Shown here: piece after piece, positions 1 through 64,000 of the stretch
Numbering within the stretch: position 1 is the first letter of the stretch
Layout of the letters: each line of letters opens with the position of its first letter
Assembly: GCA_027486585.1 (NCBI GenBank)
Contig: JAIXOU010000100.1
Location: 1 to 64,000, forward strand
Length of the DNA stretch: 64,000 bases
Direction of reading: 5' to 3'
Source of the DNA: Verrucomicrobiaceae bacterium
GTDB lineage: Bacteria > Verrucomicrobiota > Verrucomicrobiia > Verrucomicrobiales > Verrucomicrobiaceae
Translations under genes and position numbers: made by a program
Notes under the pieces: generated by a model
Seen by the model: the letters and a program-made list of their open reading frames with translations, nothing else
What the model was told of the DNA's origin: nothing
Databases searched by the model: none

Positions 1-140
1 CAAGAGCAGCCCGGTCAAAGGCTCCATCCGCAGCAAGCGCAAGCGCTGCTGCCTCGACCCCGCCTTCAGGACCGAAGCCACCCAACACATTTTCCATGGT
101 TTTGGTGCGTAAGCCCTGCAAATACCCTGATTTCCTGTGA
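1..140 (+). other. Possible 3' end of an upstream gene
   Basis: Two plus-strand frames run open from the window edge, one to a TAA at 108-110 and one to a TGA at about 140. Neither translation resembles a family I recognise. In many bacteria truB or ribF precedes rpsO, but I cannot confirm that here. The rest of the stretch up to the rpsO start holds nothing I can name. Confidence 0.2.
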
Positions 141-239
141 AAAACTCCTTGCCAAAGTGGACTTCGGTGGTTCCTTCGCGCCCCTCAATTTAAACATTCC
201 CAACCCGCCTGACAAGGTGTCGGGTTCCCCAAACAGACC

Positions 240-497
240 ATGAGCGAAGCTACTACCAGCCCCACAGAATTCAAACTCCACGCTAAAGACACAGGCAGTG
301 CCGATGTCCAAGTCGCGATTTTGACCGGGCGCATCAATGAACTGACTGACCATCTGACCAAGCACAGCAAAGATCACAGCACACGCCGTGGCCTTTTGAA
401 GATGGTTTCCCGCCGCCGTAAGCTGCTGGATTACCTCAAGCGCACCGCCGGTGACCGTTACCAGACGCTCCTCAAGAGCTTGGGTCTCCGCCGCTAA
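240..497 (+). CDS. rpsO: 30S ribosomal protein S15
   Basis: This is the primary 16S rRNA-binding protein S15 of the small subunit platform, 85 residues against a usual 88-89. The family signature is clear: an acidic N-terminus followed by the [12 protein letters not shown] helix, the [19 protein letters not shown] segment and a basic C-terminal end. The ATG at 240 gives the normal N-terminus. It stands directly upstream of pnp with a hairpin between them, the classic rpsO-pnp arrangement seen in many bacteria. No strong ribosome binding site precedes it, as is common in this window. Confidence 0.96.
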
Positions 498-512
498 TCC
501 ATTTCCGACCTT

Positions 513-545
513 AAGGGGTGATGCCACGATGCATCGCCCCTTTTG
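513..545 (+). terminator. Rho-independent terminator after rpsO
   Basis: A 12-bp stem (AAGGGGTGATGC paired with GCATCGCCCCTT, one G-T pair) with a 3-6 nt loop is followed by a short T run. It sits 16 bp after the rpsO stop and would separate or attenuate rpsO from pnp transcription. Confidence 0.75.
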
Positions 546-580
546 GCATTTAACCGGAGTCTCTCCCGGCTAGGAGCCAC

Positions 581-611
581 AGAACCGCGATCTATTTGAT
601 CTCCGGGTTCT
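581..611 (+). promoter_or_regulatory. Hairpin in the pnp leader
   Basis: AGAACC (581-586) pairs with GGTTCT (606-611), and inside it GATC (589-592) pairs with GATC (598-601) around a 5-nt loop. The hairpin lies 86 bp upstream of the pnp start. In Escherichia coli the pnp leader carries an RNase III-cleaved hairpin used for autoregulation; a similar role here is only inferred from position. Confidence 0.4.
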
Positions 612-696
612 CCCTTCGGCTTATTACCCTAGCCACTAACTTCTCAGCACGTCGCTGAACCATTCCCCAAAAACAAAACAAGATAAAATACAAGCT

Positions 697-2856
697 ATGG
701 CAATCCATAAAGTAACAACTCCCTGCGGTTCAGGGATCATCGAAATCGAAACAGGCAAACTCGCTCACCTCGCCGACGGCGCCGTGACTGTCCGCCTGGG
801 TGACACCATCGTCATCGTCACTGCAGTTTCCGCGACCAAGATCAAGGAAGGTCTCGACTTCTTCCCACTGTCTGTGGAATACAAAGAAAAAGCCTCTGCT
901 GCCGGCAAGTTCCCTGGTGGCTATTTCAAGCGCGAAGGTCGCCCAACGGAGAAGGAAATCCTGACCTGCCGTATGACGGACCGCCCATTGCGTCCGTTGT
1001 TTCCGAAAGGCTACCTCTACGAAACACAAATCGTCGCTCTCTTGCTTAGCGCTGATGGTCAGAACGATTCTGACATCCTTGCCATCAACGGTGCTTCCGC
1101 CGCTCTTTGCGTTTCCGACATTCCTTTCGCAGGCCCAATCGGCGCTGTGCGTATCGGTCGTGTGAATGGTCAATTCATCGTCAACCCTACCCACAATCAG
1201 CGTGACGATAGCGATCTCGACCTCGTTTATGTTGGTAACAAGACCGACGTCATCATGATCGAAGGTGCCGCCAAAGAAATGCCAGAGGCTGAATTCATCG
1301 CCGCTCTCCGCTTTGCTCAAGAAAGCATCCAGGGCCTCGTCAAGGCTCAGGAAGAACTCGCTGCCCTCGCTGGTAAAGTGAAGCGTGTCATGCCCCTCAT
1401 GCTCGTCCAGGACGATCTCCTTGAAGTGGCTTATCAAGTTGCAGGTGATCGCATCGAAGGTGCCATCTATCAGCCAAGCAAAGTTGCCCGTGGTAAAGCC
1501 ATTGGTGCACTTAAAGACGAAGTGGAAGCCGCCATCAAAGCGAAGTTCCCAGATGCTACTGGTTACGCCATTGGCCAAGCCTTTGACTACCTCCAGAAGA
1601 AAGCCTTCCGTATCTCCATCCTGGACAAATTGAGCCGTTGCGATGGCCGTGGTATCGATCAGATCCGCCAGCTCACTGGTGAAGTTTCTGTGCTGCCACG
1701 CACTCACGGTTCAGCCCTCTTTGCTCGTGGTGAAACTCAGGCTCTTTCCATCGCCACGCTGGCCCCAGCGGACGAAGCTCAGGAAATGGACACTTACGCA
1801 GGTGGTGTTGATTCCAAGCGCTTCATCCTTCACTACAACTTCCCTCCGTTCTCCGTGGGTGAGTGTGGCCGCTTCGGTGGTCAGAACCGTCGTGAAATCG
1901 GTCACGGCGCTCTCGCTGAGCGCTCGGTCGAGCCTGTGATCCCGCCGAAGTCCCAATTCCCTTACGCCATTCGCGTGAGCAGTGAAGTGATGGCCTCCAA
2001 TGGCTCTACTTCCATGGCTTCTGTATGTTCGGGCGTTATGGCTCTCATGGATGCAGGTGTCCCTCTCATCCGTCCTGTTGCTGGTATCTCTGTCGGTCTG
2101 GTGACTGAGTTTGATGCCAATGACCAGATGAAGCGTTACCTCACCATGATGGACATCCTCGGTTCTGAAGATCACTTCGGCGACATGGACTTCAAACTTT
2201 GCGGTACTAGCGAAGGCGTTACGGGTTACCAACTCGACCTTAAGCTCCCAGGTCTGCCTTTGAGCATCCTCGAAGAAGCCATCGCTAAGGCCAAGAATGG
2301 CCGCACGGAAGTGCTGGCTGCCATGGCCTCTGCCATCAGTGAGATCAAGCCTCTCAGCCCGCATGCTCCACGCATCGAGATCATCAAGATCAACCCAGAC
2401 AAGATCGGTGAACTCATCGGCCCTGGCGGTAAAAACATCAAAGGCATCCAGGCTGAGTCCGGCGCTGAAATCAGCATCGAAGACGACGGCACTGTGTACG
2501 TTTATGCTACCCGCAAGGAAGGTCTGGAGCGTGCTCTTGAAATGATCGGCGGCGTCTCGGCAGAGGTCGAGATCGGCAAGATCTACACCGGTAAAGTCGT
2601 CAGCACGACGAACTTCGGAGCCTTCATGCGTCTCTTTGGTAACAAAGACGGCCTCATCCACATCAGCGAACTCGCCGACTTCCGTGTCAATAAGACCGAA
2701 GACGTCGTCAAAGTTGGTGACATGGTCTCCGCTAAGTGCATCGGCATCGATGACAAAGGCAAAGTGAAGATGAGCCGCAAGGCCGCCATGAAAGAGAAGG
2801 ACGACGCCGCCAAGGCCGAAGCCGGCGGTGCTCCAGAAGCCGCTCCTCAGGAATAA
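697..2856 (+). CDS. pnp: Polynucleotide phosphorylase (PNPase)
   Basis: This 719-residue 3'-5' exoribonuclease degrades RNA phosphorolytically and is usually a trimeric degradosome component. The order is normal: first RNase PH domain (about 5-235), helical linker, second RNase PH domain (about 310-540), KH domain with [16 protein letters not shown] (about 570), and S1 domain beginning near [18 protein letters not shown] (about 628). The catalytic aspartates are present at D486 and D492 in the motif around [12 protein letters not shown]. The C-terminal tail is alanine and glutamate rich. The last 28 codons, the stop and the terminator are repeated 723 bp downstream, behind a toxin-antitoxin pair. 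Confidence 0.98.
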
Positions 2857-2918
2857 TCACTGACGCATAGTCACCTAATCACAGAGCGCGGACCCGCAAC
2901 GGTCCGCGCTTTTTTGTT
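2771..2918 (+). repeat. 148-bp direct repeat, copy 1 (pnp 3' end)
   Basis: This is the authentic end of pnp: the last 28 codons, the stop codon, the 3' UTR and the terminator. It matches 3494-3641 at 145 of 148 positions. The three differences all read C here and T in copy 2. Identity stops sharply at both edges. Confidence 0.95.
2885..2916 (+). terminator. Rho-independent terminator of pnp
   Basis: A perfect 10-bp stem, AGCGCGGACC (2885-2894) with GGTCCGCGCT (2901-2910), carries a 6-nt loop and is followed by six T residues. It ends the rpsO-pnp unit. Confidence 0.9.
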
Positions 2919-2922
2919 TGAG

Positions 2923-2942
2923 CGGCAAATCCCGACTTGCCG
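2923..2942 (+). promoter_or_regulatory. Candidate operator of the toxin-antitoxin operon
   Basis: CGGCAA (2923-2928) and TTGCCG (2937-2942) form a perfect inverted repeat with an 8-nt spacer, 27 bp upstream of the antitoxin ATG and just past the pnp terminator. Type II antitoxins usually repress their own promoter at such palindromes. The regulatory role is inferred from position only. Confidence 0.4.
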
Positions 2943-2969
2943 AGTTTCATGCTACCTCTAACTTCGTTC

Positions 2970-3182
2970 ATGAGCCTGACAGATTTCCCTGAACTCGCCC
3001 GCCTTTCCAAGGCCAAACGCATGAAGCTTGCTGATGAACTTTGGATGTCGAGTGTTGGCGACTCAAGTCAGGTGCCACGCTGGCATCAGGAAACATTGGA
3101 TCAGCGTTGGAGCGACTACCAAAACGGCAAATCAAAACGCCTCACTCTGAAGCAGCTGGAACAGCGTTTGGCCAAGTCATGA
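2970..3182 (+). CDS. Antitoxin, putative addiction module component family
   Basis: A 70-residue protein that should neutralise the toxin encoded next. The start at ATG 2970 gives MSLTDFPELARLSKAKRMKL, matching the short helical start of the addiction-module component family (TIGR02574/PF09720-like), including the ELW motif and the later VPRWHQETLDQRW segment. An upstream ATG at 2937 is possible but adds an atypical leader. The stop overlaps the toxin start by four bases (ATGA), giving translational coupling. The gene begins about 50 bp after the pnp terminator and needs its own promoter. Assignment is by sequence pattern; toxin specificity cannot be told. Confidence 0.8.
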   Translation: MSLTDFPELARLSKAKRMKLADELWMSSVGDSSQVPRWHQETLDQRWSDYQNGKSKRLTLKQLEQRLAKS

Positions 3183-3493
3183 AAAGTCAGCCCGTAGAGT
3201 TTTTGGAGTCAGTGGAGCATGACCTCCGCTATGCCCGAGACTTTTATGAATCCTGGCTACTCAATGGTGGTAGAGATTTCATGAAGAAATTCCACGATTG
3301 CATCTCGTGGATCGAATGGAATCCAGAGATGTTTCCGAAAAAGCACCGTCAATTCAGACGTGCAATCATTCGCAAATCTTATTTTGGAATCTACTACATC
3401 ATCGAACCTGACGTAAGCATTGTCGCTGCAGTGCTTGATATGCGCCGTGATCCTCGAATCATCCGCAGCATCTTGCTTCGGCGACAAGCGTAG
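3179..3493 (+). CDS. RelE/ParE-family toxin
   Basis: A 104-residue type II toxin candidate. It has the N-terminal helix pair typical of ParE/RelE proteins (VEFLESVEHDLRYARDFYESW) and the C-terminal beta sheet segment with FRRAIIRKSYFGIYYIIEPD and VAAVLDMRRDPRII. Members either cut ribosome-associated mRNA or poison gyrase; this one cannot be placed by eye. The ATG at 3179 overlaps the antitoxin stop. A longer frame opens at 3041 but would run through the antitoxin. The stop codon TAG at 3491-3493 is immediately followed by the second copy of the pnp 3' end, which supplies a terminator. Confidence 0.8.
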   Translation: MKSQPVEFLESVEHDLRYARDFYESWLLNGGRDFMKKFHDCISWIEWNPEMFPKKHRQFRRAIIRKSYFGIYYIIEPDVSIVAAVLDMRRDPRIIRSILLRRQA

Positions 3494-3641
3494 TGAGCCG
3501 CAAGGCCGCCATGAAAGAGAAGGACGACGCCGCCAAGGCTGAAGCCGGCGGTGCTCCAGAAGCCGCTTCTCAGGAATAATCACTGACGCATAGTCACCTA
3601 ATCACAGAGCGTGGACCCGCAACGGTCCGCGCTTTTTTGTT
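3494..3641 (+). repeat. 148-bp direct repeat, copy 2 (displaced pnp 3' end)
   Basis: This non-coding duplicate of the pnp 3' end begins on the base after the toxin stop codon. It keeps the 28 pnp codons, the stop and the terminator, with three C-to-T differences from copy 1: one synonymous, one Pro-to-Ser, and one that turns a stem C-G pair of the terminator into T-G. Confidence 0.95.
3608..3639 (+). terminator. Duplicated pnp terminator ending the toxin operon
   Basis: The stem AGCGTGGACC pairs with GGTCCGCGCT (one T-G pair) and is followed by six T residues. It is the copy-2 version of the pnp terminator and now ends the toxin-antitoxin transcript upstream of argS. Confidence 0.85.
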
Positions 3642-3689
3642 GTGACTCCGCATTCGACTTTCGATATTCATCATTCACAGTGAGCGCCC

Positions 3690-5441
3690 ATGTTTCGTGC
3701 TGTCCTTACTGATCGTCTCCAAGCTGCTTTTACTTCCGCAGGCATTGCTTTGCCTGAGGGCTTTGTTCCGAGTGTCGTCATCGCTTCGGATACGCGCTAT
3801 GGTGATTACCAGAGCAATGCGGCCATGGTGTTGAGTAAGCAGCTGAAGCAAAACCCGCGTGCGCTGGCTCAGCAGATTGTCGATCAACTGCAAGTGACGG
3901 ATCTTTGTGAAAAGATCAGCATTGATGGGCCTGGATTCCTCAATTTTACCGTGAGTCCGACGGCGCTAATCCAGCGGCTTTCAGTGATCCTCAAAGACGA
4001 TCATGCGGGGGTGCCACCGGTAACTCAACCGAAGCGTATCGTCATTGATTTCTCTGCGCCCAATATCGCGAAGCCGATGCATGTCGGGCACATCCGCAGC
4101 ACGTTTATTGGTGATTCGTTGGCTCGGGTGGCCCGTTTCATTGGGCACATGGTCATCACAGATAATCATGTTGGCGACTGGGGTACGCAGTTTGGCATGA
4201 TCATTCACGGCTGGAAGACGCAGCTGGATCAGGCTAAATTGAAGCTGGACCCAATTCAGGAGTTAGTGACGGTTTATAAAGCGATCAATGCAGCGGCCAA
4301 GGCGGATGAAGCGGTGCTCACTGTTTGCAAAGCCGAGCTGGTGAAGCTCCAACAAGGGGATGCTGAAAATCTGGCGATCTGGAAGGAATGTGTACGCCTG
4401 ACCTTGGAGCAGCTTGAGAAGGTCTATGGCGCTCTGGATGTGAAGTTTGACCATTATCTCGGTGAGAGCTTCTACAATGACGCACTGGCTCCGCTGGTGG
4501 CGGATATGTTAGAAAAAGGCATCGCCAAGGTCAGTGAAGGTGCCACGGCGGTGTTCAGTGACGGCAGCGTCAAGCCTGATAATGACCCCTTCCTCATCAG
4601 TGACAAAGACGAGTGGAAAGCGGCTCCATGCATTATCCGCAAAACGGATGGTGGGTTCCTTTACGCGACGACGGACTTAGCCACCATCGACTATCGTGTG
4701 AAGGAATGGAAAGTGGATGAAATTTGGTATGTCGTCGGTGCGCCGCAACAGCTGCACTTCCGCCAGGTCTTTGCTGCGGCGAAGCGTCGTGGTGCTACGA
4801 CCGAGATGACTCACATCGCTTTTGGCAGTATCCTTGGGCCAGATGGTAAGATGTTTAAAACCCGCAGCGGAGAAACGGTCGGACTTCTCGAAGTGATCGA
4901 CGAAGCCATCGAGCGTGCTCGTGCTGCGGCTGAGGAGAAAGAGCAGGGCCTCAGTGATGCTGATAAAGACGAGATCGCCCGGATCATCGGCAGCGGCTCG
5001 GTGAAGTATGCTGAACTCAGTCAAAACCGCCTCACGGACTACAAATTCAGCTGGGATAAAATGCTCAGCCTGCAGGGCAACACCGCACCTTATCTGCTGA
5101 ATGCCTATGTGCGCACGCGCAGTATTTTCAGAAAACTGGAAGGCAGCGTCGAGCTCACAGCTGATCTCGAATTCACCGAACCAGCCGAGCGCGCCCTAGC
5201 CATGAAGTTGGCTCAGTTTGCCGAAAATGCCCACGATGTTCTGGAGGATCATCGCCCAAATCTCTTGGCCAATTACCTGTACGAAGTCGCCAATACCTAT
5301 CACGGCTTCTACGAGGCCTGCAATGTTCTGCGATCTGAAGGCACCATCCGTAATACCCGACTGACTCTTTGCGAGGCCACTAGCCGCGTTTTGAAGACAG
5401 GCCTCAGCCTTCTCGGCATCCAGACGACTGAGCGGATGTAG
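3690..5441 (+). CDS. argS: Arginyl-tRNA synthetase
   Basis: A class I aminoacyl-tRNA synthetase of 583 residues that charges tRNA-Arg. The N-terminal additional domain (about 1-110) precedes the catalytic core with the HIGH-type motif PMHVGHIRS (first His 131). The DNHVGDWGTQFG segment is typical of ArgS. The KMSKS-like loop appears as KMFKTRSG, and the C-terminal DALR anticodon-binding domain includes the YLYEVANTYHGFYEACNVL region. The ATG at 3690 gives a normal N-terminus. It stands alone between the pnp/toxin region and an aminotransferase gene 44 bp downstream on the same strand. Confidence 0.97.
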   Translation: MFRAVLTDRLQAAFTSAGIALPEGFVPSVVIASDTRYGDYQSNAAMVLSKQLKQNPRALAQQIVDQLQVTDLCEKISIDGPGFLNFTVSPTALIQRLSVILKDDHAGVPPVTQPKRIVIDFSAPNIAKPMHVGHIRSTFIGDSLARVARFIGHMVITDNHVGDWGTQFGMIIHGWKTQLDQAKLKLDPIQELVTVYKAINAAAKADEAVLTVCKAELVKLQQGDAENLAIWKECVRLTLEQLEKVYGALDVKFDHYLGESFYNDALAPLVADMLEKGIAKVSEGATAVFSDGSVKPDNDPFLISDKDEWKAAPCIIRKTDGGFLYATTDLATIDYRVKEWKVDEIWYVVGAPQQLHFRQVFAAAKRRGATTEMTHIAFGSILGPDGKMFKTRSGETVGLLEVIDEAIERARAAAEEKEQGLSDADKDEIARIIGSGSVKYAELSQNRLTDYKFSWDKMLSLQGNTAPYLLNAYVRTRSIFRKLEGSVELTADLEFTEPAERALAMKLAQFAENAHDVLEDHRPNLLANYLYEVANTYHGFYEACNVLRSEGTIRNTRLTLCEATSRVLKTGLSLLGIQTTERM

Positions 5442-5485
5442 TTGTCAGAACCTGATTTTTTCATTACAGCACCCATTACCTTCTC

Positions 5486-6682
5486 ATGCCAGTCCCACTC
5501 CTCGACGTTAACGCCCAAAACCATCCGCTTGAATCCGAACTTCAGGCAGCATTTAACCAAGTGCTGAAGCATGGACGCTTCATCATGGGGCCAGAGATGG
5601 AAGCTTTTGAAAAAGAGGTGGCCGTGATGGTCGGCGTGAAACATGCGATCTCGGTCTCGTCGGGAACGGATGCTCTGTTGCTGGCTTTGATGGCGCTGGA
5701 CATTGGTCCAGGCGATGAGGTGCTCTGTCCGGCTTTCACCTTCTTTGCCACAGCAGGCGCGGTTTCCCGCTTGGGTGCGACGCCGGTCTTTGTAGATGTC
5801 TGTCCGATCTGCTTCAACATGGACGTGAATGATGCCCGCGCGAAAATCACCGCGAAGACGAAGGTGATCATGCCCGTGCATCTTTTCGGACAGTGCGCGG
5901 ATATGGATCCACTTTTGACTTTGGCGAAAGAAAAGGGTCTGCGCGTGATCGAAGATGCGGCCCAGTCCATCGGCTCAAAATATAAGGGGCGCGATAGCGG
6001 CACGATGGGTGATTTTGGCACGTATAGCTTTTTCCCCAGCAAGAACCTTGGTGGCTTTGGTGATGGCGGCATGTTGGTGACGAATGACGATGCTCTGGCT
6101 GAGTTTGCTAAGGTGCTGCGCAATCATGGGTCAAAACCGAAGTATTATCATCACTTTGTCGGCGGAAACTTCCGCATGGATACGCTGCAATGTGCCCTGC
6201 TCAGCGTGAAGGTGAAGCGTTATGCTCAGTTCACAGCTGATCGCCAGCGCAATGCGGCGCATTACATCGCGGAGTTGGTGAAACTGTCAGGAGTGGTGCA
6301 GGCGGACCCGAGTCATTGCAAGTGTCTCAGCACACAAGATGCGTGGTTGGCTGCCCAAAATGCGCGGATCGTATTGCCTGTGAGCTACGCGCATAATGAG
6401 CATATTTGGAACCAGTTCACGCTGCGAGTGCTGGGCGGCAAGCGCGATTCTTTGCGCGATCATTTAGTGAGTAAGCAGATCGGCTGTGACATTTATTATC
6501 CTGTGACATTGGATCAGCAGAAGTGCTTCGAGACCCTGCCGGAAAGCTCACGCACTGGCTGTGAGGTTTCTCATCGTGTTGCGGGAGAGGTGTTGAGCAT
6601 CCCGATTTACGGTGAGCTGATTGAGTCTCAGCGTCTAGAGATCATCTCGGCGATTGGCGAATGGATTGCCCAACAGGATTAA
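5486..6682 (+). CDS. DegT/DnrJ/EryC1/StrS-family aminotransferase
   Basis: A PLP-dependent sugar aminotransferase-like protein of 398 residues. Members transaminate nucleotide-linked keto sugars for surface polysaccharides or natural products. The family motifs are all present: the SSGTDALLLAL loop, the PAFTFFATAGAV segment, PVHLFGQCADMDP, and the PLP Schiff-base lysine K186 in SFFPSKNLGGFGDGG. The true substrate is unknown because no sugar-nucleotide cluster surrounds it. A stretch near residue 270-300 rich in Cys, His and Gln looks less conserved. It ends convergently, overlapping the next gene by four bases. Confidence 0.9.
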   Translation: MPVPLLDVNAQNHPLESELQAAFNQVLKHGRFIMGPEMEAFEKEVAVMVGVKHAISVSSGTDALLLALMALDIGPGDEVLCPAFTFFATAGAVSRLGATPVFVDVCPICFNMDVNDARAKITAKTKVIMPVHLFGQCADMDPLLTLAKEKGLRVIEDAAQSIGSKYKGRDSGTMGDFGTYSFFPSKNLGGFGDGGMLVTNDDALAEFAKVLRNHGSKPKYYHHFVGGNFRMDTLQCALLSVKVKRYAQFTADRQRNAAHYIAELVKLSGVVQADPSHCKCLSTQDAWLAAQNARIVLPVSYAHNEHIWNQFTLRVLGGKRDSLRDHLVSKQIGCDIYYPVTLDQQKCFETLPESSRTGCEVSHRVAGEVLSIPIYGELIESQRLEIISAIGEWIAQQD

Positions 6683-7392
6683 CGTTTCTGACCAAACATC
6701 CAAGCCCACAGATCGGGGTTATCGTAGGTCTGGGTCCATGAATCATGTCCCACTCCTGGATAAAGCGTGAGCTTGGCCTGACTGCCAGCTTTCTGCAAAG
6801 CACCGTGCATTTTGAGAGAGAAATCCACGGGAACTGCACCGTCTTTATCCCCGTGAAAGATCCAGCAGGGTAAGTCTTTGATGCGCTCAGCCATGACGAA
6901 CCCGACTCCTGCTCCGCCACAAATCGGAGCGATGGCTGCAAAGGTGTCTGGATAGGCTAAAGCGGTGTCCCATGTGCCAAAGCCACCCATGCTGATGCCC
7001 GTGAGATAGAGGCGACTTGTGTCTACTCGATGTGTTTTGATGAGTTCATCGACAAGTGCTTTGACGGCGTGCGAATTCCAAATGTTCTTCTCCGGGACTT
7101 GAGGGCTGATGACGATGGCTTCAAACTTTTTTCCTGCTTCGATCAACTTGGGTGGGCCGTGCTTTTTGAGCAGTTGCAGGTTGTCGCCACGCTCTCCAGC
7201 ACCATGGAGAAAGACGAGGAGGGGCCATTTTTTGGTGGGATCTGTGTCGTAGCCCTCAGGCAGTGAGAGAAGATAGCGGTAGCCGACTTGCAGTTTGGCC
7301 TCTCCTGAAAAGGATTGCTCTGTTTGGGGGCCAGCAAAAGATGGGGTGATCAAGATGAGGAAGGTGAAGGAAAGCAGGATGATGCGTGTCAT
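6679..7392 (-). CDS. Exported alpha/beta hydrolase (esterase/PHB-depolymerase-like)
   Basis: A secreted hydrolase of 237 residues with a signal peptide ([20 protein letters not shown]). The oxyanion region reads [15 protein letters not shown], the nucleophile elbow is GISMGG, and the acid and histidine appear in [10 protein letters not shown] and GVGHDSWT. This pattern fits the esterases of the prolyl-oligopeptidase/feruloyl-esterase type that Verrucomicrobia export for polymer breakdown. An alternative start three codons upstream (7401) is possible. It lies divergent from pgi, whose coding start is about 135 bp away. Confidence 0.85.
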
Positions 7393-7527
7393 TGCAATCA
7401 AACGCGTCGGACTTCAGGCAGTTATCGACGGGATTCATCCATCGAGAGGGATTTTTTCATGCTCATCAAGGGGCGGAAATGCACTCGTGAGTTGCACCGT
7501 GGCATCGTCCATGCTTCTTGGCTGAGT

Positions 7528-9105
7528 ATGAGCAACACCTCTTCTCTCTGGCCTCGCTTTCAGAAATACTTTGTCCGTTTGCCAAAGCTTGGCTTCGCTA
7601 TCGACATCAGTCGCATGACTTTTGAGGATGATTTGTTTGATGCCATGGCTCCTTCCATCGAAAAGGCATTTGCGGATATGAAGGCCTTGGAGGCTGGTGC
7701 GATCTCCAATCCTGATGAAGGCCGCATGGTCGGACATTATTGGCTGCGCAATTCCTCCTTAGCCCCCGCTGATCTGCGTGCTGAGATTGACGACACGCTT
7801 GAAGCTACCCTTAAGTTTGCGGAAGACGTGCATGGTGGCGTCATCAAAGCAGCCAATGGTCAGAAGTTTACCCGTGTGCTTGTGGTCGGTATCGGCGGTT
7901 CTGCTCTGGGGCCCCAGCTCGTGGCGCAGTCGATAACACCGGCAAATCCACCTCTTCAAATTAGCTTTTTTGATAACACTGATCCCGATGGCATGGACCG
8001 TGTCGTGGCTCAGATCGGCGCGGAAATCGCCACAACGGTAACTCTAGTCATCTCCAAATCGGGTGGCACCAAGGAAACCCGCAATGGCATGTTGGAGGCT
8101 GCTGCGGCCTATCAGGCCCAGGGGGTCGATTTTACCAAACATGCTGTCGCCGTGACCGGTGTGGGCAGTGAATTAGATAAATATGCCATTGCTCAGGGGT
8201 GGTTGGCCCGTTTTCCGATGTGGGACTGGGTGGGTGGCCGCACGAGTGTGATGAGTGCCGTGGGTACCATTGCTGCGGCCCTACAGGGGGTGGATGTTCG
8301 TGGCTTCCTTGCTGGGGCGGCTGCGATGGATGCAGAAACCCGCACCCGCCCGGCACGTCAAAATCCAGCGATGCTGCTAGCTCTCATGTGGTTCAGCGCA
8401 GGGAAAGGGAAGGGTGCCAAGGATATGGTCGTCCTGCCCTATAAAGATCGCCTCGTGCTCTTCAGTAAATATCTCCAGCAGCTCGTCATGGAGTCTCTGG
8501 GGAAAGAGCATGATCTTGATGGCAACGTGGTCAATCAAGGCATTGCTGTTTATGGGAACAAAGGTTCCACCGATCAGCACGCCTATGTGCAGCAGCTTCG
8601 TGATGGCGTGAATAATTTCTTTGCCACCTTTATTGAAGTCCGGAAAGACCGCGATACGGCGGGCTTTGAAGTCGAGCCAGGCTTCACCAGCGGTGACTAC
8701 CTTCAGGGCTTCCTTCGTGGCACCCGCAAAGCGCTAGCGGACAAGGGCCGCGAGTCCGTTACTCTTTCGATTGATGAAGTCAGTGCTTACAGCCTGGGGG
8801 TCCTTGTGGGTCTATTTGAGCGAACGGTGAGCTTTTACGCGACGTTGGTGAATGTGAATGCCTATCATCAGCCTGGCGTGGAGGCTGGAAAAAAGGCCGC
8901 CACAGACTTCCTGAAGCAGATGGGTCAGGTTCTTGCCTCATTGCCAGCTTCTGGATCGGGTGTCACTGCGGACGCGCTTGCTGGGCAGATCGGTATCGAC
9001 CCCGAGGACGCCTGGCACATGCTCAGTCACCTCTCTGCCAATGGCCGGGTGAAGATTGCCGCTCTGGGAGAAACTCCCTCTGCCGATCAATTCTTACGAG
9101 TCTAA
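7528..9105 (+). CDS. pgi: Glucose-6-phosphate isomerase
   Basis: Interconverts glucose-6-phosphate and fructose-6-phosphate in the cytoplasm. The sugar-isomerase motif [13 protein letters not shown], the phosphate-binding [14 protein letters not shown], and the [14 protein letters not shown] and [12 protein letters not shown] blocks are typical of a long-form PGI. From the ATG at 7528 the protein is 525 residues. An ATG at 7459 has a better Shine-Dalgarno (GAGAGG) but adds 23 residues that do not look conserved. The final 60 residues form a helical, winged-helix-like extension beyond the isomerase fold. Confidence 0.95.
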
Positions 9106-9172
9106 GTGATTCTGTGATTGCCAATGTCATCTCCTCGTTTTAAGTGAGATAGGTCCTGACCAGCCTACACTA

Positions 9173-9532
9173 ATGGAAGAAAGTTTCCCCCTTCGCTATC
9201 AAATCGCCTGCATCGTGCTGACCGCACTCTTTGTGTGGTCTTTCAGTGTTGCTCGCGAGCCTCGCCAGTGGAGACGTCTTTTTCAATCGACCTTCTACAG
9301 GACGGAGCAATTCTCGGTCAATAAGAATAAGGTCATTGACGAGATCCTTAAAACTTGGGGTATACGCGTGGCCATGTTGATATTGGTCGTAGATGTGGCC
9401 TGTTTTGTAGCCATGGTTACTTACAAAGACAGGATGCATGCACGCGATATGTCTGCTGATGATTTCTATCACTTACAAGAGCAAAATAAGATTCAGCAGA
9501 CTGCTCCAGACTCAAGAAGGCCAGCACCCTAA
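9173..9532 (+). CDS. Small membrane protein of unknown function
   Basis: A 119-residue protein I do not recognise. Two membrane segments are visible, near residues 9-25 (IACIVLTALFVWSFSVA) and 65-82 (GIRVAMLILVVDVACFVAMV), with a basic cytoplasmic loop between them. The tail is polar. The start at 9173 follows pgi by about 67 bp, and a transporter gene follows 43 bp downstream on the same strand, so it may be part of their transcript. Confidence 0.65.
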   Translation: MEESFPLRYQIACIVLTALFVWSFSVAREPRQWRRLFQSTFYRTEQFSVNKNKVIDEILKTWGIRVAMLILVVDVACFVAMVTYKDRMHARDMSADDFYHLQEQNKIQQTAPDSRRPAP

Positions 9533-9575
9533 TTGATTTGATTTGAGGCATACTTTCAGCTGAAGCTTCCATTGT

Positions 9576-10808
9576 ATGTCTGGTTTCCTTGGTCTTGCCC
9601 TTTTCATAGCCTTTGCTTGGGCGATTTCTGAAAACCGCCGTCTTTTTCCTTGGCGAACGGTTGTTGCCGGGATCGCACTTCAATTCTTGCTAGGCTGGCT
9701 GATTCTGGGTACCGAAGTTGGTTCACTGTTCTTCGGTCAGCTGGATGGTATCTTCCGCCGATTACTCGGTTTTGCTAACGAAGGGGTGTCAATGGTCTTC
9801 GGACCCCTGGCCAATAAGGATTTGCTTACCTCTAAGTGGGGTTCAGATCATTCGTTTTTGTTTGCTGTCACAGTGACGGGAACGATCGTGCTCGTCTCGG
9901 CTTTGTCATCTTTGCTGTATCATTATGGCATTCTACAAATCGTTGTGCGTGCTGTTGCTTGGATTATGCGAAGACTGATGCGAACCAGCGGCGCTGAGAG
10001 CCTTGCAGCTGCGGCAAACATCTTCATGGGGCAAACCGAGGCACCGCTCGTCATCAAGCCCTATTTAACCACCATGACACGCAGTGAACTCATGGCACTT
10101 ATGGTCGGAGGTATGGCCACCATCGCCGGAGGTGTTTTAGCCGCCTATGTCTCGTTTGGTATATCTGCAGGACATCTTTTGACAGCCTCCGTGATGAGTG
10201 CCCCAGCTGCTCTCATGATGGCCAAAATTCTCCTGCCAGAGACTGAGGTTAGCGAAACCGCCGGCGGTACTCAGCGCCAGATGGAAAGGGAGACAGTTAA
10301 CGGGATCGATGCGCTTTGTCGAGGTGCCAGTGATGGCATGACACTTGCCATCAACGTCATGGCCATGCTCATTGCATTTGTCGCTACGGTGGCATTGGCG
10401 AATTACCTATTGTCGCTCAGTTTGCAGTGGGTCGGTGTTCAGGATGCCAAACCGTTGCAAACCGTGCTTGGATGGCTGAATGCACCCTTTGCCTGGCTGA
10501 TGGGCGTGCCTTGGGAGGATTGCAAAATTGTCGGCAGTATTCTGGGGGAGCGCATCGTGCTTAATGAGTTTATCGGTTACCTGAATTTGAGTAAAGCTCA
10601 GGGTCTGCAACCAGAGAGCATCACCATCACCACCTATGCGCTGTGTGGATTTGCCAATTTTTTGAGCATCGCCATTCAAATCGGTGGCATCGGTGCCCTG
10701 GCTGAAAGCCGACGTGCAGAGCTGGCCCGTCTGGGTTTCAAGGCCATGATCGGTGGCGTCTTGGCCTGTTATTGCACGGCAAGTATTGCCGGAATCCTTA
10801 CCCGCTGA
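9576..10808 (+). CDS. Concentrative nucleoside transporter (CNT family)
   Basis: A 410-residue inner membrane transporter that couples nucleoside uptake to a proton or sodium gradient. The diagnostic GQTEAPLVIKPYL motif is at about residue 150, and later GMTLAINVMAMLIAF and the ALCGFANFLSIAIQIGG motif complete the CNT/NupC pattern. Eight or more hydrophobic segments are visible. Which nucleosides are carried cannot be told. No regulator lies beside it. Confidence 0.93.
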   Translation: MSGFLGLALFIAFAWAISENRRLFPWRTVVAGIALQFLLGWLILGTEVGSLFFGQLDGIFRRLLGFANEGVSMVFGPLANKDLLTSKWGSDHSFLFAVTVTGTIVLVSALSSLLYHYGILQIVVRAVAWIMRRLMRTSGAESLAAAANIFMGQTEAPLVIKPYLTTMTRSELMALMVGGMATIAGGVLAAYVSFGISAGHLLTASVMSAPAALMMAKILLPETEVSETAGGTQRQMERETVNGIDALCRGASDGMTLAINVMAMLIAFVATVALANYLLSLSLQWVGVQDAKPLQTVLGWLNAPFAWLMGVPWEDCKIVGSILGERIVLNEFIGYLNLSKAQGLQPESITITTYALCGFANFLSIAIQIGGIGALAESRRAELARLGFKAMIGGVLACYCTASIAGILTR

Positions 10809-11106
10809 ATGGCCATTTTTTGGCCTGAACCAAAAGGATGAACCGCAGTGCGCGGCACACTCAATGCCCACACCACTCAAGGTAAATATGAGTTCAGTAT
10901 GGTTTGGTAGAAAGTCAGGTGAATGATTTAGGCATTGATCGCCAGTGAGTTATTGCTGTGCCAATCAAGATTTTAACCTGACCTATTCATGAAACTCTAC
11001 TGCGAGTTGTAGCAGGGCCTCATTGGCGGCGCTGGGTCGTGTTGGCCAAGCCTTCTTTCACCCATGCTGGGTGAAAGCCCCTCGGTTATAATTGCGTAGC
11101 CATCTC
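10809..11106. promoter_or_regulatory. Intergenic region with a perfect 10-bp inverted repeat
   Basis: The roughly 300 bp hold no gene. CTTTCACCCA (11055-11064) and TGGGTGAAAG (11068-11077) form a perfect inverted repeat around TGC, 30 bp before the ATG of the next gene. No T run follows, so it fits an operator or a leader hairpin better than a terminator. Confidence 0.5.
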
Positions 11107-12504
11107 ATGCTACGCTCACTCGCGCTTCTTCTCCTCGCCACGCAGGTCCATGCAACGGATCCCATCTCTCTTTTCATCGAGGGATATGCGGGTCTGCGTA
11201 GCGTGGCTCAAGGGGAGGTGATGCCGATTCACGTCAGCACCACGGCGGCGAAATTTGAGATCGAAGTCTGCCGTCTCGGTTCGACACGCGAGGTCGTTTG
11301 GAAGAAGTCCGACGTGCCTGGGCAGGCTCATCCTGTGCCAGATGATGCATCTGCGAATGGTTGTCGCTGGCCTGAATCCCTGCGTGTGCCGGTGGGGGCT
11401 GAGTGGAAGTCAGGCTACTATGAGGTGATCTTCCGCGCCATAGACAAGGGCGGTCAGTGGACGCATCGTGGCAGTCGCACGGCCACAAGCAGCACGTTCT
11501 TCATCGTGCGGCAGGCCAAGCCGGGCCAGACCTCAAAGATCTTGCTCCAGCTCTCCACGAATACTTACAACGCCTACAACAACTGGGGTGGCTTTTCAGT
11601 GTATGCCTACAACAGCCGCTCGAATAATCAGGGGCATCGAGTCAGCTTCGAGCGCCCTAGCGCGTCGCAGTTTGCCAAGTGGGAGCTGCCCTTCGTCATC
11701 TGGGCTGAGAAGAATGGCTATGCGCTGGAGTTCGCTGCGAATGAAGATCTGGAATTCCACCCTGAGCTCCTCGGCAGCTACAAGCTCGTTCTTAGCGTCG
11801 GTCACGACGAATACTGGAGCGCTCCCATGCGTGATAACCTCGAAGCCTGGATCAATAAAGGCGGGAATGTGGCCTTCTTCAGTGGAAATACCTGCTGCTG
11901 GCAGGTGCGCACTGAGGATAACGGACGTGCCTTTACCTGCTGCAAACAGAACTACCATCTCGATCCCATTTATGCGTCACGCGATTTTAAGACGCTCAGC
12001 ACTCTTTGGAGTCATTACCTTGTGCAGCGTCCCGAAAACCAACTCACAGGTGTTGGCTTCCTTTGGGGTGGATATCGTCAAAGCCACGGTCAATTCATGG
12101 AGGAACCTTCTGAATATGAAGTACACCGACCTCAACATTGGATCTTTGAGGGCACTAGCCTTAAGCGTGGAGACAAGTTCGGTGCCAAGGACGGCATCGT
12201 TGGTTATGAGTGTGACGGATGCGAACTTGAATGGCGCAACGGTTTACCCTTTGCCACGACTCAAGACGGCACACCGAAGACTTTTGAAGTCCTCAGCACC
12301 TGCCCCGTCCGTTGGCATCCTGATGATGTGGAGTGGTATGAGAAATGGCAGATGGGTCGAACTGGTGCTGCTTGCATGGGGATTTACATTCAAGGGGGCA
12401 CCGTCTTCACTGCTGCTACGACCGACTGGGCTCACGGCCTGCAGGGCAATGATCCCACGGTGATGCGCATCACTAAGAATGTGCTAGATCGACTGTCGAA
12501 GTAA
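11107..12504 (+). CDS. Exported N,N-dimethylformamidase large-subunit-like protein
   Basis: A 465-residue protein with a signal peptide (MLRSLALLLLATQVHA). Its middle matches the C-terminal domain of N,N-dimethylformamidase beta subunit: STNTYNAYNNWGG, LSVGHDEYWSAPMRDN and GGNVAFFSGNTCCWQVR. DMFase hydrolyses dimethylformamide to dimethylamine and formate, but many exported relatives have unknown substrates, so the reaction is not assured. The ATG at 11107 is preferred over a TTG at 11092 because the signal peptide starts there. The next gene begins nine bases after the stop, implying an operon. Confidence 0.8.
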   Translation: MLRSLALLLLATQVHATDPISLFIEGYAGLRSVAQGEVMPIHVSTTAAKFEIEVCRLGSTREVVWKKSDVPGQAHPVPDDASANGCRWPESLRVPVGAEWKSGYYEVIFRAIDKGGQWTHRGSRTATSSTFFIVRQAKPGQTSKILLQLSTNTYNAYNNWGGFSVYAYNSRSNNQGHRVSFERPSASQFAKWELPFVIWAEKNGYALEFAANEDLEFHPELLGSYKLVLSVGHDEYWSAPMRDNLEAWINKGGNVAFFSGNTCCWQVRTEDNGRAFTCCKQNYHLDPIYASRDFKTLSTLWSHYLVQRPENQLTGVGFLWGGYRQSHGQFMEEPSEYEVHRPQHWIFEGTSLKRGDKFGAKDGIVGYECDGCELEWRNGLPFATTQDGTPKTFEVLSTCPVRWHPDDVEWYEKWQMGRTGAACMGIYIQGGTVFTAATTDWAHGLQGNDPTVMRITKNVLDRLSK

Positions 12505-12513
12505 ACATCCACC

Positions 12514-15099
12514 ATGAAAGACCTATTCATTTTTCTTGCGCTCATTACGCCTGTTATCGCTGAAGATCGTCCAAGCGCGACAACTCGCCGTCAGCATCCT
12601 GATGTGCCGCTGCCTGCTGGAGTGAGTCTTGTTGATGAGCAGGGACGGGACAACGGTGTGCGCTTTGTGGACATCAATGGAGACGGACATGAGGATATTG
12701 TTTTCTCCAATACAAAAAGTTACGGTGTCTATCTCTTTAACGATGTGGAGAAGAAGAACCTCGGCTGGTCATTGGGTTGGCCGCACATGATCCGCGAGGG
12801 CAAGGCTGGCGAGCCGAATGCTCTGCCGCTGACCACGGGCAATGATGTGATCTTCAAAGAGGGGGCCATGTGGGTGAAAGGAGCACGGGCGATTAGCTTC
12901 CAAGAACTGTGCCGACCACCCGCACCGCCGCCGCGCACACCGGAAGATTCACTCAAGGCGCTGCATTTGAAACCAGGCTTCAAGGCGGAACTCGTCGCTC
13001 ATGAGCCTCTGGTGCAGGATCCCATCTTCGTGGACTGGGATGCATCGGGTCGTCTGTGGGTCGTGGAGATGGCAGACTATCCCTTTCATGAGCACAAAGG
13101 ACAGGCCTACCCAGGTCGGGTGAAAGTTCTGCAGGATACAAATGGAGACGGCATTTACGACAAGGCGACGCTATTTCTGGAAGATCTGGTTTATCCCACT
13201 GGCCTAGCGTGCTGGAAGAGTGGGGTATTCATCGCAAGCGTGCCGGATGTATTCTTCGCTGAAGACCTTGATCACGATGGAAAAGCTGACAAGCGAACGC
13301 CGATTCTGCAAGGCTTCACCAAGGGTAATCCGCAGCATTTGGTCAATGGTTTTGCCTGGGGGCTTGATGGTTGGCTGTATGGGGGCAATGGTGACAGCGG
13401 CGGCATAATTACGGATGTGAGCACAGGTAAAAAGCATGACCTAAGCGGGCGTGATTTTCGCTTTAATCCGATGACGGGTGAGTTTCAGTTGCAGGCAGGC
13501 AAGGCGCAGTATGGGCGCTGGAGAGATGACTTTGGCAATTGGTTCGCCAACAACAATAGCAACCTTGGCTGGCATTACTTTCTCGAGGATCGCTATCTTG
13601 CGCGGAATCCTCAGCTCGCAGTGCCTTCGTTGAAACGTGACTTGAACAGCAGCGGAAAAAAGCTCTTCCCGGTGAGTGCACCGATTCGCAGACTCAATCA
13701 ACCGGACTCGGTGAACTTGCTCACTTCGGGCTGTAGCATTATGCCGTATCGTGACACGCTGTTTGGAGGGGATTTTGCTCGTAGTGTTTTCATTTGCGAG
13801 CCGGCGAACAATCTGGTGCATCGCGAAGTGCTTGAAGTTGATGGAATCACCTTTGCGAGCCGTCGCGCTGAAGATGAAAGAGAAAGGGAGTTCCTGGCCA
13901 GTGAGGACAACTGGAGCCGCTTTACGCAGGCGCGCACAGGGCCGGATGGCTGCTTGTATGTTGTGGATTTTTATCGGCTCATCTTGGAACATCCGGAGTG
14001 GATTCCTAAACAAATGATCGAGCATCTCGACCTTCGTGCTGGCCATGACAAGGGACGAATCTACCGAATTTCGCCACTGCATTCAAAGCGCCGCGAAGTG
14101 CCGAATCTGACGAAAATGAGCCATGATCAACTCGGGGAAATGCTGGAATCGCCGAACGGATGGACGCGGGATGCGGCCCAGCGATTGCTCATGGAACTGG
14201 GCGCAAAGTGGAGCTCCGACGTTTTGTCTGGTAACAGTGCCGCACAGATACAACAGCTATGGGCGATGCATACGCTTGGCACCCTGAGTCCAGCACACTT
14301 GCAAAACGCGCTCCGCAATACTGAGGCGCGCATTCGCGAACATGCTGTGCGCATCTCAGAGAACTACCTCAAAGACAGCACCCTGCTAACGAGTGTGATG
14401 AAGCTCGCGAATGATGATGATATACGCGTGCGTGTTCAGACGGCTTTCTCGCTTGGAGAGAGCGATGATCCGCGGATCGCAGCTGTGTTGAGTGGACTTG
14501 CCAAACGAGATGCCGCCACACCAGGAATGCTTGTTGCGCTTTTGTCCTCATCACCCAAGCACGAAGAGGCTAAAGACTGGCAGGCTATGCTCAAAGGTGG
14601 TCCAAAAGGCACGAACACTTCATCGCCAAAAATCATCATTAACTCAAATCCTAATCGCGATAATGTCGTGAAAGCTTATGCCGCCGTCGCTAAACTAACT
14701 GGCGATGCAGCTCGCGGACACACACTTTATACAGCGCTCTGTGCTGCATGTCATCGATTGAAAAATGAAGGCTCTGAGATCGGTCCCGACCTTGGGACTG
14801 TCGCAAGCAAGCCAACGGAGCAGCTCGTCGAAGCAATTCTCGATCCCAACCGTGCGGTCGAGCGGCGTTACCTTACCCAGACCGTGACGACCAAGCATGG
14901 CAGGGAACTCATCGGCATGGTTTCTGAAGAAACGGCAAATAGCATCACGATGAAGTTGGCCACTGGCACCGAAGTGATACTCCGCACGAATCTAGTCAGA
15001 ATCACATCAGGGAAGAAATCCCTGATGCCGGAGGGCCTGGAAAGCGTGCTCACGCCGCAATTTGTTGCAGATCTACTCTCTTGGATCAGGGCGAATTAA
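12514..15099 (+). CDS. PVC-type membrane-bound dehydrogenase with C-terminal heme-binding CxxCH domain
   Basis: An exported protein of 861 residues. After a signal peptide and an FG-GAP-like piece (VRFVDINGDGHEDIVFSNT, about 50) comes the beta-propeller of the TIGR02604-type dehydrogenase (about 150-520; LKPGFKAELVAHEP, DPIFVDWDASGRLWVVEMADYP). HEAT-like helices follow (about 540-690). The heme motif CAACH is at 743-747, in the TIGR02603 domain (ALCAACHRLKNEGSEIGPDL). Such proteins are hallmark periplasmic oxidoreductases of Planctomycetes and Verrucomicrobia, probably oxidising sugars or related compounds. It is co-transcribed with the DMFase-like gene. Confidence 0.92.
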   Translation: MKDLFIFLALITPVIAEDRPSATTRRQHPDVPLPAGVSLVDEQGRDNGVRFVDINGDGHEDIVFSNTKSYGVYLFNDVEKKNLGWSLGWPHMIREGKAGEPNALPLTTGNDVIFKEGAMWVKGARAISFQELCRPPAPPPRTPEDSLKALHLKPGFKAELVAHEPLVQDPIFVDWDASGRLWVVEMADYPFHEHKGQAYPGRVKVLQDTNGDGIYDKATLFLEDLVYPTGLACWKSGVFIASVPDVFFAEDLDHDGKADKRTPILQGFTKGNPQHLVNGFAWGLDGWLYGGNGDSGGIITDVSTGKKHDLSGRDFRFNPMTGEFQLQAGKAQYGRWRDDFGNWFANNNSNLGWHYFLEDRYLARNPQLAVPSLKRDLNSSGKKLFPVSAPIRRLNQPDSVNLLTSGCSIMPYRDTLFGGDFARSVFICEPANNLVHREVLEVDGITFASRRAEDEREREFLASEDNWSRFTQARTGPDGCLYVVDFYRLILEHPEWIPKQMIEHLDLRAGHDKGRIYRISPLHSKRREVPNLTKMSHDQLGEMLESPNGWTRDAAQRLLMELGAKWSSDVLSGNSAAQIQQLWAMHTLGTLSPAHLQNALRNTEARIREHAVRISENYLKDSTLLTSVMKLANDDDIRVRVQTAFSLGESDDPRIAAVLSGLAKRDAATPGMLVALLSSSPKHEEAKDWQAMLKGGPKGTNTSSPKIIINSNPNRDNVVKAYAAVAKLTGDAARGHTLYTALCAACHRLKNEGSEIGPDLGTVASKPTEQLVEAILDPNRAVERRYLTQTVTTKHGRELIGMVSEETANSITMKLATGTEVILRTNLVRITSGKKSLMPEGLESVLTPQFVADLLSWIRAN

Positions 15100-15185
15100 T
15101 GACGGTGTTAGCTTAGAACTTAAAATGGGGCCTCCCTTGATATGAACACTCGACGAACGAATCGGAAAAGTTCAGACAAAGCATG

Positions 15186-16583
15186 TCATTCCTCTTTGGC
15201 TGCATTATCCAGCAGGTTAGCACTGATCTGATTTCCGTTGCCTTTGATCACAATCATAGAGGGCTGCTTGCTGCGTTTTTCTTCAGAGCGGTCATCGCGG
15301 ATGAGATTTTGGCTCACGAGGCTGTTCCGCAACTCTTCCAAGCGTAAGCCTACGCCGTCGGAATCGAGGATGTGATTTTGCGCAATCATGAGCCGATTGC
15401 CACCCAGGACATCGACTGCGGCACGTTGACGCCAAACACCTGAGATCACATTACCGGTCAAAGAGCTGTCAGTGCAGTGAATGAGACGGATTCCATTGTT
15501 CTCGGCATCTTTGAAGCCATTCACGGCATACCTCGGATTGCGATCGAAGTTGTTATTGCTGATGACGAGGTGCTCACAGTTTTCAGCCAGCAGATCTTGA
15601 TCAAAACCTTCCCAAAACGTGTTTCCGGTGATGGTGACACCTCTCGCCTCGCGGATTTCGATGTTTGTTCTCACATCACTAAACACATTGGCACTGATGG
15701 TTACATTGCCTTCACGAGTATGCGCCCTGCCGACTCGCCGCTCTAGGCTAGGATCAGTGCCTGCTCCGAGAATGCGAATATTGGCTGAGCCTGCAGCCTT
15801 GCTGGTGTGCTGTAAGGTGCAGCCCGTAATGGCCACTTCAGCGATGGAGCCACCGGTCGAGTTCAGTTCCACATTGGCCGCCGGTGTTCCTTCAAGAGAA
15901 TGATTACCTTCGATGTCGCAGGTGCCGATGTGTAAATTCCGCACTTCTCCGCCGCGCGAAACGATACCGCCTCCGCCGTTGTAGCTGATGTGACTGCCCA
16001 CCACATTGATTTGGTGCAGGTTCACTTGATCCAAAAACACACCGATGCCGCGGTTGTCATAAAAATGACAATCCGTGATGAGCACGTTACGATTCCGTGT
16101 TGTCAGGTGTACTGCATGTCGGCATTGACGGATCACCACTCGTGATAGCGTCAATTGCATCGTTCCCGCTGCCTCGATCCCATCAGCTTCGGTATGATCT
16201 CCGACGATCTCGATCCCACTGATCATGGGTGTTCTTTCTTTTTCCCAAACACCCGGTTTCACCGTCGATGGCGCGGCAGTGCCTTCGTGGCTTCCTTTGA
16301 AAAAGAAGGCTGGACCTGCGCCAGCCATCACGACGCGTGCCGTGCCGTCACTAGAGATCGCTGTAAAGCCCGACTCGCTCAGAGGAATCGTGATCGTGCG
16401 GGAAATGCGATAAATCCCCTTTGGAAAACTGACACTGCCATGGGAGAGTAGGGCCTTTTCGATCGCTGCCGCATCATCCGTTTTGCCGTCTCCTTGGGCT
16501 CCGAGACTCATCACGCTGACTTGGGCCTCGATGGTGGCTGCCAGAATAAGGAAAAAGAAAACACTGAGTTTGATCACGGTCAT
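15186..16583 (-). CDS. Exported right-handed beta-helix protein (pectate-lyase-like)
   Basis: A 465-residue secreted protein. A signal peptide (MTVIKLSVFFFLILAATIEA) precedes the glycan-enzyme start VSVMSLGAQGDGKTDDAAAIEKAL, which is typical of Pectate_lyase_3 and polygalacturonase-like folds. The remainder is a run of beta-helix coils with repeated N/G turns such as ITGNTFWEG, VISNNNFDRN and SLTGNVISG. I see no clear catalytic motif, so it may be a polysaccharide-binding, lyase or epimerase protein. It is transcribed away from the TraB-like gene 39 bp off. Confidence 0.8.
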   Translation of the reverse strand: MTVIKLSVFFFLILAATIEAQVSVMSLGAQGDGKTDDAAAIEKALLSHGSVSFPKGIYRISRTITIPLSESGFTAISSDGTARVVMAGAGPAFFFKGSHEGTAAPSTVKPGVWEKERTPMISGIEIVGDHTEADGIEAAGTMQLTLSRVVIRQCRHAVHLTTRNRNVLITDCHFYDNRGIGVFLDQVNLHQINVVGSHISYNGGGGIVSRGGEVRNLHIGTCDIEGNHSLEGTPAANVELNSTGGSIAEVAITGCTLQHTSKAAGSANIRILGAGTDPSLERRVGRAHTREGNVTISANVFSDVRTNIEIREARGVTITGNTFWEGFDQDLLAENCEHLVISNNNFDRNPRYAVNGFKDAENNGIRLIHCTDSSLTGNVISGVWRQRAAVDVLGGNRLMIAQNHILDSDGVGLRLEELRNSLVSQNLIRDDRSEEKRSKQPSMIVIKGNGNQISANLLDNAAKEE

Positions 16584-16622
16584 GGACCAGATACGATGGA
16601 ATCACACGGCTTCCTTCCAATC

Positions 16623-17504
16623 ATGAAATCACGAACCCTATTTTTCCTTCTAGCGGGCCTATTCTGTGGAACGAGTGAGGCAGATATCAAAACCGCTTCG
16701 GGTGCTGAACCAGCGGCTTCAAAAACTGACTTCATTCGCTTTGTTGAAAACGACCAAGGTGCCTCTTTGCAGACTGCTATCGCAAGTTATGTCTCACCCA
16801 CAGGCGTCATCGTTGATCTGATCGGCGCTGTTCACATCGCAGATAAAAAGTACTTCGATGCACTGAACCTGCGATTTAAAAGCTATGATGCGGTTCTCTA
16901 CGAACTGGTCGGAAGGCCGATCGAGCAGCGGACAGAAATGAAAGTGGCTGATGGCAATGCCAAGCTCCAGTGGCTTGGGCAGATGCAGGAGACGATGCGT
17001 AAAAAGTTAGCGCTGGAAAGCCAACTTCAATGCATCGACTACAAAGCGCCTAACTTTGTCCATGCCGACATGAGTACGGAAGGTTTTCTCGATACTCAGA
17101 AGGACAAGAAAGAAAACTTCCTCACACTCTGGATGAAGGCCGCCATCGCAAGCAGCGTGACCGCTGATCCTGACAAGGAAGAGCCCAGCATGGTCGAGTT
17201 TCTCGCGGTGCTCATGCGTGAGGACAACGCTAGCGAGCTGAAGCTTATGGTCGGTCGCGAATTTGACCGCGTCGAGAATCTCATGGCCGGCATCGAGTCT
17301 GGTGACGGCACCGTCATCATCGGTGAGCGAAATCGCCATGCTCTGGAGGTCTTAAAAAAGCAGATTGATGCAGGCAAAAAGCAGCTAGCCGTCTTTTATG
17401 GTGCTGCCCATTTTCCAGACATGGAGCAGCGCTTGCTCAAGCAAGGTTACAAGCTCCAAAAGACCGAGTGGCTCACAGCCTGGGATCTGCCTAACGAAGA
17501 GTAA
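16623..17504 (+). CDS. TraB/GumN-family exported protein
   Basis: A 293-residue protein starting at the ATG that opens the signal peptide MKSRTLFFLLAGLFCGTSEA. The conserved features of the TraB/PrgY/GumN fold are present: DLIGAVHIADKKYFDAL near the N-terminus, VLYELVG, and near the end GERNRHALEVLKK and VFYGAAHFPDME. Members of this family resemble metalloproteases of the Tiki/TraB kind; activity here is not shown. The longer open frame to 16494 would overlap the divergent gene and lose the signal peptide. Confidence 0.8.
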   Translation: MKSRTLFFLLAGLFCGTSEADIKTASGAEPAASKTDFIRFVENDQGASLQTAIASYVSPTGVIVDLIGAVHIADKKYFDALNLRFKSYDAVLYELVGRPIEQRTEMKVADGNAKLQWLGQMQETMRKKLALESQLQCIDYKAPNFVHADMSTEGFLDTQKDKKENFLTLWMKAAIASSVTADPDKEEPSMVEFLAVLMREDNASELKLMVGREFDRVENLMAGIESGDGTVIIGERNRHALEVLKKQIDAGKKQLAVFYGAAHFPDMEQRLLKQGYKLQKTEWLTAWDLPNEE

Positions 17505-17524
17505 ACAAAGCAAGTCCTCGTCAC

Positions 17525-19684
17525 ATGTCTGCTTCAGCTCATAGGATCACCCTTCACGGCCTCGTCGAGCGTGTGACCTTTCACACCGAGGAGACGGGTT
17601 ATTGTGTTCTCAAGGTCATCCCTGAGGGCAAGCGTGAGCCTGTCAGCCTCATTGGTAAAGCCCCGCGAGTTGTGGCAGGGGAGCAGTTTGAGGCGGTTGG
17701 TCAATGGGAATCCACGCGGGATTACGGGCAGCAATTTAAGGCCGATACACTCAAGCTGACACGACCTGATTCAGCCGCTGGGATTGAGCGCTATCTTGGC
17801 AGCGGATTGATCGAAGGCATCGGCCCGGCCTACGCCAAAAGACTGCTCTCTAAGTTTGGGAAACGCATTTTTGAGATCATCGAAAATGAGTCCGTGAAGC
17901 TGGAGGACGTGGAAGGTATCGGGCGAAAGCGACGCCTCGAGATCAAGGATTCCTGGATGAAGCAAAAGAGTGTGCATAACATCATGCTCTTTCTTCACCA
18001 GCATGGCATCAGCTCCAGCAGAGCCCTGCGCATTCATAAGACCTATGGGGATGAAGCCTTGTCTGTGCTAACCACCAATCCCTATCGGCTAGCGCAAGAT
18101 ATTCATGGCATTGGTTTTAAAACGGCTGACGACATTGCTTATCAGATGGGTATTGCCGAGTGCGCGCCTGAGAGATTGCGGGCCGGACTTCTGCACGTTT
18201 TGGAAACAGGGGCTAGCAGTGGTCATTGCTGTTTGCCAGAATCACAGGTCTTACAAAAAGCCACAGACTTGCTCCAGGGCGCAGAGACCTTGTTGTCGGA
18301 TCAAATTGAAGCTTTGATAGTCGCATCCCAAATGGAGCGTCATATTTTGGGCGAGCAATCCGTGCTTTATCTGCCTCATCTCCGAGCTGCAGAGCAGAGC
18401 ATCGCCCAGAATCTTCGCGCACTCGTTTCTAGCCCGCCCGATTATCCACCGATGAATCTGCCTGAGGTCATTTCTTGGGCCGCAGAAAAGACCGGCAAAC
18501 CACTAGCTGAAAGTCAGCAGCGTGCCGTTATCGCTGCCTTGCAGAGTCGTTGTTTAATCATCACTGGCGGGCCGGGGGTCGGGAAGACGACCATTCTGCA
18601 TACCATTCTCACGCTCTTGCGGTCCAAGGACATCAAAGTCGTTCTCGCTGCACCCACCGGTCGTGCGGCGAAGCGGCTCAATGAAAGCACGGGCCTGGAA
18701 GCCAAGACACTTCATCGTCTTCTCGAATATCAGGGCTCGGGCACTTGGGGCCGCAACCGTGCACGGCCACTCACAGGGGATCTTTTCGTCGTGGATGAAT
18801 GTTCCATGATCGACACGCCGCTCATGGCTCAATTTCTCGCAGCCTTACCAGAGGGGGCGCGACTTTTATTGGTTGGCGATGCCGATCAGTTGCCTTCTGT
18901 CGGCCCAGGCATGGTGCTTTATGACCTCATCCGCAGTGGCAAAGTGCCTTGCGTGCATCTCACCGAAATCTTCCGACAGGCTGCTACTAGCCGTATTATC
19001 ATCAGCGCCCACGAGATCAATCGTGGTCAGATGCCTGATTTGAAGCCCAGCCGCGAGAGCGACTTCTTCTTCTTGGAAGCCACCACTCCAGAGGAGATTA
19101 GCCGCACCATCGTGGATCTGGTGCAGCGTCGTCTGCCTCAGCGCTATGAGCTCGATCCGGTGAAAGACATCCAAGTGCTGACTCCCATGAATCGTCATCT
19201 TCTCGGCACACGCGCCTTGAATGAAGCTCTTCAATCGGCCATCAATCCGCCAAGCGAGATGAAGTATGAGATCGATCGCTTTGGTATTACCTATAGGGTC
19301 GGTGACAAAGTCATCCAGACCCACAACAACTATGACAAAGATGTCTTCAATGGTGACCTCGGTCACATCGTCAGTATCGAGGCCGAGCCGCTGAAAGTCT
19401 GTGTTCGCTTTGAGGGAGATCGCCTCGTCGAATACGAGCCCGGAGAGCTTGATGAACTCCAGCTCGCTTACGCCATGACCATTCATAAAAGTCAGGGCAG
19501 CGAGTTTCCCTGCGTCATCATCCCGATCAGCACGCAGCACTATGTTCTGCTGGAGCGTAGCCTCATTTATACCGCCATTACCCGGGCCAAAAAACTTGTC
19601 ATTCTTGTCGGTGATCCCAAAGCTCTAACTTTGGCCATTACTAAACAAGAAAGCCGTAAACGCTGGACTGGCTTGGCCTGTTGA
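17525..19684 (+). CDS. recD2: RecD2-type ATP-dependent DNA helicase
   Basis: A 5'-3' superfamily 1B helicase of 719 residues working without RecBC. The N-terminal OB-like segment (about 1-95) and helix-hairpin-helix pair (about 100-230; LIEGIGPAYAKRL, VEGIGRKRR, IHGIGFKTADDI) precede the motor. Walker A is GGPGVGKTT (about 348-356), the DEXX box is FVVDECSMID, and later motifs include LLLVGDADQLPSVGPG and LAYAMTIHKSQGSEFP. The tandem HhH motifs and missing RecB neighbours separate it from RecBCD RecD. It follows the TraB-like gene by 20 bp. Confidence 0.94.
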   Translation: MSASAHRITLHGLVERVTFHTEETGYCVLKVIPEGKREPVSLIGKAPRVVAGEQFEAVGQWESTRDYGQQFKADTLKLTRPDSAAGIERYLGSGLIEGIGPAYAKRLLSKFGKRIFEIIENESVKLEDVEGIGRKRRLEIKDSWMKQKSVHNIMLFLHQHGISSSRALRIHKTYGDEALSVLTTNPYRLAQDIHGIGFKTADDIAYQMGIAECAPERLRAGLLHVLETGASSGHCCLPESQVLQKATDLLQGAETLLSDQIEALIVASQMERHILGEQSVLYLPHLRAAEQSIAQNLRALVSSPPDYPPMNLPEVISWAAEKTGKPLAESQQRAVIAALQSRCLIITGGPGVGKTTILHTILTLLRSKDIKVVLAAPTGRAAKRLNESTGLEAKTLHRLLEYQGSGTWGRNRARPLTGDLFVVDECSMIDTPLMAQFLAALPEGARLLLVGDADQLPSVGPGMVLYDLIRSGKVPCVHLTEIFRQAATSRIIISAHEINRGQMPDLKPSRESDFFFLEATTPEEISRTIVDLVQRRLPQRYELDPVKDIQVLTPMNRHLLGTRALNEALQSAINPPSEMKYEIDRFGITYRVGDKVIQTHNNYDKDVFNGDLGHIVSIEAEPLKVCVRFEGDRLVEYEPGELDELQLAYAMTIHKSQGSEFPCVIIPISTQHYVLLERSLIYTAITRAKKLVILVGDPKALTLAITKQESRKRWTGLAC

Positions 19685-19805
19685 TCCATCCAGGCTCGGA
19701 ATAGAACAGGGACTGATTTCCATGAATTGAGCCAAGTTGCTAATGAACAGTAATTGTGTCAAAAAATCCCCTCGCCTCTGACTCTGGGCGCGCTAGCGTC
19801 GGCGC

Positions 19806-21755
19806 GTGAGTTATCAGGTCTTCGCCCGCAAATATCGTCCTAAAACCTTTGCTGATGTTCTCGGCCAGGAGCACGTCGTCCGTACACTGAGGAACGCCAT
19901 CGCGCAGAATCGCTTGGCGCATGCCTATCTCTTTGTCGGTCCACGCGGCACGGGGAAAACGTCCACCGCGCGTATTTTTGCCATGGCGCTGAATTGCCCT
20001 AATGGCCCCAGCATCGAGTTTGACTATAACGACCCCATTTGCAAAGAGATCGCTGAGGGCAATAGCCTAGACGTGCTGGAAATCGACGGTGCCAGTAATA
20101 ACGGCGTGGATCAGGTCCGTGATCTGCGTGAAAGCGTCAAATATGCACCGTCCAAATGCCGCTATAAAATCTACTACATTGATGAGGTCCACATGCTCTC
20201 CACAGCCGCGTTCAACGCGCTGCTGAAGACCCTGGAAGAACCGCCACCCCACGTCAAATTCATCTTTGCTACCACCGAGGCTAACAAAATCCTCCCCACG
20301 ATCATCAGCCGCTGCCAGCGCTTTGACCTGCGCCGTATCCCCCTGACGATCATCGCCAATCATCTCCTGCACATTGCCAAGATTGAAGGCGTGGATCTCG
20401 ATGAAAAAGCTGCCTTTGCCATTGGAAAAGGCGCCGACGGGGGCATGAGAGATGCCCAGTCCATGCTCGACCAGCTTGTGGCCTTCTGTGGCAATAAAAT
20501 CCGCGAAGAAGATGTCCTGGAGATCTTTGGCTTCACCTCCGTGCAAACGGTCTCCGAGATGGCCTATCGCATCCTGGAAAGCAGCACCGTGGGAGCGCTC
20601 CAGCTCGTCCACGAGACGAGCGAAGCCGGCAAAGACCTTGGCAAATTGCTCACCGACCTCATTCAGCACTTCCGCACCCTTTTAGTCAGTCAAGCCGATC
20701 TTAAAGCTGGTGCAGAGGATCTCGAACCTGACATCGCGGCGCAAGTCATCGAGCAAAGCCAGATGGCCAGCACCGAGCAATTGCTCCGCGTCGTGGACGG
20801 ACTTGCCGAGGTCGATGCCCGTATGCGTTGGGCTACCAACAAGCGGCTGCATTTTGAGCTCGGCGTCATCCAGGCCGTGCAAAATTTCAATGAAGTCAGT
20901 CTGAGTGATGTGATCGAGGCTCTTGATAGCGGCGGCACTCTGCCCAAGCCCGCCGCTCGCGTGCCAAGCACCACAGCTCGTGCTCCCAGGCCAGCAGCCG
21001 TTGAGCGTGTAAGTTTGCCAGCAGTCGAAGCGGCTCCAGTGGAAGCGCCCGTGGCAACGTCGGTCGTTCGCGAGCCTTCCCTGATCGAGCCTAGCCCTAC
21101 TCCCTCACCTGTGCCGGCACCGCAGCCATTGCTGTCTGTTGAAGAGGTCCGCCCAGCGCCAAAGGTCGAGGCACCTGCGCCAAAGGTCGAGGCGCCTGCG
21201 CCAGAACCGATGCCAGAACCAGAGCCAGAGTTAATCCTTGCACCTCATGTCGAAGCAGCGTCAGCCATCTCTGAAGAAGCTTTTTGGCCAGCCTTACTTG
21301 AAATCGTTCAGGAGCGTCGTGGGCTTATCTATAGTTGGGTGCAGCTAGGTACTGTCCTTTCTATTGCCAGAGGCACGGTCAAAGTCGGTTTTCCGACCAC
21401 CGAAGCTCATGCCAAAGACAGCCTGAATCGCGATAATCAACGCAGCTTCCTTGAAGGTATCGCTACAGAATTGCTCGGCAGCCCGATTCGTTTCGAATTC
21501 TCACTTGACCCTTCTCTCAAGCCCCCAGCCGTCACAGAGCTTCACTTTGATCTAGGTGACTCCAGTCCACCGGTCAAGCCAGTCAAAGAAGCGCCTGCCG
21601 CCGCCCCAGTGGCTAAGGCTACTCCTGAACCTGCGGCAAAATCCGAGGAACCCGCGCCCCCTACTTCTGCCGAAATCAGTGAAGAATTCCAAAACGATCC
21701 CCTGATCAAAAGCGCCGTCGAGAAGTTTAAACTAAAACTCGCAGCGAGGGCCTAG
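19806..21755 (+). CDS. dnaX: DNA polymerase III subunit gamma/tau
   Basis: The clamp-loader ATPase, 649 residues, from a GTG start (the usual SYQVFARKYRPKTFADVLGQ follows directly). Walker A is GPRGTGKTS (45-53), Walker B lies in YIDEVHML, sensor 1 in FIFATTEANKI. The zinc-binding module is unusual: only C64 and C79 remain of the normal four cysteines, the region reading CPNGPSIEFDYNDPICKEI. A Pro/Ala/Glu-rich linker (about 375-485) contains a 21-nt tandem duplication, followed by a C-terminal tau-like domain. I saw no obvious A-rich slippery site for a gamma frameshift. Confidence 0.94.
   Translation: MSYQVFARKYRPKTFADVLGQEHVVRTLRNAIAQNRLAHAYLFVGPRGTGKTSTARIFAMALNCPNGPSIEFDYNDPICKEIAEGNSLDVLEIDGASNNGVDQVRDLRESVKYAPSKCRYKIYYIDEVHMLSTAAFNALLKTLEEPPPHVKFIFATTEANKILPTIISRCQRFDLRRIPLTIIANHLLHIAKIEGVDLDEKAAFAIGKGADGGMRDAQSMLDQLVAFCGNKIREEDVLEIFGFTSVQTVSEMAYRILESSTVGALQLVHETSEAGKDLGKLLTDLIQHFRTLLVSQADLKAGAEDLEPDIAAQVIEQSQMASTEQLLRVVDGLAEVDARMRWATNKRLHFELGVIQAVQNFNEVSLSDVIEALDSGGTLPKPAARVPSTTARAPRPAAVERVSLPAVEAAPVEAPVATSVVREPSLIEPSPTPSPVPAPQPLLSVEEVRPAPKVEAPAPKVEAPAPEPMPEPEPELILAPHVEAASAISEEAFWPALLEIVQERRGLIYSWVQLGTVLSIARGTVKVGFPTTEAHAKDSLNRDNQRSFLEGIATELLGSPIRFEFSLDPSLKPPAVTELHFDLGDSSPPVKPVKEAPAAAPVAKATPEPAAKSEEPAPPTSAEISEEFQNDPLIKSAVEKFKLKLAARA
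21159..21200 (+). repeat. Two tandem 21-nt units within dnaX
   Basis: Units 21159-21179 and 21180-21200 differ at one base and encode the repeated peptide APKVEAP in the flexible linker of DnaX. The unit length keeps the frame, as expected for replication slippage in a low-complexity tail. Confidence 0.85.
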
Positions 21756-21779
21756 GCTGTCCTGGTCTTGTTGCTTATC

Positions 21780-21815
21780 AAAAAGACTTGGAAGGGATTT
21801 TTCCAAGAGTCTTTT
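21780..21815 (+). terminator. Terminator-like hairpin after dnaX
   Basis: AAAGACTTGGAA pairs with TTCCAAGAGTCTTT, with a 2-nt bulge and a 7-nt loop, followed by a short T run. It begins about 25 bp after the dnaX stop and before the oppositely oriented tRNA gene. Confidence 0.6.
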
Positions 21816-21842
21816 AAAGATGCGTGGACCATTGATTTTCAA

Positions 21843-21917
<75 letters not shown>

Positions 21918-21997
21918 GAGGTCGTCCGCTTGTTTTGAAAGCGGGGCGTGAGTATGTCTCTCTTGTTTGAATTGGCAAGTGCTGTTTGTGATCGATT

Positions 21998-23251
21998 TTA
22001 AGAAAGCAGTCTTTGCTCGATCCACCGGATGAGATCACTGGGTGACAGACGCACAGCAATGCGGGCGGCGTAGTTTTGGCAGGCTTTCTGAACGGTCGAA
22101 TCGCTGAGGAGATGATTCAGCGCTGCCGTGACCTTTTCGACGGTAAAGGTTCGTGGGCTGAGACTGAGACCGATACCGAGCTTTTCCAGGCGATAAGCAT
22201 TGTCTGGCTGATCGTGTGCCATGGCCATGATGAGCTGTGGAATGCCTGCGGCAATACCTTGGGAAAGGGTGCCGATACCGCCATGATGCACAAAGGCCGC
22301 GGCTTGGGCGAGGAGTGTGGAAAAGGGAACGTATTCGACAGGAAGGATGGTCTTTGGGAGATTGGGCGGTAGTTGATCCAGCTTGCGGGTGACAAAGACG
22401 GCTCGTTTACCCATTTGAGTGACGGCTTGCAGAGCTACCTCAAAGAAACGTTTGGCCTGGATGTTGGCGCTGCCTGGGGTGAAGACGATGGGCTTTTCTC
22501 CAGAAGCTAGAAATGTGGCGAGTTCACCCTTCAGGGGACGCTCAGTGGATAAGTCCTCCAGCGGGAAATCCCACTGCAAGGCAGGCTGAGGCCAGTCTGG
22601 CTGAGGCTGAGCAAACCATTCGGGGAAAAGGCAGAGGACGCCATCGGGTGAGTGGGCCCAATCCCACCAGAGGCTCTTTGGCGGGGCGACGTTGTGCTTG
22701 GCGCACTGCATTTTCACGGCGGGTGCTGAAAAGCGATCTGCGGGGTTCGGCAGTCGGATGATCCAGCGTTTTAGCCAAAGCGGGAGTTTTCTAAAATGCT
22801 GCATTCCAGGAAACAGCAGGGGCGTTTCATGAGCGCTGATCATGACTGCTGGCTGGAGATGCACATTGACGAGTGGGATGCCGAGCTTTTCCCGTGCAAG
22901 CCTAGCCCCAAAAACGGTGCAGGGTGCGAGGAGCAGATCAAACTGGTCGGCTGTGCCGTGGCGCGCATGAATTGGCTCAAAGAAGGTCGCCGTGCTTTCA
23001 CCCGCAAACTCAAAGACCATCTTCGTGCCATGATAAAGCTGCCAAACGCGTGGGTCGGAAATGAAGCGGTCAAAGTCCTCTGGCTGCCCGAGTGGACTGA
23101 CCTCTATCCCAGCAGACTTGGCGGTTTCTTCAAAAACACAGGACACGATCATGGTGACGCGATGTCCGCGCTCTTTGAGCATCCTGCCCAACCAGAGAAA
23201 GGGCAGTACATCACCGGCGCTGCCAAAGGGAAGAAGGGCTATGTGTGACAT
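21998..23251 (-). CDS. UGT/GT28-like glycosyltransferase
   Basis: A 417-residue GT-B transferase related to macroside and glycolipid glycosyltransferases of the UGT superfamily. It starts with MSHIALLPFGSAGDVLPFLWLGRMLKERGH, the N-terminal acceptor domain, and carries the nucleotide-sugar-binding signature FVHHGGIGTLSQGIAAGIPQLIMAMAHDQPDNA near its C-terminus. The open frame extends to 23362 but the 23251 start avoids overlap with prmA and gives the family N-terminus. Donor and acceptor are unknown. Confidence 0.88.
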   Translation of the reverse strand: MSHIALLPFGSAGDVLPFLWLGRMLKERGHRVTMIVSCVFEETAKSAGIEVSPLGQPEDFDRFISDPRVWQLYHGTKMVFEFAGESTATFFEPIHARHGTADQFDLLLAPCTVFGARLAREKLGIPLVNVHLQPAVMISAHETPLLFPGMQHFRKLPLWLKRWIIRLPNPADRFSAPAVKMQCAKHNVAPPKSLWWDWAHSPDGVLCLFPEWFAQPQPDWPQPALQWDFPLEDLSTERPLKGELATFLASGEKPIVFTPGSANIQAKRFFEVALQAVTQMGKRAVFVTRKLDQLPPNLPKTILPVEYVPFSTLLAQAAAFVHHGGIGTLSQGIAAGIPQLIMAMAHDQPDNAYRLEKLGIGLSLSPRTFTVEKVTAALNHLLSDSTVQKACQNYAARIAVRLSPSDLIRWIEQRLLS

Positions 23252-23346
23252 GGGGTAGGGGAGGTGATGGATGAAAGGACGGGGAGACTTGCTTGTCGCG
23301 TCTTTTTTACATTGGCGATCTTCCGATGCTGTCCCATGATTTCGTG

Positions 23347-24189
23347 ATGTACCTTTGGTCAAAATTGTCTTCAGAAAAATGGGCGGATGCTTGGGAAGAG
23401 CGATTCGCAGTCAATCCAGCGCTCAACCTCGTCATCACGACTGTTTTTTTTAATGATACGGCGACCACCGAGATCTACACTGAGAAAAAGAAGGACGTCG
23501 TGGCCATTCAAAAAGAATGGGGTGGCACTGTGCGCGAGGTCAAGAATCAGAACTGGGCGGCTCTCTCCAAAGAACCGATGCCAGAGATCCAGGTGCGTGG
23601 AAAAATGGTCGTCTGCAGTGCGCGGACTCCTCAGGAGATCAAGAAGGCTCAGAAGGCCAATGAAGGCCGTGAGATCATCGCCATCCCCGCCGATATGGCC
23701 TTTGGTACAGGGCATCATGCGACCACTTCCACGGTACTGAGGATGCTTGTCGATGCCGCCGAGCCTTTGGCTGGCAAGCGCTGGACGATGGCTGATCTTG
23801 GCTGCGGCAGTGGTATCTTGGCCATCGCTGCTTCAAAGCTAGGCGCGGCGAAAGTGTGGGGCTGTGACTTTGATCCCAAGGCCGTTTCAGTTTCCAAAGA
23901 AAACGCGGAGCGTAATGGCACTCCGAAGATCCGTTTTACCGAAGTTGATGTGCTGGAATGGGAGCCGAAGGAGCAGTGGGACATCGTCGCCGCTAATATC
24001 TTTAGCGACATTTTAGAGGTGGCCTTTCCTCAGATCGTCCGGGCTGTGAAACCTGGTGGTGTCATCATGGCATCGGGTATTTTAAAGAAGCAGGCAGCCT
24101 GTCTGGAAGTGGCGACCGCCAACGGTGTACGCTGGGATCGAATCGTCGCGAAAGGCAAATGGGTGTCTGCCTGTGGCGTGCGTCTGTAA
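23347..24189 (+). CDS. prmA: Ribosomal protein L11 methyltransferase (PrmA), containing adapter sequence
   Basis: SAM-dependent methyltransferase for ribosomal protein L11, about 280 residues from the ATG at 23347 (alternatives 23326 or TTG 23293). The N-terminal substrate-binding domain reads MYLWSKLSSEKWADAWEERF, and the catalytic domain has PADMAFGTGHHATTSTVL, the SAM motif ADLGCGSGILAIAASKLGA and NIFSDILEVAFP. Between NLVITTV and TEKKKDVVAIQ the product reads FFNDTATTEIY, the translation of the Illumina P5 adapter and its poly-T linker. The frame continues correctly on both sides, so about 12 native codons appear replaced. The real gene is probably intact. Confidence 0.93.
   Translation: MYLWSKLSSEKWADAWEERFAVNPALNLVITTVFFNDTATTEIYTEKKKDVVAIQKEWGGTVREVKNQNWAALSKEPMPEIQVRGKMVVCSARTPQEIKKAQKANEGREIIAIPADMAFGTGHHATTSTVLRMLVDAAEPLAGKRWTMADLGCGSGILAIAASKLGAAKVWGCDFDPKAVSVSKENAERNGTPKIRFTEVDVLEWEPKEQWDIVAANIFSDILEVAFPQIVRAVKPGGVIMASGILKKQAACLEVATANGVRWDRIVAKGKWVSACGVRL
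23444..23480 (+). other. Illumina P5 adapter with poly-T linker (assembly artefact)
   Basis: Eight T residues (23444-23451) run directly into the full 29-base P5 oligonucleotide beginning AATGATACGGCGACC (23452-23480). Flow-cell P5 primers carry a poly-T tail in the same arrangement. This cannot be genuine chromosomal sequence; it lies inside prmA in frame. Confidence 0.97.
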
Positions 24190-24243
24190 CTCATGACACG
24201 ATAACCTGATTGCTTTCTAGTCTGCTTCCATGCATCTGCTGAG

Positions 24244-25599
24244 ATGAAATTTACGGGCACTTCACATCGTCAAACACGAACCATCAGCGGCCAGCAGGTG
24301 GCACCACGCAAGAGCATGGGGCAAAACTTCCTGGTGGATGAATCGGTGGCGCAGTGGATCGCCGATCAGATTCAGCCGGATGGTGCAGACTTTGTGGTGG
24401 AGCCTGGACCTGGTCTAGGAGCTATGACCAAGCATCTGGTTGGACGCGCTAAGCAGCTTGTGTTGATCGAAAAGGACAATGCACTGGCACCCGAATTGGA
24501 GAAGCGCTTTGCCAAAGATCCCACCGTCACTGTGCTGCATGAAGACGCTACAAGGATCGATGTCAGTGGTTGGTATCGCCATGGCGATGTTCGTGTGATT
24601 GGCAATCTCCCCTACTCGGTGGGAGGTGAGATCCTGAAGCATCTGCTGACACCACCAACTCCAGTCACGATGGCAGTTTTCATGCTGCAAAAAGAGGTCT
24701 GTATGCGGTTGGCAGCCCGTGTGGGAGAGGATGGTTACGGTGGGCTCTCCGTGCTCATTCAGCGTGACTGGGACGTGGAACTGCTGCGCATCATTCCGCC
24801 TGAGGTCTTTCAACCAAAGCCCAAGGTGGACAGTGCCATCGTTCGCTTCACGCCGCGTGATCCGAGCACGCTGCCAGTCTGCGATCGCCGCATGTTTGAG
24901 CGACTTGTTAGGGCGGGTTTTAGCCAGCGCCGGAAGCAGATGAAGAATCTTTTGCCCGAGGCACCGGGTGGCTGGCAGGCCTTGGCGGATTCTTTGGGGA
25001 AATCGGTCGCGATGCGTGCTGAAGAGTTGTCCGTGGCGGAATGGGTGCAGATTTCACGCTGGTATGAAGGTCGCAAAGACCAGGACGCAGGCCAGAAATC
25101 GAGTGAGATGTTTGATGTCGTGAATGAGCGGAATGAAGTGACCGGTCAGCTGACTCGTGGTGAAGTTCACGCCAAAGGTCTGCTGCACCGCGCGGTTCAT
25201 GTGTTTGTGATCAATGCAAAGGGCATGGTCTATCTTCAGCGTCGTTCTCATTTGAAGGACGTGTCTCCGCTGAAGTGGGATAGCAGCGCGGCTGGGCATC
25301 TCGATGTCGGTGAAAGCTACGCTGATTGTGCCATACGCGAGACCCGCGAAGAAGTCGGTATTGAGATCACCAGCACAGAGCTAGCAGCCCAGTTGCCAGC
25401 CGGAACTCACACGGATCATGAATTCGTCGAGCTACACATCGCCCGTCACAACGGACCCATGAAGTGTTTCCCCGAAGAGATCGCTTACGGTGAATGGTTC
25501 ATGCCTGAAACAATCTCGGAGTGGATTCAGGCTCGCCCCCAAGACTTTGCCAAAGGCTTTATCAGCTGCTGGAAGGCTTGGACTCAGAAGTGCGGCTAA
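24244..25599 (+). CDS. rsmA: RsmA (16S rRNA A1518/A1519 dimethyltransferase) fused to a Nudix hydrolase
   Basis: A 451-residue two-domain protein. Residues about 15-275 are RsmA/KsgA: KSMGQNFLVDESVAQWI, SAM motif VVEPGPGLGAMTKHL, catalytic IGNLPYSV (N121-Y124), and the FSQRRKQMKNLL tail. Residues about 288-451 are a Nudix domain: MFDVVNERNEVTG, LLHRAVHVFVINAKG, and a complete Nudix box starting G351 (GHLDVGESYADCAI then RETREEVGI), closest in feel to the YfcD/IDI-like group. A Met at 25108 lies at the natural start of the Nudix domain and could allow separate translation. No stop or frameshift lies between the domains. Confidence 0.93.
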   Translation: MKFTGTSHRQTRTISGQQVAPRKSMGQNFLVDESVAQWIADQIQPDGADFVVEPGPGLGAMTKHLVGRAKQLVLIEKDNALAPELEKRFAKDPTVTVLHEDATRIDVSGWYRHGDVRVIGNLPYSVGGEILKHLLTPPTPVTMAVFMLQKEVCMRLAARVGEDGYGGLSVLIQRDWDVELLRIIPPEVFQPKPKVDSAIVRFTPRDPSTLPVCDRRMFERLVRAGFSQRRKQMKNLLPEAPGGWQALADSLGKSVAMRAEELSVAEWVQISRWYEGRKDQDAGQKSSEMFDVVNERNEVTGQLTRGEVHAKGLLHRAVHVFVINAKGMVYLQRRSHLKDVSPLKWDSSAAGHLDVGESYADCAIRETREEVGIEITSTELAAQLPAGTHTDHEFVELHIARHNGPMKCFPEEIAYGEWFMPETISEWIQARPQDFAKGFISCWKAWTQKCG

Positions 25600-26471
25600 T
25601 GGGTCAGCGCGTAAAAAATGATATTGATGCCTAATGGATAGGCATACTTCTCCGAAAACTCACGGAAGTACCACGGGTCTGTTCCCTCTTCCTCCCAACC
25701 ATCTCCCAGATCGGTGTTATGGCAAATCATCATGATGATGCGTTTTTTGTCGTCGAAGATGGCGCGGTAATGCGGCGTTTGGGCGTCCTCTCTCTCAAAC
25801 GTTATGCCTTGAGATCGCCCTTCAAGGGCAGCGTTAACGCTGGGTATTTGTGGTTTCACTTTGAGGGGAAAGACCATGTGAAAAATTTCATGCTCTAAGG
25901 GTAATTCTTGAGCTTCTCGGTCTGGAAAGATCTGTTTCACCGCGGAATAAAAATTGTCCCATTGCTCTTCCCCCCAGAAATCATCCACCATGATAAAGCC
26001 ACCATTCATCATGTAATCGCGCATGGTTTTGGCCTCCTCCTCCGTGAGTGTGATGTGGCCGGGCTCGATCATGTAAATGAAGGGGTAATGCCGCATTTGT
26101 TCAGGATCGATGTCCACTACGGCCCCTTTAGGACTGACTTGCAGGGAGGTGAGTTGCTGCAGGCGATAACTGAAATTCAGGTCCGCGTCTGGGTAGTCTG
26201 TCAGCCAGTCTCCGCCCCCCTGTCGTCTGCGCCCAGACTTCTGTGAATTGTGGCGTAGGCGACAAAAGGTGAATAGGTCATTGGGCAATTCTTTGGAGAC
26301 AGGCCAGGTGGGGAAATCTAGGAATTGACCGCTGCGCCCTGCTTGACGGGGGTCCTCAGGAACCTGGTTATCATCCTTGATGCCGAAATTGGTCGGTGAC
26401 GGTAGATCAGCTGCCATGGAGAAGAGCCCAGCTAGGCCAAGCGGGAGAAGGGCAGCACAGAGTTTGATCAT
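25596..26471 (-). CDS. Exported DUF4159-domain protein
   Basis: A 291-residue protein of unknown function with a signal peptide (MIKLCAALLPLGLAGLFSMAA). The domain pattern fits DUF4159: FTFCRLRHNSQ, DYPDADLNFSYRLQQLTSL, HYPFIYMIEPGHITLTEEEAKTMRDYMMNGGFIMVDDFWG, and the C-terminal ICHNTDLGDGWE with YPLGINIIFYALTH. The flavodoxin-like core resembles glutamine-amidotransferase-like proteins that often accompany MoxR/vWA operons, but none is here. It overlaps the rsmA stop by three bases convergently. Confidence 0.85.
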   Translation of the reverse strand: MIKLCAALLPLGLAGLFSMAADLPSPTNFGIKDDNQVPEDPRQAGRSGQFLDFPTWPVSKELPNDLFTFCRLRHNSQKSGRRRQGGGDWLTDYPDADLNFSYRLQQLTSLQVSPKGAVVDIDPEQMRHYPFIYMIEPGHITLTEEEAKTMRDYMMNGGFIMVDDFWGEEQWDNFYSAVKQIFPDREAQELPLEHEIFHMVFPLKVKPQIPSVNAALEGRSQGITFEREDAQTPHYRAIFDDKKRIIMMICHNTDLGDGWEEEGTDPWYFREFSEKYAYPLGINIIFYALTH

Positions 26472-26744
26472 GGTACGAAGGATGCGGTGACTTGGTAGGT
26501 GTGGACAAGCTTAAACTTGGCCAGTTGGCTGATTCTAGCCTGACCTATCCATGATTTGGTTAGACGAGCTTCACTTTTGCCCGTTTTCGTCTAATGATAG
26601 TCTAATGGACTAAGAATGTCAGGAGGAAGTAAGGTGATTCATCTCAGTTCTGATAGCCGCCCCTGGTGTTTTTCTCAATTTAGATGAAAAGGGGGTTGCT
26701 GTAATTTGTGATTTACCATAATTTAGAGGAGTAATCGAGAATTT
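26472..26744. promoter_or_regulatory. Intergenic region with an inverted repeat before the pseudopilin gene
   Basis: No gene is seen. TTAGACGA (26560-26567) and TCGTCTAA (26587-26594) form a perfect 8-bp inverted repeat with a 19-nt spacer, followed by another TAGTCTAAT. A GAGGAG ribosome binding site lies about 13 bp before the ATG at 26745. A regulatory role for the repeat is a guess. Confidence 0.3.
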
Positions 26745-27155
26745 ATGAAAACCTGCAAAACAGCACCCAAAACCAGCAAAGCTGGCTTCAGTCTCTTTGA
26801 GATGATGACCTTCGTGGCCATCCTTGGGATCATGATCAGTTTGGCTCTTCCTTTGTTTGGAAACGCCAAAGAAGTGCAGCAGGCCGCAGCTAAACGTAAT
26901 GCCCAGAATTTTTGCTCCTTGGCTAATTCTGCCAGTGTGGCGGGATTCGATGTGACCGCAGGAACGACCAGTGTCGAAGTTGCCTTTAAGCGGATCGCGG
27001 ATGGAGTGACGATTACCAAAGGCCCCCTGAAAGGTCGCACTTTCAAACTGCCGAACATTAACGAGCCTGAGATTAAAGCTGCCAGTGCCTATGCAAAGAT
27101 TCGCAATAGCGAACTGATTTATCTGCCTTCAGAGCCTACCAAGCTCACATTCTAA
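26745..27155 (+). CDS. Type IV pilin-like/pseudopilin protein
   Basis: A 136-residue prepilin. The type III signal is KAGFSLFEMM: a basic leader, the Gly-Phe cleavage point, Glu at +5, and the hydrophobic helix TFVAILGIMISLALPLF. After cleavage the mature protein is about 122 residues, short for a major pilin and closer to GspH/GspG-type pseudopilins or the Verrucomicrobial prepilin-like proteins. No other secretion or pilus gene is adjacent; a PilT-type ATPase lies 9 kb away. A FtsX-like permease gene follows 70 bp downstream. Confidence 0.8.
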   Translation: MKTCKTAPKTSKAGFSLFEMMTFVAILGIMISLALPLFGNAKEVQQAAAKRNAQNFCSLANSASVAGFDVTAGTTSVEVAFKRIADGVTITKGPLKGRTFKLPNINEPEIKAASAYAKIRNSELIYLPSEPTKLTF

Positions 27156-27225
27156 GTTAGTCGTGGAGATGATCTTTACTTTGCCTTTGGCAGAAGGAGA
27201 GTCCTCGGCCATGGTGAAGTGATCA

Positions 27226-28509
27226 ATGATCCAAAACGCAGCACTCTTTTTAGCCCTAAGGTACCTCCGACCTCAACGGTCCTTTGTCTCAGTCATCACC
27301 ATCATCTCAGTTCTTGGGATCGCGGTTGGGGTGCTCATGATGATTGTGGTGCGTGCCGTGATGATGGGTTTTGAGGCAGATTTTCGTGATACTCTGATGG
27401 GAGCTACTCCCCACGTGCTTTTCAGCCAAGATTCAGCGGTTAAATCAAAGCCTTGGCCAGAGGCGCTGCGGGCGGTCAAGGCAACTGAGCAAGTTCAGTC
27501 AGCCACAGCTTATGCCGGCGGAATCTTGTATCTTTCAAACGGAGATCTTCAGACCTACACTCAAGTGTTTGGGATAAATTCAGCAGATGCGCCGAGTCAC
27601 CTGCGAAAAATCAATGCTCACTTAATCGCAGGCTCTTTGGATTTAGTCGATGGCGGTATTGTACTCGTCGATCAGCAGGCGCAAGAATTGGGTTGGCTGG
27701 TCGGAGATGAGCTCAGCGTTTATGCTTCTCAAAATGTGAATGAGGCTGTCAGGCAATATGGTGATGCCAATGATCAGGATACGGAGGCGCAAAAAAAGGC
27801 GATCTTGGATAAGATCCGCCTGAATCCTCAAAAGCTCAAACTCACAGGCATCTTGAAAAGTGAAACAGCTGGCTTTTTGAGCTACATGAGTCTGACGACA
27901 GCCCAGGCTCTGTTTCATTTAGGAGATGGTGTGACTGGGATTGCTTTGGAACTTTCGGAACCAAAAAAGGCAGATCAAGTCGCCAAGGCACTGAGTGATT
28001 CATTACCTGGGTGGAAAGCCAAGCTGTGGTCGGACGATCAGAGTGCTAGACTGGCTGCAATGGGGAATGAGCAGACGATGATGCAATTTGTGCTTTCGAT
28101 CATTGCTCTGGTGGCGGCTTTTTCGGTGATGAACACGACAATTACAATCACGATGCAGAAACGGCGCGAAATAGGTGTCATCGCTGCTCTAGGTGGGCGT
28201 CCTGGGCAGATCATCAATGTCTTTCTCCTTCAAGCTGTGATTGTCGGGGTGCTTGGCACGGGGCTTGGTCTGGTAGGTAGTCTGCTGGCCTTGTGGCTTA
28301 GAAATGATCTGCGTGATCTACTCACCCTGATCGCTGGCGGGGAGGTCCATGCTGTGGACGGAGTTTTCCTTTCTTCGATACCTGCGTTTCTTCAGCCTTG
28401 GGATGTGGTCATGACCTGTAGCACATCGATCCTGCTGTGCATCGTAGCAGGCTTTCTACCTGCTTGGGTGGCTGCTCGGGTGGATCCCGCTGTTGCTCTC
28501 AGGGATTGA
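27226..28509 (+). CDS. LolC/LolE-type ABC transporter permease
   Basis: A 427-residue inner membrane permease of the MacB/FtsX superfamily resembling the lipoprotein-releasing system. The N-terminal LALRYLRPQRSFVSVITIISVLGIAVGVLMMIVVRAVMMGFE is characteristic of LolC/E; a large periplasmic domain follows (about 50-270), then FtsX core helices including VMNTTITITMQKRREIGVIAALGG. The ATPase LolD is not next to it. A LolA-like gene is at 44.2 kb in this window. The start at ATG 27226 fits the family. Confidence 0.85.
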   Translation: MIQNAALFLALRYLRPQRSFVSVITIISVLGIAVGVLMMIVVRAVMMGFEADFRDTLMGATPHVLFSQDSAVKSKPWPEALRAVKATEQVQSATAYAGGILYLSNGDLQTYTQVFGINSADAPSHLRKINAHLIAGSLDLVDGGIVLVDQQAQELGWLVGDELSVYASQNVNEAVRQYGDANDQDTEAQKKAILDKIRLNPQKLKLTGILKSETAGFLSYMSLTTAQALFHLGDGVTGIALELSEPKKADQVAKALSDSLPGWKAKLWSDDQSARLAAMGNEQTMMQFVLSIIALVAAFSVMNTTITITMQKRREIGVIAALGGRPGQIINVFLLQAVIVGVLGTGLGLVGSLLALWLRNDLRDLLTLIAGGEVHAVDGVFLSSIPAFLQPWDVVMTCSTSILLCIVAGFLPAWVAARVDPAVALRD

Positions 28510-28528
28510 TGATCCTAGATCAGGGCGA

Positions 28529-30583
28529 TCAACGTCCAATTGGAACCGCTTTTTGAGTCTCTGTGGGCACCTCAGTCGATTCGCTTTTTAGTATAGATGA
28601 GCTAGCTTTGACGGCCTTTGGAGCATTTGGAACTGAGTACCAATTCAGTTGTGGCACAGCAGACATTTGCACCCAAGCTTGGTTGCCTAACTTCATCCAC
28701 TCTAAGCCAACTATCGCAAAAACCTGTGCTCCCCAGGGGATCTTATCTCGAAGGTCTCGACTCAGGGCAGAATCTTTATCAACGAAAACCGTAGCAGAGA
28801 AGGGGTTTGGCGGAGCTGGATTGATTCTGAACGCTTCTTTATTGCCTGAGTTAGGAACTTTATCTTCAAAGTAATGAGTGCGTGTCATGCTGACATGGAA
28901 CAGTGCCTGGCCTTCTTGGAAGTTTGTCAGGTAGTTTTCCAGGCGACGATCTTTGAACTCGACAAAGCTGAGCCAATCCACTTTAAAGCTTCCATCGCGT
29001 TCTTCGAGCATAACTGGAATGGCAAACTTCCAAGTCTTGCTTTCGACACCAAAAACGGCATGGGCACCGCCTCCAAGCTGTGGCTTTGGATCAAGCCGCA
29101 CCAGTCCAATCGCATCTACAGGAATCGGGCGGCTGGGCTCTTTCGAATAATATTCCTCCATCAGAGGCTTCATCGAATCGACCGCTAAAGTGTATTTGAG
29201 CCGCTCTTCCAAGGTGGTCGCAGCCAGGAATTTTTGCAGGGCATCCGCTGCAGGCTTAGCCTCTGGGGGCACGTCAAGAATGATCTCTCCACGATCCGAA
29301 GCTGTCAAAGCGGAACCGTCTAGCGTGGCCTGTTTGGTGCCATTGTTATTAGAAACGGTTGGTGCCTCCATGAGGCTGCTGCCTTTTGTGGCGACTGGTA
29401 GAGCTGAGGCTGTAGTCGTCTCAGGCGTGCCCGTTTCTGAGGTGGGAACGGTTGCTTTGGCAATCTCTTCTGTCGTGGCTGGCGTTGCCTTTAAAGAGGC
29501 TGGTGCAACCTCTGACGGATCAAAGGACGCTGTTGTTTCGACAGGTGCGCTTTCTGCCATCTTAGGATCGGAGGGCACGATATCGATGACTGGTGCTGCT
29601 GGCTTTTGGCCATCTGGAAGTGTGGCTAGTTCAGCATGCGCAGACTTTGGCATGAATCGCTCTGCGAGCTGGAGGATTGGTTCACGGAAAAGCCAACCTG
29701 CTGCAGCTACCACGGCACCAAGCAATAAAACAGCGAGACCAATCATGGCTACGTTAGCGCTGCGTTTAGGCTTTTTGAGGCTACGCGCACGAACGCCGGA
29801 GTTGGCAGGCTGCTGAAAGGGAAGCGGAGGTGGTGCTCCGCCAAAAGAATCAGATTTAGATGGGGTAAGCGGAGCCGAAGGAATGGCTTGACTCAAAAGA
29901 GAGCTAGGCTCTTGCCGATCTCCGAATCCGCCCATAGCGGGCAAGGATGAACCAGGGATCAAGGAACTTTGGCCCGAGTTACGCTGAGGCATACCCAATG
30001 GCTCCTGGAGTGCCGCTGGTGGCGCGGCTGGATTTAAGCCTGAGCCCCAAGCCATCGGATTTCCAGAAGCCTGGGGCAGTCCACCAGACATTGGAAATTG
30101 ACCTTCGTTGCGTTGAGGCGGGAGTAAACTTCCAGACAAAGATGGCTGTGCTAAAGGGGGGGGCGTGAATCCAGATTGAGCAGGCTGATTTACCGCCATC
30201 ATGGTCTGACCAAGACCGGGAGTTTGCCAGCTAGGTGCTGGTTGCGGCTGCTGAGGGGCATTTGGGAAAGTTGCTCCGCCGCCAAGCAATCCGCTATTCA
30301 TGGTTGGCTGAATGGTGCCCATCACGGAGCCTGGCATTGGCTGGGCTGGCATTGTATTCAGTGCAGGTGCTTCGTAAGTTGGCTGCGGCTGCTGAACGGG
30401 CGCCTGCGTGTTGCTATAGCTAGGTGCTCCAAAACCTTGTCCGCCAAATGATGGCATGGCTGCTGGGGACGTTACCGTCTGACCACACGTCGGGCATGGG
30501 CCACTGACACCGGCCAGATGTGCAGGGACTGTGAGCACGCTTTGACACGCGCTGCACTGAAACTGGATGATGTCTGGATTCAT
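28529..30583 (-). CDS. Zinc-ribbon, proline-rich single-pass membrane protein of unknown function
   Basis: A 684-residue protein I cannot assign to a function. It begins with a zinc ribbon (CSACQSVLTVPAH...CPTCG, about residues 10-34; CxxC-x17-CxxC). A Pro/Gln/Gly-rich low-complexity stretch (about 45-270) leads to one membrane helix, VAMIGLAVLLLGAVVAAAGW (about 277-296). A Thr/Ala/Pro linker (about 320-430) precedes a C-terminal folded domain with YYSKEPSRPIPVDAIG and a small SH3-like or IMS-import-like feel. The zinc ribbon would be cytoplasmic if the C-terminal domain is periplasmic. Such architecture recurs in Planctomycetes and Verrucomicrobia. Confidence 0.75.
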   Translation of the reverse strand: MNPDIIQFQCSACQSVLTVPAHLAGVSGPCPTCGQTVTSPAAMPSFGGQGFGAPSYSNTQAPVQQPQPTYEAPALNTMPAQPMPGSVMGTIQPTMNSGLLGGGATFPNAPQQPQPAPSWQTPGLGQTMMAVNQPAQSGFTPPPLAQPSLSGSLLPPQRNEGQFPMSGGLPQASGNPMAWGSGLNPAAPPAALQEPLGMPQRNSGQSSLIPGSSLPAMGGFGDRQEPSSLLSQAIPSAPLTPSKSDSFGGAPPPLPFQQPANSGVRARSLKKPKRSANVAMIGLAVLLLGAVVAAAGWLFREPILQLAERFMPKSAHAELATLPDGQKPAAPVIDIVPSDPKMAESAPVETTASFDPSEVAPASLKATPATTEEIAKATVPTSETGTPETTTASALPVATKGSSLMEAPTVSNNNGTKQATLDGSALTASDRGEIILDVPPEAKPAADALQKFLAATTLEERLKYTLAVDSMKPLMEEYYSKEPSRPIPVDAIGLVRLDPKPQLGGGAHAVFGVESKTWKFAIPVMLEERDGSFKVDWLSFVEFKDRRLENYLTNFQEGQALFHVSMTRTHYFEDKVPNSGNKEAFRINPAPPNPFSATVFVDKDSALSRDLRDKIPWGAQVFAIVGLEWMKLGNQAWVQMSAVPQLNWYSVPNAPKAVKASSSILKSESTEVPTETQKAVPIGR

Positions 30584-30850
30584 ACGAAATTGACGGAAAA
30601 AATACCTAACAGGTCTTTAGTTTCGTTCATAGACAGCCTTTAGACAAGTAACGTTTCATGAAAAATGCAAAAAATCACAATTTCCGTAATAGAGTGGGTG
30701 TCGTGACACTCACCTGAAAAAAAGCATTTTCGAAGCCAAAAGAGGGATGATTCCGAAAGTGATCGAGTTCAACTGCTCATGGACAGCAGCCAGGAAGGAT
30801 CACGTTTCAGATCCTATGGAGATGTCTGAGGGGGCGGTGCTCCTCGTTTT
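30584..30850. other. Intergenic region with a hairpin
   Basis: The 267 bp carry no gene. GTGGGTGTC (30694-30702) can pair with GACACTCAC (30705-30713), 110 bp upstream of the zinc-ribbon gene; no T run follows in either direction, so a terminator is unlikely. Otherwise I see nothing. Confidence 0.3.
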
Positions 30851-31108
30851 TTAGCCGACGGATTCAACACTAAGCCCTTTATGACTGCCATCGCAGAAGG
30901 GCGGGTTCTTGCTGTGCTTGCAGTTGCAGAGCCAGACTTTTTGCTTTTCTGCCAAGGTGAATTTCTTGGGACCAAAGCCTGTGCCTTTGTGATTCCCGTC
31001 GCACATGGGTTGGTGACCGCTCAATCCGCAGGCGCACCACCAATGGTCTCCGGCTTCAAGTTCAAGTCCGACAGGTTTGGCTTCAAAGATTTTAGGAAGG
31101 TCACTCAT
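30851..31108 (-). CDS. CDGSH iron-sulfur domain protein
   Basis: An 85-residue protein with two CDGSH-type 2Fe-2S motifs, CACGLSGHQPMCDGNHK and CNCKHSKNPPFCDGSHK, each giving the 3-Cys/1-His ligand set. This resembles the tandem-motif CDGSH proteins of bacteria and mitochondrial MiNT, thought to act in redox or iron-sulfur transfer. The ATG at 31108 is chosen because the longer frame to 31144 adds non-conserved residues. It lies 45 bp downstream of the DUF5722 gene on the same strand and could be read with it. Confidence 0.9.
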   Translation of the reverse strand: MSDLPKIFEAKPVGLELEAGDHWWCACGLSGHQPMCDGNHKGTGFGPKKFTLAEKQKVWLCNCKHSKNPPFCDGSHKGLSVESVG

Positions 31109-31153
31109 GAGCCCCACAATAGCCGAAGATGTCCACGAGGCCAACGAATTGCT

Positions 31154-32461
31154 TCATGGGCTTTCATCACCCTTCAGTTCAGCCCAGGACTTCAGTCCCG
31201 TGACCGGAAGAAGCTTAGCCGCCTCGACGTCCCACTCGGGTGTTCCCGCGAGTCTGAAGAGTTCCCAGATTTGCTTTTTGCTATGTGGCTCAGAAATCGA
31301 GTTGGGGGCATTCCTCCATAAGCCAAGGCGTAGGCCGCCTTCTTTGGCGTGATCAACGTGGCGATGATAAATGAAGGCATCGATTAATGGCAGTCTGCGG
31401 CATTTTTCCCAGGCGTAGGCATAGGCTGCGGCTTGCAGTGATTCGCCTTCAGGCTTCAGCAGAGTATGAAAGCCCTGCTCAGAGAGAATAATCCGACGCG
31501 GCTTTCCCTGCCACAGCAGTTCAGGCTGATGCAGGTGGTGGCTGAGTACTTCCAGATTTTTAAAGGTCACCTTGTTGGTGTTGTCATCACTTTTGATGGT
31601 TTTGTCTGCCCAGGCTCTCGGGTTGCCTAGATCTTCGGGATAGGGGTGCGCGGCCACATTCCAATCCAGGTCGCCAGATTCGCGAATTTGTTTGGCGAAG
31701 TTGTCCATGAAGTCTCTGCCGGGCGTGGCTTCTTCCGCGCTGATGCCATTCATGGAGTCAGCCCAATGATGGTCAAAAGGGATGTAGAGTCGGGCATGGA
31801 GAGAGGCTTTCCGCACGGATTCATGCACGATGCGAAATGCCTTGGCGTATTCCGTCACTGTTTCAGAGAGCGGCTTGCGGCCTAGATTATACCAGAGCCA
31901 GTGGGAGTTCACTTCATTGCCGACGATCCAGCCCCAGATGCGGCCATGTTCAGGATGGTTGCCGCTCCAGCGTTCGGCCATTAGCTCAGTCACTGCTCGC
32001 AGCCAGGCGCGGCCAGTGGGAGTTTTGACATTGAAGGCAGCAATGCTGTATTTGTAGTCATCTCGTGCATCTGGGTGCAGGGCGATCTCGTCGATCTCTG
32101 GTTTCTTGGATGGATAGGAAAGGACGATGGCATAGACCATGATGCCCTTGTCTGATAGGGGCTTGATCTGGGAGTCTAGAGCCTTCAGGTAATGCTCATT
32201 GAAGCTGAAAGTTTGTCCATCGACTGTGCGCGTCGGATTACCCGGCTTAGATTTCAGGTCAATGAGAGCCGTGATATTGATGTTCAGGCCCGCATGATGG
32301 ATGCCGAGCGCCACAGCATCATCTGTCATCTGCACCTGTAGGCCTTTGATGGATGGCGGCTGAGGAAAGCTGTCCGCATTTGGTTGGGCCCAAAGGACAG
32401 GGGCCGATAGGAAGAGGCTGGCCTGAAGTAGCTTAAAGATGGAGCGTGGCATGAACCTCAT
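31154..32461 (-). CDS. Exported DUF5722 (glycoside-hydrolase-like) protein
   Basis: A 435-residue secreted protein with signal peptide (RSIFKLLQASLFLSAPVLWA). It fits the DUF5722 family with a TIM-barrel glycosidase look: HHAGLNINITALIDL, WGWIVGNEVNSHWLWYNLG and later IILSEQGFHTLL. By analogy with clan GH-A the glutamates in GNEVN and SEQGF could be acid/base and nucleophile, which is inference. The substrate is unknown. Confidence 0.75.
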   Translation of the reverse strand: MRFMPRSIFKLLQASLFLSAPVLWAQPNADSFPQPPSIKGLQVQMTDDAVALGIHHAGLNINITALIDLKSKPGNPTRTVDGQTFSFNEHYLKALDSQIKPLSDKGIMVYAIVLSYPSKKPEIDEIALHPDARDDYKYSIAAFNVKTPTGRAWLRAVTELMAERWSGNHPEHGRIWGWIVGNEVNSHWLWYNLGRKPLSETVTEYAKAFRIVHESVRKASLHARLYIPFDHHWADSMNGISAEEATPGRDFMDNFAKQIRESGDLDWNVAAHPYPEDLGNPRAWADKTIKSDDNTNKVTFKNLEVLSHHLHQPELLWQGKPRRIILSEQGFHTLLKPEGESLQAAAYAYAWEKCRRLPLIDAFIYHRHVDHAKEGGLRLGLWRNAPNSISEPHSKKQIWELFRLAGTPEWDVEAAKLLPVTGLKSWAELKGDESP

Positions 32462-32535
32462 CCTTCCTGCATATGGGCTTGTTCATCAAGCAACTTAGAT
32501 CTGAGTTCGCTGATTCTTTGAATCAGTCAGTTGCC

Positions 32536-32569
32536 AAAAAAAACCCTCGCCATTGAAGGCGAGGGTTTT
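32536..32569 (-). terminator. Rho-independent terminator of rplM-rpsI
   Basis: CCCTCGCC (32544-32551) pairs with GGCGAGGG (32558-32565) around a 6-nt loop. Read on the minus strand the stem is followed by eight T residues. It ends the ribosomal protein operon about 30 bp after rpsI. Confidence 0.88.
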
Positions 32570-32595
32570 GAAAAACACACGATACCAACCAACGA

Positions 32596-32988
32596 TTAAC
32601 GTTTGGAGAACTGGAAGCGCTTGCGGGCTCCTGGTTGACCTGGCTTCTTACGCTCTTTAGCGCGTGAGTCACGGGTCAGAAGGCCAGCCTTCTTGAGTGT
32701 GCCACGGAGTTCAGGATTGACGGCGATAAGAGCGCGGGAGATGCCCAGCTTCACAGCACCGACTTGACCGGAGATACCACCGCCACAAGCGTTGACTTTA
32801 AAGTCATAGCTCTGACGTGTGTTGGTCAAAGCCAAAGGAGTCAGGATTTGGTTCTGCAACGCGATGGTTGGGAAGTATTCTTCGAAGTCACGACCGTTGA
32901 CCGTGATGGAACCGGAACCGGCGAGGATATGAACGCGGGCAATCGCTGTTTTACGGCGACCGGTAGAATTGTTGAGGGGCTTGCTCAT
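32596..32988 (-). CDS. rpsI: 30S ribosomal protein S9
   Basis: S9, 130 residues, binds the 16S rRNA head with its C-terminal tail reaching the P-site tRNA. The signature GRRKTAIARVHILAGSGSITVNGRDFEEYF and the basic end (RDSRAKERKKPGQPGARKRFQFSKR) are complete. It follows rplM with a 25-bp gap, the standard L13-S9 operon. Confidence 0.97.
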   Translation of the reverse strand: MSKPLNNSTGRRKTAIARVHILAGSGSITVNGRDFEEYFPTIALQNQILTPLALTNTRQSYDFKVNACGGGISGQVGAVKLGISRALIAVNPELRGTLKKAGLLTRDSRAKERKKPGQPGARKRFQFSKR

Positions 32989-33013
32989 TAAGTTAAATCA
33001 GATGATTTGGAAA

Positions 33014-33448
33014 TTAGGCGAGAACGACAGACTTAGGGTTCTGTGCTTCATGGGGATGGGCCTCACCCGAGTAAACCTTGAGCTTGGTGACGATAGCGGC
33101 ACCTAGGCTGTTGTGTGGAACCATGCCTTTAACAGCGCGGTGAACGAGAAGCTCTGGACGACGCTGGCGGACTTTTTCCACGGTCTCCACTTTTTGATTA
33201 CCGATGTAACCACCACGCTTGCTGGTGTAGAGTTTTTGTTGCTCCTTCTTACCAGTCAGGCGGACTTTGTCAGCATTGATGACGACCACGAAATCACCGG
33301 TATCGACGTGCGGGGTAAAGATCGGGTTGTTTTTACCACGGATCAGGTTGGCGGCGGCCACGGCGACTTGGCCGAGGACTTGATCCTTGGCGTCGATGAT
33401 CCACCATTGGCGGGTCACGTCTTGAGCTTTGGCTGAGAATGTCTTCAT
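33014..33448 (-). CDS. rplM: 50S ribosomal protein L13
   Basis: L13, 144 residues from the ATG at 33448, an early 23S rRNA assembly protein. Motifs are intact: WWIIDAKDQVLGQVAVAAANLIRGKN, VVVINADKVRLTGKK and VKGMVPHNSLGAAIV. The frame continues upstream to 33487, but MKTFSAKAQDVTRQW is the family's usual N-terminus. A clear promoter lies upstream. Confidence 0.97.
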   Translation of the reverse strand: MKTFSAKAQDVTRQWWIIDAKDQVLGQVAVAAANLIRGKNNPIFTPHVDTGDFVVVINADKVRLTGKKEQQKLYTSKRGGYIGNQKVETVEKVRQRRPELLVHRAVKGMVPHNSLGAAIVTKLKVYSGEAHPHEAQNPKSVVLA

Positions 33449-33509
33449 ATAAGGTTCTTGGTGCGAGTGGCAGATGAACGTCATCAACCACGGGGAAAGA
33501 AGGGTCGCG

Positions 33510-33537
33510 AGGATAGAAGTCTAGGGCGTTGTGTCAA
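33510..33537 (-). promoter_or_regulatory. Sigma-70-type promoter of rplM-rpsI
   Basis: On the minus strand, TTGACA (33532-33537) and TATCCT (33510-33515) are separated by 16 bp. They lie 62 bp upstream of the rplM start, giving the L13-S9 operon a near-consensus promoter. Confidence 0.7.
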
Positions 33538-33600
33538 TCAGAAACTCGGCTTATTCACATTTACTGAGTCGATTTTTGGGTTTTTTTGCCGGTTTTGACC

Positions 33601-34089
33601 TCAAAGCAACGCGATCAGCTGAGCTGAATGACCTGAAGGCAGCTTCACCCGTTCACCTATCGATAACCCCATGAGCTGCGCGCCAAGAGGGGAAGCTGGC
33701 GTGATGGCCATGATTTCCTGGCCTTCGACGATGACCTCAATGCCGCCCTCTGCCGGACTGAGAAAGTAGTGATCCCGATGAGAGCCCATTTCTAAGGTGA
33801 TGAGTGCGCCTAACTTAACCGTTGGCCCTGCGGGTAGTTCACGGAGTTGCATGAAGCTGTGACGTGCTTCTTGCACTTCTGCCACACGCTGCGCCTGACC
33901 TCGGGCCACGTAACTAGCCTCCAGGGTGCGGGTGTCGTATTTATTTTCGGCTTTGCTATCAGGATCTGTGGCTGCGGCATAAGAGGCACGTGCACCGCGC
34001 AATAAACCCTCGAGTTCAGAATCGAGGTGGGAGATCAGGGCTTCGAGGACGGCGGGCTTTTGCATGTTGAGGTCTGACAGGCTTTCCAT
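33601..34089 (-). CDS. GreA/GreB-family transcription elongation factor-like protein
   Basis: About 162 residues from ATG 34089; alternatives are 34065 and 34137, the last of which would overlap the divergent lipoprotein gene. The N-terminal coiled coil (MQKPAVLEALISHLDSELEGLLRGARASYAAATDPDSKAENKYDTRTLEASYV) and the C-terminal FKBP-like domain (SPAEGGIEVIVEGQEIMAITPASPLGAQLMGLSIGERVKL) match GreA/GreB paralogs. The coiled-coil tip has acidic residues, but I cannot tell whether it stimulates RNA cleavage. Confidence 0.7.
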   Translation of the reverse strand: MESLSDLNMQKPAVLEALISHLDSELEGLLRGARASYAAATDPDSKAENKYDTRTLEASYVARGQAQRVAEVQEARHSFMQLRELPAGPTVKLGALITLEMGSHRDHYFLSPAEGGIEVIVEGQEIMAITPASPLGAQLMGLSIGERVKLPSGHSAQLIALL

Positions 34090-34125
34090 TTGCACGCTTA
34101 GCGGAGCTTTCCAAACTTGATTGTC

Positions 34126-34647
34126 ATGCAAAGACATCTTCTCTCCTTCCTTATCGTCCTTGTCTCTCTCTTTCTCGCTGCCTGCGAAACCACGGGTGGT
34201 GGCAGCGGTGATCCGATGCAGCTTGAGTATCGCCGACTGTCCATCGCCTCAGAGACGCCTGGAAACTACTTCGTAGGACGGCGCTTTCATTTATCGCAGA
34301 GACATTTCTGGGGCTATGTTCGCCGCCCAGGTGAAAGCTGGGATCAATCCAAGCTCGTGGTCATCAATGAAAAATTTGCCAAGCAGCCAGATCGCTATCC
34401 CGAAATTCCATCGGGAGACGGCCCAGCCTACGGCAGTGATCACAATCGTGAGTATCGCCTCTGGGGCTATTTCTCAGGACGCAGGGTCTATGATCCGAAT
34501 AGCGATCTCATGTTGCCTGAGTTTGTACTTCAGCGCTATGAGCTGAAAAACGAATCTCCAGGCTGGCTCTTTAAGCCCAATGAAAAATTCAATGGGCAGT
34601 ATCTCCTGCGTGATGAGCCAAGTGCTCGTCCAGGCGGCAGGTTCTAA
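34126..34647 (+). CDS. Lipoprotein of unknown function
   Basis: A 173-residue protein with a lipoprotein signal MQRHLLSFLIVLVSLFLAAC (lipobox LAAC). The mature part carries a compact set of aromatic and basic motifs (RRFHLSQRHFWGYVRRPGESW, DHNREYRLWGYFSGRRVYDPNSDLMLPEFVL). I do not recognise the family. The ATG at 34126 is taken because it opens the signal peptide; the start sits within or beside the N-terminal end of the divergent GreA-like gene. Confidence 0.7.
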   Translation: MQRHLLSFLIVLVSLFLAACETTGGGSGDPMQLEYRRLSIASETPGNYFVGRRFHLSQRHFWGYVRRPGESWDQSKLVVINEKFAKQPDRYPEIPSGDGPAYGSDHNREYRLWGYFSGRRVYDPNSDLMLPEFVLQRYELKNESPGWLFKPNEKFNGQYLLRDEPSARPGGRF

Positions 34648-34670
34648 TTCAGCCTACTTATCCATCCACG

Positions 34671-35741
34671 ATGAAACGCTGGCGCATTGCAGGCATCAAT
34701 TTTGATCACTTCCATATGGGAGACCTGCTGCGGCAGATCTTTGATCATCCACTCGCGGACATCGTCGGCATTGCCGATGAGCAACCTGAGAGGATGGTCA
34801 GTGCCACAAAGAACTTCGGGCTCAGGCCGACACAGGTATTTACGGATTATCGGGAATGCATGGATCAGACCAAGCCAGACATTGTGGTGCTTTGTCCTGC
34901 TGCCTCAAAGCATGGCGAGTGGGTGGCCAAGATCGCTCCCTATGGCACGCACATCTTGATGGAGAAACCCTTTGCGGGAAGTCTCGCTGAGGCAGATGCC
35001 ATGATCGCCTCGATGCAGGATCAAGGGAAAACGCTGGCCATCAATTGGCCTCTTGTTTGGGATGCTGGACAGCAGACAGCGCATCGCATGATCCAGGAGG
35101 GTCTCATCGGCCAGCCGCTCGAGTTCCAGCATTGTGGGGGCAATCGTGGTCCGCTTTATCATGGAGCTGATAAGATCGAGGTCGAACCCACCGCCGAGGA
35201 AAAGGCCGCCAGTTGGTTTTATAGTAAAGCACAGGGCGGCGGCGCATTGCTAGACTACATGGGTTACGGCACCACGCTTGGCACCTGGCATCTCGGCAGT
35301 GCCGTGCCGCTGGAGGTGACCTGCACCTGGCATAGCACTCCTGGTCTTGAGGTCGATGAACATAGCGTCGCCATTATTCGTTACTCCCATGGTTTAAGCC
35401 GCAGTGAAACGCGTTGGGGCACCTTCACGGATCCCTGGACGCTGCAACCTCAGCCTAAATGTGGCTTTGTGATTCGTGGCACGGACGGTACGCTTTCCTG
35501 CTTTGATTATGAAAAGACTGTGCGTGTGCAAACGCGCAGTCAGCCTGAGGGCTTTGATGTTCCGGTCGATGTGATTGCTGAACCCAATCGTAATCCGATT
35601 GAGCACTTCATTCATCATTTAGAATCAGGGGAGCCTCTCATTGGGCCACTGACCTTGAACATTAGCCGAATCGGTCAACAGATCGTGGACACGGCATTTT
35701 TGAGCGCAGCGGCAAAGAAGACTTTGCCACTGGTCGCTTAA
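34671..35741 (+). CDS. Gfo/Idh/MocA-family oxidoreductase
   Basis: A 356-residue NAD(P)-dependent sugar oxidoreductase-type protein. The Rossmann domain begins WRIAGINFDHFHMGDLLRQIF, lacking a canonical GxGxxG and reading GINFDHFH instead; the conserved EKP motif appears in HILMEKPFAGSLAEADAMI. The C-terminal dimerisation domain has the family's GGGALLDYMGYGTTLGTWHLG. These proteins act on inositols, glucose derivatives and other sugars in Verrucomicrobia; substrate unknown. It begins 23 bp after the lipoprotein gene. Confidence 0.85.
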   Translation: MKRWRIAGINFDHFHMGDLLRQIFDHPLADIVGIADEQPERMVSATKNFGLRPTQVFTDYRECMDQTKPDIVVLCPAASKHGEWVAKIAPYGTHILMEKPFAGSLAEADAMIASMQDQGKTLAINWPLVWDAGQQTAHRMIQEGLIGQPLEFQHCGGNRGPLYHGADKIEVEPTAEEKAASWFYSKAQGGGALLDYMGYGTTLGTWHLGSAVPLEVTCTWHSTPGLEVDEHSVAIIRYSHGLSRSETRWGTFTDPWTLQPQPKCGFVIRGTDGTLSCFDYEKTVRVQTRSQPEGFDVPVDVIAEPNRNPIEHFIHHLESGEPLIGPLTLNISRIGQQIVDTAFLSAAAKKTLPLVA

Positions 35742-35756
35742 CGGCTTGCGTTCAGT

Positions 35757-36809
35757 TTAGGAAATGCCGCGTGCTGCACGCTTGAACTCGACCTCGTTGC
35801 CACAGGCACCGATGGCCTCAGGTTCAGTGATCAGTCCAGCTTCATAGGCGCGGATGATGTTGGTCAGGAAGGTGCAGCAGTTTGGATCATTGCCGCGCTG
35901 CATGTAATTGCGGATGTTATCCATGTCCTGTTTAGCGATCCATTGTTTTACCGCGCCGCCGTTTTCCAGATGCTCCACCAGCAGATGCAAACCACCTTCA
36001 TTTTTAGGAATGAGCTTTTGGCAAATGGCCCCAATGAGCTGTTGGGAAAGTAAATGCAGTCCCAGGCCTGATTGCTCTGGCGGGAATAAATGCGCTAAGC
36101 GATCGACCGCATCCACCACACTATCACTATGGATCGAAGCCAGCACTAGGTGTCCCGTTTCACTCGCCTGGAGCGTCGTCAGAGCTGTCTCTAGATCACG
36201 AATCTCACCGACCATGATCACATCGGGTGCCTGTCGCATCGCCCCGCGCACACCGCGGGCATAGCTGGCGGTATCACGACCGACTTCACGTTGGGTGAAC
36301 ATGCTGTTCTTGCTCGGGTAGATAAATTCCACTGGATCTTCGATCGTCACAATGTGCCGCGCCATATTCTCATTCATCCATTGCAGCAGGCCAGCCATCG
36401 TCGTGCTCTTGCCCATGCCTGTAGGACCTGTGACCAAGATCAGCCCGCGTGTTTTCATGGCCCATTTCGTCAGCAGCCAATCAGGCACTCCGAGATTTCC
36501 CAGCACTGGCAGATCGGTGCGGATGCGGCGCATGACCACCCCTAGTCGGCCCAGGGCGCGATGCATGTTGACGCGGTAGCGCGTCTTGCTGGTGGAGACC
36601 AGGCCGGAGTCACGATCCATCTCTCCTTCAGGATTCACTCCACAGGCCTGCCAGAGGCCGACCATTTGATTCAGCTGCATCGGCTCATCCCCAAAAAGCA
36701 TGAGTTGCTCATTGATCTTCATGCGTGGCAGCTCGCCTTCCATGAGGAAAACATCGCTGGCTTTATGGTCGTCGGCAGCTTGAAGAATATCGTCGAGAGA
36801 GAGAGGCAT
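35757..36809 (-). CDS. pilT: PilT/PilU-type type IV pilus retraction ATPase
   Basis: A 350-residue hexameric ATPase that would retract type IV pili. The N-terminal PAS-like domain (about 1-100) precedes the Walker A GPTGMGKSTT, the Asp box IVTIEDPVEFIY, the Walker B region DVIMVGEIRD and the His box LASIHSDSVVDAVDRLAHLF. It resembles PilU-type paralogs in size and in its divergent C-terminal end. No other pilus gene is adjacent, as is common in this phylum. Confidence 0.88.
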   Translation of the reverse strand: MPLSLDDILQAADDHKASDVFLMEGELPRMKINEQLMLFGDEPMQLNQMVGLWQACGVNPEGEMDRDSGLVSTSKTRYRVNMHRALGRLGVVMRRIRTDLPVLGNLGVPDWLLTKWAMKTRGLILVTGPTGMGKSTTMAGLLQWMNENMARHIVTIEDPVEFIYPSKNSMFTQREVGRDTASYARGVRGAMRQAPDVIMVGEIRDLETALTTLQASETGHLVLASIHSDSVVDAVDRLAHLFPPEQSGLGLHLLSQQLIGAICQKLIPKNEGGLHLLVEHLENGGAVKQWIAKQDMDNIRNYMQRGNDPNCCTFLTNIIRAYEAGLITEPEAIGACGNEVEFKRAARGIS

Positions 36810-36857
36810 GGGGTTGGATAGAACCCATGCTGCTTAGCTTTGTCGAGGACGATCTTA

Positions 36858-38108
36858 TCAGGCAGCGTTTTTATCCTGCTCTTTTGTCTGAATCATCAGC
36901 ACCAGAGCTACGGAAAGGATGCAGAAGCAGGCAAAAAAGCCAAAGGTGACATTCATGGGCACCTTCCTATCGGTGAGTGTCCCGTAGCCCCAGTCAGCAA
37001 TCCCACCGCTCGTCATACTCACCAGATTCATCAGTCCATAACCCGTGGCTCGCAGCTCTGGGCGCGTGATTTGAGAGAGGATCGGCATGTTATTGCCATC
37101 AAAGAATCCCCAGCCAATGCCAAAGAGTATCAGGGAAGCGATCGCCAGCTCAAACGAATGCCAGCCAGGCGCATTCCCCACACCAAAAAGGGCTGGCACA
37201 ATCATCATCATTCCGAGAGCGCTGACATAGATCCGGCCTCTGGAAGTCTTGCGCATCCAGCGATCTGCTAACCAGCCGCCGACCATTGCCGAGACAAGGG
37301 CAGCCGCCTGCCAATACAGCGTCGCAGAGACCCCCGCCTTGCCTTGACTGATATTGAATTCCTTTTGCAAAATCGCCGGCATCCAATCCCGCACCACCCA
37401 GGCCGCGACGGCAGGCAGCGTGAAATAAAGCACCAGTAGTAAGAAGGAACGGTTCATCAAAAGCTCACGCAACGCCACCAGCACAGAGGGCTTTTTCGTC
37501 TGCGGCGCGCCTACCGCTCTTGGAGCGTCTTTGATGAGCAGCAGTAATGGCAGAGCATACAAAATGCCCACCAGCCCCGTGTAATCAAAGGCACCCCGCC
37601 AACCAAAGTCAGGCCACTCATTCACATACCCAGCAAAGCCACCCAGCATGACACCGCAGTAAATCCCTGCCTGATGAATCCCCACCGCTCGGGATCTTGT
37701 GTTTCCCGTATGATAATCCGCAATCAGCGCTAATGCCGCTGGGATGTAAAAGGCCTCACTGATTCCCATCGCTGTTCTTGCCCAAAGCAGCTCATGATAA
37801 TCCTGCACATGGCCCGTGAGATAAGTGATCGCTGACCAGACGATCAGGCTGCCACAGATCGCGTATTTTCGACTGAAACGATCCGCGATATAGCCGCCAA
37901 TCGGGCTAAAAAACGCATACACCCATTTGAACTGACCCAACATGTAGCCCCAGTTTGCTTCAGAGCCGATACTCGGCACATCCCCCATCACGGACGTCTT
38001 CATCGACGCAATCATTTGCCGATCCAAGTAATTCAGCAGCGCCACCGGAAACAGCAGCGCCACGATCAACCAAGCGGTACGAGAAGTGGTGGGATGATCA
38101 TTCGTCAT
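36858..38108 (-). CDS. Major facilitator superfamily transporter
   Basis: A 416-residue, 12-helix inner membrane transporter. The first helix motif LLNYLDRQMIASMKTSVMGDV and the cytoplasmic loop GGYIADRFSRKYAICGS place it near the anion:cation symporter/hexuronate (ExuT-like) and spinster-like MFS group. The WARTAMGISEAFYIPAALALIAD segment is typical of that group. Substrate is unknown; a sugar acid or organic acid is the usual guess. It lies 48 bp downstream in the opposite order to the PilT-type gene, same strand. Confidence 0.85.
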   Translation of the reverse strand: MTNDHPTTSRTAWLIVALLFPVALLNYLDRQMIASMKTSVMGDVPSIGSEANWGYMLGQFKWVYAFFSPIGGYIADRFSRKYAICGSLIVWSAITYLTGHVQDYHELLWARTAMGISEAFYIPAALALIADYHTGNTRSRAVGIHQAGIYCGVMLGGFAGYVNEWPDFGWRGAFDYTGLVGILYALPLLLLIKDAPRAVGAPQTKKPSVLVALRELLMNRSFLLLVLYFTLPAVAAWVVRDWMPAILQKEFNISQGKAGVSATLYWQAAALVSAMVGGWLADRWMRKTSRGRIYVSALGMMMIVPALFGVGNAPGWHSFELAIASLILFGIGWGFFDGNNMPILSQITRPELRATGYGLMNLVSMTSGGIADWGYGTLTDRKVPMNVTFGFFACFCILSVALVLMIQTKEQDKNAA

Positions 38109-38194
38109 GAACTGGTTAAATCACAGATCCTAAACTTAGCCTAGCATAAAACGATGCCGATTCTTGATCCTGCCATGGCGAAAGTCAGCTGATC

Positions 38195-38644
38195 TCAATA
38201 CCGATCGCTTCGACGCAGAGGTCGTCTCAGCAACCGAGCCTTTTGGATGATGTCTGCTCGATGTTCCGGCGTTCCCTGATTCATGAGATTTTGAATGCTT
38301 TGCGTGGTGTCCAAAATCGCCCGCACTTGGCTGCCCACACTTCCCGAGTTCGGCAGCAATCCGCCTGTCATGATCTGATAGACCACGGACATCTCCACGA
38401 CATACCAGTCGTCCAGCCGATACACCTCAGTGCTTCCCATTAGACTGCCAGCCGCCGTTCCCACCCGCGCAGGATGCGACCTCGGCGGCAGAGATCGATA
38501 GAGCCTTTCCCGAGTCACCGGGAACTCCAGTCGACTCAATCGCCGCTCATACACCCGACCCCGCCCCATCTCATCCGCTGGCAGCATCGAGCACCCTGTC
38601 CCAAGAAGAAGCAGGGCCAATAATGCTAAATGCCGATGAATCAT
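38195..38644 (-). CDS. Small lipoprotein of unknown function
   Basis: A 149-residue protein with a lipoprotein signal (MIHRHLALLALLLLGTGC; lipobox LGTGC). The mature part contains GRVYERRLSRLEFPVTRERLYRSLPPRSHP and a hydrophobic strand VYRLDDWYVVEMSVVYQI. I do not recognise a family. It lies between the MFS gene and speA on the same strand. Confidence 0.65.
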   Translation of the reverse strand: MIHRHLALLALLLLGTGCSMLPADEMGRGRVYERRLSRLEFPVTRERLYRSLPPRSHPARVGTAAGSLMGSTEVYRLDDWYVVEMSVVYQIMTGGLLPNSGSVGSQVRAILDTTQSIQNLMNQGTPEHRADIIQKARLLRRPLRRSDRY

Positions 38645-38684
38645 GCCATGAATGAATCAGCTGGTTCTTGGAAGGCGTCTGAAC

Positions 38685-40634
38685 TTAACTTTCAAAGTAA
38701 GTGTAACCACGCAAGCCAGCCTCAAAGGCACCCATGATCTCGCGGCGCTCAGTTGGTGTGATGCGGTTAGAGACGACGGCGCTCTCCGCGAGGTTGCGGA
38801 AGCGTGTGGCTAGATCTTTCGGATCATACTCGACGTAGCTGAGCACTTCAGAGACGCTGTCGCCTTCTTGTTCACGACGGTATTTGAGTTTGCCGTTTTC
38901 GATGGAAACGCTCACGACATTGGTATCACCCAAGAGGTTGTGCAGATCTCCGAGGGTCTCTTGATAGGCACCGACCAGGAAGATGCCGAGCATGTAATCG
39001 ACGCCGGACTCGATCTCAGGATCGTGCAGGGGCAGGCTCTCACAGATCTGGCCACCATGGGCAAATTTGTCGATCTTGCCGTCACTGTCACAAGTGATGT
39101 CCGAAAGCACGGCATTGCGTGTGGGCTTCTCTTTCAGGCGATGAATCGGCATCACTGGGAAGATCTGATCAATGGCCCAAAGGTCAGGCAGACTCTGGAA
39201 CACGCTGAAGTTCCCGTAGTAATAATCGGTCATGACCGCCGACATGCGGTCCATCTGGCTGCCGTCGTGGCCTACGGATTCCAGCTTGCCAGAAACCCAG
39301 GTCATGACGCCCCAATACATTTCTTCACCGAGAGAGCGGTCACGCAGGCCGATCTTGCCGTAGCTAAATTCAGTGCGGAGTTTGTCGCGGTAGTAAACGG
39401 CGTCGTTGTAGATTTCCTGAAGCCGCTCGCGTGTCAGCTTGTTGTTGTTTTTGAGGCTTTCCTCATGAAGTTCCGCCAGATTTTTCAGCAGGGCAGGGGC
39501 GTCTTTTGCCAGCTCGATGCTGCCTGTTGGCGGCTCAAAGCGATTCACGTCGAGGATATTGATCACCAGAACGGAGTAGTAGGCCACGATGGCGCGGCCA
39601 GACTCCGTGATGATGTCTGGGTGTGGCACGCCAGCTTCAGCGGTGACTTCACTGATGGCTTCGATCACGTCAGCACAGTATTCTTTGGTGCCGTAATTGC
39701 TGGAGGCTGAGGTGGTGCCTTTGAAGCCGTCGTAGCTGATGGCCAAGCCGCCGCCCAGATCCAGGATGCCCATGCGGGCACCTTCTTGGACCAGACCACA
39801 ATACACTCGGGCTGCTTCTGTCACAGCCTGGCGGATGGCGCGGATGTTCGGGATTTGACTGCCCTGATGGTAATGAAGCATGCGCAGACAATCGAGCATT
39901 CCTTCCTCACGCAGGGTATCGACCACGTTCATGAGTTGAGAGATATTCAGGCCGAAGACACTGGCATCGCCACCTGAGCCGGCCCAGTGGCCTGCGCTTT
40001 CAGCACTGAGCTTAAACCGCACACCGAGAGTTGGGCGCACACCCATCTTCTTACTGCGCTCCAGAATGAGTTTTAGCTCAGAGGGCATTTCCAGAACCAG
40101 GATCACCTGAAGGCCCATTTTTTGAGCATACAGTGCTAAGTCGATGAACTCTTCATCTTTGTAACCATTGCAGACGATGTAGGCCTCTGGGTCATGCATG
40201 TAGGCCAAGGCAGCGATCAGTTCTGGCTTGCTGCCGGCTTCGAGTCCGTAGTGATACTTGCGGCCATAACGCGTGATTTCGTCGATGACTTCCTGCTGCT
40301 GATTCACCTTGATCGGATAGACGCCGCGGTAAGCGCCCTGATACTTGGCTTCACGGATGGAGCTGGCAAAGCCTTCGTTCAGCTCGTCGATGCGCCAGCG
40401 CAGCAGATCGCCGAAGCGAATCAAAACAGGCAGCTGAGTGCCGCGATCACGCAGACCTTTGACGATTTGTGCCAGTGACACAGGCTTGGTTTTTTTGCCG
40501 TCCTTTAAGTTCACCACCACTTCGCCCCGAGCAGAGACGTCAAAGTATCCGTGGCCCCACTCACGGATGCCGTAGAGTTCAGCGCTATCTTCGATGGTCC
40601 AAGGGGGTGTTTTTGTGCGGCGTTCCGTAGTCAT
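38685..40634 (-). CDS. speA: Biosynthetic arginine decarboxylase
   Basis: Converts arginine to agmatine for polyamine synthesis with PLP. From the ATG at 40634 the protein is 649 residues, the normal SpeA length (MTTERRTKTPPWTIEDSAELYGIREWGHGYFDVSARG). The PLP lysine is in YRGVYPIKVNQQQEV; the DLGGGLAISYDG glycine loop and the GRAIVAYYSVLV region are conserved. An upstream frame extension to 40712 is not conserved. It is divergent from queA, with about 170 bp between starts. Confidence 0.95.
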   Translation of the reverse strand: MTTERRTKTPPWTIEDSAELYGIREWGHGYFDVSARGEVVVNLKDGKKTKPVSLAQIVKGLRDRGTQLPVLIRFGDLLRWRIDELNEGFASSIREAKYQGAYRGVYPIKVNQQQEVIDEITRYGRKYHYGLEAGSKPELIAALAYMHDPEAYIVCNGYKDEEFIDLALYAQKMGLQVILVLEMPSELKLILERSKKMGVRPTLGVRFKLSAESAGHWAGSGGDASVFGLNISQLMNVVDTLREEGMLDCLRMLHYHQGSQIPNIRAIRQAVTEAARVYCGLVQEGARMGILDLGGGLAISYDGFKGTTSASSNYGTKEYCADVIEAISEVTAEAGVPHPDIITESGRAIVAYYSVLVINILDVNRFEPPTGSIELAKDAPALLKNLAELHEESLKNNNKLTRERLQEIYNDAVYYRDKLRTEFSYGKIGLRDRSLGEEMYWGVMTWVSGKLESVGHDGSQMDRMSAVMTDYYYGNFSVFQSLPDLWAIDQIFPVMPIHRLKEKPTRNAVLSDITCDSDGKIDKFAHGGQICESLPLHDPEIESGVDYMLGIFLVGAYQETLGDLHNLLGDTNVVSVSIENGKLKYRREQEGDSVSEVLSYVEYDPKDLATRFRNLAESAVVSNRITPTERREIMGAFEAGLRGYTYFES

Positions 40635-40807
40635 GTAAGGGCCGCGATTATGGGGGCATTCTCGGGGATGAAAAGTGAAACTGTGTGCCGAAGGCCAATT
40701 CCTTTGTGACAAATGCCTGCGTCCAAATTTCCGTTCGTTGCAGGAGTCGCATGACGAAGGGGCATCCTTGTGTCAAGAATGCAGGCAGATTTCACCTTTT
40801 TTCCGCC

Positions 40808-41782
40808 GTGCTTACCACTGACTTTGATTATCCTTTGCCGCCCGAACTGATTGCCAGCCAACCCCTAGCGGACCGGGCTGGCTCACGCATGTTGGTCGTG
40901 CATCGGGATCGCGGAGTCATTGAGCACAGGCAGTTCCGTGATCTGCCTGAGTTCATTCGCAGTGACGATCTGCTGGTGCTGAATAACACCCGTGTCGTGC
41001 CAGCACGCTTCTTTTCTGATGACGGCACCCGTGAGGTGCTGCGAGTCGAGCCTCTGACACCCACCCTCTGGCGCTGCATGGTCAAGCCGGGCAAGCGCTT
41101 CAAACTTGGCCATACCGTCAGCATTGGTGGCTGCACAGGAACGGTGAAGGATGTTTTAGAAAATGGGGATCGTGTGATCGAGTGGGATCAGATCGTGGAT
41201 GAGGCCAAGCATGGCCATCTGGCACTGCCACATTACATGAACCGGGATGACCAGCCTTCTGACCGCGAGCGCTACCAGACGGTCTATGCCAAGACTGAAG
41301 GCGCGATCGCAGCACCGACCGCAGGCCTGCATTTCACCCCCGAGTTGCTGGCGGGATTGCCGCATGCCTTTGTCACGCTGCATGTCGGTGTCGGTACGTT
41401 TCAGCCAGTGAAGGTGGAGAAGATCGAAGAGCATCAGATGCACGCCGAGTCTTATTTTGTCACAGCAGAAACGGCTGAGTCCGTGGCCAAAGCTTCCCGA
41501 GTCATCGCGGTGGGTACCACAGCCATGCGCACCTTAGAGACTGTGGCGCGTGATCATGGCCGTGTTGTGGCGGCCTCTGGCAGCACGGACATTTTTATCT
41601 ATCCAGGTTACGAGTTCCGCGCTGTAGGCGCACTGCTCACGAACTTTCATCTGCCAAAGTCCACCCTGATGATGCTGGTGAGCGCCTTTGCCACCAAGGA
41701 TCTCATCATGCAGGCCTATGAGGAAGCCATCCGCGAGCGTTACCGCTTCTTCAGTTATGGAGACTGCATGCTGATCCTCTAG
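40808..41782 (+). CDS. queA: S-adenosylmethionine:tRNA ribosyltransferase-isomerase
   Basis: QueA transfers and rearranges the ribosyl group of SAM to preQ1-tRNA to form epoxyqueuosine. The family signatures are all present: FDYPLPPELIASQPLADRAGSRML at the N-terminus, LVLNNTRVVPARF, YQTVYAKTEGAIAAPTAGLHFTP, LHVGVGTFQPVKVEKIEEHQMHAE and NFHLPKSTLMMLVSAF. A GTG start at 40808 gives 324 residues with the usual beginning; a longer frame to 40685 is unconserved. The gene overlaps the bcp stop convergently by four bases. Confidence 0.96.
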   Translation: MLTTDFDYPLPPELIASQPLADRAGSRMLVVHRDRGVIEHRQFRDLPEFIRSDDLLVLNNTRVVPARFFSDDGTREVLRVEPLTPTLWRCMVKPGKRFKLGHTVSIGGCTGTVKDVLENGDRVIEWDQIVDEAKHGHLALPHYMNRDDQPSDRERYQTVYAKTEGAIAAPTAGLHFTPELLAGLPHAFVTLHVGVGTFQPVKVEKIEEHQMHAESYFVTAETAESVAKASRVIAVGTTAMRTLETVARDHGRVVAASGSTDIFIYPGYEFRAVGALLTNFHLPKSTLMMLVSAFATKDLIMQAYEEAIRERYRFFSYGDCMLIL

Positions 41783-42252
41783 ATCACCGCCATCACCTGA
41801 TCCAGATGTTCATCCGGCTTCACTTTCGGGAAGACGGCGCGCACCTTGCCATCTGGCGCAATCACAAACGTGGTCCGCTCGGTGCCCATGTAGGTTTTGC
41901 CATACATGCTTTTCTCGACCCAGACGCCATAAGCATTGGCAATCTCGTGGTCTTCGTCACTTAGAATGGCAAAGGGCAGGGAATGCTTTTTGATGAACTT
42001 TTCGTGGCTCTTGATGGAGTCAATGCTGACGCCTAGGACCGTGGCTTTTTCTGAAATTTGCGACCAGCCATCACGCAGGGCACAGGCCTGCTTGGTGCAG
42101 CCCGGTGTATCGTCTTTCGGATAAAAATAGAGCACCACGACTTTGCCTTTCAGATCTGCCAGACTGAGTGTCTGGGAGACAGGATAATCGCCACCAACAA
42201 CGGGTGCTGAGAAGGAAGGTGCTTTGCTGCCAGGAGCGGGATTTGGTTTCAT
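41779..42252 (-). CDS. bcp: Thiol peroxidase of the BCP/PrxQ family
   Basis: A 157-residue peroxiredoxin that reduces peroxides with thioredoxin electrons. The peroxidatic cysteine lies in YPKDDTPGCTKQAC, with the likely resolving cysteine five residues later, as in BCP proteins. The N-terminal leader has no export signal. It follows the NfeD-like gene by 11 bp on the same strand. Confidence 0.92.
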   Translation of the reverse strand: MKPNPAPGSKAPSFSAPVVGGDYPVSQTLSLADLKGKVVVLYFYPKDDTPGCTKQACALRDGWSQISEKATVLGVSIDSIKSHEKFIKKHSLPFAILSDEDHEIANAYGVWVEKSMYGKTYMGTERTTFVIAPDGKVRAVFPKVKPDEHLDQVMAVI

Positions 42253-42263
42253 AGAGTGACCTT

Positions 42264-42740
42264 TTACGACACAACCCGCACGATTAGATTCCCTGATTCG
42301 CTTCCAGTGACTCGAATCTGAGTTTTTGCGGGAGCAAACCCATCCTCGCAGCGCACCTCCCAGCGCTTTCCGCCGATTTCAGCGCGGCCAAGTGGGCGCA
42401 GGTCGGTGACTGCCACACCTACGCTATCCAGGGCAGGTCGATGGCTGGTATCTGGGGATTCAATCTGCGTCGTCAGTGTCAGCGTGCGATTCCAGAACTT
42501 CACGGCAAAATACCTCATCCAGAGCAGTAAGCTCACGACTGCAAAAAGGATGATCCCAGCCGCTAAACCGGTGCGTCTCCAGCTTGGCCAGCCCGCCAGT
42601 TCCTCCGAGCTGAGCGTCAGAGCCAGAGCCGTCACCAGGCAGACAAACCCAAAGATACCCGCAATCCAGCCTGGAAGAAACGTTTCCAACATCATGAGCA
42701 GCACGCCAAAGAGGGCGAGAGTGGCGATGGTCAGTAGCAT
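42264..42740 (-). CDS. NfeD-like membrane protein
   Basis: A 158-residue protein with three hydrophobic segments (ATLALFGVLLMMLETFLPG, GIFGFVCLVTALAL, GLAAGIILFAVVSLLLWM) and a C-terminal OB-fold: LDSVGVAVTDLRPLGRAEIGGKRWEVRCEDGF followed by IRVTGSESGNLIVRVV. This is the short NfeD form usually paired with a SPFH/stomatin protein, which is absent here. NfeD proteins act at the membrane with flotillins; the partner is unknown. Confidence 0.8.
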   Translation of the reverse strand: MLLTIATLALFGVLLMMLETFLPGWIAGIFGFVCLVTALALTLSSEELAGWPSWRRTGLAAGIILFAVVSLLLWMRYFAVKFWNRTLTLTTQIESPDTSHRPALDSVGVAVTDLRPLGRAEIGGKRWEVRCEDGFAPAKTQIRVTGSESGNLIVRVVS

Positions 42741-42902
42741 GAACCAACGGTGTCCTGTGGTTTGGGATCGTCAAGGCGGCGTTAGTCGTGATGCGCTGCT
42801 GGCCAAAGGCACGATCGCCACTGGGCCACTCATTACCAACCACGACTCCTGACGCTGATTCAGGCGCTCGACAAATCTCAAACTTCATCCTAGAATCAAA
42901 TC

Positions 42903-43169
42903 ATGACAGCTACTCTTGAACGCATCAAAAAGGAAATCAGAAGCCTTGAGCCAAGCGAGGTTGAGGCGCTGCTTCGTGATCTTCAATTCGAGTACGTTAT
43001 GCCGTTGCCTGATGATGAAGCGTCGGTCGAAGCAGCATGGGACGCCGAGATTGCCGAGCGAGTCAAGGATGTTGAGGAGGGCAGAGTCACCCTCATCTCC
43101 GGCGAAGAATCCGAGCGCAGAATAGATGCATTGTTCGCCAAACATGGGCTCCAGCGGCGCACGGCATGA
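42903..43169 (+). CDS. Antitoxin, putative addiction module component family (second pair)
   Basis: An 88-residue protein with the short-helix pattern of addiction-module components: ERIKKEIRSLEPSEVEALLRDLQFEY, then an acidic middle (DDEASVEAAWDAEIAERVKDVEEG). It overlaps the toxin start by four bases (ATGA). Sequence similarity to the antitoxin at 2970 is only of family level, so this is a separate acquisition and not a duplicate. Confidence 0.8.
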   Translation: MTATLERIKKEIRSLEPSEVEALLRDLQFEYVMPLPDDEASVEAAWDAEIAERVKDVEEGRVTLISGEESERRIDALFAKHGLQRRTA

Positions 43170-43486
43170 AGAACTGGGATATTCATCCAGAAGCTGAGTT
43201 AGAGCTCGAGGAAGCCATTGCCAATTATCTCTCCATTGACGAAAATTTGGCCTATTCCTTTGATGAGCACTACACGACGTGCCGGAATGAGATTGTAGCT
43301 GACCCGCTGCGTTTTAGCCTTCGCCGACCTCCTATCCGGAGAGTTAATCTAACGCCACGGTTCGGAGCCTATTATATTGCGTACATGATCTGGAAGGATA
43401 AGCCGATTATCTTGGCTGTAGCCCATGGGTCGCGTAACCCTTATTACTGGAGTCATCGCATTGTCGAATCGAAGAAGCTTTTCTAA
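43166..43486 (+). CDS. RelE/ParE-family toxin (second pair)
   Basis: A 106-residue toxin candidate: HPEAELELEEAIANYLSIDENLAYSFDEHY is the typical N-terminal helix pair and RRVNLTPRFGAYYIAYMIWKDKPIILAVAHGSRNPYYW the ParE/RelE-like sheet ending. It lies immediately downstream of its antitoxin. A 13-bp near-identical sequence occurs on both sides of the pair (42854-42866 and 43505-43517). Confidence 0.82.
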   Translation: MKNWDIHPEAELELEEAIANYLSIDENLAYSFDEHYTTCRNEIVADPLRFSLRRPPIRRVNLTPRFGAYYIAYMIWKDKPIILAVAHGSRNPYYWSHRIVESKKLF

Positions 43487-43573
43487 ATCACGATTGAGCA
43501 GACAGCTGACTCAGGCGTTTCTCGCAGGCCCGCAGTGGACATTGGCCTAGAACCATCCTTTGATACGCTCTCC

Positions 43574-44218
43574 ATGTCTGACGACCGACCTTCTTTCCCC
43601 ACTCTGCAAGCCGCACGCCTTTACGGCATCCTTGACCTTGGCTATGTCTTGCCTGCGGAGGTCGAGTCGATGACGGAATCTCTCTGTCTCGGCGGGGTGG
43701 ATCTACTGCAGCTCCGGGCTAAGAAGCTGACGCTTCAAGAGATCGAAAAACTAGCCCGACTCATGTTACCCATCACGCGTGCGCATGGGGTTCCCTTCAT
43801 CATCAATGACCATCTGGCCATCGCTGCTGAGATTGGCTCTGAAGGCGTGCATGTCGGTCAGGACGACGATGCCGTGGCCAAGGCCCGCGCTGTGGTCGGG
43901 CCCAAGATCTTTGTCGGGAAGTCCACTCACAGCTTGGTCCAAGCCGCTGCGGCACAGGAAGAGGATGCCGATTACATTGGCTTTGGGCCGCTCTATGCCA
44001 CCGGCACCAAGCCTGATTACGTGCCTATTGGGATTCATGACATCAGCCAGGTGCATCAGCAGGTAAAGCTCCCCATCTTTTGCATCGGCGGCGTCAACTT
44101 GCCACGCCTGCCTGAGATCGTTCAAGCCGGCGCGCGCCGGGTGGTCGTGGTTTCCGCATTGTTGCAGGCTGCTTCCATTTCCCAGTATGTGCAGGAAGTG
44201 AAAGCGCTGCTTCCCTGA
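43574..44218 (+). CDS. thiE: Thiamine-phosphate synthase
   Basis: Joins HMP-PP and HET-P into thiamine phosphate. From the ATG at 43574 the protein is 214 residues. Motifs: LYGILDLGYVLP, GVDLLQLRAKKLT, PFIINDHLAIAAEIGSEGVHVGQDD and the phosphate-binding GKSTHSL, with IGFGPLYATGTK and FCIGGVNL later. I looked for a TPP riboswitch upstream and found none. Confidence 0.93.
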   Translation: MSDDRPSFPTLQAARLYGILDLGYVLPAEVESMTESLCLGGVDLLQLRAKKLTLQEIEKLARLMLPITRAHGVPFIINDHLAIAAEIGSEGVHVGQDDDAVAKARAVVGPKIFVGKSTHSLVQAAAAQEEDADYIGFGPLYATGTKPDYVPIGIHDISQVHQQVKLPIFCIGGVNLPRLPEIVQAGARRVVVVSALLQAASISQYVQEVKALLP

Positions 44219-44244
44219 ACCTTGGCCCGTCACATTCACTGCTA

Positions 44245-44892
44245 ATGATCACCATCATGCGTCTCCTTTGCCTGTCTTTTCTGGCCCTATCCTCTGCCTT
44301 TCCACAGGCGGCGAACCTGCCCAAGCCTGACCCTGAACTGCCCGCCATCATGAAGGAATGGGCAGAGGCCCAAAAGGCCGTGGGTGACATGGAGGTGGCC
44401 TTTGAGCAGACCCGAACCATCCCTGCACTGAAAAAGCCCGTGACGGCTCCAGGGAAGTTTTGGCGTTTTACTGATGGTGCCTTCCGCTGGGAAATGGGAT
44501 CTCCAGCTGCCACCATCTTGGTGCATGATTTGAAAGAGTTCCGTGTCCGTGAATCAGCGGAGGCCCCATGGCAGGTTTTACAAGAGGACGATGCCCGCTA
44601 CCGCATGTGGGCCAGATTTCTCAGTGGTCGTGAGGCCTCACCCAAGGAGATCAGCCGTCATTTTGTCGTCAAAGAAGCCGTCGATAGTCCCGGCATCACC
44701 ACGGTGACCTTGCAGCCCAAAGCCCCCTTCATCCGCCGCTATCTCAATCAGCTCGATCTTCAGATCAGCCAGTCCAGCAAACTGCTCGTCCAGCTACGAG
44801 TCATTCAGGGAGATGGCAGCGTCGTCCTCATGCGCTTTGCCCAGCCCAAACCCGTGTCTCAAGACTTGAAGGCCCAGTTGTTGTCACGCTAA
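44245..44892 (+). CDS. LolA-like outer membrane lipoprotein carrier
   Basis: A 215-residue periplasmic protein with a signal peptide (MRLLCLSFLALSSAFPQA; start 44245 or 44257). The middle reads VGDMEVAFEQTRTIPALKKPVTAPGKFWRFTDGAFRWEMGSPAATILVHDLKEFRVRE, the LolA/LolB beta-barrel pattern. LolA proteins carry lipoproteins from the LolCDE exporter to the outer membrane. It follows thiE by 26 bp. Confidence 0.82.
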   Translation: MITIMRLLCLSFLALSSAFPQAANLPKPDPELPAIMKEWAEAQKAVGDMEVAFEQTRTIPALKKPVTAPGKFWRFTDGAFRWEMGSPAATILVHDLKEFRVRESAEAPWQVLQEDDARYRMWARFLSGREASPKEISRHFVVKEAVDSPGITTVTLQPKAPFIRRYLNQLDLQISQSSKLLVQLRVIQGDGSVVLMRFAQPKPVSQDLKAQLLSR

Positions 44893-44902
44893 AATGCTCC
44901 AC

Positions 44903-45016
44903 ATGAAACTCACCGCATGCTTCACTCTTATGGTCTTTCCGTTGTTCGCGGCGGAGCTGCCGCAGCAACCCAAACACGACAGTCAAACCCAACGGATGAC
45001 GGCTTATAGGTCATGA
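44903..45016 (+). CDS. Small predicted secreted peptide
   Basis: A 37-residue open frame (an ATG at 44894 adds three residues). It begins with an ordinary signal peptide, MKLTACFTLMVFPLFA, and leaves a mature tail of about 20 polar residues. Its stop overlaps the next start by four bases (ATGA), which supports translation. It could be a real small protein or the remnant of a longer exported gene. Confidence 0.4.
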   Translation: MKLTACFTLMVFPLFAAELPQQPKHDSQTQRMTAYRS

Positions 45017-45345
45017 GCAGATCAGCCTTTGATCGACACTACTACGACGCCAACAACTGGAAGCTGGGGTTCATTTACTTTTGCAAAGCTGATCAGCGTA
45101 TCGTCGTTCCGAAGCGCCTTCGAGGACTTGGATGGACGCTCAACTTTGCTCGACCTTTAGCGTTGCCCTTCTTGGGGGTGCTACTGGCATTTGCTTTCGG
45201 AGCTAGAGAGTTGCTGCTTGCCTTGAATGGGAGTACAGGTTTGTCCTGCGCGGTCACGTTGCTGTTGATTCTGGCGCTCGTGGCCCTGTGTTATCAAATG
45301 TCGATTCCCCAACCTAGTGCTGCGCCATCGGATGATGTCAGGTAA
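45013..45345 (+). CDS. DUF5808-domain membrane protein
   Basis: A 110-residue protein. The N-terminal part is the DUF5808 pattern: DRHYYDANNWKLGFIYFCKADQRIVVPKRLRGLGWTLNFARPLA, where a conserved NNWK...Y..D.R..VPKR core is visible. Two membrane helices follow (LPFLGVLLAFAFGA and AVTLLLILALVALCY). Function unknown. It is translationally coupled to the small peptide gene upstream. Confidence 0.75.
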   Translation: MSRSAFDRHYYDANNWKLGFIYFCKADQRIVVPKRLRGLGWTLNFARPLALPFLGVLLAFAFGARELLLALNGSTGLSCAVTLLLILALVALCYQMSIPQPSAAPSDDVR

Positions 45346-45366
45346 GCCCCAATGAGTAGGCTTGAA

Positions 45367-46014
45367 TCAAACTGAGTCCGCTTGTAAGCGCCTGCGTCGT
45401 TTCATAAGACCCAAGATCACCAAGATGGCGACTAGTAGCCCGATAATCAGGTGGGATGCGTGCTGCGGAGGATGAACGGGGATGGACTTGGAGATGTCGC
45501 CACGGAGAAGGAGCATGGACTGGGTTTCTCCGTTTGGAAGAGTGCGCCAGAGAAGGACATCCTGCAGGCTGGTTTTCGGGATGCTGAAGGCAACTTCGGC
45601 GGCGTCCGGAACCCAGCGCCAGTGGGCTTGGAGGAATTGATGATCCTGGCCATCCTCGGCATGGGTGATGGATGGGGGCAGGGCTCCGTCTATTTGGGTG
45701 GTTTGTTGCAGCGTTAAAGGAGCTAGGTCGGTGAGCCGACGAGCCTGGCCTTGAGACTCAATGTACAGGGCATCATGCATGGCCTGCGTAGCCGTGGCGA
45801 TGTCTGGAAGCATGGGGTTGCCACCGTATTCGGCGGTGACGGTGAGCTCGATTAAGGAGCCGCCATTCAGCAGATCAAGGCGGGCGCTTAGAAAGTCGTA
45901 GCCGTGAGCAAAACTCAAGCTCGGGAAACCCAACTGGAGAAAGAAGAGAAAAGCAAACAGGGGGAACGGTTGTGTTCCCCCTGCCGCTTGAATGTTGGAT
46001 GGACTGGGTCGCAT
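45367..46014 (-). CDS. Exported single-pass membrane protein of unknown function
   Basis: A 215-residue protein I do not recognise. It has an N-terminal signal segment (FPLFAFLFFLQLGFPSLSFA), an extracytoplasmic domain (AHGYDFLSARLDLLNGGSLIELTVTAEYGGNP) and a C-terminal membrane helix (HLIIGLLVAILVILGLM) followed by RRRR, so the tail stays in the cytoplasm. Start and stop of the upstream gene share TAATG, giving tight coupling. The role may relate to the NHL protein upstream. Confidence 0.6.
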   Translation of the reverse strand: MRPSPSNIQAAGGTQPFPLFAFLFFLQLGFPSLSFAHGYDFLSARLDLLNGGSLIELTVTAEYGGNPMLPDIATATQAMHDALYIESQGQARRLTDLAPLTLQQTTQIDGALPPSITHAEDGQDHQFLQAHWRWVPDAAEVAFSIPKTSLQDVLLWRTLPNGETQSMLLLRGDISKSIPVHPPQHASHLIIGLLVAILVILGLMKRRRRLQADSV

Positions 46015-47126
46015 TACTTGCGGTTCCAGCGGAGCACACGGCCCCACTTGTTCCACTCGGTTTCTAGGATGTTACCGTCATTATCAAAGGTGATGCCGTG
46101 CGGGCTGGTCACAATGCCTGCCTTCCAGTCTTTCGGGGCGATGCCGGGGGTATTGGTCGGCTGTGGGCTGGTGCCGAGATCGGCGACGCGCTTGCCTTCT
46201 TTGTCCCAGACGCTGACATTGCCAGCGATCTCAGCGACGCACATGAGGTCGCCATGAAAACTCGCGGAGCTTGGATTGCGCATATCGGTAGCGATTTCGC
46301 CAATCAACGCGCCATCAAGGCTGGTGTGCAGCATGCGCTTATGACCACGGTCACAGATCATGAGCCGGGCCGGTTCAAAGCGGCGATCGACAAAGATCTT
46401 GTGCGCGTTGGCGAGCTTGAGGGGCTCACCAGGGCCGCCAAAGACGGACTTAAACTTGCCCTTGCTATCAAAGACGAAGATCCAGCTCTTGCCGTAGCCG
46501 TCCACGACATAAATATCGCCATTCGGCGCGACGTCGCAGTTGGTGAGTTTCAGGCCGCCCGCAGCGCGCACACCAGGCTCTTTAGCGATGACTTTTTCGG
46601 TGCCGTTGGCGAGCTTCAGGGTGAGCTCAGTTTTGGTTTCAGCGATTTTGACACCCGAGGCGATTTCGTCCGTGCGTGGCTTGGGTTTCCCTGCGTCTTC
46701 GGCTTTCACTTTGGAAACAGTGACAAAATCACGTTGTTCCGCAGGGAAGGAGGCGGTGGGAATCTCCATGACGATGCTGCCGTCGAGAGTGGCTTGGATG
46801 ACTTTGGATTCACCCAGCACGGCGGCAAAGATAAACTCGCCTGCAGCGACTTTACGGATGACGAAGCCGTGGAGGGATGCTGGCAGGGAGAGGGCTTTGA
46901 TGAACTTGCCATCTTTGCCATACACCTGGATGCCGGCATTGGCCTCTTGAACGCTCACATACACATTGCCTGCTGAATCCACAGCGATTTCGCCATGGCC
47001 ATCACCAATGGTTTCTTTTCCAGGAGGTGGTGTGATGAAATTGGGTGCGAATTCGTAAGCGACTTCGGCGGAAGCTTTGCTGAAGAGAGCAAGGCAGGTC
47101 AGGAGCAGGATGGAGGATCTTTGCAT
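46014..47126 (-). CDS. Exported NHL-repeat/beta-propeller protein
   Basis: A 370-residue protein with a signal peptide (MQRSSILLLTCLALFSKASA). The repeated blades of a six-bladed propeller are visible: GEIAVDSAGNVYVSVQEANAGIQVYGKDGKFIKAL, LTNCDVAPNGDIYVVDGYGKSWIFVFDSKGKF and GITFDNDGNILETEWNKWGRVLRW. Ligand unknown. The ATG at 47126 opens the signal peptide. Its stop overlaps the next gene's start (TAATG). Confidence 0.8.
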   Translation of the reverse strand: MQRSSILLLTCLALFSKASAEVAYEFAPNFITPPPGKETIGDGHGEIAVDSAGNVYVSVQEANAGIQVYGKDGKFIKALSLPASLHGFVIRKVAAGEFIFAAVLGESKVIQATLDGSIVMEIPTASFPAEQRDFVTVSKVKAEDAGKPKPRTDEIASGVKIAETKTELTLKLANGTEKVIAKEPGVRAAGGLKLTNCDVAPNGDIYVVDGYGKSWIFVFDSKGKFKSVFGGPGEPLKLANAHKIFVDRRFEPARLMICDRGHKRMLHTSLDGALIGEIATDMRNPSSASFHGDLMCVAEIAGNVSVWDKEGKRVADLGTSPQPTNTPGIAPKDWKAGIVTSPHGITFDNDGNILETEWNKWGRVLRWNRK

Positions 47127-47219
47127 AGGTGGAACCATTTCAAACGGAAACTACCGTCTGAGTCAATCACACAAACATGAGGAATGTGATTTTGCTCGGG
47201 CTTAATCCCGCTTTGAACT

Positions 47220-48701
47220 CTAGGCTTCGAGCAATTTCGTGCTGAGCCGATCGACCATGCTGCGGAAATCGGAAGTGTCTGTCATGCGTTTGCTCACGAC
47301 TTTGCAGGCGTGGATCACGGTGCCATGATCGCGGCCACCAAACTCTTCACCGATTTGGATCAGCGGTAGTTTGATCATCTGACGAGTCAGATACATGGCG
47401 ACTTGGCGGGCCTCGGCGATGTTTTTAGGCCGACGTGGTCCAGTGAGATCGCTGACGCGCAAATCGTATTGTGTGGCAACAGCGCGCTGCACGCGATCGA
47501 CCGTCACGCATTTAGTCGGCTCATCATCGATCACGTCATGCAGAAAGGTAGCCAGGGCCGTTTCATTGGCCATGGTGCCTTCGAGAGACACATGGGCGGC
47601 GACGCGCATGAGGGCGCCTTCGAGTTTGCGCACGTTGGCGCGGATACGCTGGGCAATGAACTCGAGGATCCAGGGTTCGAGGGAGACATTGAAGTCGTGC
47701 ATCTTCCGGCGCAGGATGGCGACGCGGGTTTCAAAATCTGGCGTCTGGATCTGGGTGGTGAGACCCCACTCAAAACGTGACACGAGACGAGCTTCGAGAT
47801 TCTTGATATCGCTCGGGGCTCGATCACTGGCTAAGACGATCTGCTTAGCGTTATTGAAGAGCTCATTGAAGGTGTGGAAGAACTCTTCCTGAGTGCTGTC
47901 TTTGCCCTCAAAGAACTGCACGTCATCAATCAGCAGGACATCGACCTTGCGATACTTTTGGCGGAACTGAGTGAAGCTTTGTTTTTTGATGGCTTCGACG
48001 TATTCATTGGTGAACTGCTCAGAGGTCACATAACGAACGATGGCCTTCTTTTTGCGGGCAAGGACTTCCTGACCTATGGCCTGCATGAGGTGGGTTTTTC
48101 CCAAGCCCGTAGCGCCATAAAAAAACAGGGGATTGTAGATGCGTCCTGGTTTCTCTGCGACGGCGCGGGCGACAGCTGCGGAGTAACTGCTGTTCGAGCC
48201 GACAACGAAGCTGTCAAAATTAAATTTGGCGTTCAGTCCAGCATCTGAAAAAGAACGAATGCTCAGAGATTCGTCAGTGACGTGTGGGCTGGCAGCTGGG
48301 CGGTCGTCGTGATGGCGAGTGGAGATGACACGAGCGGCTTTCTTTTCGACACTGGCATCAATGCTCAGCGGACGCAGTACTTCGGAGCTGACTTCATACT
48401 CGATGCTGCCAGCAGCGCCGAGAACTTCGGCGACGGCATCGGTGACTGTGCCAGAAAAATTGCTCTCGATCCAGAGTTGATGGATCGGGTTGGGAACATG
48501 CAGGACAACACGATTGTTAGCGATGCGTGCGGTAGTGCCTGAAAAACAGCGGGTGTAGTTATCATGCCCGAGCTTCTTCATGAGCAAGGTGCAGATTTTG
48601 TCCCAGTCGGACGGCACTACTTTGAAGAGATCTTGTTCAGGCTTTGCTGTGTCTGGGCTGTCTTCTTTGGAGAGATTAGTGTCTGCATAAGCGGTCTCCA
48701 T
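47220..48701 (-). CDS. dnaA: Chromosomal replication initiator DnaA
   Basis: A 493-residue AAA+ initiator. Domain I (about 20-110; WDKICTLLMKKLGHDNYTRCFSG) and a linker precede the ATPase domain with Walker A FYGATGLGKTHLMQAIG and Walker B VDVLLIDDVQFF; the C-terminal DNA-binding helix carries the DnaA signature GGRDHGTVIHACKVV. The N-terminus has a short acidic leader. No dnaN follows, so the gene order differs from the usual dnaA-dnaN. Upstream is an AT-rich region. Confidence 0.97.
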   Translation of the reverse strand: METAYADTNLSKEDSPDTAKPEQDLFKVVPSDWDKICTLLMKKLGHDNYTRCFSGTTARIANNRVVLHVPNPIHQLWIESNFSGTVTDAVAEVLGAAGSIEYEVSSEVLRPLSIDASVEKKAARVISTRHHDDRPAASPHVTDESLSIRSFSDAGLNAKFNFDSFVVGSNSSYSAAVARAVAEKPGRIYNPLFFYGATGLGKTHLMQAIGQEVLARKKKAIVRYVTSEQFTNEYVEAIKKQSFTQFRQKYRKVDVLLIDDVQFFEGKDSTQEEFFHTFNELFNNAKQIVLASDRAPSDIKNLEARLVSRFEWGLTTQIQTPDFETRVAILRRKMHDFNVSLEPWILEFIAQRIRANVRKLEGALMRVAAHVSLEGTMANETALATFLHDVIDDEPTKCVTVDRVQRAVATQYDLRVSDLTGPRRPKNIAEARQVAMYLTRQMIKLPLIQIGEEFGGRDHGTVIHACKVVSKRMTDTSDFRSMVDRLSTKLLEA

Positions 48702-48946
48702 GATGTTGATTGATGCTGAAATAAGAGTGAGGCGGGAGGATAAAATTGGCGCTGTATCGGGAGAAGCAGCGCCGCAGTTATTTTTTGAAATTACTTCCTC
48801 TGTTTATGACAGAAATGACACGTTTGAAAGTGAATCTTGAATCATTTTTTAAACTCTCTTTTTTGAGAGTCTTAATATGTAAAAAAGATCCTTTGCATAT
48901 CTTAAATATCTCTGAGGCAAGTAGTAGACTGAGGGGCTAAAAACAA
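48702..48946. promoter_or_regulatory. AT-rich region upstream of dnaA with an inverted repeat
   Basis: About 245 bp without a gene. GGCGCTG (48748-48754) and CAGCGCC (48767-48773) form a perfect inverted repeat 47 bp upstream of the dnaA start. Beyond it (about 48775-48925) the sequence turns strongly AT-rich, with ACTCTC/GAGAGT forming a small hairpin (48853-48870). I found no convincing DnaA box of the TTATCCACA type, so an origin is only possible. Confidence 0.45.
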
Positions 48947-48976
48947 AGGGGCGGACGTCTGCAAACGTCCGCCCCT
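48943..48976 (-). terminator. Rho-independent terminator of the ThuA gene
   Basis: AGGGGCGGACGT (48947-48958) pairs perfectly with ACGTCCGCCCCT (48965-48976) around a 6-nt loop. On the minus strand it is followed by TTTGTTTTT. It lies 30 bp after the ThuA stop. Confidence 0.88.
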
Positions 48977-49005
48977 GATGGGTAACCCATCATCTCTTGA
49001 AAGGC

Positions 49006-49962
49006 TTATGGCGCTTTGGGTGCGCTGCTCGGTTTTGGCTTCGCGGGTGCCTTTGGTTTTTGCGGCACATAAGGTGGATTGGTTCCAGCTCCAGGCGCCG
49101 CGGTGATGAGGTTCGCAGGCACATCGGCCTTCACGGTTCCTAAAGCCCAGTGGATGCCACCAATGAGGATCTTTTGAAAGGTGGGATTGGTCCACACATC
49201 TTCACGATGTCCCATGGCGGTGTACCAGACGCGTCCTTCGCCTTCTTTGCGTGCCCAGGTGCTTGGATAAGCGGGGCGTCCATACATGCTGCCTTCCATG
49301 GCGGGTGAATCAATGGTGGTTAGGACATGGATGTCATCACGGAAGTCCTTGAGTGAATACCATTCTTCTTGAAAAGCGAAGTCCTTGTCAATGCTTTCAA
49401 AGCCAGGGAAGCCAGGATTGATCACAGTATTTTTAGCGACTTGCTGGGCACCGTGAATGATGAACTCAGCACCGAGAAAGCGCACGTAAGGATCGGCTTT
49501 TTCGCCATGATTCAGATAACGTTCAGGACCTTTCACCGCTTCGTTATCGGTGTGGAAGGTGTCACTGGCGGAGTGGGTGCCGATGAAGCCTTTGCCTGCT
49601 TTGACGAAATCAAACAGAGCCTGCTTGCCCTCGGCTGACATGGGTGGGTTTTTATCAGTTCCTTCTTCCAAGAGATTGCCTGTAGTGTAGAAGAAAACGG
49701 CATCAAACTGGGCCAAGTACTCTTTGCTGAATTTGCTGCCATCTTTGGAGAACTCAAAGTCCCAGCCCTCTTTTGCACCAAGCTCTAAAAGTACTTTTTC
49801 GGCGTGGCTGGGCTGACCATTTTTCCACGAAATCACACTATGCTCAAAGCCGCTGGATTTGGAGAAAAAGAGGATGTGCGGCTTCTTGGAGTCAGAGGCT
49901 GAAAAGGCCAGTCCGATGGCAAGGCCAAGGCAGGCGAGTGGAGCGAGGATTTTGGATAACAT
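49006..49962 (-). CDS. Exported ThuA-domain protein
   Basis: A 318-residue secreted protein with a signal peptide (MLSKILAPLACLGLAIGLAFSA). The ThuA glutamine-amidotransferase-like fold shows in HILFFSKSSGFEHSVISWKNG, FDAVFFYTTGNLLEEGTDKNPPMSAEGKQALFDFVKAGKGFIGTHSASDTFH, and GRVWYTAMGHREDVWTNPTF. ThuA domains are linked to sugar use in Verrucomicrobia. A Pro/Lys/Ala tail ends the protein. Start at 49962 is chosen over an extension to 50007. Confidence 0.87.
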   Translation of the reverse strand: MLSKILAPLACLGLAIGLAFSASDSKKPHILFFSKSSGFEHSVISWKNGQPSHAEKVLLELGAKEGWDFEFSKDGSKFSKEYLAQFDAVFFYTTGNLLEEGTDKNPPMSAEGKQALFDFVKAGKGFIGTHSASDTFHTDNEAVKGPERYLNHGEKADPYVRFLGAEFIIHGAQQVAKNTVINPGFPGFESIDKDFAFQEEWYSLKDFRDDIHVLTTIDSPAMEGSMYGRPAYPSTWARKEGEGRVWYTAMGHREDVWTNPTFQKILIGGIHWALGTVKADVPANLITAAPGAGTNPPYVPQKPKAPAKPKPSSAPKAP

Positions 49963-49977
49963 AGGGAGCGGGGAGTG

Positions 49978-50023
49978 ATGAAGGATGACGTGTCCTCCGA
50001 AGCTCAAAGAGCGAAGGGGGAAG
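49978..50023 (+). repeat. Dispersed repeat, copy A
   Basis: An approximately 46-bp sequence starting ATGAAGGATGAC and ending GCGAAGGGGGAAGG, matched with a few differences at 61377-61423. It sits in the gap between the ThuA gene and the YcgQ-like gene. Confidence 0.8.
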
Positions 50024-50048
50024 GATGAAGGATGAAGGATGAAGGATG
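50021..50048 (+). repeat. Four tandem heptamers AAGGATG
   Basis: Four perfect copies of AAGGATG stand between the YcgQ-like gene stop and the ThuA gene. They extend copy A of the dispersed repeat. A simple-sequence expansion is the plain reading. Confidence 0.9.
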
Positions 50049-50058
50049 AACCGAGGTT

Positions 50059-51243
50059 TTAGTAAATCATGGCGTCTGCGGGCGCCGTGGTCTCTTCGAT
50101 CTTGGTGGCCTGGATGATGGGCACCATTTGATCACCTTCTTTTTTATACGACATCGTGCCGATGACTTTCACCCAGGTCATGTCTTTGAACTCAGGGGCT
50201 TTTTTGCCAAAATCAACCGGCACTGAGTAAGGGCGTGCATCGGCCGCACAGCACTGGACTAACATTCGGAAAACACGCAGGCGATGACCGTCGGCATTGT
50301 TGACTTTTTCAGGCAAGACTTGGGCGGTGGTCTCGACCGGTTGTCCGGTGATGGCTTTTTGCACTTCAGCGTCGCCTGCGGTGTAATAGATCTCGGGCAC
50401 CTCGAGGATGAAGTTGCCTTCTTTGCTTTGAGGCACCTGCTTCTTCAGATCTTCCAGGGTGAAGCTTCCATAACTTTGAGCTTTTTCTGGAGCTTTAGGC
50501 GAGGCTTTGACGACAGCCTCAGGCATAGCGAATTGCGCAGGCGGGGGCAGGGGCGCTGTTGGCTGAGGCGTGACATTGGGTTTCGGGCGTTCGGCCTTGG
50601 TTTCAGCGGTCTCGGTGCGCAGGGTGAATTTGTCAGCGTTGGACGTATCACTGTAATTCGGGTTGTAGAGTCCCTTGTTGGTGATGGCGTTGGCGCTGTA
50701 GCGGTCTGGCGACTGGAAGGCTGCCCAGGTCAAAGGAGCACTCAGAACCAAGATAGCTGCGATACGCCCCGGCCAGCTGCTTTCAGCAAGGATGCCGTGG
50801 CTGTGATCGTGGTCGGCGTGGTCATGGCCGCAGCCAGCGTGGTGTTGGTGGCCATGGTCGTGACCACAGCCTTCGTGATGGGTGTGATCAGACTCACATT
50901 CGGGGCCATGTTTGTGGTTATGATCATGGCTGTGATCGTGGCCGCAAGTGCCGCCATGCTTGTGCCCGTGATCGTGGCCACAGCCTTCATGATGATCGTG
51001 AGAGTGGTCATGATCACAGCCATGCGCATCACAGCCAGCGTCTTCAGAGTTGGTGGTGAAAAGATTGAAGAGGGCGACGACGGCTAATCCTATGCCTGAG
51101 ATGAGCACCATTTGGCGGAAGATCCCATCTGGCGGTAAATAAGCTGCCACACGACCACTCATGTGAAAGTAGAGCAGCACAGCGCTCCAAAGCAGCAGAA
51201 TGAGAATGCTGAGAAAGTGAATGATGGTGCGGGGTCCAGACAT
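50059..51243 (-). CDS. YcgQ/TIGR03943-like membrane protein with histidine-rich metal-binding insert
   Basis: About 394 residues from ATG 51243. Two N-terminal membrane helices (IIHFLSILILLLWSAVLLYF and MVLISGIGLAVVALFNLF) are followed by an exceptional insert of about 90 residues rich in His, Asp, Gly and Cys (repeated GCGHDH, HDHSHDH). A third helix (IAAILVLSAPLTWAAF) leads to the conserved C-terminal domain with FRMLVQCCAADARPYSVPVDF. This family pairs with the adjacent permease and is Zur-regulated in Bacillus subtilis; zinc is the likely metal but is unproven here. Confidence 0.82.
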   Translation of the reverse strand: MSGPRTIIHFLSILILLLWSAVLLYFHMSGRVAAYLPPDGIFRQMVLISGIGLAVVALFNLFTTNSEDAGCDAHGCDHDHSHDHHEGCGHDHGHKHGGTCGHDHSHDHNHKHGPECESDHTHHEGCGHDHGHQHHAGCGHDHADHDHSHGILAESSWPGRIAAILVLSAPLTWAAFQSPDRYSANAITNKGLYNPNYSDTSNADKFTLRTETAETKAERPKPNVTPQPTAPLPPPAQFAMPEAVVKASPKAPEKAQSYGSFTLEDLKKQVPQSKEGNFILEVPEIYYTAGDAEVQKAITGQPVETTAQVLPEKVNNADGHRLRVFRMLVQCCAADARPYSVPVDFGKKAPEFKDMTWVKVIGTMSYKKEGDQMVPIIQATKIEETTAPADAMIY

Positions 51244-51250
51244 AACGGTG

Positions 51251-52231
51251 TTATTTGGTGGCAAGTTTTTGGATCACAAGCATCCAGGGTTCCGAAAGGC
51301 AGCCGATGAGAATGAACAGGCCGATGAGCAGCGCCATGACGACACGGCGCTTGAAGACGGCGGAATACATGAAGAGAAGCTTGATGTCCATCATTGGACC
51401 AAAGACCAGGAAGGCTAACTTGGCAGCCATGGAGAAGGCTGCCATCGGCGCGGCAATGAAGGCATCGGACGTGCTGCAAAGAGAAAGCACCATGGCTAAG
51501 CCCATGATGGCTGGCAGCGCCATCCACTCGCTGCTGGCCACAGTATTCAGTATGGATTGATCGACTTGCGTATTGAAGACGGAGGTGATGATCACCCCAA
51601 TCGTGAAATACATGGCCGTGTCCAAGAAATCGCCCATGGCGGTGCGCATGGCATGCACGAGTTTGGCATTGAAGTTTTTCGCTGGGGCAGGGGGCGCATT
51701 CTCTGGTAGAGGAGCGCTGATGCCTTCCACCACCTTGGCCTGCAAAATTTGCGATGGGCGGAAACGCAGCACGATCAAGCCGACAATCACGGCGACCAGA
51801 TAGCCAAGGGAAAGACGTGAGAGCGTCATCGTTGCATTGCCGATGTCGCCAATGCCGCCAACTTTTTGAAATTCCTTAAATGCCGTCAGCGTGCTGATCG
51901 CCACGATGGGATTCATGATCGGAGCCGAAAGCATGTAAGTGACGGCACAAGAGACAGGCAATCCTTTTTGAACCAGGCGGCGAATGACCGGCACCACGGC
52001 GCACTCACAAACGGGAAAGACCAAGCCTAGGAAGCCAGCGGCGAAGGTTGCTACCACTCGATTTTTAGGCAGCACCTTATCCAGCAGCCTGGAATCGAGA
52101 AACGCAGCGATCAGGCCGGATAGAACCGTGCCGATCATGATGTATGGGGCACCCTCAAAAAGGATGCTGAGAAAGGCCATCAGGACATCCCCGATGCGGC
52201 TGGGTTCTGGCAGAGCGGCTAAAAGAAACAT
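51251..52231 (-). CDS. Predicted permease of the YcgR/ArsP (DUF318) family
   Basis: A 326-residue multi-helix membrane protein from the ATG at 52231. The DUF318 signature lies in GAPYIMIGTVLSGLIAAFLDSRLLDKVLPKNRVVATFAAGFLGLVFPVCECAVVPVIRRLVQKGLPVSCAVTYMLSAPIMNP, including the CECAVVPVIRR motif. Members move metal or organoarsenical compounds, or act as YcgR partners of YcgQ. It is separated from the YcgQ-like gene by seven bases, so both are one operon. Confidence 0.87.
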   Translation of the reverse strand: MFLLAALPEPSRIGDVLMAFLSILFEGAPYIMIGTVLSGLIAAFLDSRLLDKVLPKNRVVATFAAGFLGLVFPVCECAVVPVIRRLVQKGLPVSCAVTYMLSAPIMNPIVAISTLTAFKEFQKVGGIGDIGNATMTLSRLSLGYLVAVIVGLIVLRFRPSQILQAKVVEGISAPLPENAPPAPAKNFNAKLVHAMRTAMGDFLDTAMYFTIGVIITSVFNTQVDQSILNTVASSEWMALPAIMGLAMVLSLCSTSDAFIAAPMAAFSMAAKLAFLVFGPMMDIKLLFMYSAVFKRRVVMALLIGLFILIGCLSEPWMLVIQKLATK

Positions 52232-52546
52232 GGTTGACTCTTCTAAACGTTGCCAGCACCACGATTCAAGCGGGAAACTCTGCTGAATCTCACAACAGTT
52301 AGGGCTTGCGTATGGGCGGTATGGAAAATAGGCAGTGCGAGTTCGTTTTCCTTGTGACAGCAGATCAGCGCGATCGTGGAAACAGCCGTCCGCGCGCCGC
52401 CGCAGACACGTCACAATAGCTTAAGACGTGTTAAAGAGAGGTTCAGGCGAGGCTACACCAGACAGGAGCGCTCTTGTCACTTACGGATTTGCCGCCCGAA
52501 AAAAACAGATCATTCTGACAGCTAGGCTTCCTTAAATGGAGGCCAT
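52232..52546. other. Intergenic region upstream of the permease operon
   Basis: About 315 bp without a gene. I looked for Zur-type palindromes because of the metal module and found none that I trust. No terminator, tRNA or repeat was recognised. Confidence 0.4.
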
Positions 52547-53308
52547 TTATTTTCGGCAACTGACCACAATCGTGCGTCCTAGAAGTATATCCATGCTGCT
52601 CATTTTTTGAACATGGGAGATATTTGATTCATCAATAGTGCCGCGCTTGGTGCGCTCCTTTCTTACATTCAGAAAGGAACTCAATTGAGTGAATGGAAAT
52701 AGCAGAATGAAAAGAAACCAAGAGCCACGCTGATACTTGTCCACAGCAAGATCCACCCCAGCAAAGCCCGCATCCAGCAAGGCGTGAGATAGATAAAAGT
52801 ACGAGACTGGGTTGATGTGTCCGCCCGTGCAGTAGATGCGACTTTCCCTCATGTGAAGTGGGCCAAATAAATTGTAGAAACCGAAAAACAAGAATCTCAA
52901 TCGGGATTTTAAATTCAGTATATTGGGGGTGCTTACCACTAAAACACCACCAGGTTTTAAGATGCGAAACATCTCCCTCAAGGTCTCCCGGTAATGCTCG
53001 ATGTGCTCGATGACCTCGGTGCAGGTCACCAGATCAAATGCAGCATCTTGGTATGGCAATTTCTGCGTGTTTAAATCAACAATATCAACATTGACGTCAT
53101 CCAGCGTCATCAACTCCGCCGTGTAATCGCAGGCGGTGGAGGTGAAGCCCCCCTTATCTTTCAAGAGTTTGATTAAATCACCTTGGCCTGGACCTATATC
53201 TAAATGCAGCACATTTTTGGCTTCGCCATCCGCATGGGTGGGTTTAGGCAAGAGACGCGTAGCTTCTGAAATCGTGGTTTTAAGGATTTGAGGTATGTTC
53301 AGTGCCAT
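52547..53308 (-). CDS. Class I SAM-dependent methyltransferase
   Basis: A 253-residue methyltransferase. The SAM-binding motif is VLHLDIGPGQGDLIKLLKDKG, with motif II DLVTCTEVIEHIEHYRETLREMFRILKPGGVLVVSTPNI, and a C-terminal hydrophobic region (WFLFILLFPFTQLSSFL). This fits the methyltransferases that act on lipids or glycans, such as the UbiG-like type. The ATG at 53308 is chosen; the open frame extends to 53515 with unconserved residues that would overlap the divergent gene. Confidence 0.83.
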   Translation of the reverse strand: MALNIPQILKTTISEATRLLPKPTHADGEAKNVLHLDIGPGQGDLIKLLKDKGGFTSTACDYTAELMTLDDVNVDIVDLNTQKLPYQDAAFDLVTCTEVIEHIEHYRETLREMFRILKPGGVLVVSTPNILNLKSRLRFLFFGFYNLFGPLHMRESRIYCTGGHINPVSYFYLSHALLDAGFAGVDLAVDKYQRGSWFLFILLFPFTQLSSFLNVRKERTKRGTIDESNISHVQKMSSMDILLGRTIVVSCRK

Positions 53309-53633
53309 ATTTTTTGTTCTATCGGTATTTATAAAAACCCGTTCTTTGGCGTTTGGGATAAACCGTAGCAAGTTAAAAATTGAGCTGGCTAAAGGCAAGC
53401 TCGACGGGCTAAGAAAATGGTAGCACCACCATGGTTCAGCGTAAAAGTCAATTAGCCCGCCAAAGGCAACATCGCCTGAAAAAATGCCAAAGGGTATTTT
53501 TGAATCAGCATCCATTAACCTAGATTCGGGAGTCGGTCCCTATCAGTCGCTTTCCCGCGCGAAACCATTTGCCGCCTCTCCAGCAATGGCGCACGGACAC
53601 ACGATGACTTTCGCCTGCACCACCCTGCGCCAC

Positions 53634-54794
53634 ATGCTTCTGCATTCTTCCACGCTACTCTTTCTCGGCGCAGCCGCAGTGGCATTTGCGCAGGATCTCC
53701 GTCCCAGCGCGGAACTTGTCTCCGCCATCGATCGTCTCGTGGCCAGGAACGGTATCGATGACGACAGCCCCGGCGTCGCCATCTTCATCCGCGTGCCGGG
53801 TAAGTTGCATTTTCAAAAGGGCTACGGTTTGGCCAATGTGAAGGCGCAGGCTGCCATCACGCCCACCACGTTGTTTGAACTCGCCTCCTGCTCCAAGCCC
53901 TTCACCGCTACCGCCATCCTCATCCTGCAAGATCGCGGCCTGCTCACGCTCAATGACGACGTGCGCGACTTCATCCCCGAGCTGCCCGAATACGACGGCG
54001 ACAATCCCATCCTCATCCGCGATCTCCTGCAGCATACCTCCGGCCTGCCCGAGTACTTTGACTTTGATGATGAAGGCGTGCCCATGCGCCACAAGACCTA
54101 CGCCGTGAACGAGGACTACCTCGGCATGTTCGCCAAGTTGAAGAAGGACTACCCTCTGCAGTTCCGCACTGGCAGCAAGTTTGAATACACCAACAGCAAC
54201 TTCCTCCTGCTCGCCAGCATTGTGCAACGCGTGGCCAAGAAACCCTTCGGAGACTTTGTGCGCGACGAGATCTTCATCCCCGCAGGCATGAATCACACCT
54301 TCATCTGCCAGAACCCGAAGTCCGTGCCGCATGAGGACGAAGAAATATACAACCGCGCTCTCGGCTATGAATGGCATGAGAAAAAGGAAAGCTGGAAGCC
54401 CAGCTGGGGCACCCCGCCCGATTGGACACAGAAAGTCATGGTCGTGGGAGACGGCGGCGTGTGGTCAAACCTCGAAGACATGGCCAAATGGGACAGCGCC
54501 GTGCGCACCAAGAAATTCCTCAAACCCGCCACCTGGAAGGAAGCACTCACACCTTCAAAGACACGTAAAGGCAAGGTGCTGGAGTACGGCAAAGGCTGGT
54601 TCATTTACGCCAACAACGACGGATCAGTCTATGGCTACGGCCATGACGGCACCTGGGCCGGATTTGAAAACAGTTACTACCGCCACCTCGGCAGCAATCG
54701 CAGCATCGTCATCCTCAGCAATCGCGATACGCTCGATACCGATGACCTGTGGTCAGCGCTGGACGCACTGGTGGAAAAACATGTCGGGGAGTGA
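53634..54794 (+). CDS. Exported class C beta-lactamase-like serine hydrolase
   Basis: A 386-residue exported penicillin-binding-like hydrolase or esterase. A signal peptide (MLLHSSTLLFLGAAAVAFA) precedes the SxxK motif SCSKPF, the YxN-like YTNSN, and the HxG-like GHDGTW. Such proteins are usually esterases, transacylases or D-aminopeptidases rather than true beta-lactamases. Codon use here is visibly richer in C-ending codons than in neighbouring genes, suggesting foreign origin. An ATG at 53604 is the alternative start. Confidence 0.85.
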   Translation: MLLHSSTLLFLGAAAVAFAQDLRPSAELVSAIDRLVARNGIDDDSPGVAIFIRVPGKLHFQKGYGLANVKAQAAITPTTLFELASCSKPFTATAILILQDRGLLTLNDDVRDFIPELPEYDGDNPILIRDLLQHTSGLPEYFDFDDEGVPMRHKTYAVNEDYLGMFAKLKKDYPLQFRTGSKFEYTNSNFLLLASIVQRVAKKPFGDFVRDEIFIPAGMNHTFICQNPKSVPHEDEEIYNRALGYEWHEKKESWKPSWGTPPDWTQKVMVVGDGGVWSNLEDMAKWDSAVRTKKFLKPATWKEALTPSKTRKGKVLEYGKGWFIYANNDGSVYGYGHDGTWAGFENSYYRHLGSNRSIVILSNRDTLDTDDLWSALDALVEKHVGE

Positions 54795-54917
54795 TTTAGA
54801 CAGCCCTCCAGCCTCCGCGCCACGTTCAGGGCCAATCCAACCAGCCACCTCTAATGTGAAATCCAGCACCCACCAGCACACCCATGAAGCCATCAAAGAC
54901 GTATCTAAAGTCACTTC

Positions 54918-55673
54918 ATGATGCGCTCCAAGTTTCTCCAATTCATGACGGCATTGGCAGCTCTGCCGATGTCGGCTTGTCGTCTGCTACTCCCCCAGCC
55001 GACGCGGCCCCTGCGGAAGCTCCCATTTGGACCCAATGAAAACGAGGCTCGGGAACTCGTGCTACTCTTGCCAGGACGATTGAGTCCGCCTGAGGAGTTT
55101 GTTCAATTCGGCATGATCGACCTTATCCAGAAGGAGCGTCCCCTGGCGCGGATCGTGGCTCCCGATCTGCATCTGGGCTATTACATGAGTGGTCTGGCGG
55201 ATACCTGCCTGCATGAGGAAATCATTGGCCCGGCAAAAAAACAGGGGCTGAGGGTCACGATCATCGGTGTCTCCATGGGTGGACTCGGGGCACTCACCTA
55301 TTCCCTTCGCTACCCTGGGCAGGTGGACGAAATGTTTCTCCTCTCGCCCTTTGTTGGCGACAAGGCGCTTTTGGCTGAGATCGAGCAAGCTGGCGGCCTG
55401 GAGAAATGGGAGAGTCATGTGGGAACTCCGCGCAACAAGGCCGAGGCGCTTCAGAAAATGTGGAGCGAGATCAAGCGCCAGTGGTTTTCTCGTTCAGGCC
55501 CGCCTTTTCCCATGGCGCTCGTGGTGGGGAAAAGCGACAGACTGCTGTCCAGCAATCGATTCTTTGCGCGCTCCCTCTTGAAGCCCCATCAACTGATCGA
55601 GATCGAGGGCGGTCACGAGTGGGATTGCTGGAGACGAGGAATAGAGCTTTGGCTCTCAAACTCGAAGGCCTGA
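54918..55673 (+). CDS. Alpha/beta hydrolase lipoprotein
   Basis: A 251-residue lipoprotein (lipobox ...PMSAC) with an alpha/beta hydrolase fold. The nucleophile elbow is GVSMGG, the oxyanion region LVLLLPGRLSPPEEF, and the histidine lies in IEGGHEWDCW at the C-terminal end. Its last 50 or so residues are repeated, at lower identity, as an isolated fragment at 58919-59082, after the beta-propeller gene. Substrate unknown. Confidence 0.82.
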   Translation: MMRSKFLQFMTALAALPMSACRLLLPQPTRPLRKLPFGPNENEARELVLLLPGRLSPPEEFVQFGMIDLIQKERPLARIVAPDLHLGYYMSGLADTCLHEEIIGPAKKQGLRVTIIGVSMGGLGALTYSLRYPGQVDEMFLLSPFVGDKALLAEIEQAGGLEKWESHVGTPRNKAEALQKMWSEIKRQWFSRSGPPFPMALVVGKSDRLLSSNRFFARSLLKPHQLIEIEGGHEWDCWRRGIELWLSNSKA

Positions 55674-55690
55674 ATGCACATCTGCCAACC
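55530..55690 (+). repeat. Direct repeat, copy 1 (3' end of the hydrolase gene)
   Basis: The last part of the hydrolase gene and about 15 bp beyond its stop correspond to 58931-59096. Identity is high in the block from GCGACAGACTGCT to GGGATTGCTGGA, with most differences synonymous or conservative. Confidence 0.85.
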
Positions 55691-56167
55691 GATTGCTTTG
55701 GAGAATCTCAGGTTCATCCGGCCCTGAGTTAGGCTTGCGCTCACCACCAGCGATTTTGTCAATAAGGGCAAAGCCAGTAGCAGAAAAACACCAGGCATAA
55801 ACTGCGGCACCGAAACTTCTTGGAAGCCCATGGATGTCCTGCTCAAAGAAGACCAAAGCCTCGTTCGCAAAGCCGATTGAATCTCCTTAGGTCGAAGCGA
55901 CCCTCATTTGACCAACAAATACCCAATACCAAAATTAGCTTGGCACAGGGGGTGGGGAGGCTATGCTCATATTCTCTGAATAGGGTTTTCTGCATTTCGC
56001 CGCTTCAATTCTCCAGCGCTTCAAGGCTAAGAGAAGACGAACGCTGTTTATTTAACTCCATCTTTTTTCCTTCAAAAATTGACTATTCTCTCCTATCCCT
56101 GAGGTAGTGCCGAATCCATTTTTACAAAAACAATTTCCTATTAAAGTTTTTCACTCCCTGACTCACT
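55674..56167. other. Intergenic region before the beta-propeller gene
   Basis: About 490 bp. On the minus strand, 55653-55886 is an open frame whose translation looks protein-like (FGAAVYAWCFSATGFALIDK), with no ATG and no family I recognise; it may be a gene remnant. The rest, from about 55890, is AT-richer and shows nothing I can name. Confidence 0.3.
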
Positions 56168-58882
56168 ATGAAACGCATCGCACACCGCTTCTCATCTGCC
56201 GCACTGATCATCATTGTGGCTATCGGGTTCTCCCTTCACACATCGGTGACCGCCTCGGATCAGTCTCAATTAAAACTCTTTGGTAAATGGACCGCCACCC
56301 CCATGCAGTTCAATCTCGGCGACGGGCATGGCTCCACGGCACTATCGTCGAAATGGGCTGTCGTCGGTGCTTGGTCGGCAGAGGATCGCGGCGCGGCAGA
56401 TGAGGGCGCGGTCCAGGTCTTCAATGCGGCTACCGGTGCCTGGGTGCGCAAGCTGCTGCCTCCGGGCCCGGCGACAGCGAACCAGTTCTTCGGCTTTGCG
56501 CTGGCGCTCAGTGGCGACACCTTGGTTGTCGGTGCTCACGGCACCAATGGGGGGAGGGGAGCGATTCACCTTTTCAATTTGGCGACCGGAGCCTTGATCC
56601 GCAGCATCCCCAACCCGACCGATGTGCCAAACGAATACTTTGGTGCAGCCGTTGCCATCAGCATCGACTTCGTTGTCGCAGGTGCCTACGGTGCCAACAC
56701 GAACGCGGGGCGGGTCGACATTCTAGATTTAAAAACTGGTTCGCGGACGCGTTCGATCGTGGCCAGCCCTGCGGTCAGCAATGCCTTGTTTGGCAGCGCC
56801 CTCACTATCGAAGGCAACATCCTGGCGGTCGGCGCACAGGGAGATAACGCCAACACGGGCAAGGTGTATTTCTATACCGTGAGACAGTACGGTTACGATC
56901 TGATTCGAACCCTTGTCCCCAGTGGAGCCGCAGCGGGGACCTACGCGGGGGCCTGCCTAGCCATGTTTCAGGGCCGGGTGGCCATCGGCACCAACTACAG
57001 CGGCAAGGCCTTCCTCTATGATCTGGCCTCAGAGTTCGAGCACGCACTCGTGCCTGTGAGTCCAGCGGGAGATGGCACCTTCGGCAATTCGGTGGCCATC
57101 AATCATGAGTATGTCGCCGTCGGCCAGCGGTTCGCGACCAGCAACAGTGGTGCGGTGCATTTGTTTAACTCTGCTGGGGTTGAAACAAAGACCATTTCTT
57201 CACCCTTCGGTGTGTTCGGCAGCGAGAAGTTTGGTGCCTCAGTGTGTTTTGACGGACACTCCCTGCTGACGACTGCTCCTGAAGAGTCCACCCTAGCCAC
57301 GAAGGCCGGTGCGGCTTATATCTTCAAGCCGCTGACGGGTCCTATGGGCTATTCCAAAGTCGCTGCCAAAGGCGACTTCGCGCCGGGAGCAGCAAACATC
57401 AACTATGGCACCTTCGGTGACGTTTATATGAATCGTAGCGGCAGTGCGTCCTTCATGACGAGCCTCACAGGCACTGGCGCATTGGCCACGGATCGTGCCG
57501 GCGTCCTGACGGACTCGAGCGGGCGGCCCGCTTTAGCGTATAAGAGCCGTGATTTTTGGGGTTTTGGGCTCACAATTGCTGGAGTTTCTCGCATCATCAG
57601 CAATGATTCAAACCGCTGGGTGACACTGGCGACTCTTAGCGGCAGCGGCGTGAATAGCAGCAACAACTCGGCGATTCTATTTCCGTACCTGGTTGGTATG
57701 TTCCGCACAGGTTTCAACAGTGTGGCAGTGGGAGGCACACCTACAGCATTTTTAGATGTGGTCCAATCTGAGGACCCATCTTCGTTTCGCTTTGGTGTTC
57801 CCCTTACCCTGCGGCTGGGAGTGGACGGCGTGACCGCCGCCAGCGACTCCGGTGTGTTATTCGCTGTGATAGATGGCTCTGGTTCATCAAGGACTGTAAA
57901 AGAGGGAAGTGCTCCTCCCGCCTCGCTGGTTGGAGATGTTACTCTAGGGCAGCTCGCGCCACGCCTTTGTTACGTCAACAGCAGCCAGTATTACAGCGCT
58001 GCACTCACTGGATCGAGTGTCTCGGCCGCTAATAATGCCGTGGTGCTCCGTCGCACAGCGGCGGGCGTGCAGTCGGTAGTGGCACGGAAAGGCGATACGG
58101 CAGTCGATCCCCTCGGTGTGGCGACAGCAGGCATCACGTATTCCAGCTTCATCGGTGAAGCCTCCAATAGCCTCGAGACCGCTTTCTACCGTGCCACGGT
58201 AACGGGCGCTCCGGGCGCTGAAGTCACCATCGCCAACAACGAAGGCATATGGGCCTATGATCCCACCTTTGCCATTCGTCGGCTCATGGTGCGAAAGGGC
58301 TCCAGTGTCCCCCAAGTGGGCTCCGGCAGCGGAATTGCCCGCATCATCAGTTTCTGGGGTACGGCCAACCTTGCCTCAGTGGAGCAGGCCATTGTGCTGG
58401 TGCAGCTCTCGGGATCTGGAATCAATGCGAGTAACGACCAAGTCCTCCTGCTGGTCCAATCTGACAATGATTCCGTCCGCATCCTCATGCGTGAAGGGGA
58501 GCCCGCCCAGGGCTGCCCAGGGGCGAAGATCGGCGTCATCAGCCGCGTCGAATCCGACCCCATCTCGCATGGTTACGCCGTGCTCGCCACCCTCACCGGA
58601 GCAGCGCCGGGGACGGATCAGGCTCTCTTTGTCGGCAACGTGAGCCGTGGCAATACCATCAGCGGTTTCCCATTGCGCCGCCCCTACCTGCGCCTGCGCA
58701 AAGGCCAACTCTTCGACAACCAGCCGAGCAAGATCAAGTCCATCTCACTGCCGATAACCAACATGGCCGCCAGCGGAGCTGGAAGCATGGGTCGCGGTCG
58801 CGCGATCAGCGGTTCCACCATCGTCTTCACCGTCGAGTTCGACAACGGTGTCCGCCAGATCATGCAGGGCAGCGCTCGGTAA
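56168..58882 (+). CDS. Large exported beta-propeller protein (FG-GAP-like)
   Basis: A 904-residue exported protein (signal AALIIIVAIGFSLHTSVTA). The first 380 residues are repeated propeller blades of the form FGFALALSGDTLVVGAHG...GAIHLFNLATG and FGSALTIEGNILAVGAQG...GKVYFYT, typical of integrin-like FG-GAP repeats. Residues 390-870 form a second set of longer repeats built on GVNSSNNSAI, AASDSGVLFAV, AANNAVVLRR and IANNEGIWAY, seen in uncharacterised Verrucomicrobial and Planctomycete surface proteins. No catalytic motif is visible. It lies between two copies of a hydrolase gene end. Confidence 0.75.
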   Translation: MKRIAHRFSSAALIIIVAIGFSLHTSVTASDQSQLKLFGKWTATPMQFNLGDGHGSTALSSKWAVVGAWSAEDRGAADEGAVQVFNAATGAWVRKLLPPGPATANQFFGFALALSGDTLVVGAHGTNGGRGAIHLFNLATGALIRSIPNPTDVPNEYFGAAVAISIDFVVAGAYGANTNAGRVDILDLKTGSRTRSIVASPAVSNALFGSALTIEGNILAVGAQGDNANTGKVYFYTVRQYGYDLIRTLVPSGAAAGTYAGACLAMFQGRVAIGTNYSGKAFLYDLASEFEHALVPVSPAGDGTFGNSVAINHEYVAVGQRFATSNSGAVHLFNSAGVETKTISSPFGVFGSEKFGASVCFDGHSLLTTAPEESTLATKAGAAYIFKPLTGPMGYSKVAAKGDFAPGAANINYGTFGDVYMNRSGSASFMTSLTGTGALATDRAGVLTDSSGRPALAYKSRDFWGFGLTIAGVSRIISNDSNRWVTLATLSGSGVNSSNNSAILFPYLVGMFRTGFNSVAVGGTPTAFLDVVQSEDPSSFRFGVPLTLRLGVDGVTAASDSGVLFAVIDGSGSSRTVKEGSAPPASLVGDVTLGQLAPRLCYVNSSQYYSAALTGSSVSAANNAVVLRRTAAGVQSVVARKGDTAVDPLGVATAGITYSSFIGEASNSLETAFYRATVTGAPGAEVTIANNEGIWAYDPTFAIRRLMVRKGSSVPQVGSGSGIARIISFWGTANLASVEQAIVLVQLSGSGINASNDQVLLLVQSDNDSVRILMREGEPAQGCPGAKIGVISRVESDPISHGYAVLATLTGAAPGTDQALFVGNVSRGNTISGFPLRRPYLRLRKGQLFDNQPSKIKSISLPITNMAASGAGSMGRGRAISGSTIVFTVEFDNGVRQIMQGSAR

Positions 58883-58918
58883 CGCGTCTGCTTGTTGATC
58901 GCCGAGGACGGCTGCTGA

Positions 58919-59082
58919 AACCGCTGCTTGCGGTGGGGCAAAGCGACAGACTGCTTTCCAGCAATCGATTCTTTGTGCGCTCCCTCTTGAAGCACCATCA
59001 ACTGATCGAGATCGAGGGCGGGCACGATTGGGATTGCTGGAAACGAGGAATGGCGATCCTGCTTTCGAGGTCGAAGAGCTGA
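58919..59082 (+). pseudogene. Truncated fragment of an alpha/beta hydrolase paralog
   Basis: An in-frame fragment of about 54 codons homologous to the C-terminal end of the hydrolase at 54918-55673. It keeps the catalytic-histidine motif (IEGGHDWDCW) and ends at a TGA in the same place. The upstream two thirds are gone, replaced by the beta-propeller gene. Its differences are mostly synonymous or conservative, so it was once a functional paralog and not a fresh copy. Confidence 0.8.
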
Positions 59083-59319
59083 ATTCCCGTCTGCTAAGCC
59101 TAGAAACGTGACTGGAAGATCATTGAGTTGCGCCAGAGCTTGGTTTCACAAGGCTTCTTCGACTCGAAGCGGCTGTGTCTTGGGTGACACTGCCCGAGAG
59201 TCTAAAAGACTTGTGGAATCAATAACGGATGCAAATTGGCGGTCAGCCATTCGCGTTTTAAGGGTCAGCTGTCTGCAGTGGTTCAAAGACCTTCTGCCAG
59301 ACATCTTTTCAGGATGTCT
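59083..59319. other. Intergenic region between hydrolase fragment and RhuM
   Basis: About 237 bp in which I find no gene, repeat or terminator. Confidence 0.3.
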
Positions 59320-60270
59320 TCAATGGTCTTTGCCCTCCTCACCCTTCTCCAATACCACGAAGCTGTCGAAATCACTCTGGAAGAGCCTGTCCTGGATCAC
59401 GCGGTATCTTTCAAACTCGCCCTCAGCGTGCTCCGTGGCGATCTCGGCGCTGACGCGCCCGGCGTCTTGCAGCACCTCTCGCTCATCGGCGGAGAGGAAG
59501 ATGTCCAGCCGCTTGGCCCAGTCTTCCATCGTCATCGGCACGCGGCGTTTGGCGCGGCTTTCCGCCAGTTCGAGGTAAGCGTTCACGATTCGTCCAAGGT
59601 CTTCCAGTTCCGCCTCTGACAGATAGTTTTTAGCCACGACCACATCGCTTTTCAGAATCTTACCGCTGGGGGACTTGGCCCAGGTCGTCAGGCCCATGCG
59701 TTCCTTCTTGTGGTCCGCCCGTTTCACGATCAGCTCGGCGGCGGTGTGCCTATGCACGGCGTAGTGCATCTTATTTTGCACCTTGGTGAAGAAAGCCTGG
59801 GTAATCGCTGCCTCCCGGTCGTAATCCATCGCCGTTGCATAGATGTCGGCGATCTTTTGGTAAAAGCGCCGCTCAGAAAGGCGGATCTCTCGGATCTCCT
59901 CCAGCAGGCGCTCGAAGTAGTCCTCACCCAAGAACGCACCGTTTTCCATGCGCTTCCGGTCCATCACATAACCGCGCAGCGTATAGTCCCGTAGCACCCC
60001 CGTGGCCCATTGCCGGAAGGCCGTGGCCCGCTTGGAGTTCACGCGGTAGCCCACCGCGATGATGGCATCGAGGTTGTAATGCTTGATCCGGTAGTTTTTG
60101 CCGTCGGCGGCAGTTGCTAAGAAAACCTTAGCAACTGAATCTTCCGCCAATTCCTTGTCAGCAAAGATGTTCTTCAGGTGCAGCAACACATTTTCCGGTG
60201 TCGTCTCAAAGAGCAGCCCCATGTTTTTTTGCGACAGCCAGATCGTGCCCTCCTCCACCCGCACCTCCAC
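59320..60270 (-). CDS. RhuM-family protein, probably 5'-truncated
   Basis: A 316-residue RhuM homolog from a GTG at 60270. The family N-terminal domain is recognisable (IWLSQKNMGLLFETTPENVLLHLKNIFADKEL, YRIKHYNLDAIIAVGYRVNSKRATAFRQWATGVLRDYTLRGYVMD), followed by a helical C-terminal part. Other members begin about 15-20 residues earlier. Reading on upstream the frame stays open (GDG, TQTST) only to a stop near 60324 and switches at about 60282 into sequence of the opposite hydrolase gene. RhuM was named as a Salmonella virulence-associated protein; its action is not established. Confidence 0.75.
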   Translation of the reverse strand: MEVRVEEGTIWLSQKNMGLLFETTPENVLLHLKNIFADKELAEDSVAKVFLATAADGKNYRIKHYNLDAIIAVGYRVNSKRATAFRQWATGVLRDYTLRGYVMDRKRMENGAFLGEDYFERLLEEIREIRLSERRFYQKIADIYATAMDYDREAAITQAFFTKVQNKMHYAVHRHTAAELIVKRADHKKERMGLTTWAKSPSGKILKSDVVVAKNYLSEAELEDLGRIVNAYLELAESRAKRRVPMTMEDWAKRLDIFLSADEREVLQDAGRVSAEIATEHAEGEFERYRVIQDRLFQSDFDSFVVLEKGEEGKDH

Positions 60271-60281
60271 GCCATCGCCCG

Positions 60282-61100
60282 TGGAAGTTTGAGTTCTCCC
60301 CCAACCGCGAAAAGCATGTGGTCATGGGTGCGCCGCAGCCGCTGGACAAGGAGACGTTTTTTACGACTCTGTCAGACGCCGCCAAGCAGACGGACGGTCA
60401 GCAGGCGCTGGTGTTTGTGCATGGGTATAATGTCTCGTTTGAGGATGCTACGCGGCGCACGGCGCAACTGGCCTATGACCTGCAGTTTAACGGCGTGCCG
60501 ATTTGCTATTCCTGGCCGTCCAACGGGGCGCTGCTTAACTACCCATCAGACTTATCGGATGCCGAATGGACGGTGCCGCATCTGTCCCAGTTTCTCGAAG
60601 ATGTGGCCGCGCAGGGGAACATCAAAAAAATCTATCTCGTGGCGCATAGCATGGGAAACCGTGCGCTGACCAGCGCTTTGACCTCTCTCATCCAAGCGCA
60701 GCAAAGCGCGAGCCTGAGCCGGATCGAGAGCATCATTTTGGCCGCGCCGGACATCGATGCGGATGTGTTTCGCACACAAATCGCGCCCGTGCTCATCTCT
60801 GCACGCAAGCCGGTAACGTTGTATGCCTCCGCCACTGACAAGGCACTGTTGGGAGCCAAGAAAGCCTATGAGAGCCCCCGAGCGGGTGATGCGGGCGCGG
60901 GATTGGTCGTCATAGATGGGATCGAGACCATCGACGCGAGCAAAGCTAACACCAGCTTTCTGGGACACTCATATATTGGGGATAGCCAGAAGGTGGTATC
61001 CGACCTGTTTGAAGTGCTGAGGTATGGACTGCCAGCCAATAAACGAAACTTTTTGCAGCCTGCGGCACGCGGTGAGCTGAAGTATTTTGAGTTCAAGTAA
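60282..61100 (+). pseudogene. 5'-truncated alpha/beta hydrolase (DUF900 family)
   Basis: The recognisable family part starts at WKFEFSPNREKHVV (60282), the normal beginning having been lost. Present are LVFVHGYNVSFEDATRRTAQLAYDL, the nucleophile elbow VAHSMGN, and DIDADVFRTQI. An in-frame ATG at 60324 could still start a 258-residue protein with all the catalytic parts. The sequence upstream of 60282 belongs to the minus-strand RhuM gene. Confidence 0.75.
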
Positions 61101-61432
61101 GTGGAAAATTACCAAGCCTATAGAACCCCACGGCTGGTAATCGCCGCCGAATGTGCCTCGTCCTAGCTAGCCTCAGACATCCTTACCCCAGAGTAATGAC
61201 CATGAATCCACCCTGAGTTAGGCGGAAAAATTGGTGGAAGGAAAATTCAGAGGGTTCAAATTTTTCTGCCCCCATTTTTCTGCCAAACAGGATCATGGAA
61301 GTGGTTAGGTGATTCATATTGCGAGATTCCAGTTTTTAGAGACTTGGGGAGCAACGACACGCAGACGGAGAAAAGGATGAAGGATGACCTGTCCTTCGGA
61401 GCTCAACGAGCGAAGGGGGAAGGCACCTCAGC
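61101..61432. other. Intergenic region with repeats downstream of the sulfatase
   Basis: About 330 bp. GGCGGAAAAATT (61221-61232) can pair, one mismatch, with AATTTTTCTGCC (61259-61270), and a second TTTTTCTGCC lies just after it. The dispersed repeat copy B lies at 61377-61423. Nothing else was recognised. Confidence 0.4.
61377..61423 (+). repeat. Dispersed repeat, copy B
   Basis: Begins ATGAAGGATGACC and ends GCGAAGGGGGAAGG. It matches 49978-50023 with a few substitutions. The copy sits about 10 bp past the sulfatase stop, in the same orientation on the plus strand as copy A. Confidence 0.8.
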
Positions 61433-63070
61433 TTACTTTTTCTTGCCTTTACCTTTGCCTTTTCCTTTGGCTTTAGCCTGGGGTTGCTCGGAGAGGGTCT
61501 TTTTGGAAAGGTCTGTAAAGTCGTTGGTTTGCTTCAGCCAAATTTGTTCCAGTTCCTTGGCTTTTTCGGGCATCTTGGCGGCGAGGTTGTGCTGCTCGGC
61601 ACGGTCGGTTTTCAGGTCGTAGAGTTCCCAGGGATCACCTTCAGCGGCGACGAGTTTCCAGTCGCCAACACGCACGGCGCGGTTGCCCTCATGCAGCCAC
61701 CAGAGGGAGTCGCGGGAGATGGTTTCATCTTTGGCAAAGGCTGGGGCGAGGCTTCGGCCGGGCGCGGCAGGGATGGGTTCGCCTTTCCATTGTTTGGGTT
61801 TTTCGATGCCGGCGATTTCGAGAATGGTCGGTACGATGTCGATCATGTGGGCCGGGGTGGTGCGCAGTTCATTTTTGGCCGTGATGCCTTGGGGCCAATG
61901 AGCGATGAGGGGTGTGCTGATGCCGCCTTCATGCACCCAGGTTTTGTGGCGGCGATGCGGGGTGTTGGCGGCACTGGAAAAGCCGGGTCCAAGGCAGAGA
62001 TAGGTCTCGGCACTGCCAGGTTCGGCTTGGGGATTGTGACCGCCGTTACGCACCATGATCTCGGCGCTGGCTCCGTTGTCTGAGGCAAAGAAGATGAGGG
62101 TGTTGTCATAGGCCTTCATGGCCTTGAGCTGGGCCAGGATCCTGCCGATCTCCTGATCCATGCGGTCCACCATGGCGGCGTGGATGGCCATTTTGGTGGC
62201 CTGGAAACGGCGCTGTTCGTCGGTGAGCTCATTCCATGGCAAGGGCCGGTTGATCTCACCTGAGCCGAGGATTTTCATGGCCTCTGGGAAGTCGTAAGGA
62301 GGGCCTACCTCGCGTTCTAGCTTGGAGAGCTCGGTGGTGGTGATGCCCGCGGATTTGAGGTTGGCATGGCGTGCTTCACGCATTTTCTCCCAGCCTGCCA
62401 AATAGCGGTCGCGATACTTGGCGATGTCTTCTGGCAGGGCATGGAGAGGGAAGTGGGGCGCGATGAAGGGGATGTAGTGGAAGAAAGGTTTGTCGGCATG
62501 ATGGGCTGCATGATCCTTCAGGCAGTCGATGGCGTGATCGGCAGTGGCGATGGTGGCGTAGTAACCTTTTTCATCCGCAGGTGGCGTGATGGGTTTGTCA
62601 TCGATCAAGTTGCCTTGAGCGGTGAAGAAATTGCCCTGATTGTGCATGTCCAAGGAGCGATCAAAGCCTGCCTCAAGCACTTTGCCGTCGATGTGCCATT
62701 TGCCGCTGTGGTAGTTCCGATAGCCTGCGGGTTTTAAAAAGTCGGGCAGTAGTCGCGCCCAGCTCTGACGCACGCCTTGGCCGCCGCCGGGAACCTCAGG
62801 CAACTGATCCCGATGAATCTGCTGCGCGTAGTAGCCGCTGAGCAAAGCTCCGCGAGATGGCCAGCAGCGGGCGGTATTGTAGAACTGAGTGAAGCGCAGT
62901 CCGTTCCTGGCTAGGCCATCGAGATTGGGGGTCTGAATTTCTCCTCCGTAGCAGCCGAGATCTGAGTAGCCTAAGTCATCCGCTAAGATGAAGATCACAT
63001 TGGGTTTATCCGCGGCATGGGCCAAGGAAAGTCCGACAAGAAGGCTGGCAAGTAGGCTGAAGAAACGCAT
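61433..63070 (-). CDS. Exported formylglycine sulfatase
   Basis: A 545-residue sulfatase (signal MRFFSLLASLLVGLSLAHA). Metal-binding Asp31-Asp32 lie in FILADDLGYSDLG. The modification motif CWPSR (C69 to formylglycine) sits in NTARCWPSRGALLSG, and the later FFASDNGASAEI and HKTWVHEGGISTPLIAHWP regions are typical. It would remove sulfate from a polysaccharide or glycan; the exact substrate is unknown. The C-terminal tail is Lys/Gly-rich (KGKGKGKGKKK). Start at 63070 is chosen over 63127 because it opens the signal peptide. Confidence 0.93.
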   Translation of the reverse strand: MRFFSLLASLLVGLSLAHAADKPNVIFILADDLGYSDLGCYGGEIQTPNLDGLARNGLRFTQFYNTARCWPSRGALLSGYYAQQIHRDQLPEVPGGGQGVRQSWARLLPDFLKPAGYRNYHSGKWHIDGKVLEAGFDRSLDMHNQGNFFTAQGNLIDDKPITPPADEKGYYATIATADHAIDCLKDHAAHHADKPFFHYIPFIAPHFPLHALPEDIAKYRDRYLAGWEKMREARHANLKSAGITTTELSKLEREVGPPYDFPEAMKILGSGEINRPLPWNELTDEQRRFQATKMAIHAAMVDRMDQEIGRILAQLKAMKAYDNTLIFFASDNGASAEIMVRNGGHNPQAEPGSAETYLCLGPGFSSAANTPHRRHKTWVHEGGISTPLIAHWPQGITAKNELRTTPAHMIDIVPTILEIAGIEKPKQWKGEPIPAAPGRSLAPAFAKDETISRDSLWWLHEGNRAVRVGDWKLVAAEGDPWELYDLKTDRAEQHNLAAKMPEKAKELEQIWLKQTNDFTDLSKKTLSEQPQAKAKGKGKGKGKKK

Positions 63071-63354
63071 GAAGGCTCTGGAAACGCTCGACGCCCGTTC
63101 ATCTATCACTAGTGCGATACGATCCACGCCGCAGGAACCGTTTACGATAGCTAAAGGGTGCTATGCGCCGTTGACGGTTGTTGACACTGGTTTCACGGAA
63201 TCCGGAGACTGCCAATGACAACGCGCATGCTAATCGACCTCTGAAAAACCATCGTCAACAACGGTCAACAACTGCCAACCACTGTAAACGGCTACCGCAT
63301 GGTCGTTATTCCCCTCTGCGCTTTTGACGATGAGATGGCTTGAAGGTGTTGCGA
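63071..63354. repeat. Intergenic region with a large inverted repeat
   Basis: GTTGACGGTTGTTGAC (63170-63185) is repeated in inverted form as GTCAACAACGGTCAAC (63254-63269), with one mismatch. A further CAACAACTGCCAACCACTG stretch extends the pattern. It is about 100 bp overall and lies between the sulfatase start and the apbE stop. No gene is seen. Confidence 0.6.
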
Positions 63355-64000
63355 CTAGACCCACAGGGCTTCAACCTGCCCGGCATACTTTTGACAGAGG
63401 CTGAGCACTTCTTCCCGATCCATAATCATGAAGGCGGTCGAAAGCGCGTCTGATAAAGCTGCGGAAGGTGCCAGGGCATAACTGCGCTGCTCTTGAATCG
63501 CCAGTGGACGAAGCGTGCGGGGATTCATGATGTGGGCACCTTTGACCATGAAGCCACTGCCGCTGAGGGCGCGATCTTTGAGTGCCAGGGCCTGGGCTCC
63601 GTCTGCTAAGGTGACGGTCCAGGCTTCTTCGTCAGGCGGCTTTCCCATGGCGAGCAGGGTGCTGTCTCCAGCATTTAGAAGCGCGTGTTCGATGCCCCAG
63701 TCATTCAGGGTGACGGCGGCCTGATCCAGCGCATAGCCTTTACCGACGGCTCCGAGATCAAAGACCATGTGATCGGCTTTGACGGTGACGCATAGATCCT
63801 CCTCATCCAGCTCGAAAAGATCTGAGCCGATGCTGAGTTTGGCCAAATGCAGCCTTTCTTCGGAAGGCTCACGCAATGATCCATCTTCAGTGCGCCAGAG
63901 CTGCATGAGCGGACCAACGGTGATGTCAAAAGCGCCGCCTGATTCCGCATGCATGGTTTTGGCTAAAGAGAGGCAGTCATAGGTGGCTAGTGAGACGCGG
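63355..64000 (-). CDS. apbE: FAD:protein FMN transferase (partial)
   Basis: The C-terminal 215 or so residues of ApbE, continuing past the window edge. The readable part holds GGAFDITVGPLMQLW, the FDLGAVGKGYALDQA segment, HALLNAGDSTLLAMGKPP, and the conserved C-terminal HIMNPRTLRPL with ALSDALSTAFMIM. ApbE attaches FMN to a threonine of Na+-NQR or Rnf subunits. Reading upstream of the ATG at 63954, the frame stays open to position 64000, so that methionine is internal. Confidence 0.93.
   Translation of the reverse strand, partial: RVSLATYDCLSLAKTMHAESGGAFDITVGPLMQLWRTEDGSLREPSEERLHLAKLSIGSDLFELDEEDLCVTVKADHMVFDLGAVGKGYALDQAAVTLNDWGIEHALLNAGDSTLLAMGKPPDEEAWTVTLADGAQALALKDRALSGSGFMVKGAHIMNPRTLRPLAIQEQRSYALAPSAALSDALSTAFMIMDREEVLSLCQKYAGQVEALWV

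Follow-up and report, generated by a model that had tools for sequence, protein, structure and literature searches.

A complete Illumina P5 oligonucleotide preceded by eight T residues lies in frame within a prmA-like gene of the window (the whole 64,000-nucleotide stretch of DNA analysed here), and we regard it, with a probability of roughly 90%, as a sequencing artefact produced by priming on the flow cell, mixed-cluster reads and an assembler that kept the resulting path. Comparison with relatives gives good support to the view that priming would have taken place where native sequence happens to match the 3′ terminus of the oligonucleotide, and we infer a mixed-cluster step to account for the rest. 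The original prediction, that eight T residues and the whole P5 are embedded in prmA in frame, is borne out by an exact match at 23,444–23,480, and its view that the poly-T points to a flow-cell oligonucleotide agrees with the position of the T run directly before P5. Its artefact reading also stands, as the relatives lack P5 and have the same length and the two closest carry a native match to the P5 3′ end; what we would amend is the term adapter contamination, the artefact being a bare surface oligonucleotide at a native 3′ match and not ordinary read-through.

Both the T run and the 29 bases of P5, AATGATACGGCGACCACCGAGATCTACAC, are exact, and the latter are in frame in the prmA-like open-reading frame (Table 1). 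The chance expectation of such a match was zero in 100 shuffles of the window, when the 20 bases at the start of P5 were scored and at most two mismatches allowed. Across the 6.50 Mb genome (147 contigs), P5 occurs once, at prmA, when up to three mismatches are allowed; P7 is absent from the same 6.50 Mb. A test of exact P7, TruSeq and Nextera motifs gave no match within the 64 kb window, where, apart from this T run, the A8 at 32,536 is the sole A or T homopolymer of eight or more bases. Native codons resume at 23,481, with neither read-1 primer nor index behind P5, and the site lies 23.4 kb into a contig of 318,120 bases, away from the contig ends. The 11-mer GAGATCTACAC, which forms the 3′ end of P5, has four copies in the genome (both strands, 6.50 Mb), one of which is the prmA site, and oligonucleotide sequence stands upstream of none of the other three; local coverage is one possible reason why just one of the four native 11-mers is affected.

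The prmA search covered 56 genomes including that of the window, 55 of which gave a match, and 29 same-genus relatives were compared. P5 was found in the prmA of none of these 29, and the protein alignment over the oligonucleotide site showed no length difference in any of them (29/29), with the frame kept. The two closest relatives (L233 and L234, 93% and 89% DNA identity) match the window at 149/150 and 142/150 bases to the left of the oligonucleotide and at 140/150 and 138/150 bases to the right, at just 5/26 and 4/26 bases over 23,444–23,469, and at 11/11 in both over 23,470–23,480. As position 23,444 and positions 23,470–23,480 match both relatives, the foreign stretch comprises 25 bases or eight residues, and the site peptide reads FFNDTATT-EIYT in the window versus PGRS[T/S]IRV-EIYT in the two relatives. 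The expectation that native codons had been replaced in register therefore holds over these eight residues, whereas EIYT is the two closest relatives' own sequence and is native, since both naturally carry GAGATCTACAC. The 11-mer is absent from this site in the other 27 of the 29 relatives, so that only two neighbours speak for it being native to this genome. The prmA site thus unites poly-T (eight T, not ten) and a complete oligonucleotide with native sequence right after its 3′ end, a natural match to that end in the two closest relatives, and conserved length and frame in 29/29. The warning that the peptide must not be treated as a domain was justified; the statement that it is known from databases fared less evenly, in that we found no mention of it in the open-access literature searched, while NDTATTEIYT is encoded in other public contigs.

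Table 1 Features at the oligonucleotide site in the prmA-like gene of the window.
Feature	Position	Strand	Basis or remark
prmA-like open-reading frame (ribosomal protein L11 methyltransferase)	23293–24189	+	Listed TTG start; Pfam PF06325
Poly-T tail of flow-cell oligonucleotide	23444–23451	+	8 T visible; the first T is also the base of the relatives
Stretch overwritten in register	23445–23469	+	FFNDTATT versus PGRS[T/S]IRV in the two closest relatives
Complete Illumina P5, native sequence directly after, without read-1 primer or index	23452–23480	+	Sequence match
Native-identical GAGATCTACAC, last 11 bases of P5; putative priming site	23470–23480	+	11/11 in both closest relatives

The PrmA profile PF06325 matches residues 46–293 of the open-reading frame (E-value 4.5e-48), and NCBIfam TIGR00406 (prmA) matches it at a score of 138.2; as this is below the cut-off of 183.15, its status as a prmA equivalog is unconfirmed. 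With the listed TTG starts, prmA overlaps a divergent glycosyltransferase open-reading frame (21998–23362, reverse strand) over 23,293–23,362. Most prmA relatives begin to align only at about residue 10–19, for which reason each of the two frames probably starts further downstream than listed, and the true prmA start is probably a later ATG, at 23,326 or 23,347, rather than the listed TTG. Elsewhere in the window, a single open-reading frame (24244–25599, forward strand) joins an RsmA/KsgA-type rRNA adenine dimethylase (PF00398) to a NUDIX domain (PF00293), a combination matched over 449 residues in the two closest relatives at 97–99% identity. An 81-residue open-reading frame (21814–22059, reverse strand) overlaps a tRNA-Thr gene (21843–21917, reverse strand), whose translation probably gave rise to this spurious frame.

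The steps that could have led to this sequence begin with the genome's own prmA, which, on the evidence of the relatives, has GAGATCTACAC, identical to the 3′ end of the surface-bound T-tailed P5. During cluster growth the surface oligonucleotide would anneal at GAGATCTACAC and be extended, giving a shortened strand that starts with poly-T and P5 and continues into prmA. By the platform's read order, read 2 runs towards the surface, and the short strands would be read through P5 and the poly-T and would then end, with the full-length strands of the same cluster remaining in phase, so that the called read would consist of native, oligonucleotide and again native sequence in one register. Oligonucleotide-bearing reads would then have exceeded native ones at prmA, and the assembler would have retained their path. 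The right junction falls where native sequence matches the 3′ terminus of P5 and a polymerase would extend, and as usual assembly k-mers would be longer than an overlap of 11 bases, this junction was probably formed in a molecule. At the left junction homology amounts to no more than single bases, and register is nonetheless kept. Illumina's own grafted oligonucleotides bear ten T. The T run varies in length: the prmA site has eight T, L138 lacks them, L076 has 13 and L140 has T10 and then AT, giving a range in this class of 0 to 13 and not always ten. PMC11123353 describes a surface primer that consists of ten T joined to the initial 22 bases of P5.

To place the prmA site in context, we surveyed P5 in public contigs, which yielded 113 occurrences on 110 stretches among viral contigs and at least 124 occurrences on at least 120 stretches in the genome scan. 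The usual setting, in which P5 lies within 100 bases of a locus end and is followed by part of a Nextera adapter or by a read-1 primer, accounted for 93 of the 113 viral occurrences and 75 among the 124 listed in the genome scan; an adapter piece was also present behind P5 at four viral and at least 34 genome-scan places lying 100 bases or more from both locus ends. No read-1 primer or Nextera piece was detected at 15 places at this distance from both ends (eight viral and at least seven genomic), and three of these were dropped: L015 and L037, with an index and part of a Nextera adapter, and L112, with a read-1 primer at one mismatch. Six of the remaining 12 were compared with relatives (L022, L203, L209, L140, L019 and L138), three had no comparator (L010, L013 and L076), and L069, L178 and L199 stayed outside the comparison, L199 being probably a joined contig end, as it adjoins a stretch of N and its flanks are repeated. 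Another 15 places, nearer a locus end and again with no adapter detected (seven viral, at least eight genomic), were left out of the comparison. For L010, L013, L019 and L076, no other viral contig was found to share both flanks, nor was a phage relative of L076, and the matches listed for L013 span 40–48 bases, the size of the oligonucleotide itself.

In-register overwriting by an oligonucleotide is a rare class. In the phylum, T6 followed by P5 occurred in three of 387 genomes, and in the two besides that of the window a read-1 primer comes after P5, near a locus end; a search at megablast sensitivity of 20,395 E. coli records gave no match to T8 followed by P5. Three P5-bearing phage records were inspected and 16 others left out; all three (H6 TAC1, H17 HMD-P3 and H18 Pd_22F) were rejected as members of the class, having an index or primer after P5. 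The Klebsiella pneumoniae plasmid CP058799.1 matched T7 followed by P5 at two places in the record. As a separate observation, many public viral and metagenome-assembled contigs (among L002–L231) have at their start or end an untrimmed P5 together with a read-1 or Nextera adapter, P5 at contig ends is often preceded by a T run of about ten or more, and bins of DRR093004, ERR712384 and SRR6823441 recur often among the P5-bearing contigs.

The comparisons of further P5 cases with their relatives cover selected loci, further weaker matches being left out. In a Rhodobacteraceae metagenome-assembled genome (L203), T11 followed by P5 falls at a natural TTEIYT motif of an integrase-family gene (PF00589; 2247–3167, reverse strand), which we take to be XerC/D-like. 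The gene is in register with 11/11 relatives, of which three share an exact 3′ match of 14 nucleotides, two of eight and six of two. Recurrence at this motif as a hot spot was not seen within the order of L203, P5 being present in one of 390 genomes, namely that of L203 itself. In an aminotransferase (L140, PF00155), register was kept in 7/7 relatives, with an exact match of 2 to 12 nucleotides. A permease (L209, PF00860) was in register with four of seven relatives, the nearest of which matches 10 of the last 12 bases; the other three, all distant, differ by two residues. The viral contig L022 has the same spacing as 31/31 other contigs containing both flanks, within an allowed range of 27–57 (31 spacings), and P5 is present in none of these 31; these relatives share with P5 between 7 and 10 of its last 11 bases (10/11 in 13 of the 31), and the exact match from the 3′ end extends over only 0–9 bases. 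An RfbA gene (L019, PF00483; annotated rfbA in relatives) was in register in 4/4 plasmid-borne RfbA records (four of the eight listed), which are about 56–57% identical and show little natural 3′ match to P5, and for a TauE gene (L138, PF01925) two of the seven relatives, all distant, differ in length. The five genome cases tested contain one P5 per genome.

Because the proposed mechanism implies the same for P7, we also sought P7 cases. A scan for T6 followed by P7 gave at least 122 occurrences, of which seven, among those listed, had no detected adapter behind and five of these were internal. Of these five, L429 resembles part of a TruSeq index, the comparison took in L389 and L356, and L362 and L410 were left out. 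One of the internal places lies in the Klebsiella phage Marfa; Marfa and its relative EI (L481 and L478; MN044033.1 and MN106245.1) carry T10–11 followed by P7 at one shared site in the portal gene, EI having T10 and P7 at the position of Marfa. These are separate records from different sources, municipal water versus swine faeces, and their sequences agree at 145/150 bases on each side of the P7 site. Three of the Marfa relatives listed were compared: EI, HMGUkp2 and Biddle_MM4. The latter two lack P7, have an equal length of 829 bases and show a 13-nucleotide exact natural match to the P7 3′ end. The portal gene of EI is annotated as two coding sequences, at 1–425 and 435–829 of the 829-base stretch, with the oligonucleotide at 401–434, and Marfa has no coding sequence annotated at the P7 site. 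In the other comparison, L356 and L477 have equal spacing, with seven nucleotides matching exactly and 10 of the last 11 bases shared with P7. The original prediction had counted the identical bases in an independent isolate as evidence against an artefact; this is unsafe, since native sequence determines the site, which can be affected more than once, and Marfa and EI do share a P7 version at one site.

Adapter contamination through adapter chimeras and short-insert read-through is described in a passage of PMC3163567, and the prmA case resembles it in that a synthetic platform sequence, translatable and annotatable, is retained in a consensus. An untrimmed library adapter assembled into the contig, by read-through or as an adapter-ligated chimera, would place prmA in the setting that is usual for P5 in public contigs (93/113 viral; 75 among the 124 listed in the genome scan), where P5 stands at read or contig ends with its sequencing-primer part. 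At prmA, in contrast, a bare surface oligonucleotide lies mid-contig, far from the contig end, with native codons directly after it, no other tested adapter motif in the window, length and frame kept relative to the relatives, and a natural 3′ match, and we consider read-through very unlikely here. That the organism's prmA truly encodes FFNDTATTEIYT is next to impossible: the open-reading frame remains open and the PrmA profile scores well, yet 29 exact bases of a synthetic oligonucleotide plus T8, in none of the 29 relatives compared, and a divergence that ends exactly where natural P5 identity starts speak against it.

Mispriming by a P5 primer in library PCR or another wet-lab step, with polishing or consensus rather than mixed clusters causing the in-register overwriting, would likewise need a native 3′ match, and a column-wise consensus preserves register as well; L138, with P5 lacking any T, would fit it as well. 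In PCR mispriming the primer's bases replace template bases 5′ of the matched 3′ end, as at prmA. However, T runs of about ten are common before P5 and P7, and PCR primers are not known to carry poly-T. Primer extension alone moreover loses the left flank, whereas at prmA the left flank is kept in phase and in register, beyond what simple primer extension gives. We therefore think wet-lab mispriming unlikely, and favour flow-cell priming, in which the primer would be attached to the flow cell and carry the poly-T.

We consider it likely that P5 and P7 give rise to a systematic, sequence-predictable class of error, in which a native match of about ten or more bases to the oligonucleotide 3′ end can lead to silent in-register overwriting of assemblies over the length of the oligonucleotide, with open frames and with unrelated projects affected at one and the same site. 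The open-access literature searched yielded no account of such a class. If it exists, hot spots would be expected at conserved motifs encoding the match, such as the TTEIYT of XerC/D-like integrases, and isolates that agree would falsely seem to confirm each other; native sites would be predictable, and the same artefact could appear in separate records, as in Marfa and EI. Gene callers, completeness checks and adapter screens of contig ends would probably pass such errors, since length and frame can be kept, and screening contig interiors for T-tailed P5 and P7 would reveal them directly. For the organism studied here, the oligonucleotide in prmA is of no biological novelty: the residues FFNDTATT do not exist in it and should be ignored, and the prmA entry should be flagged.
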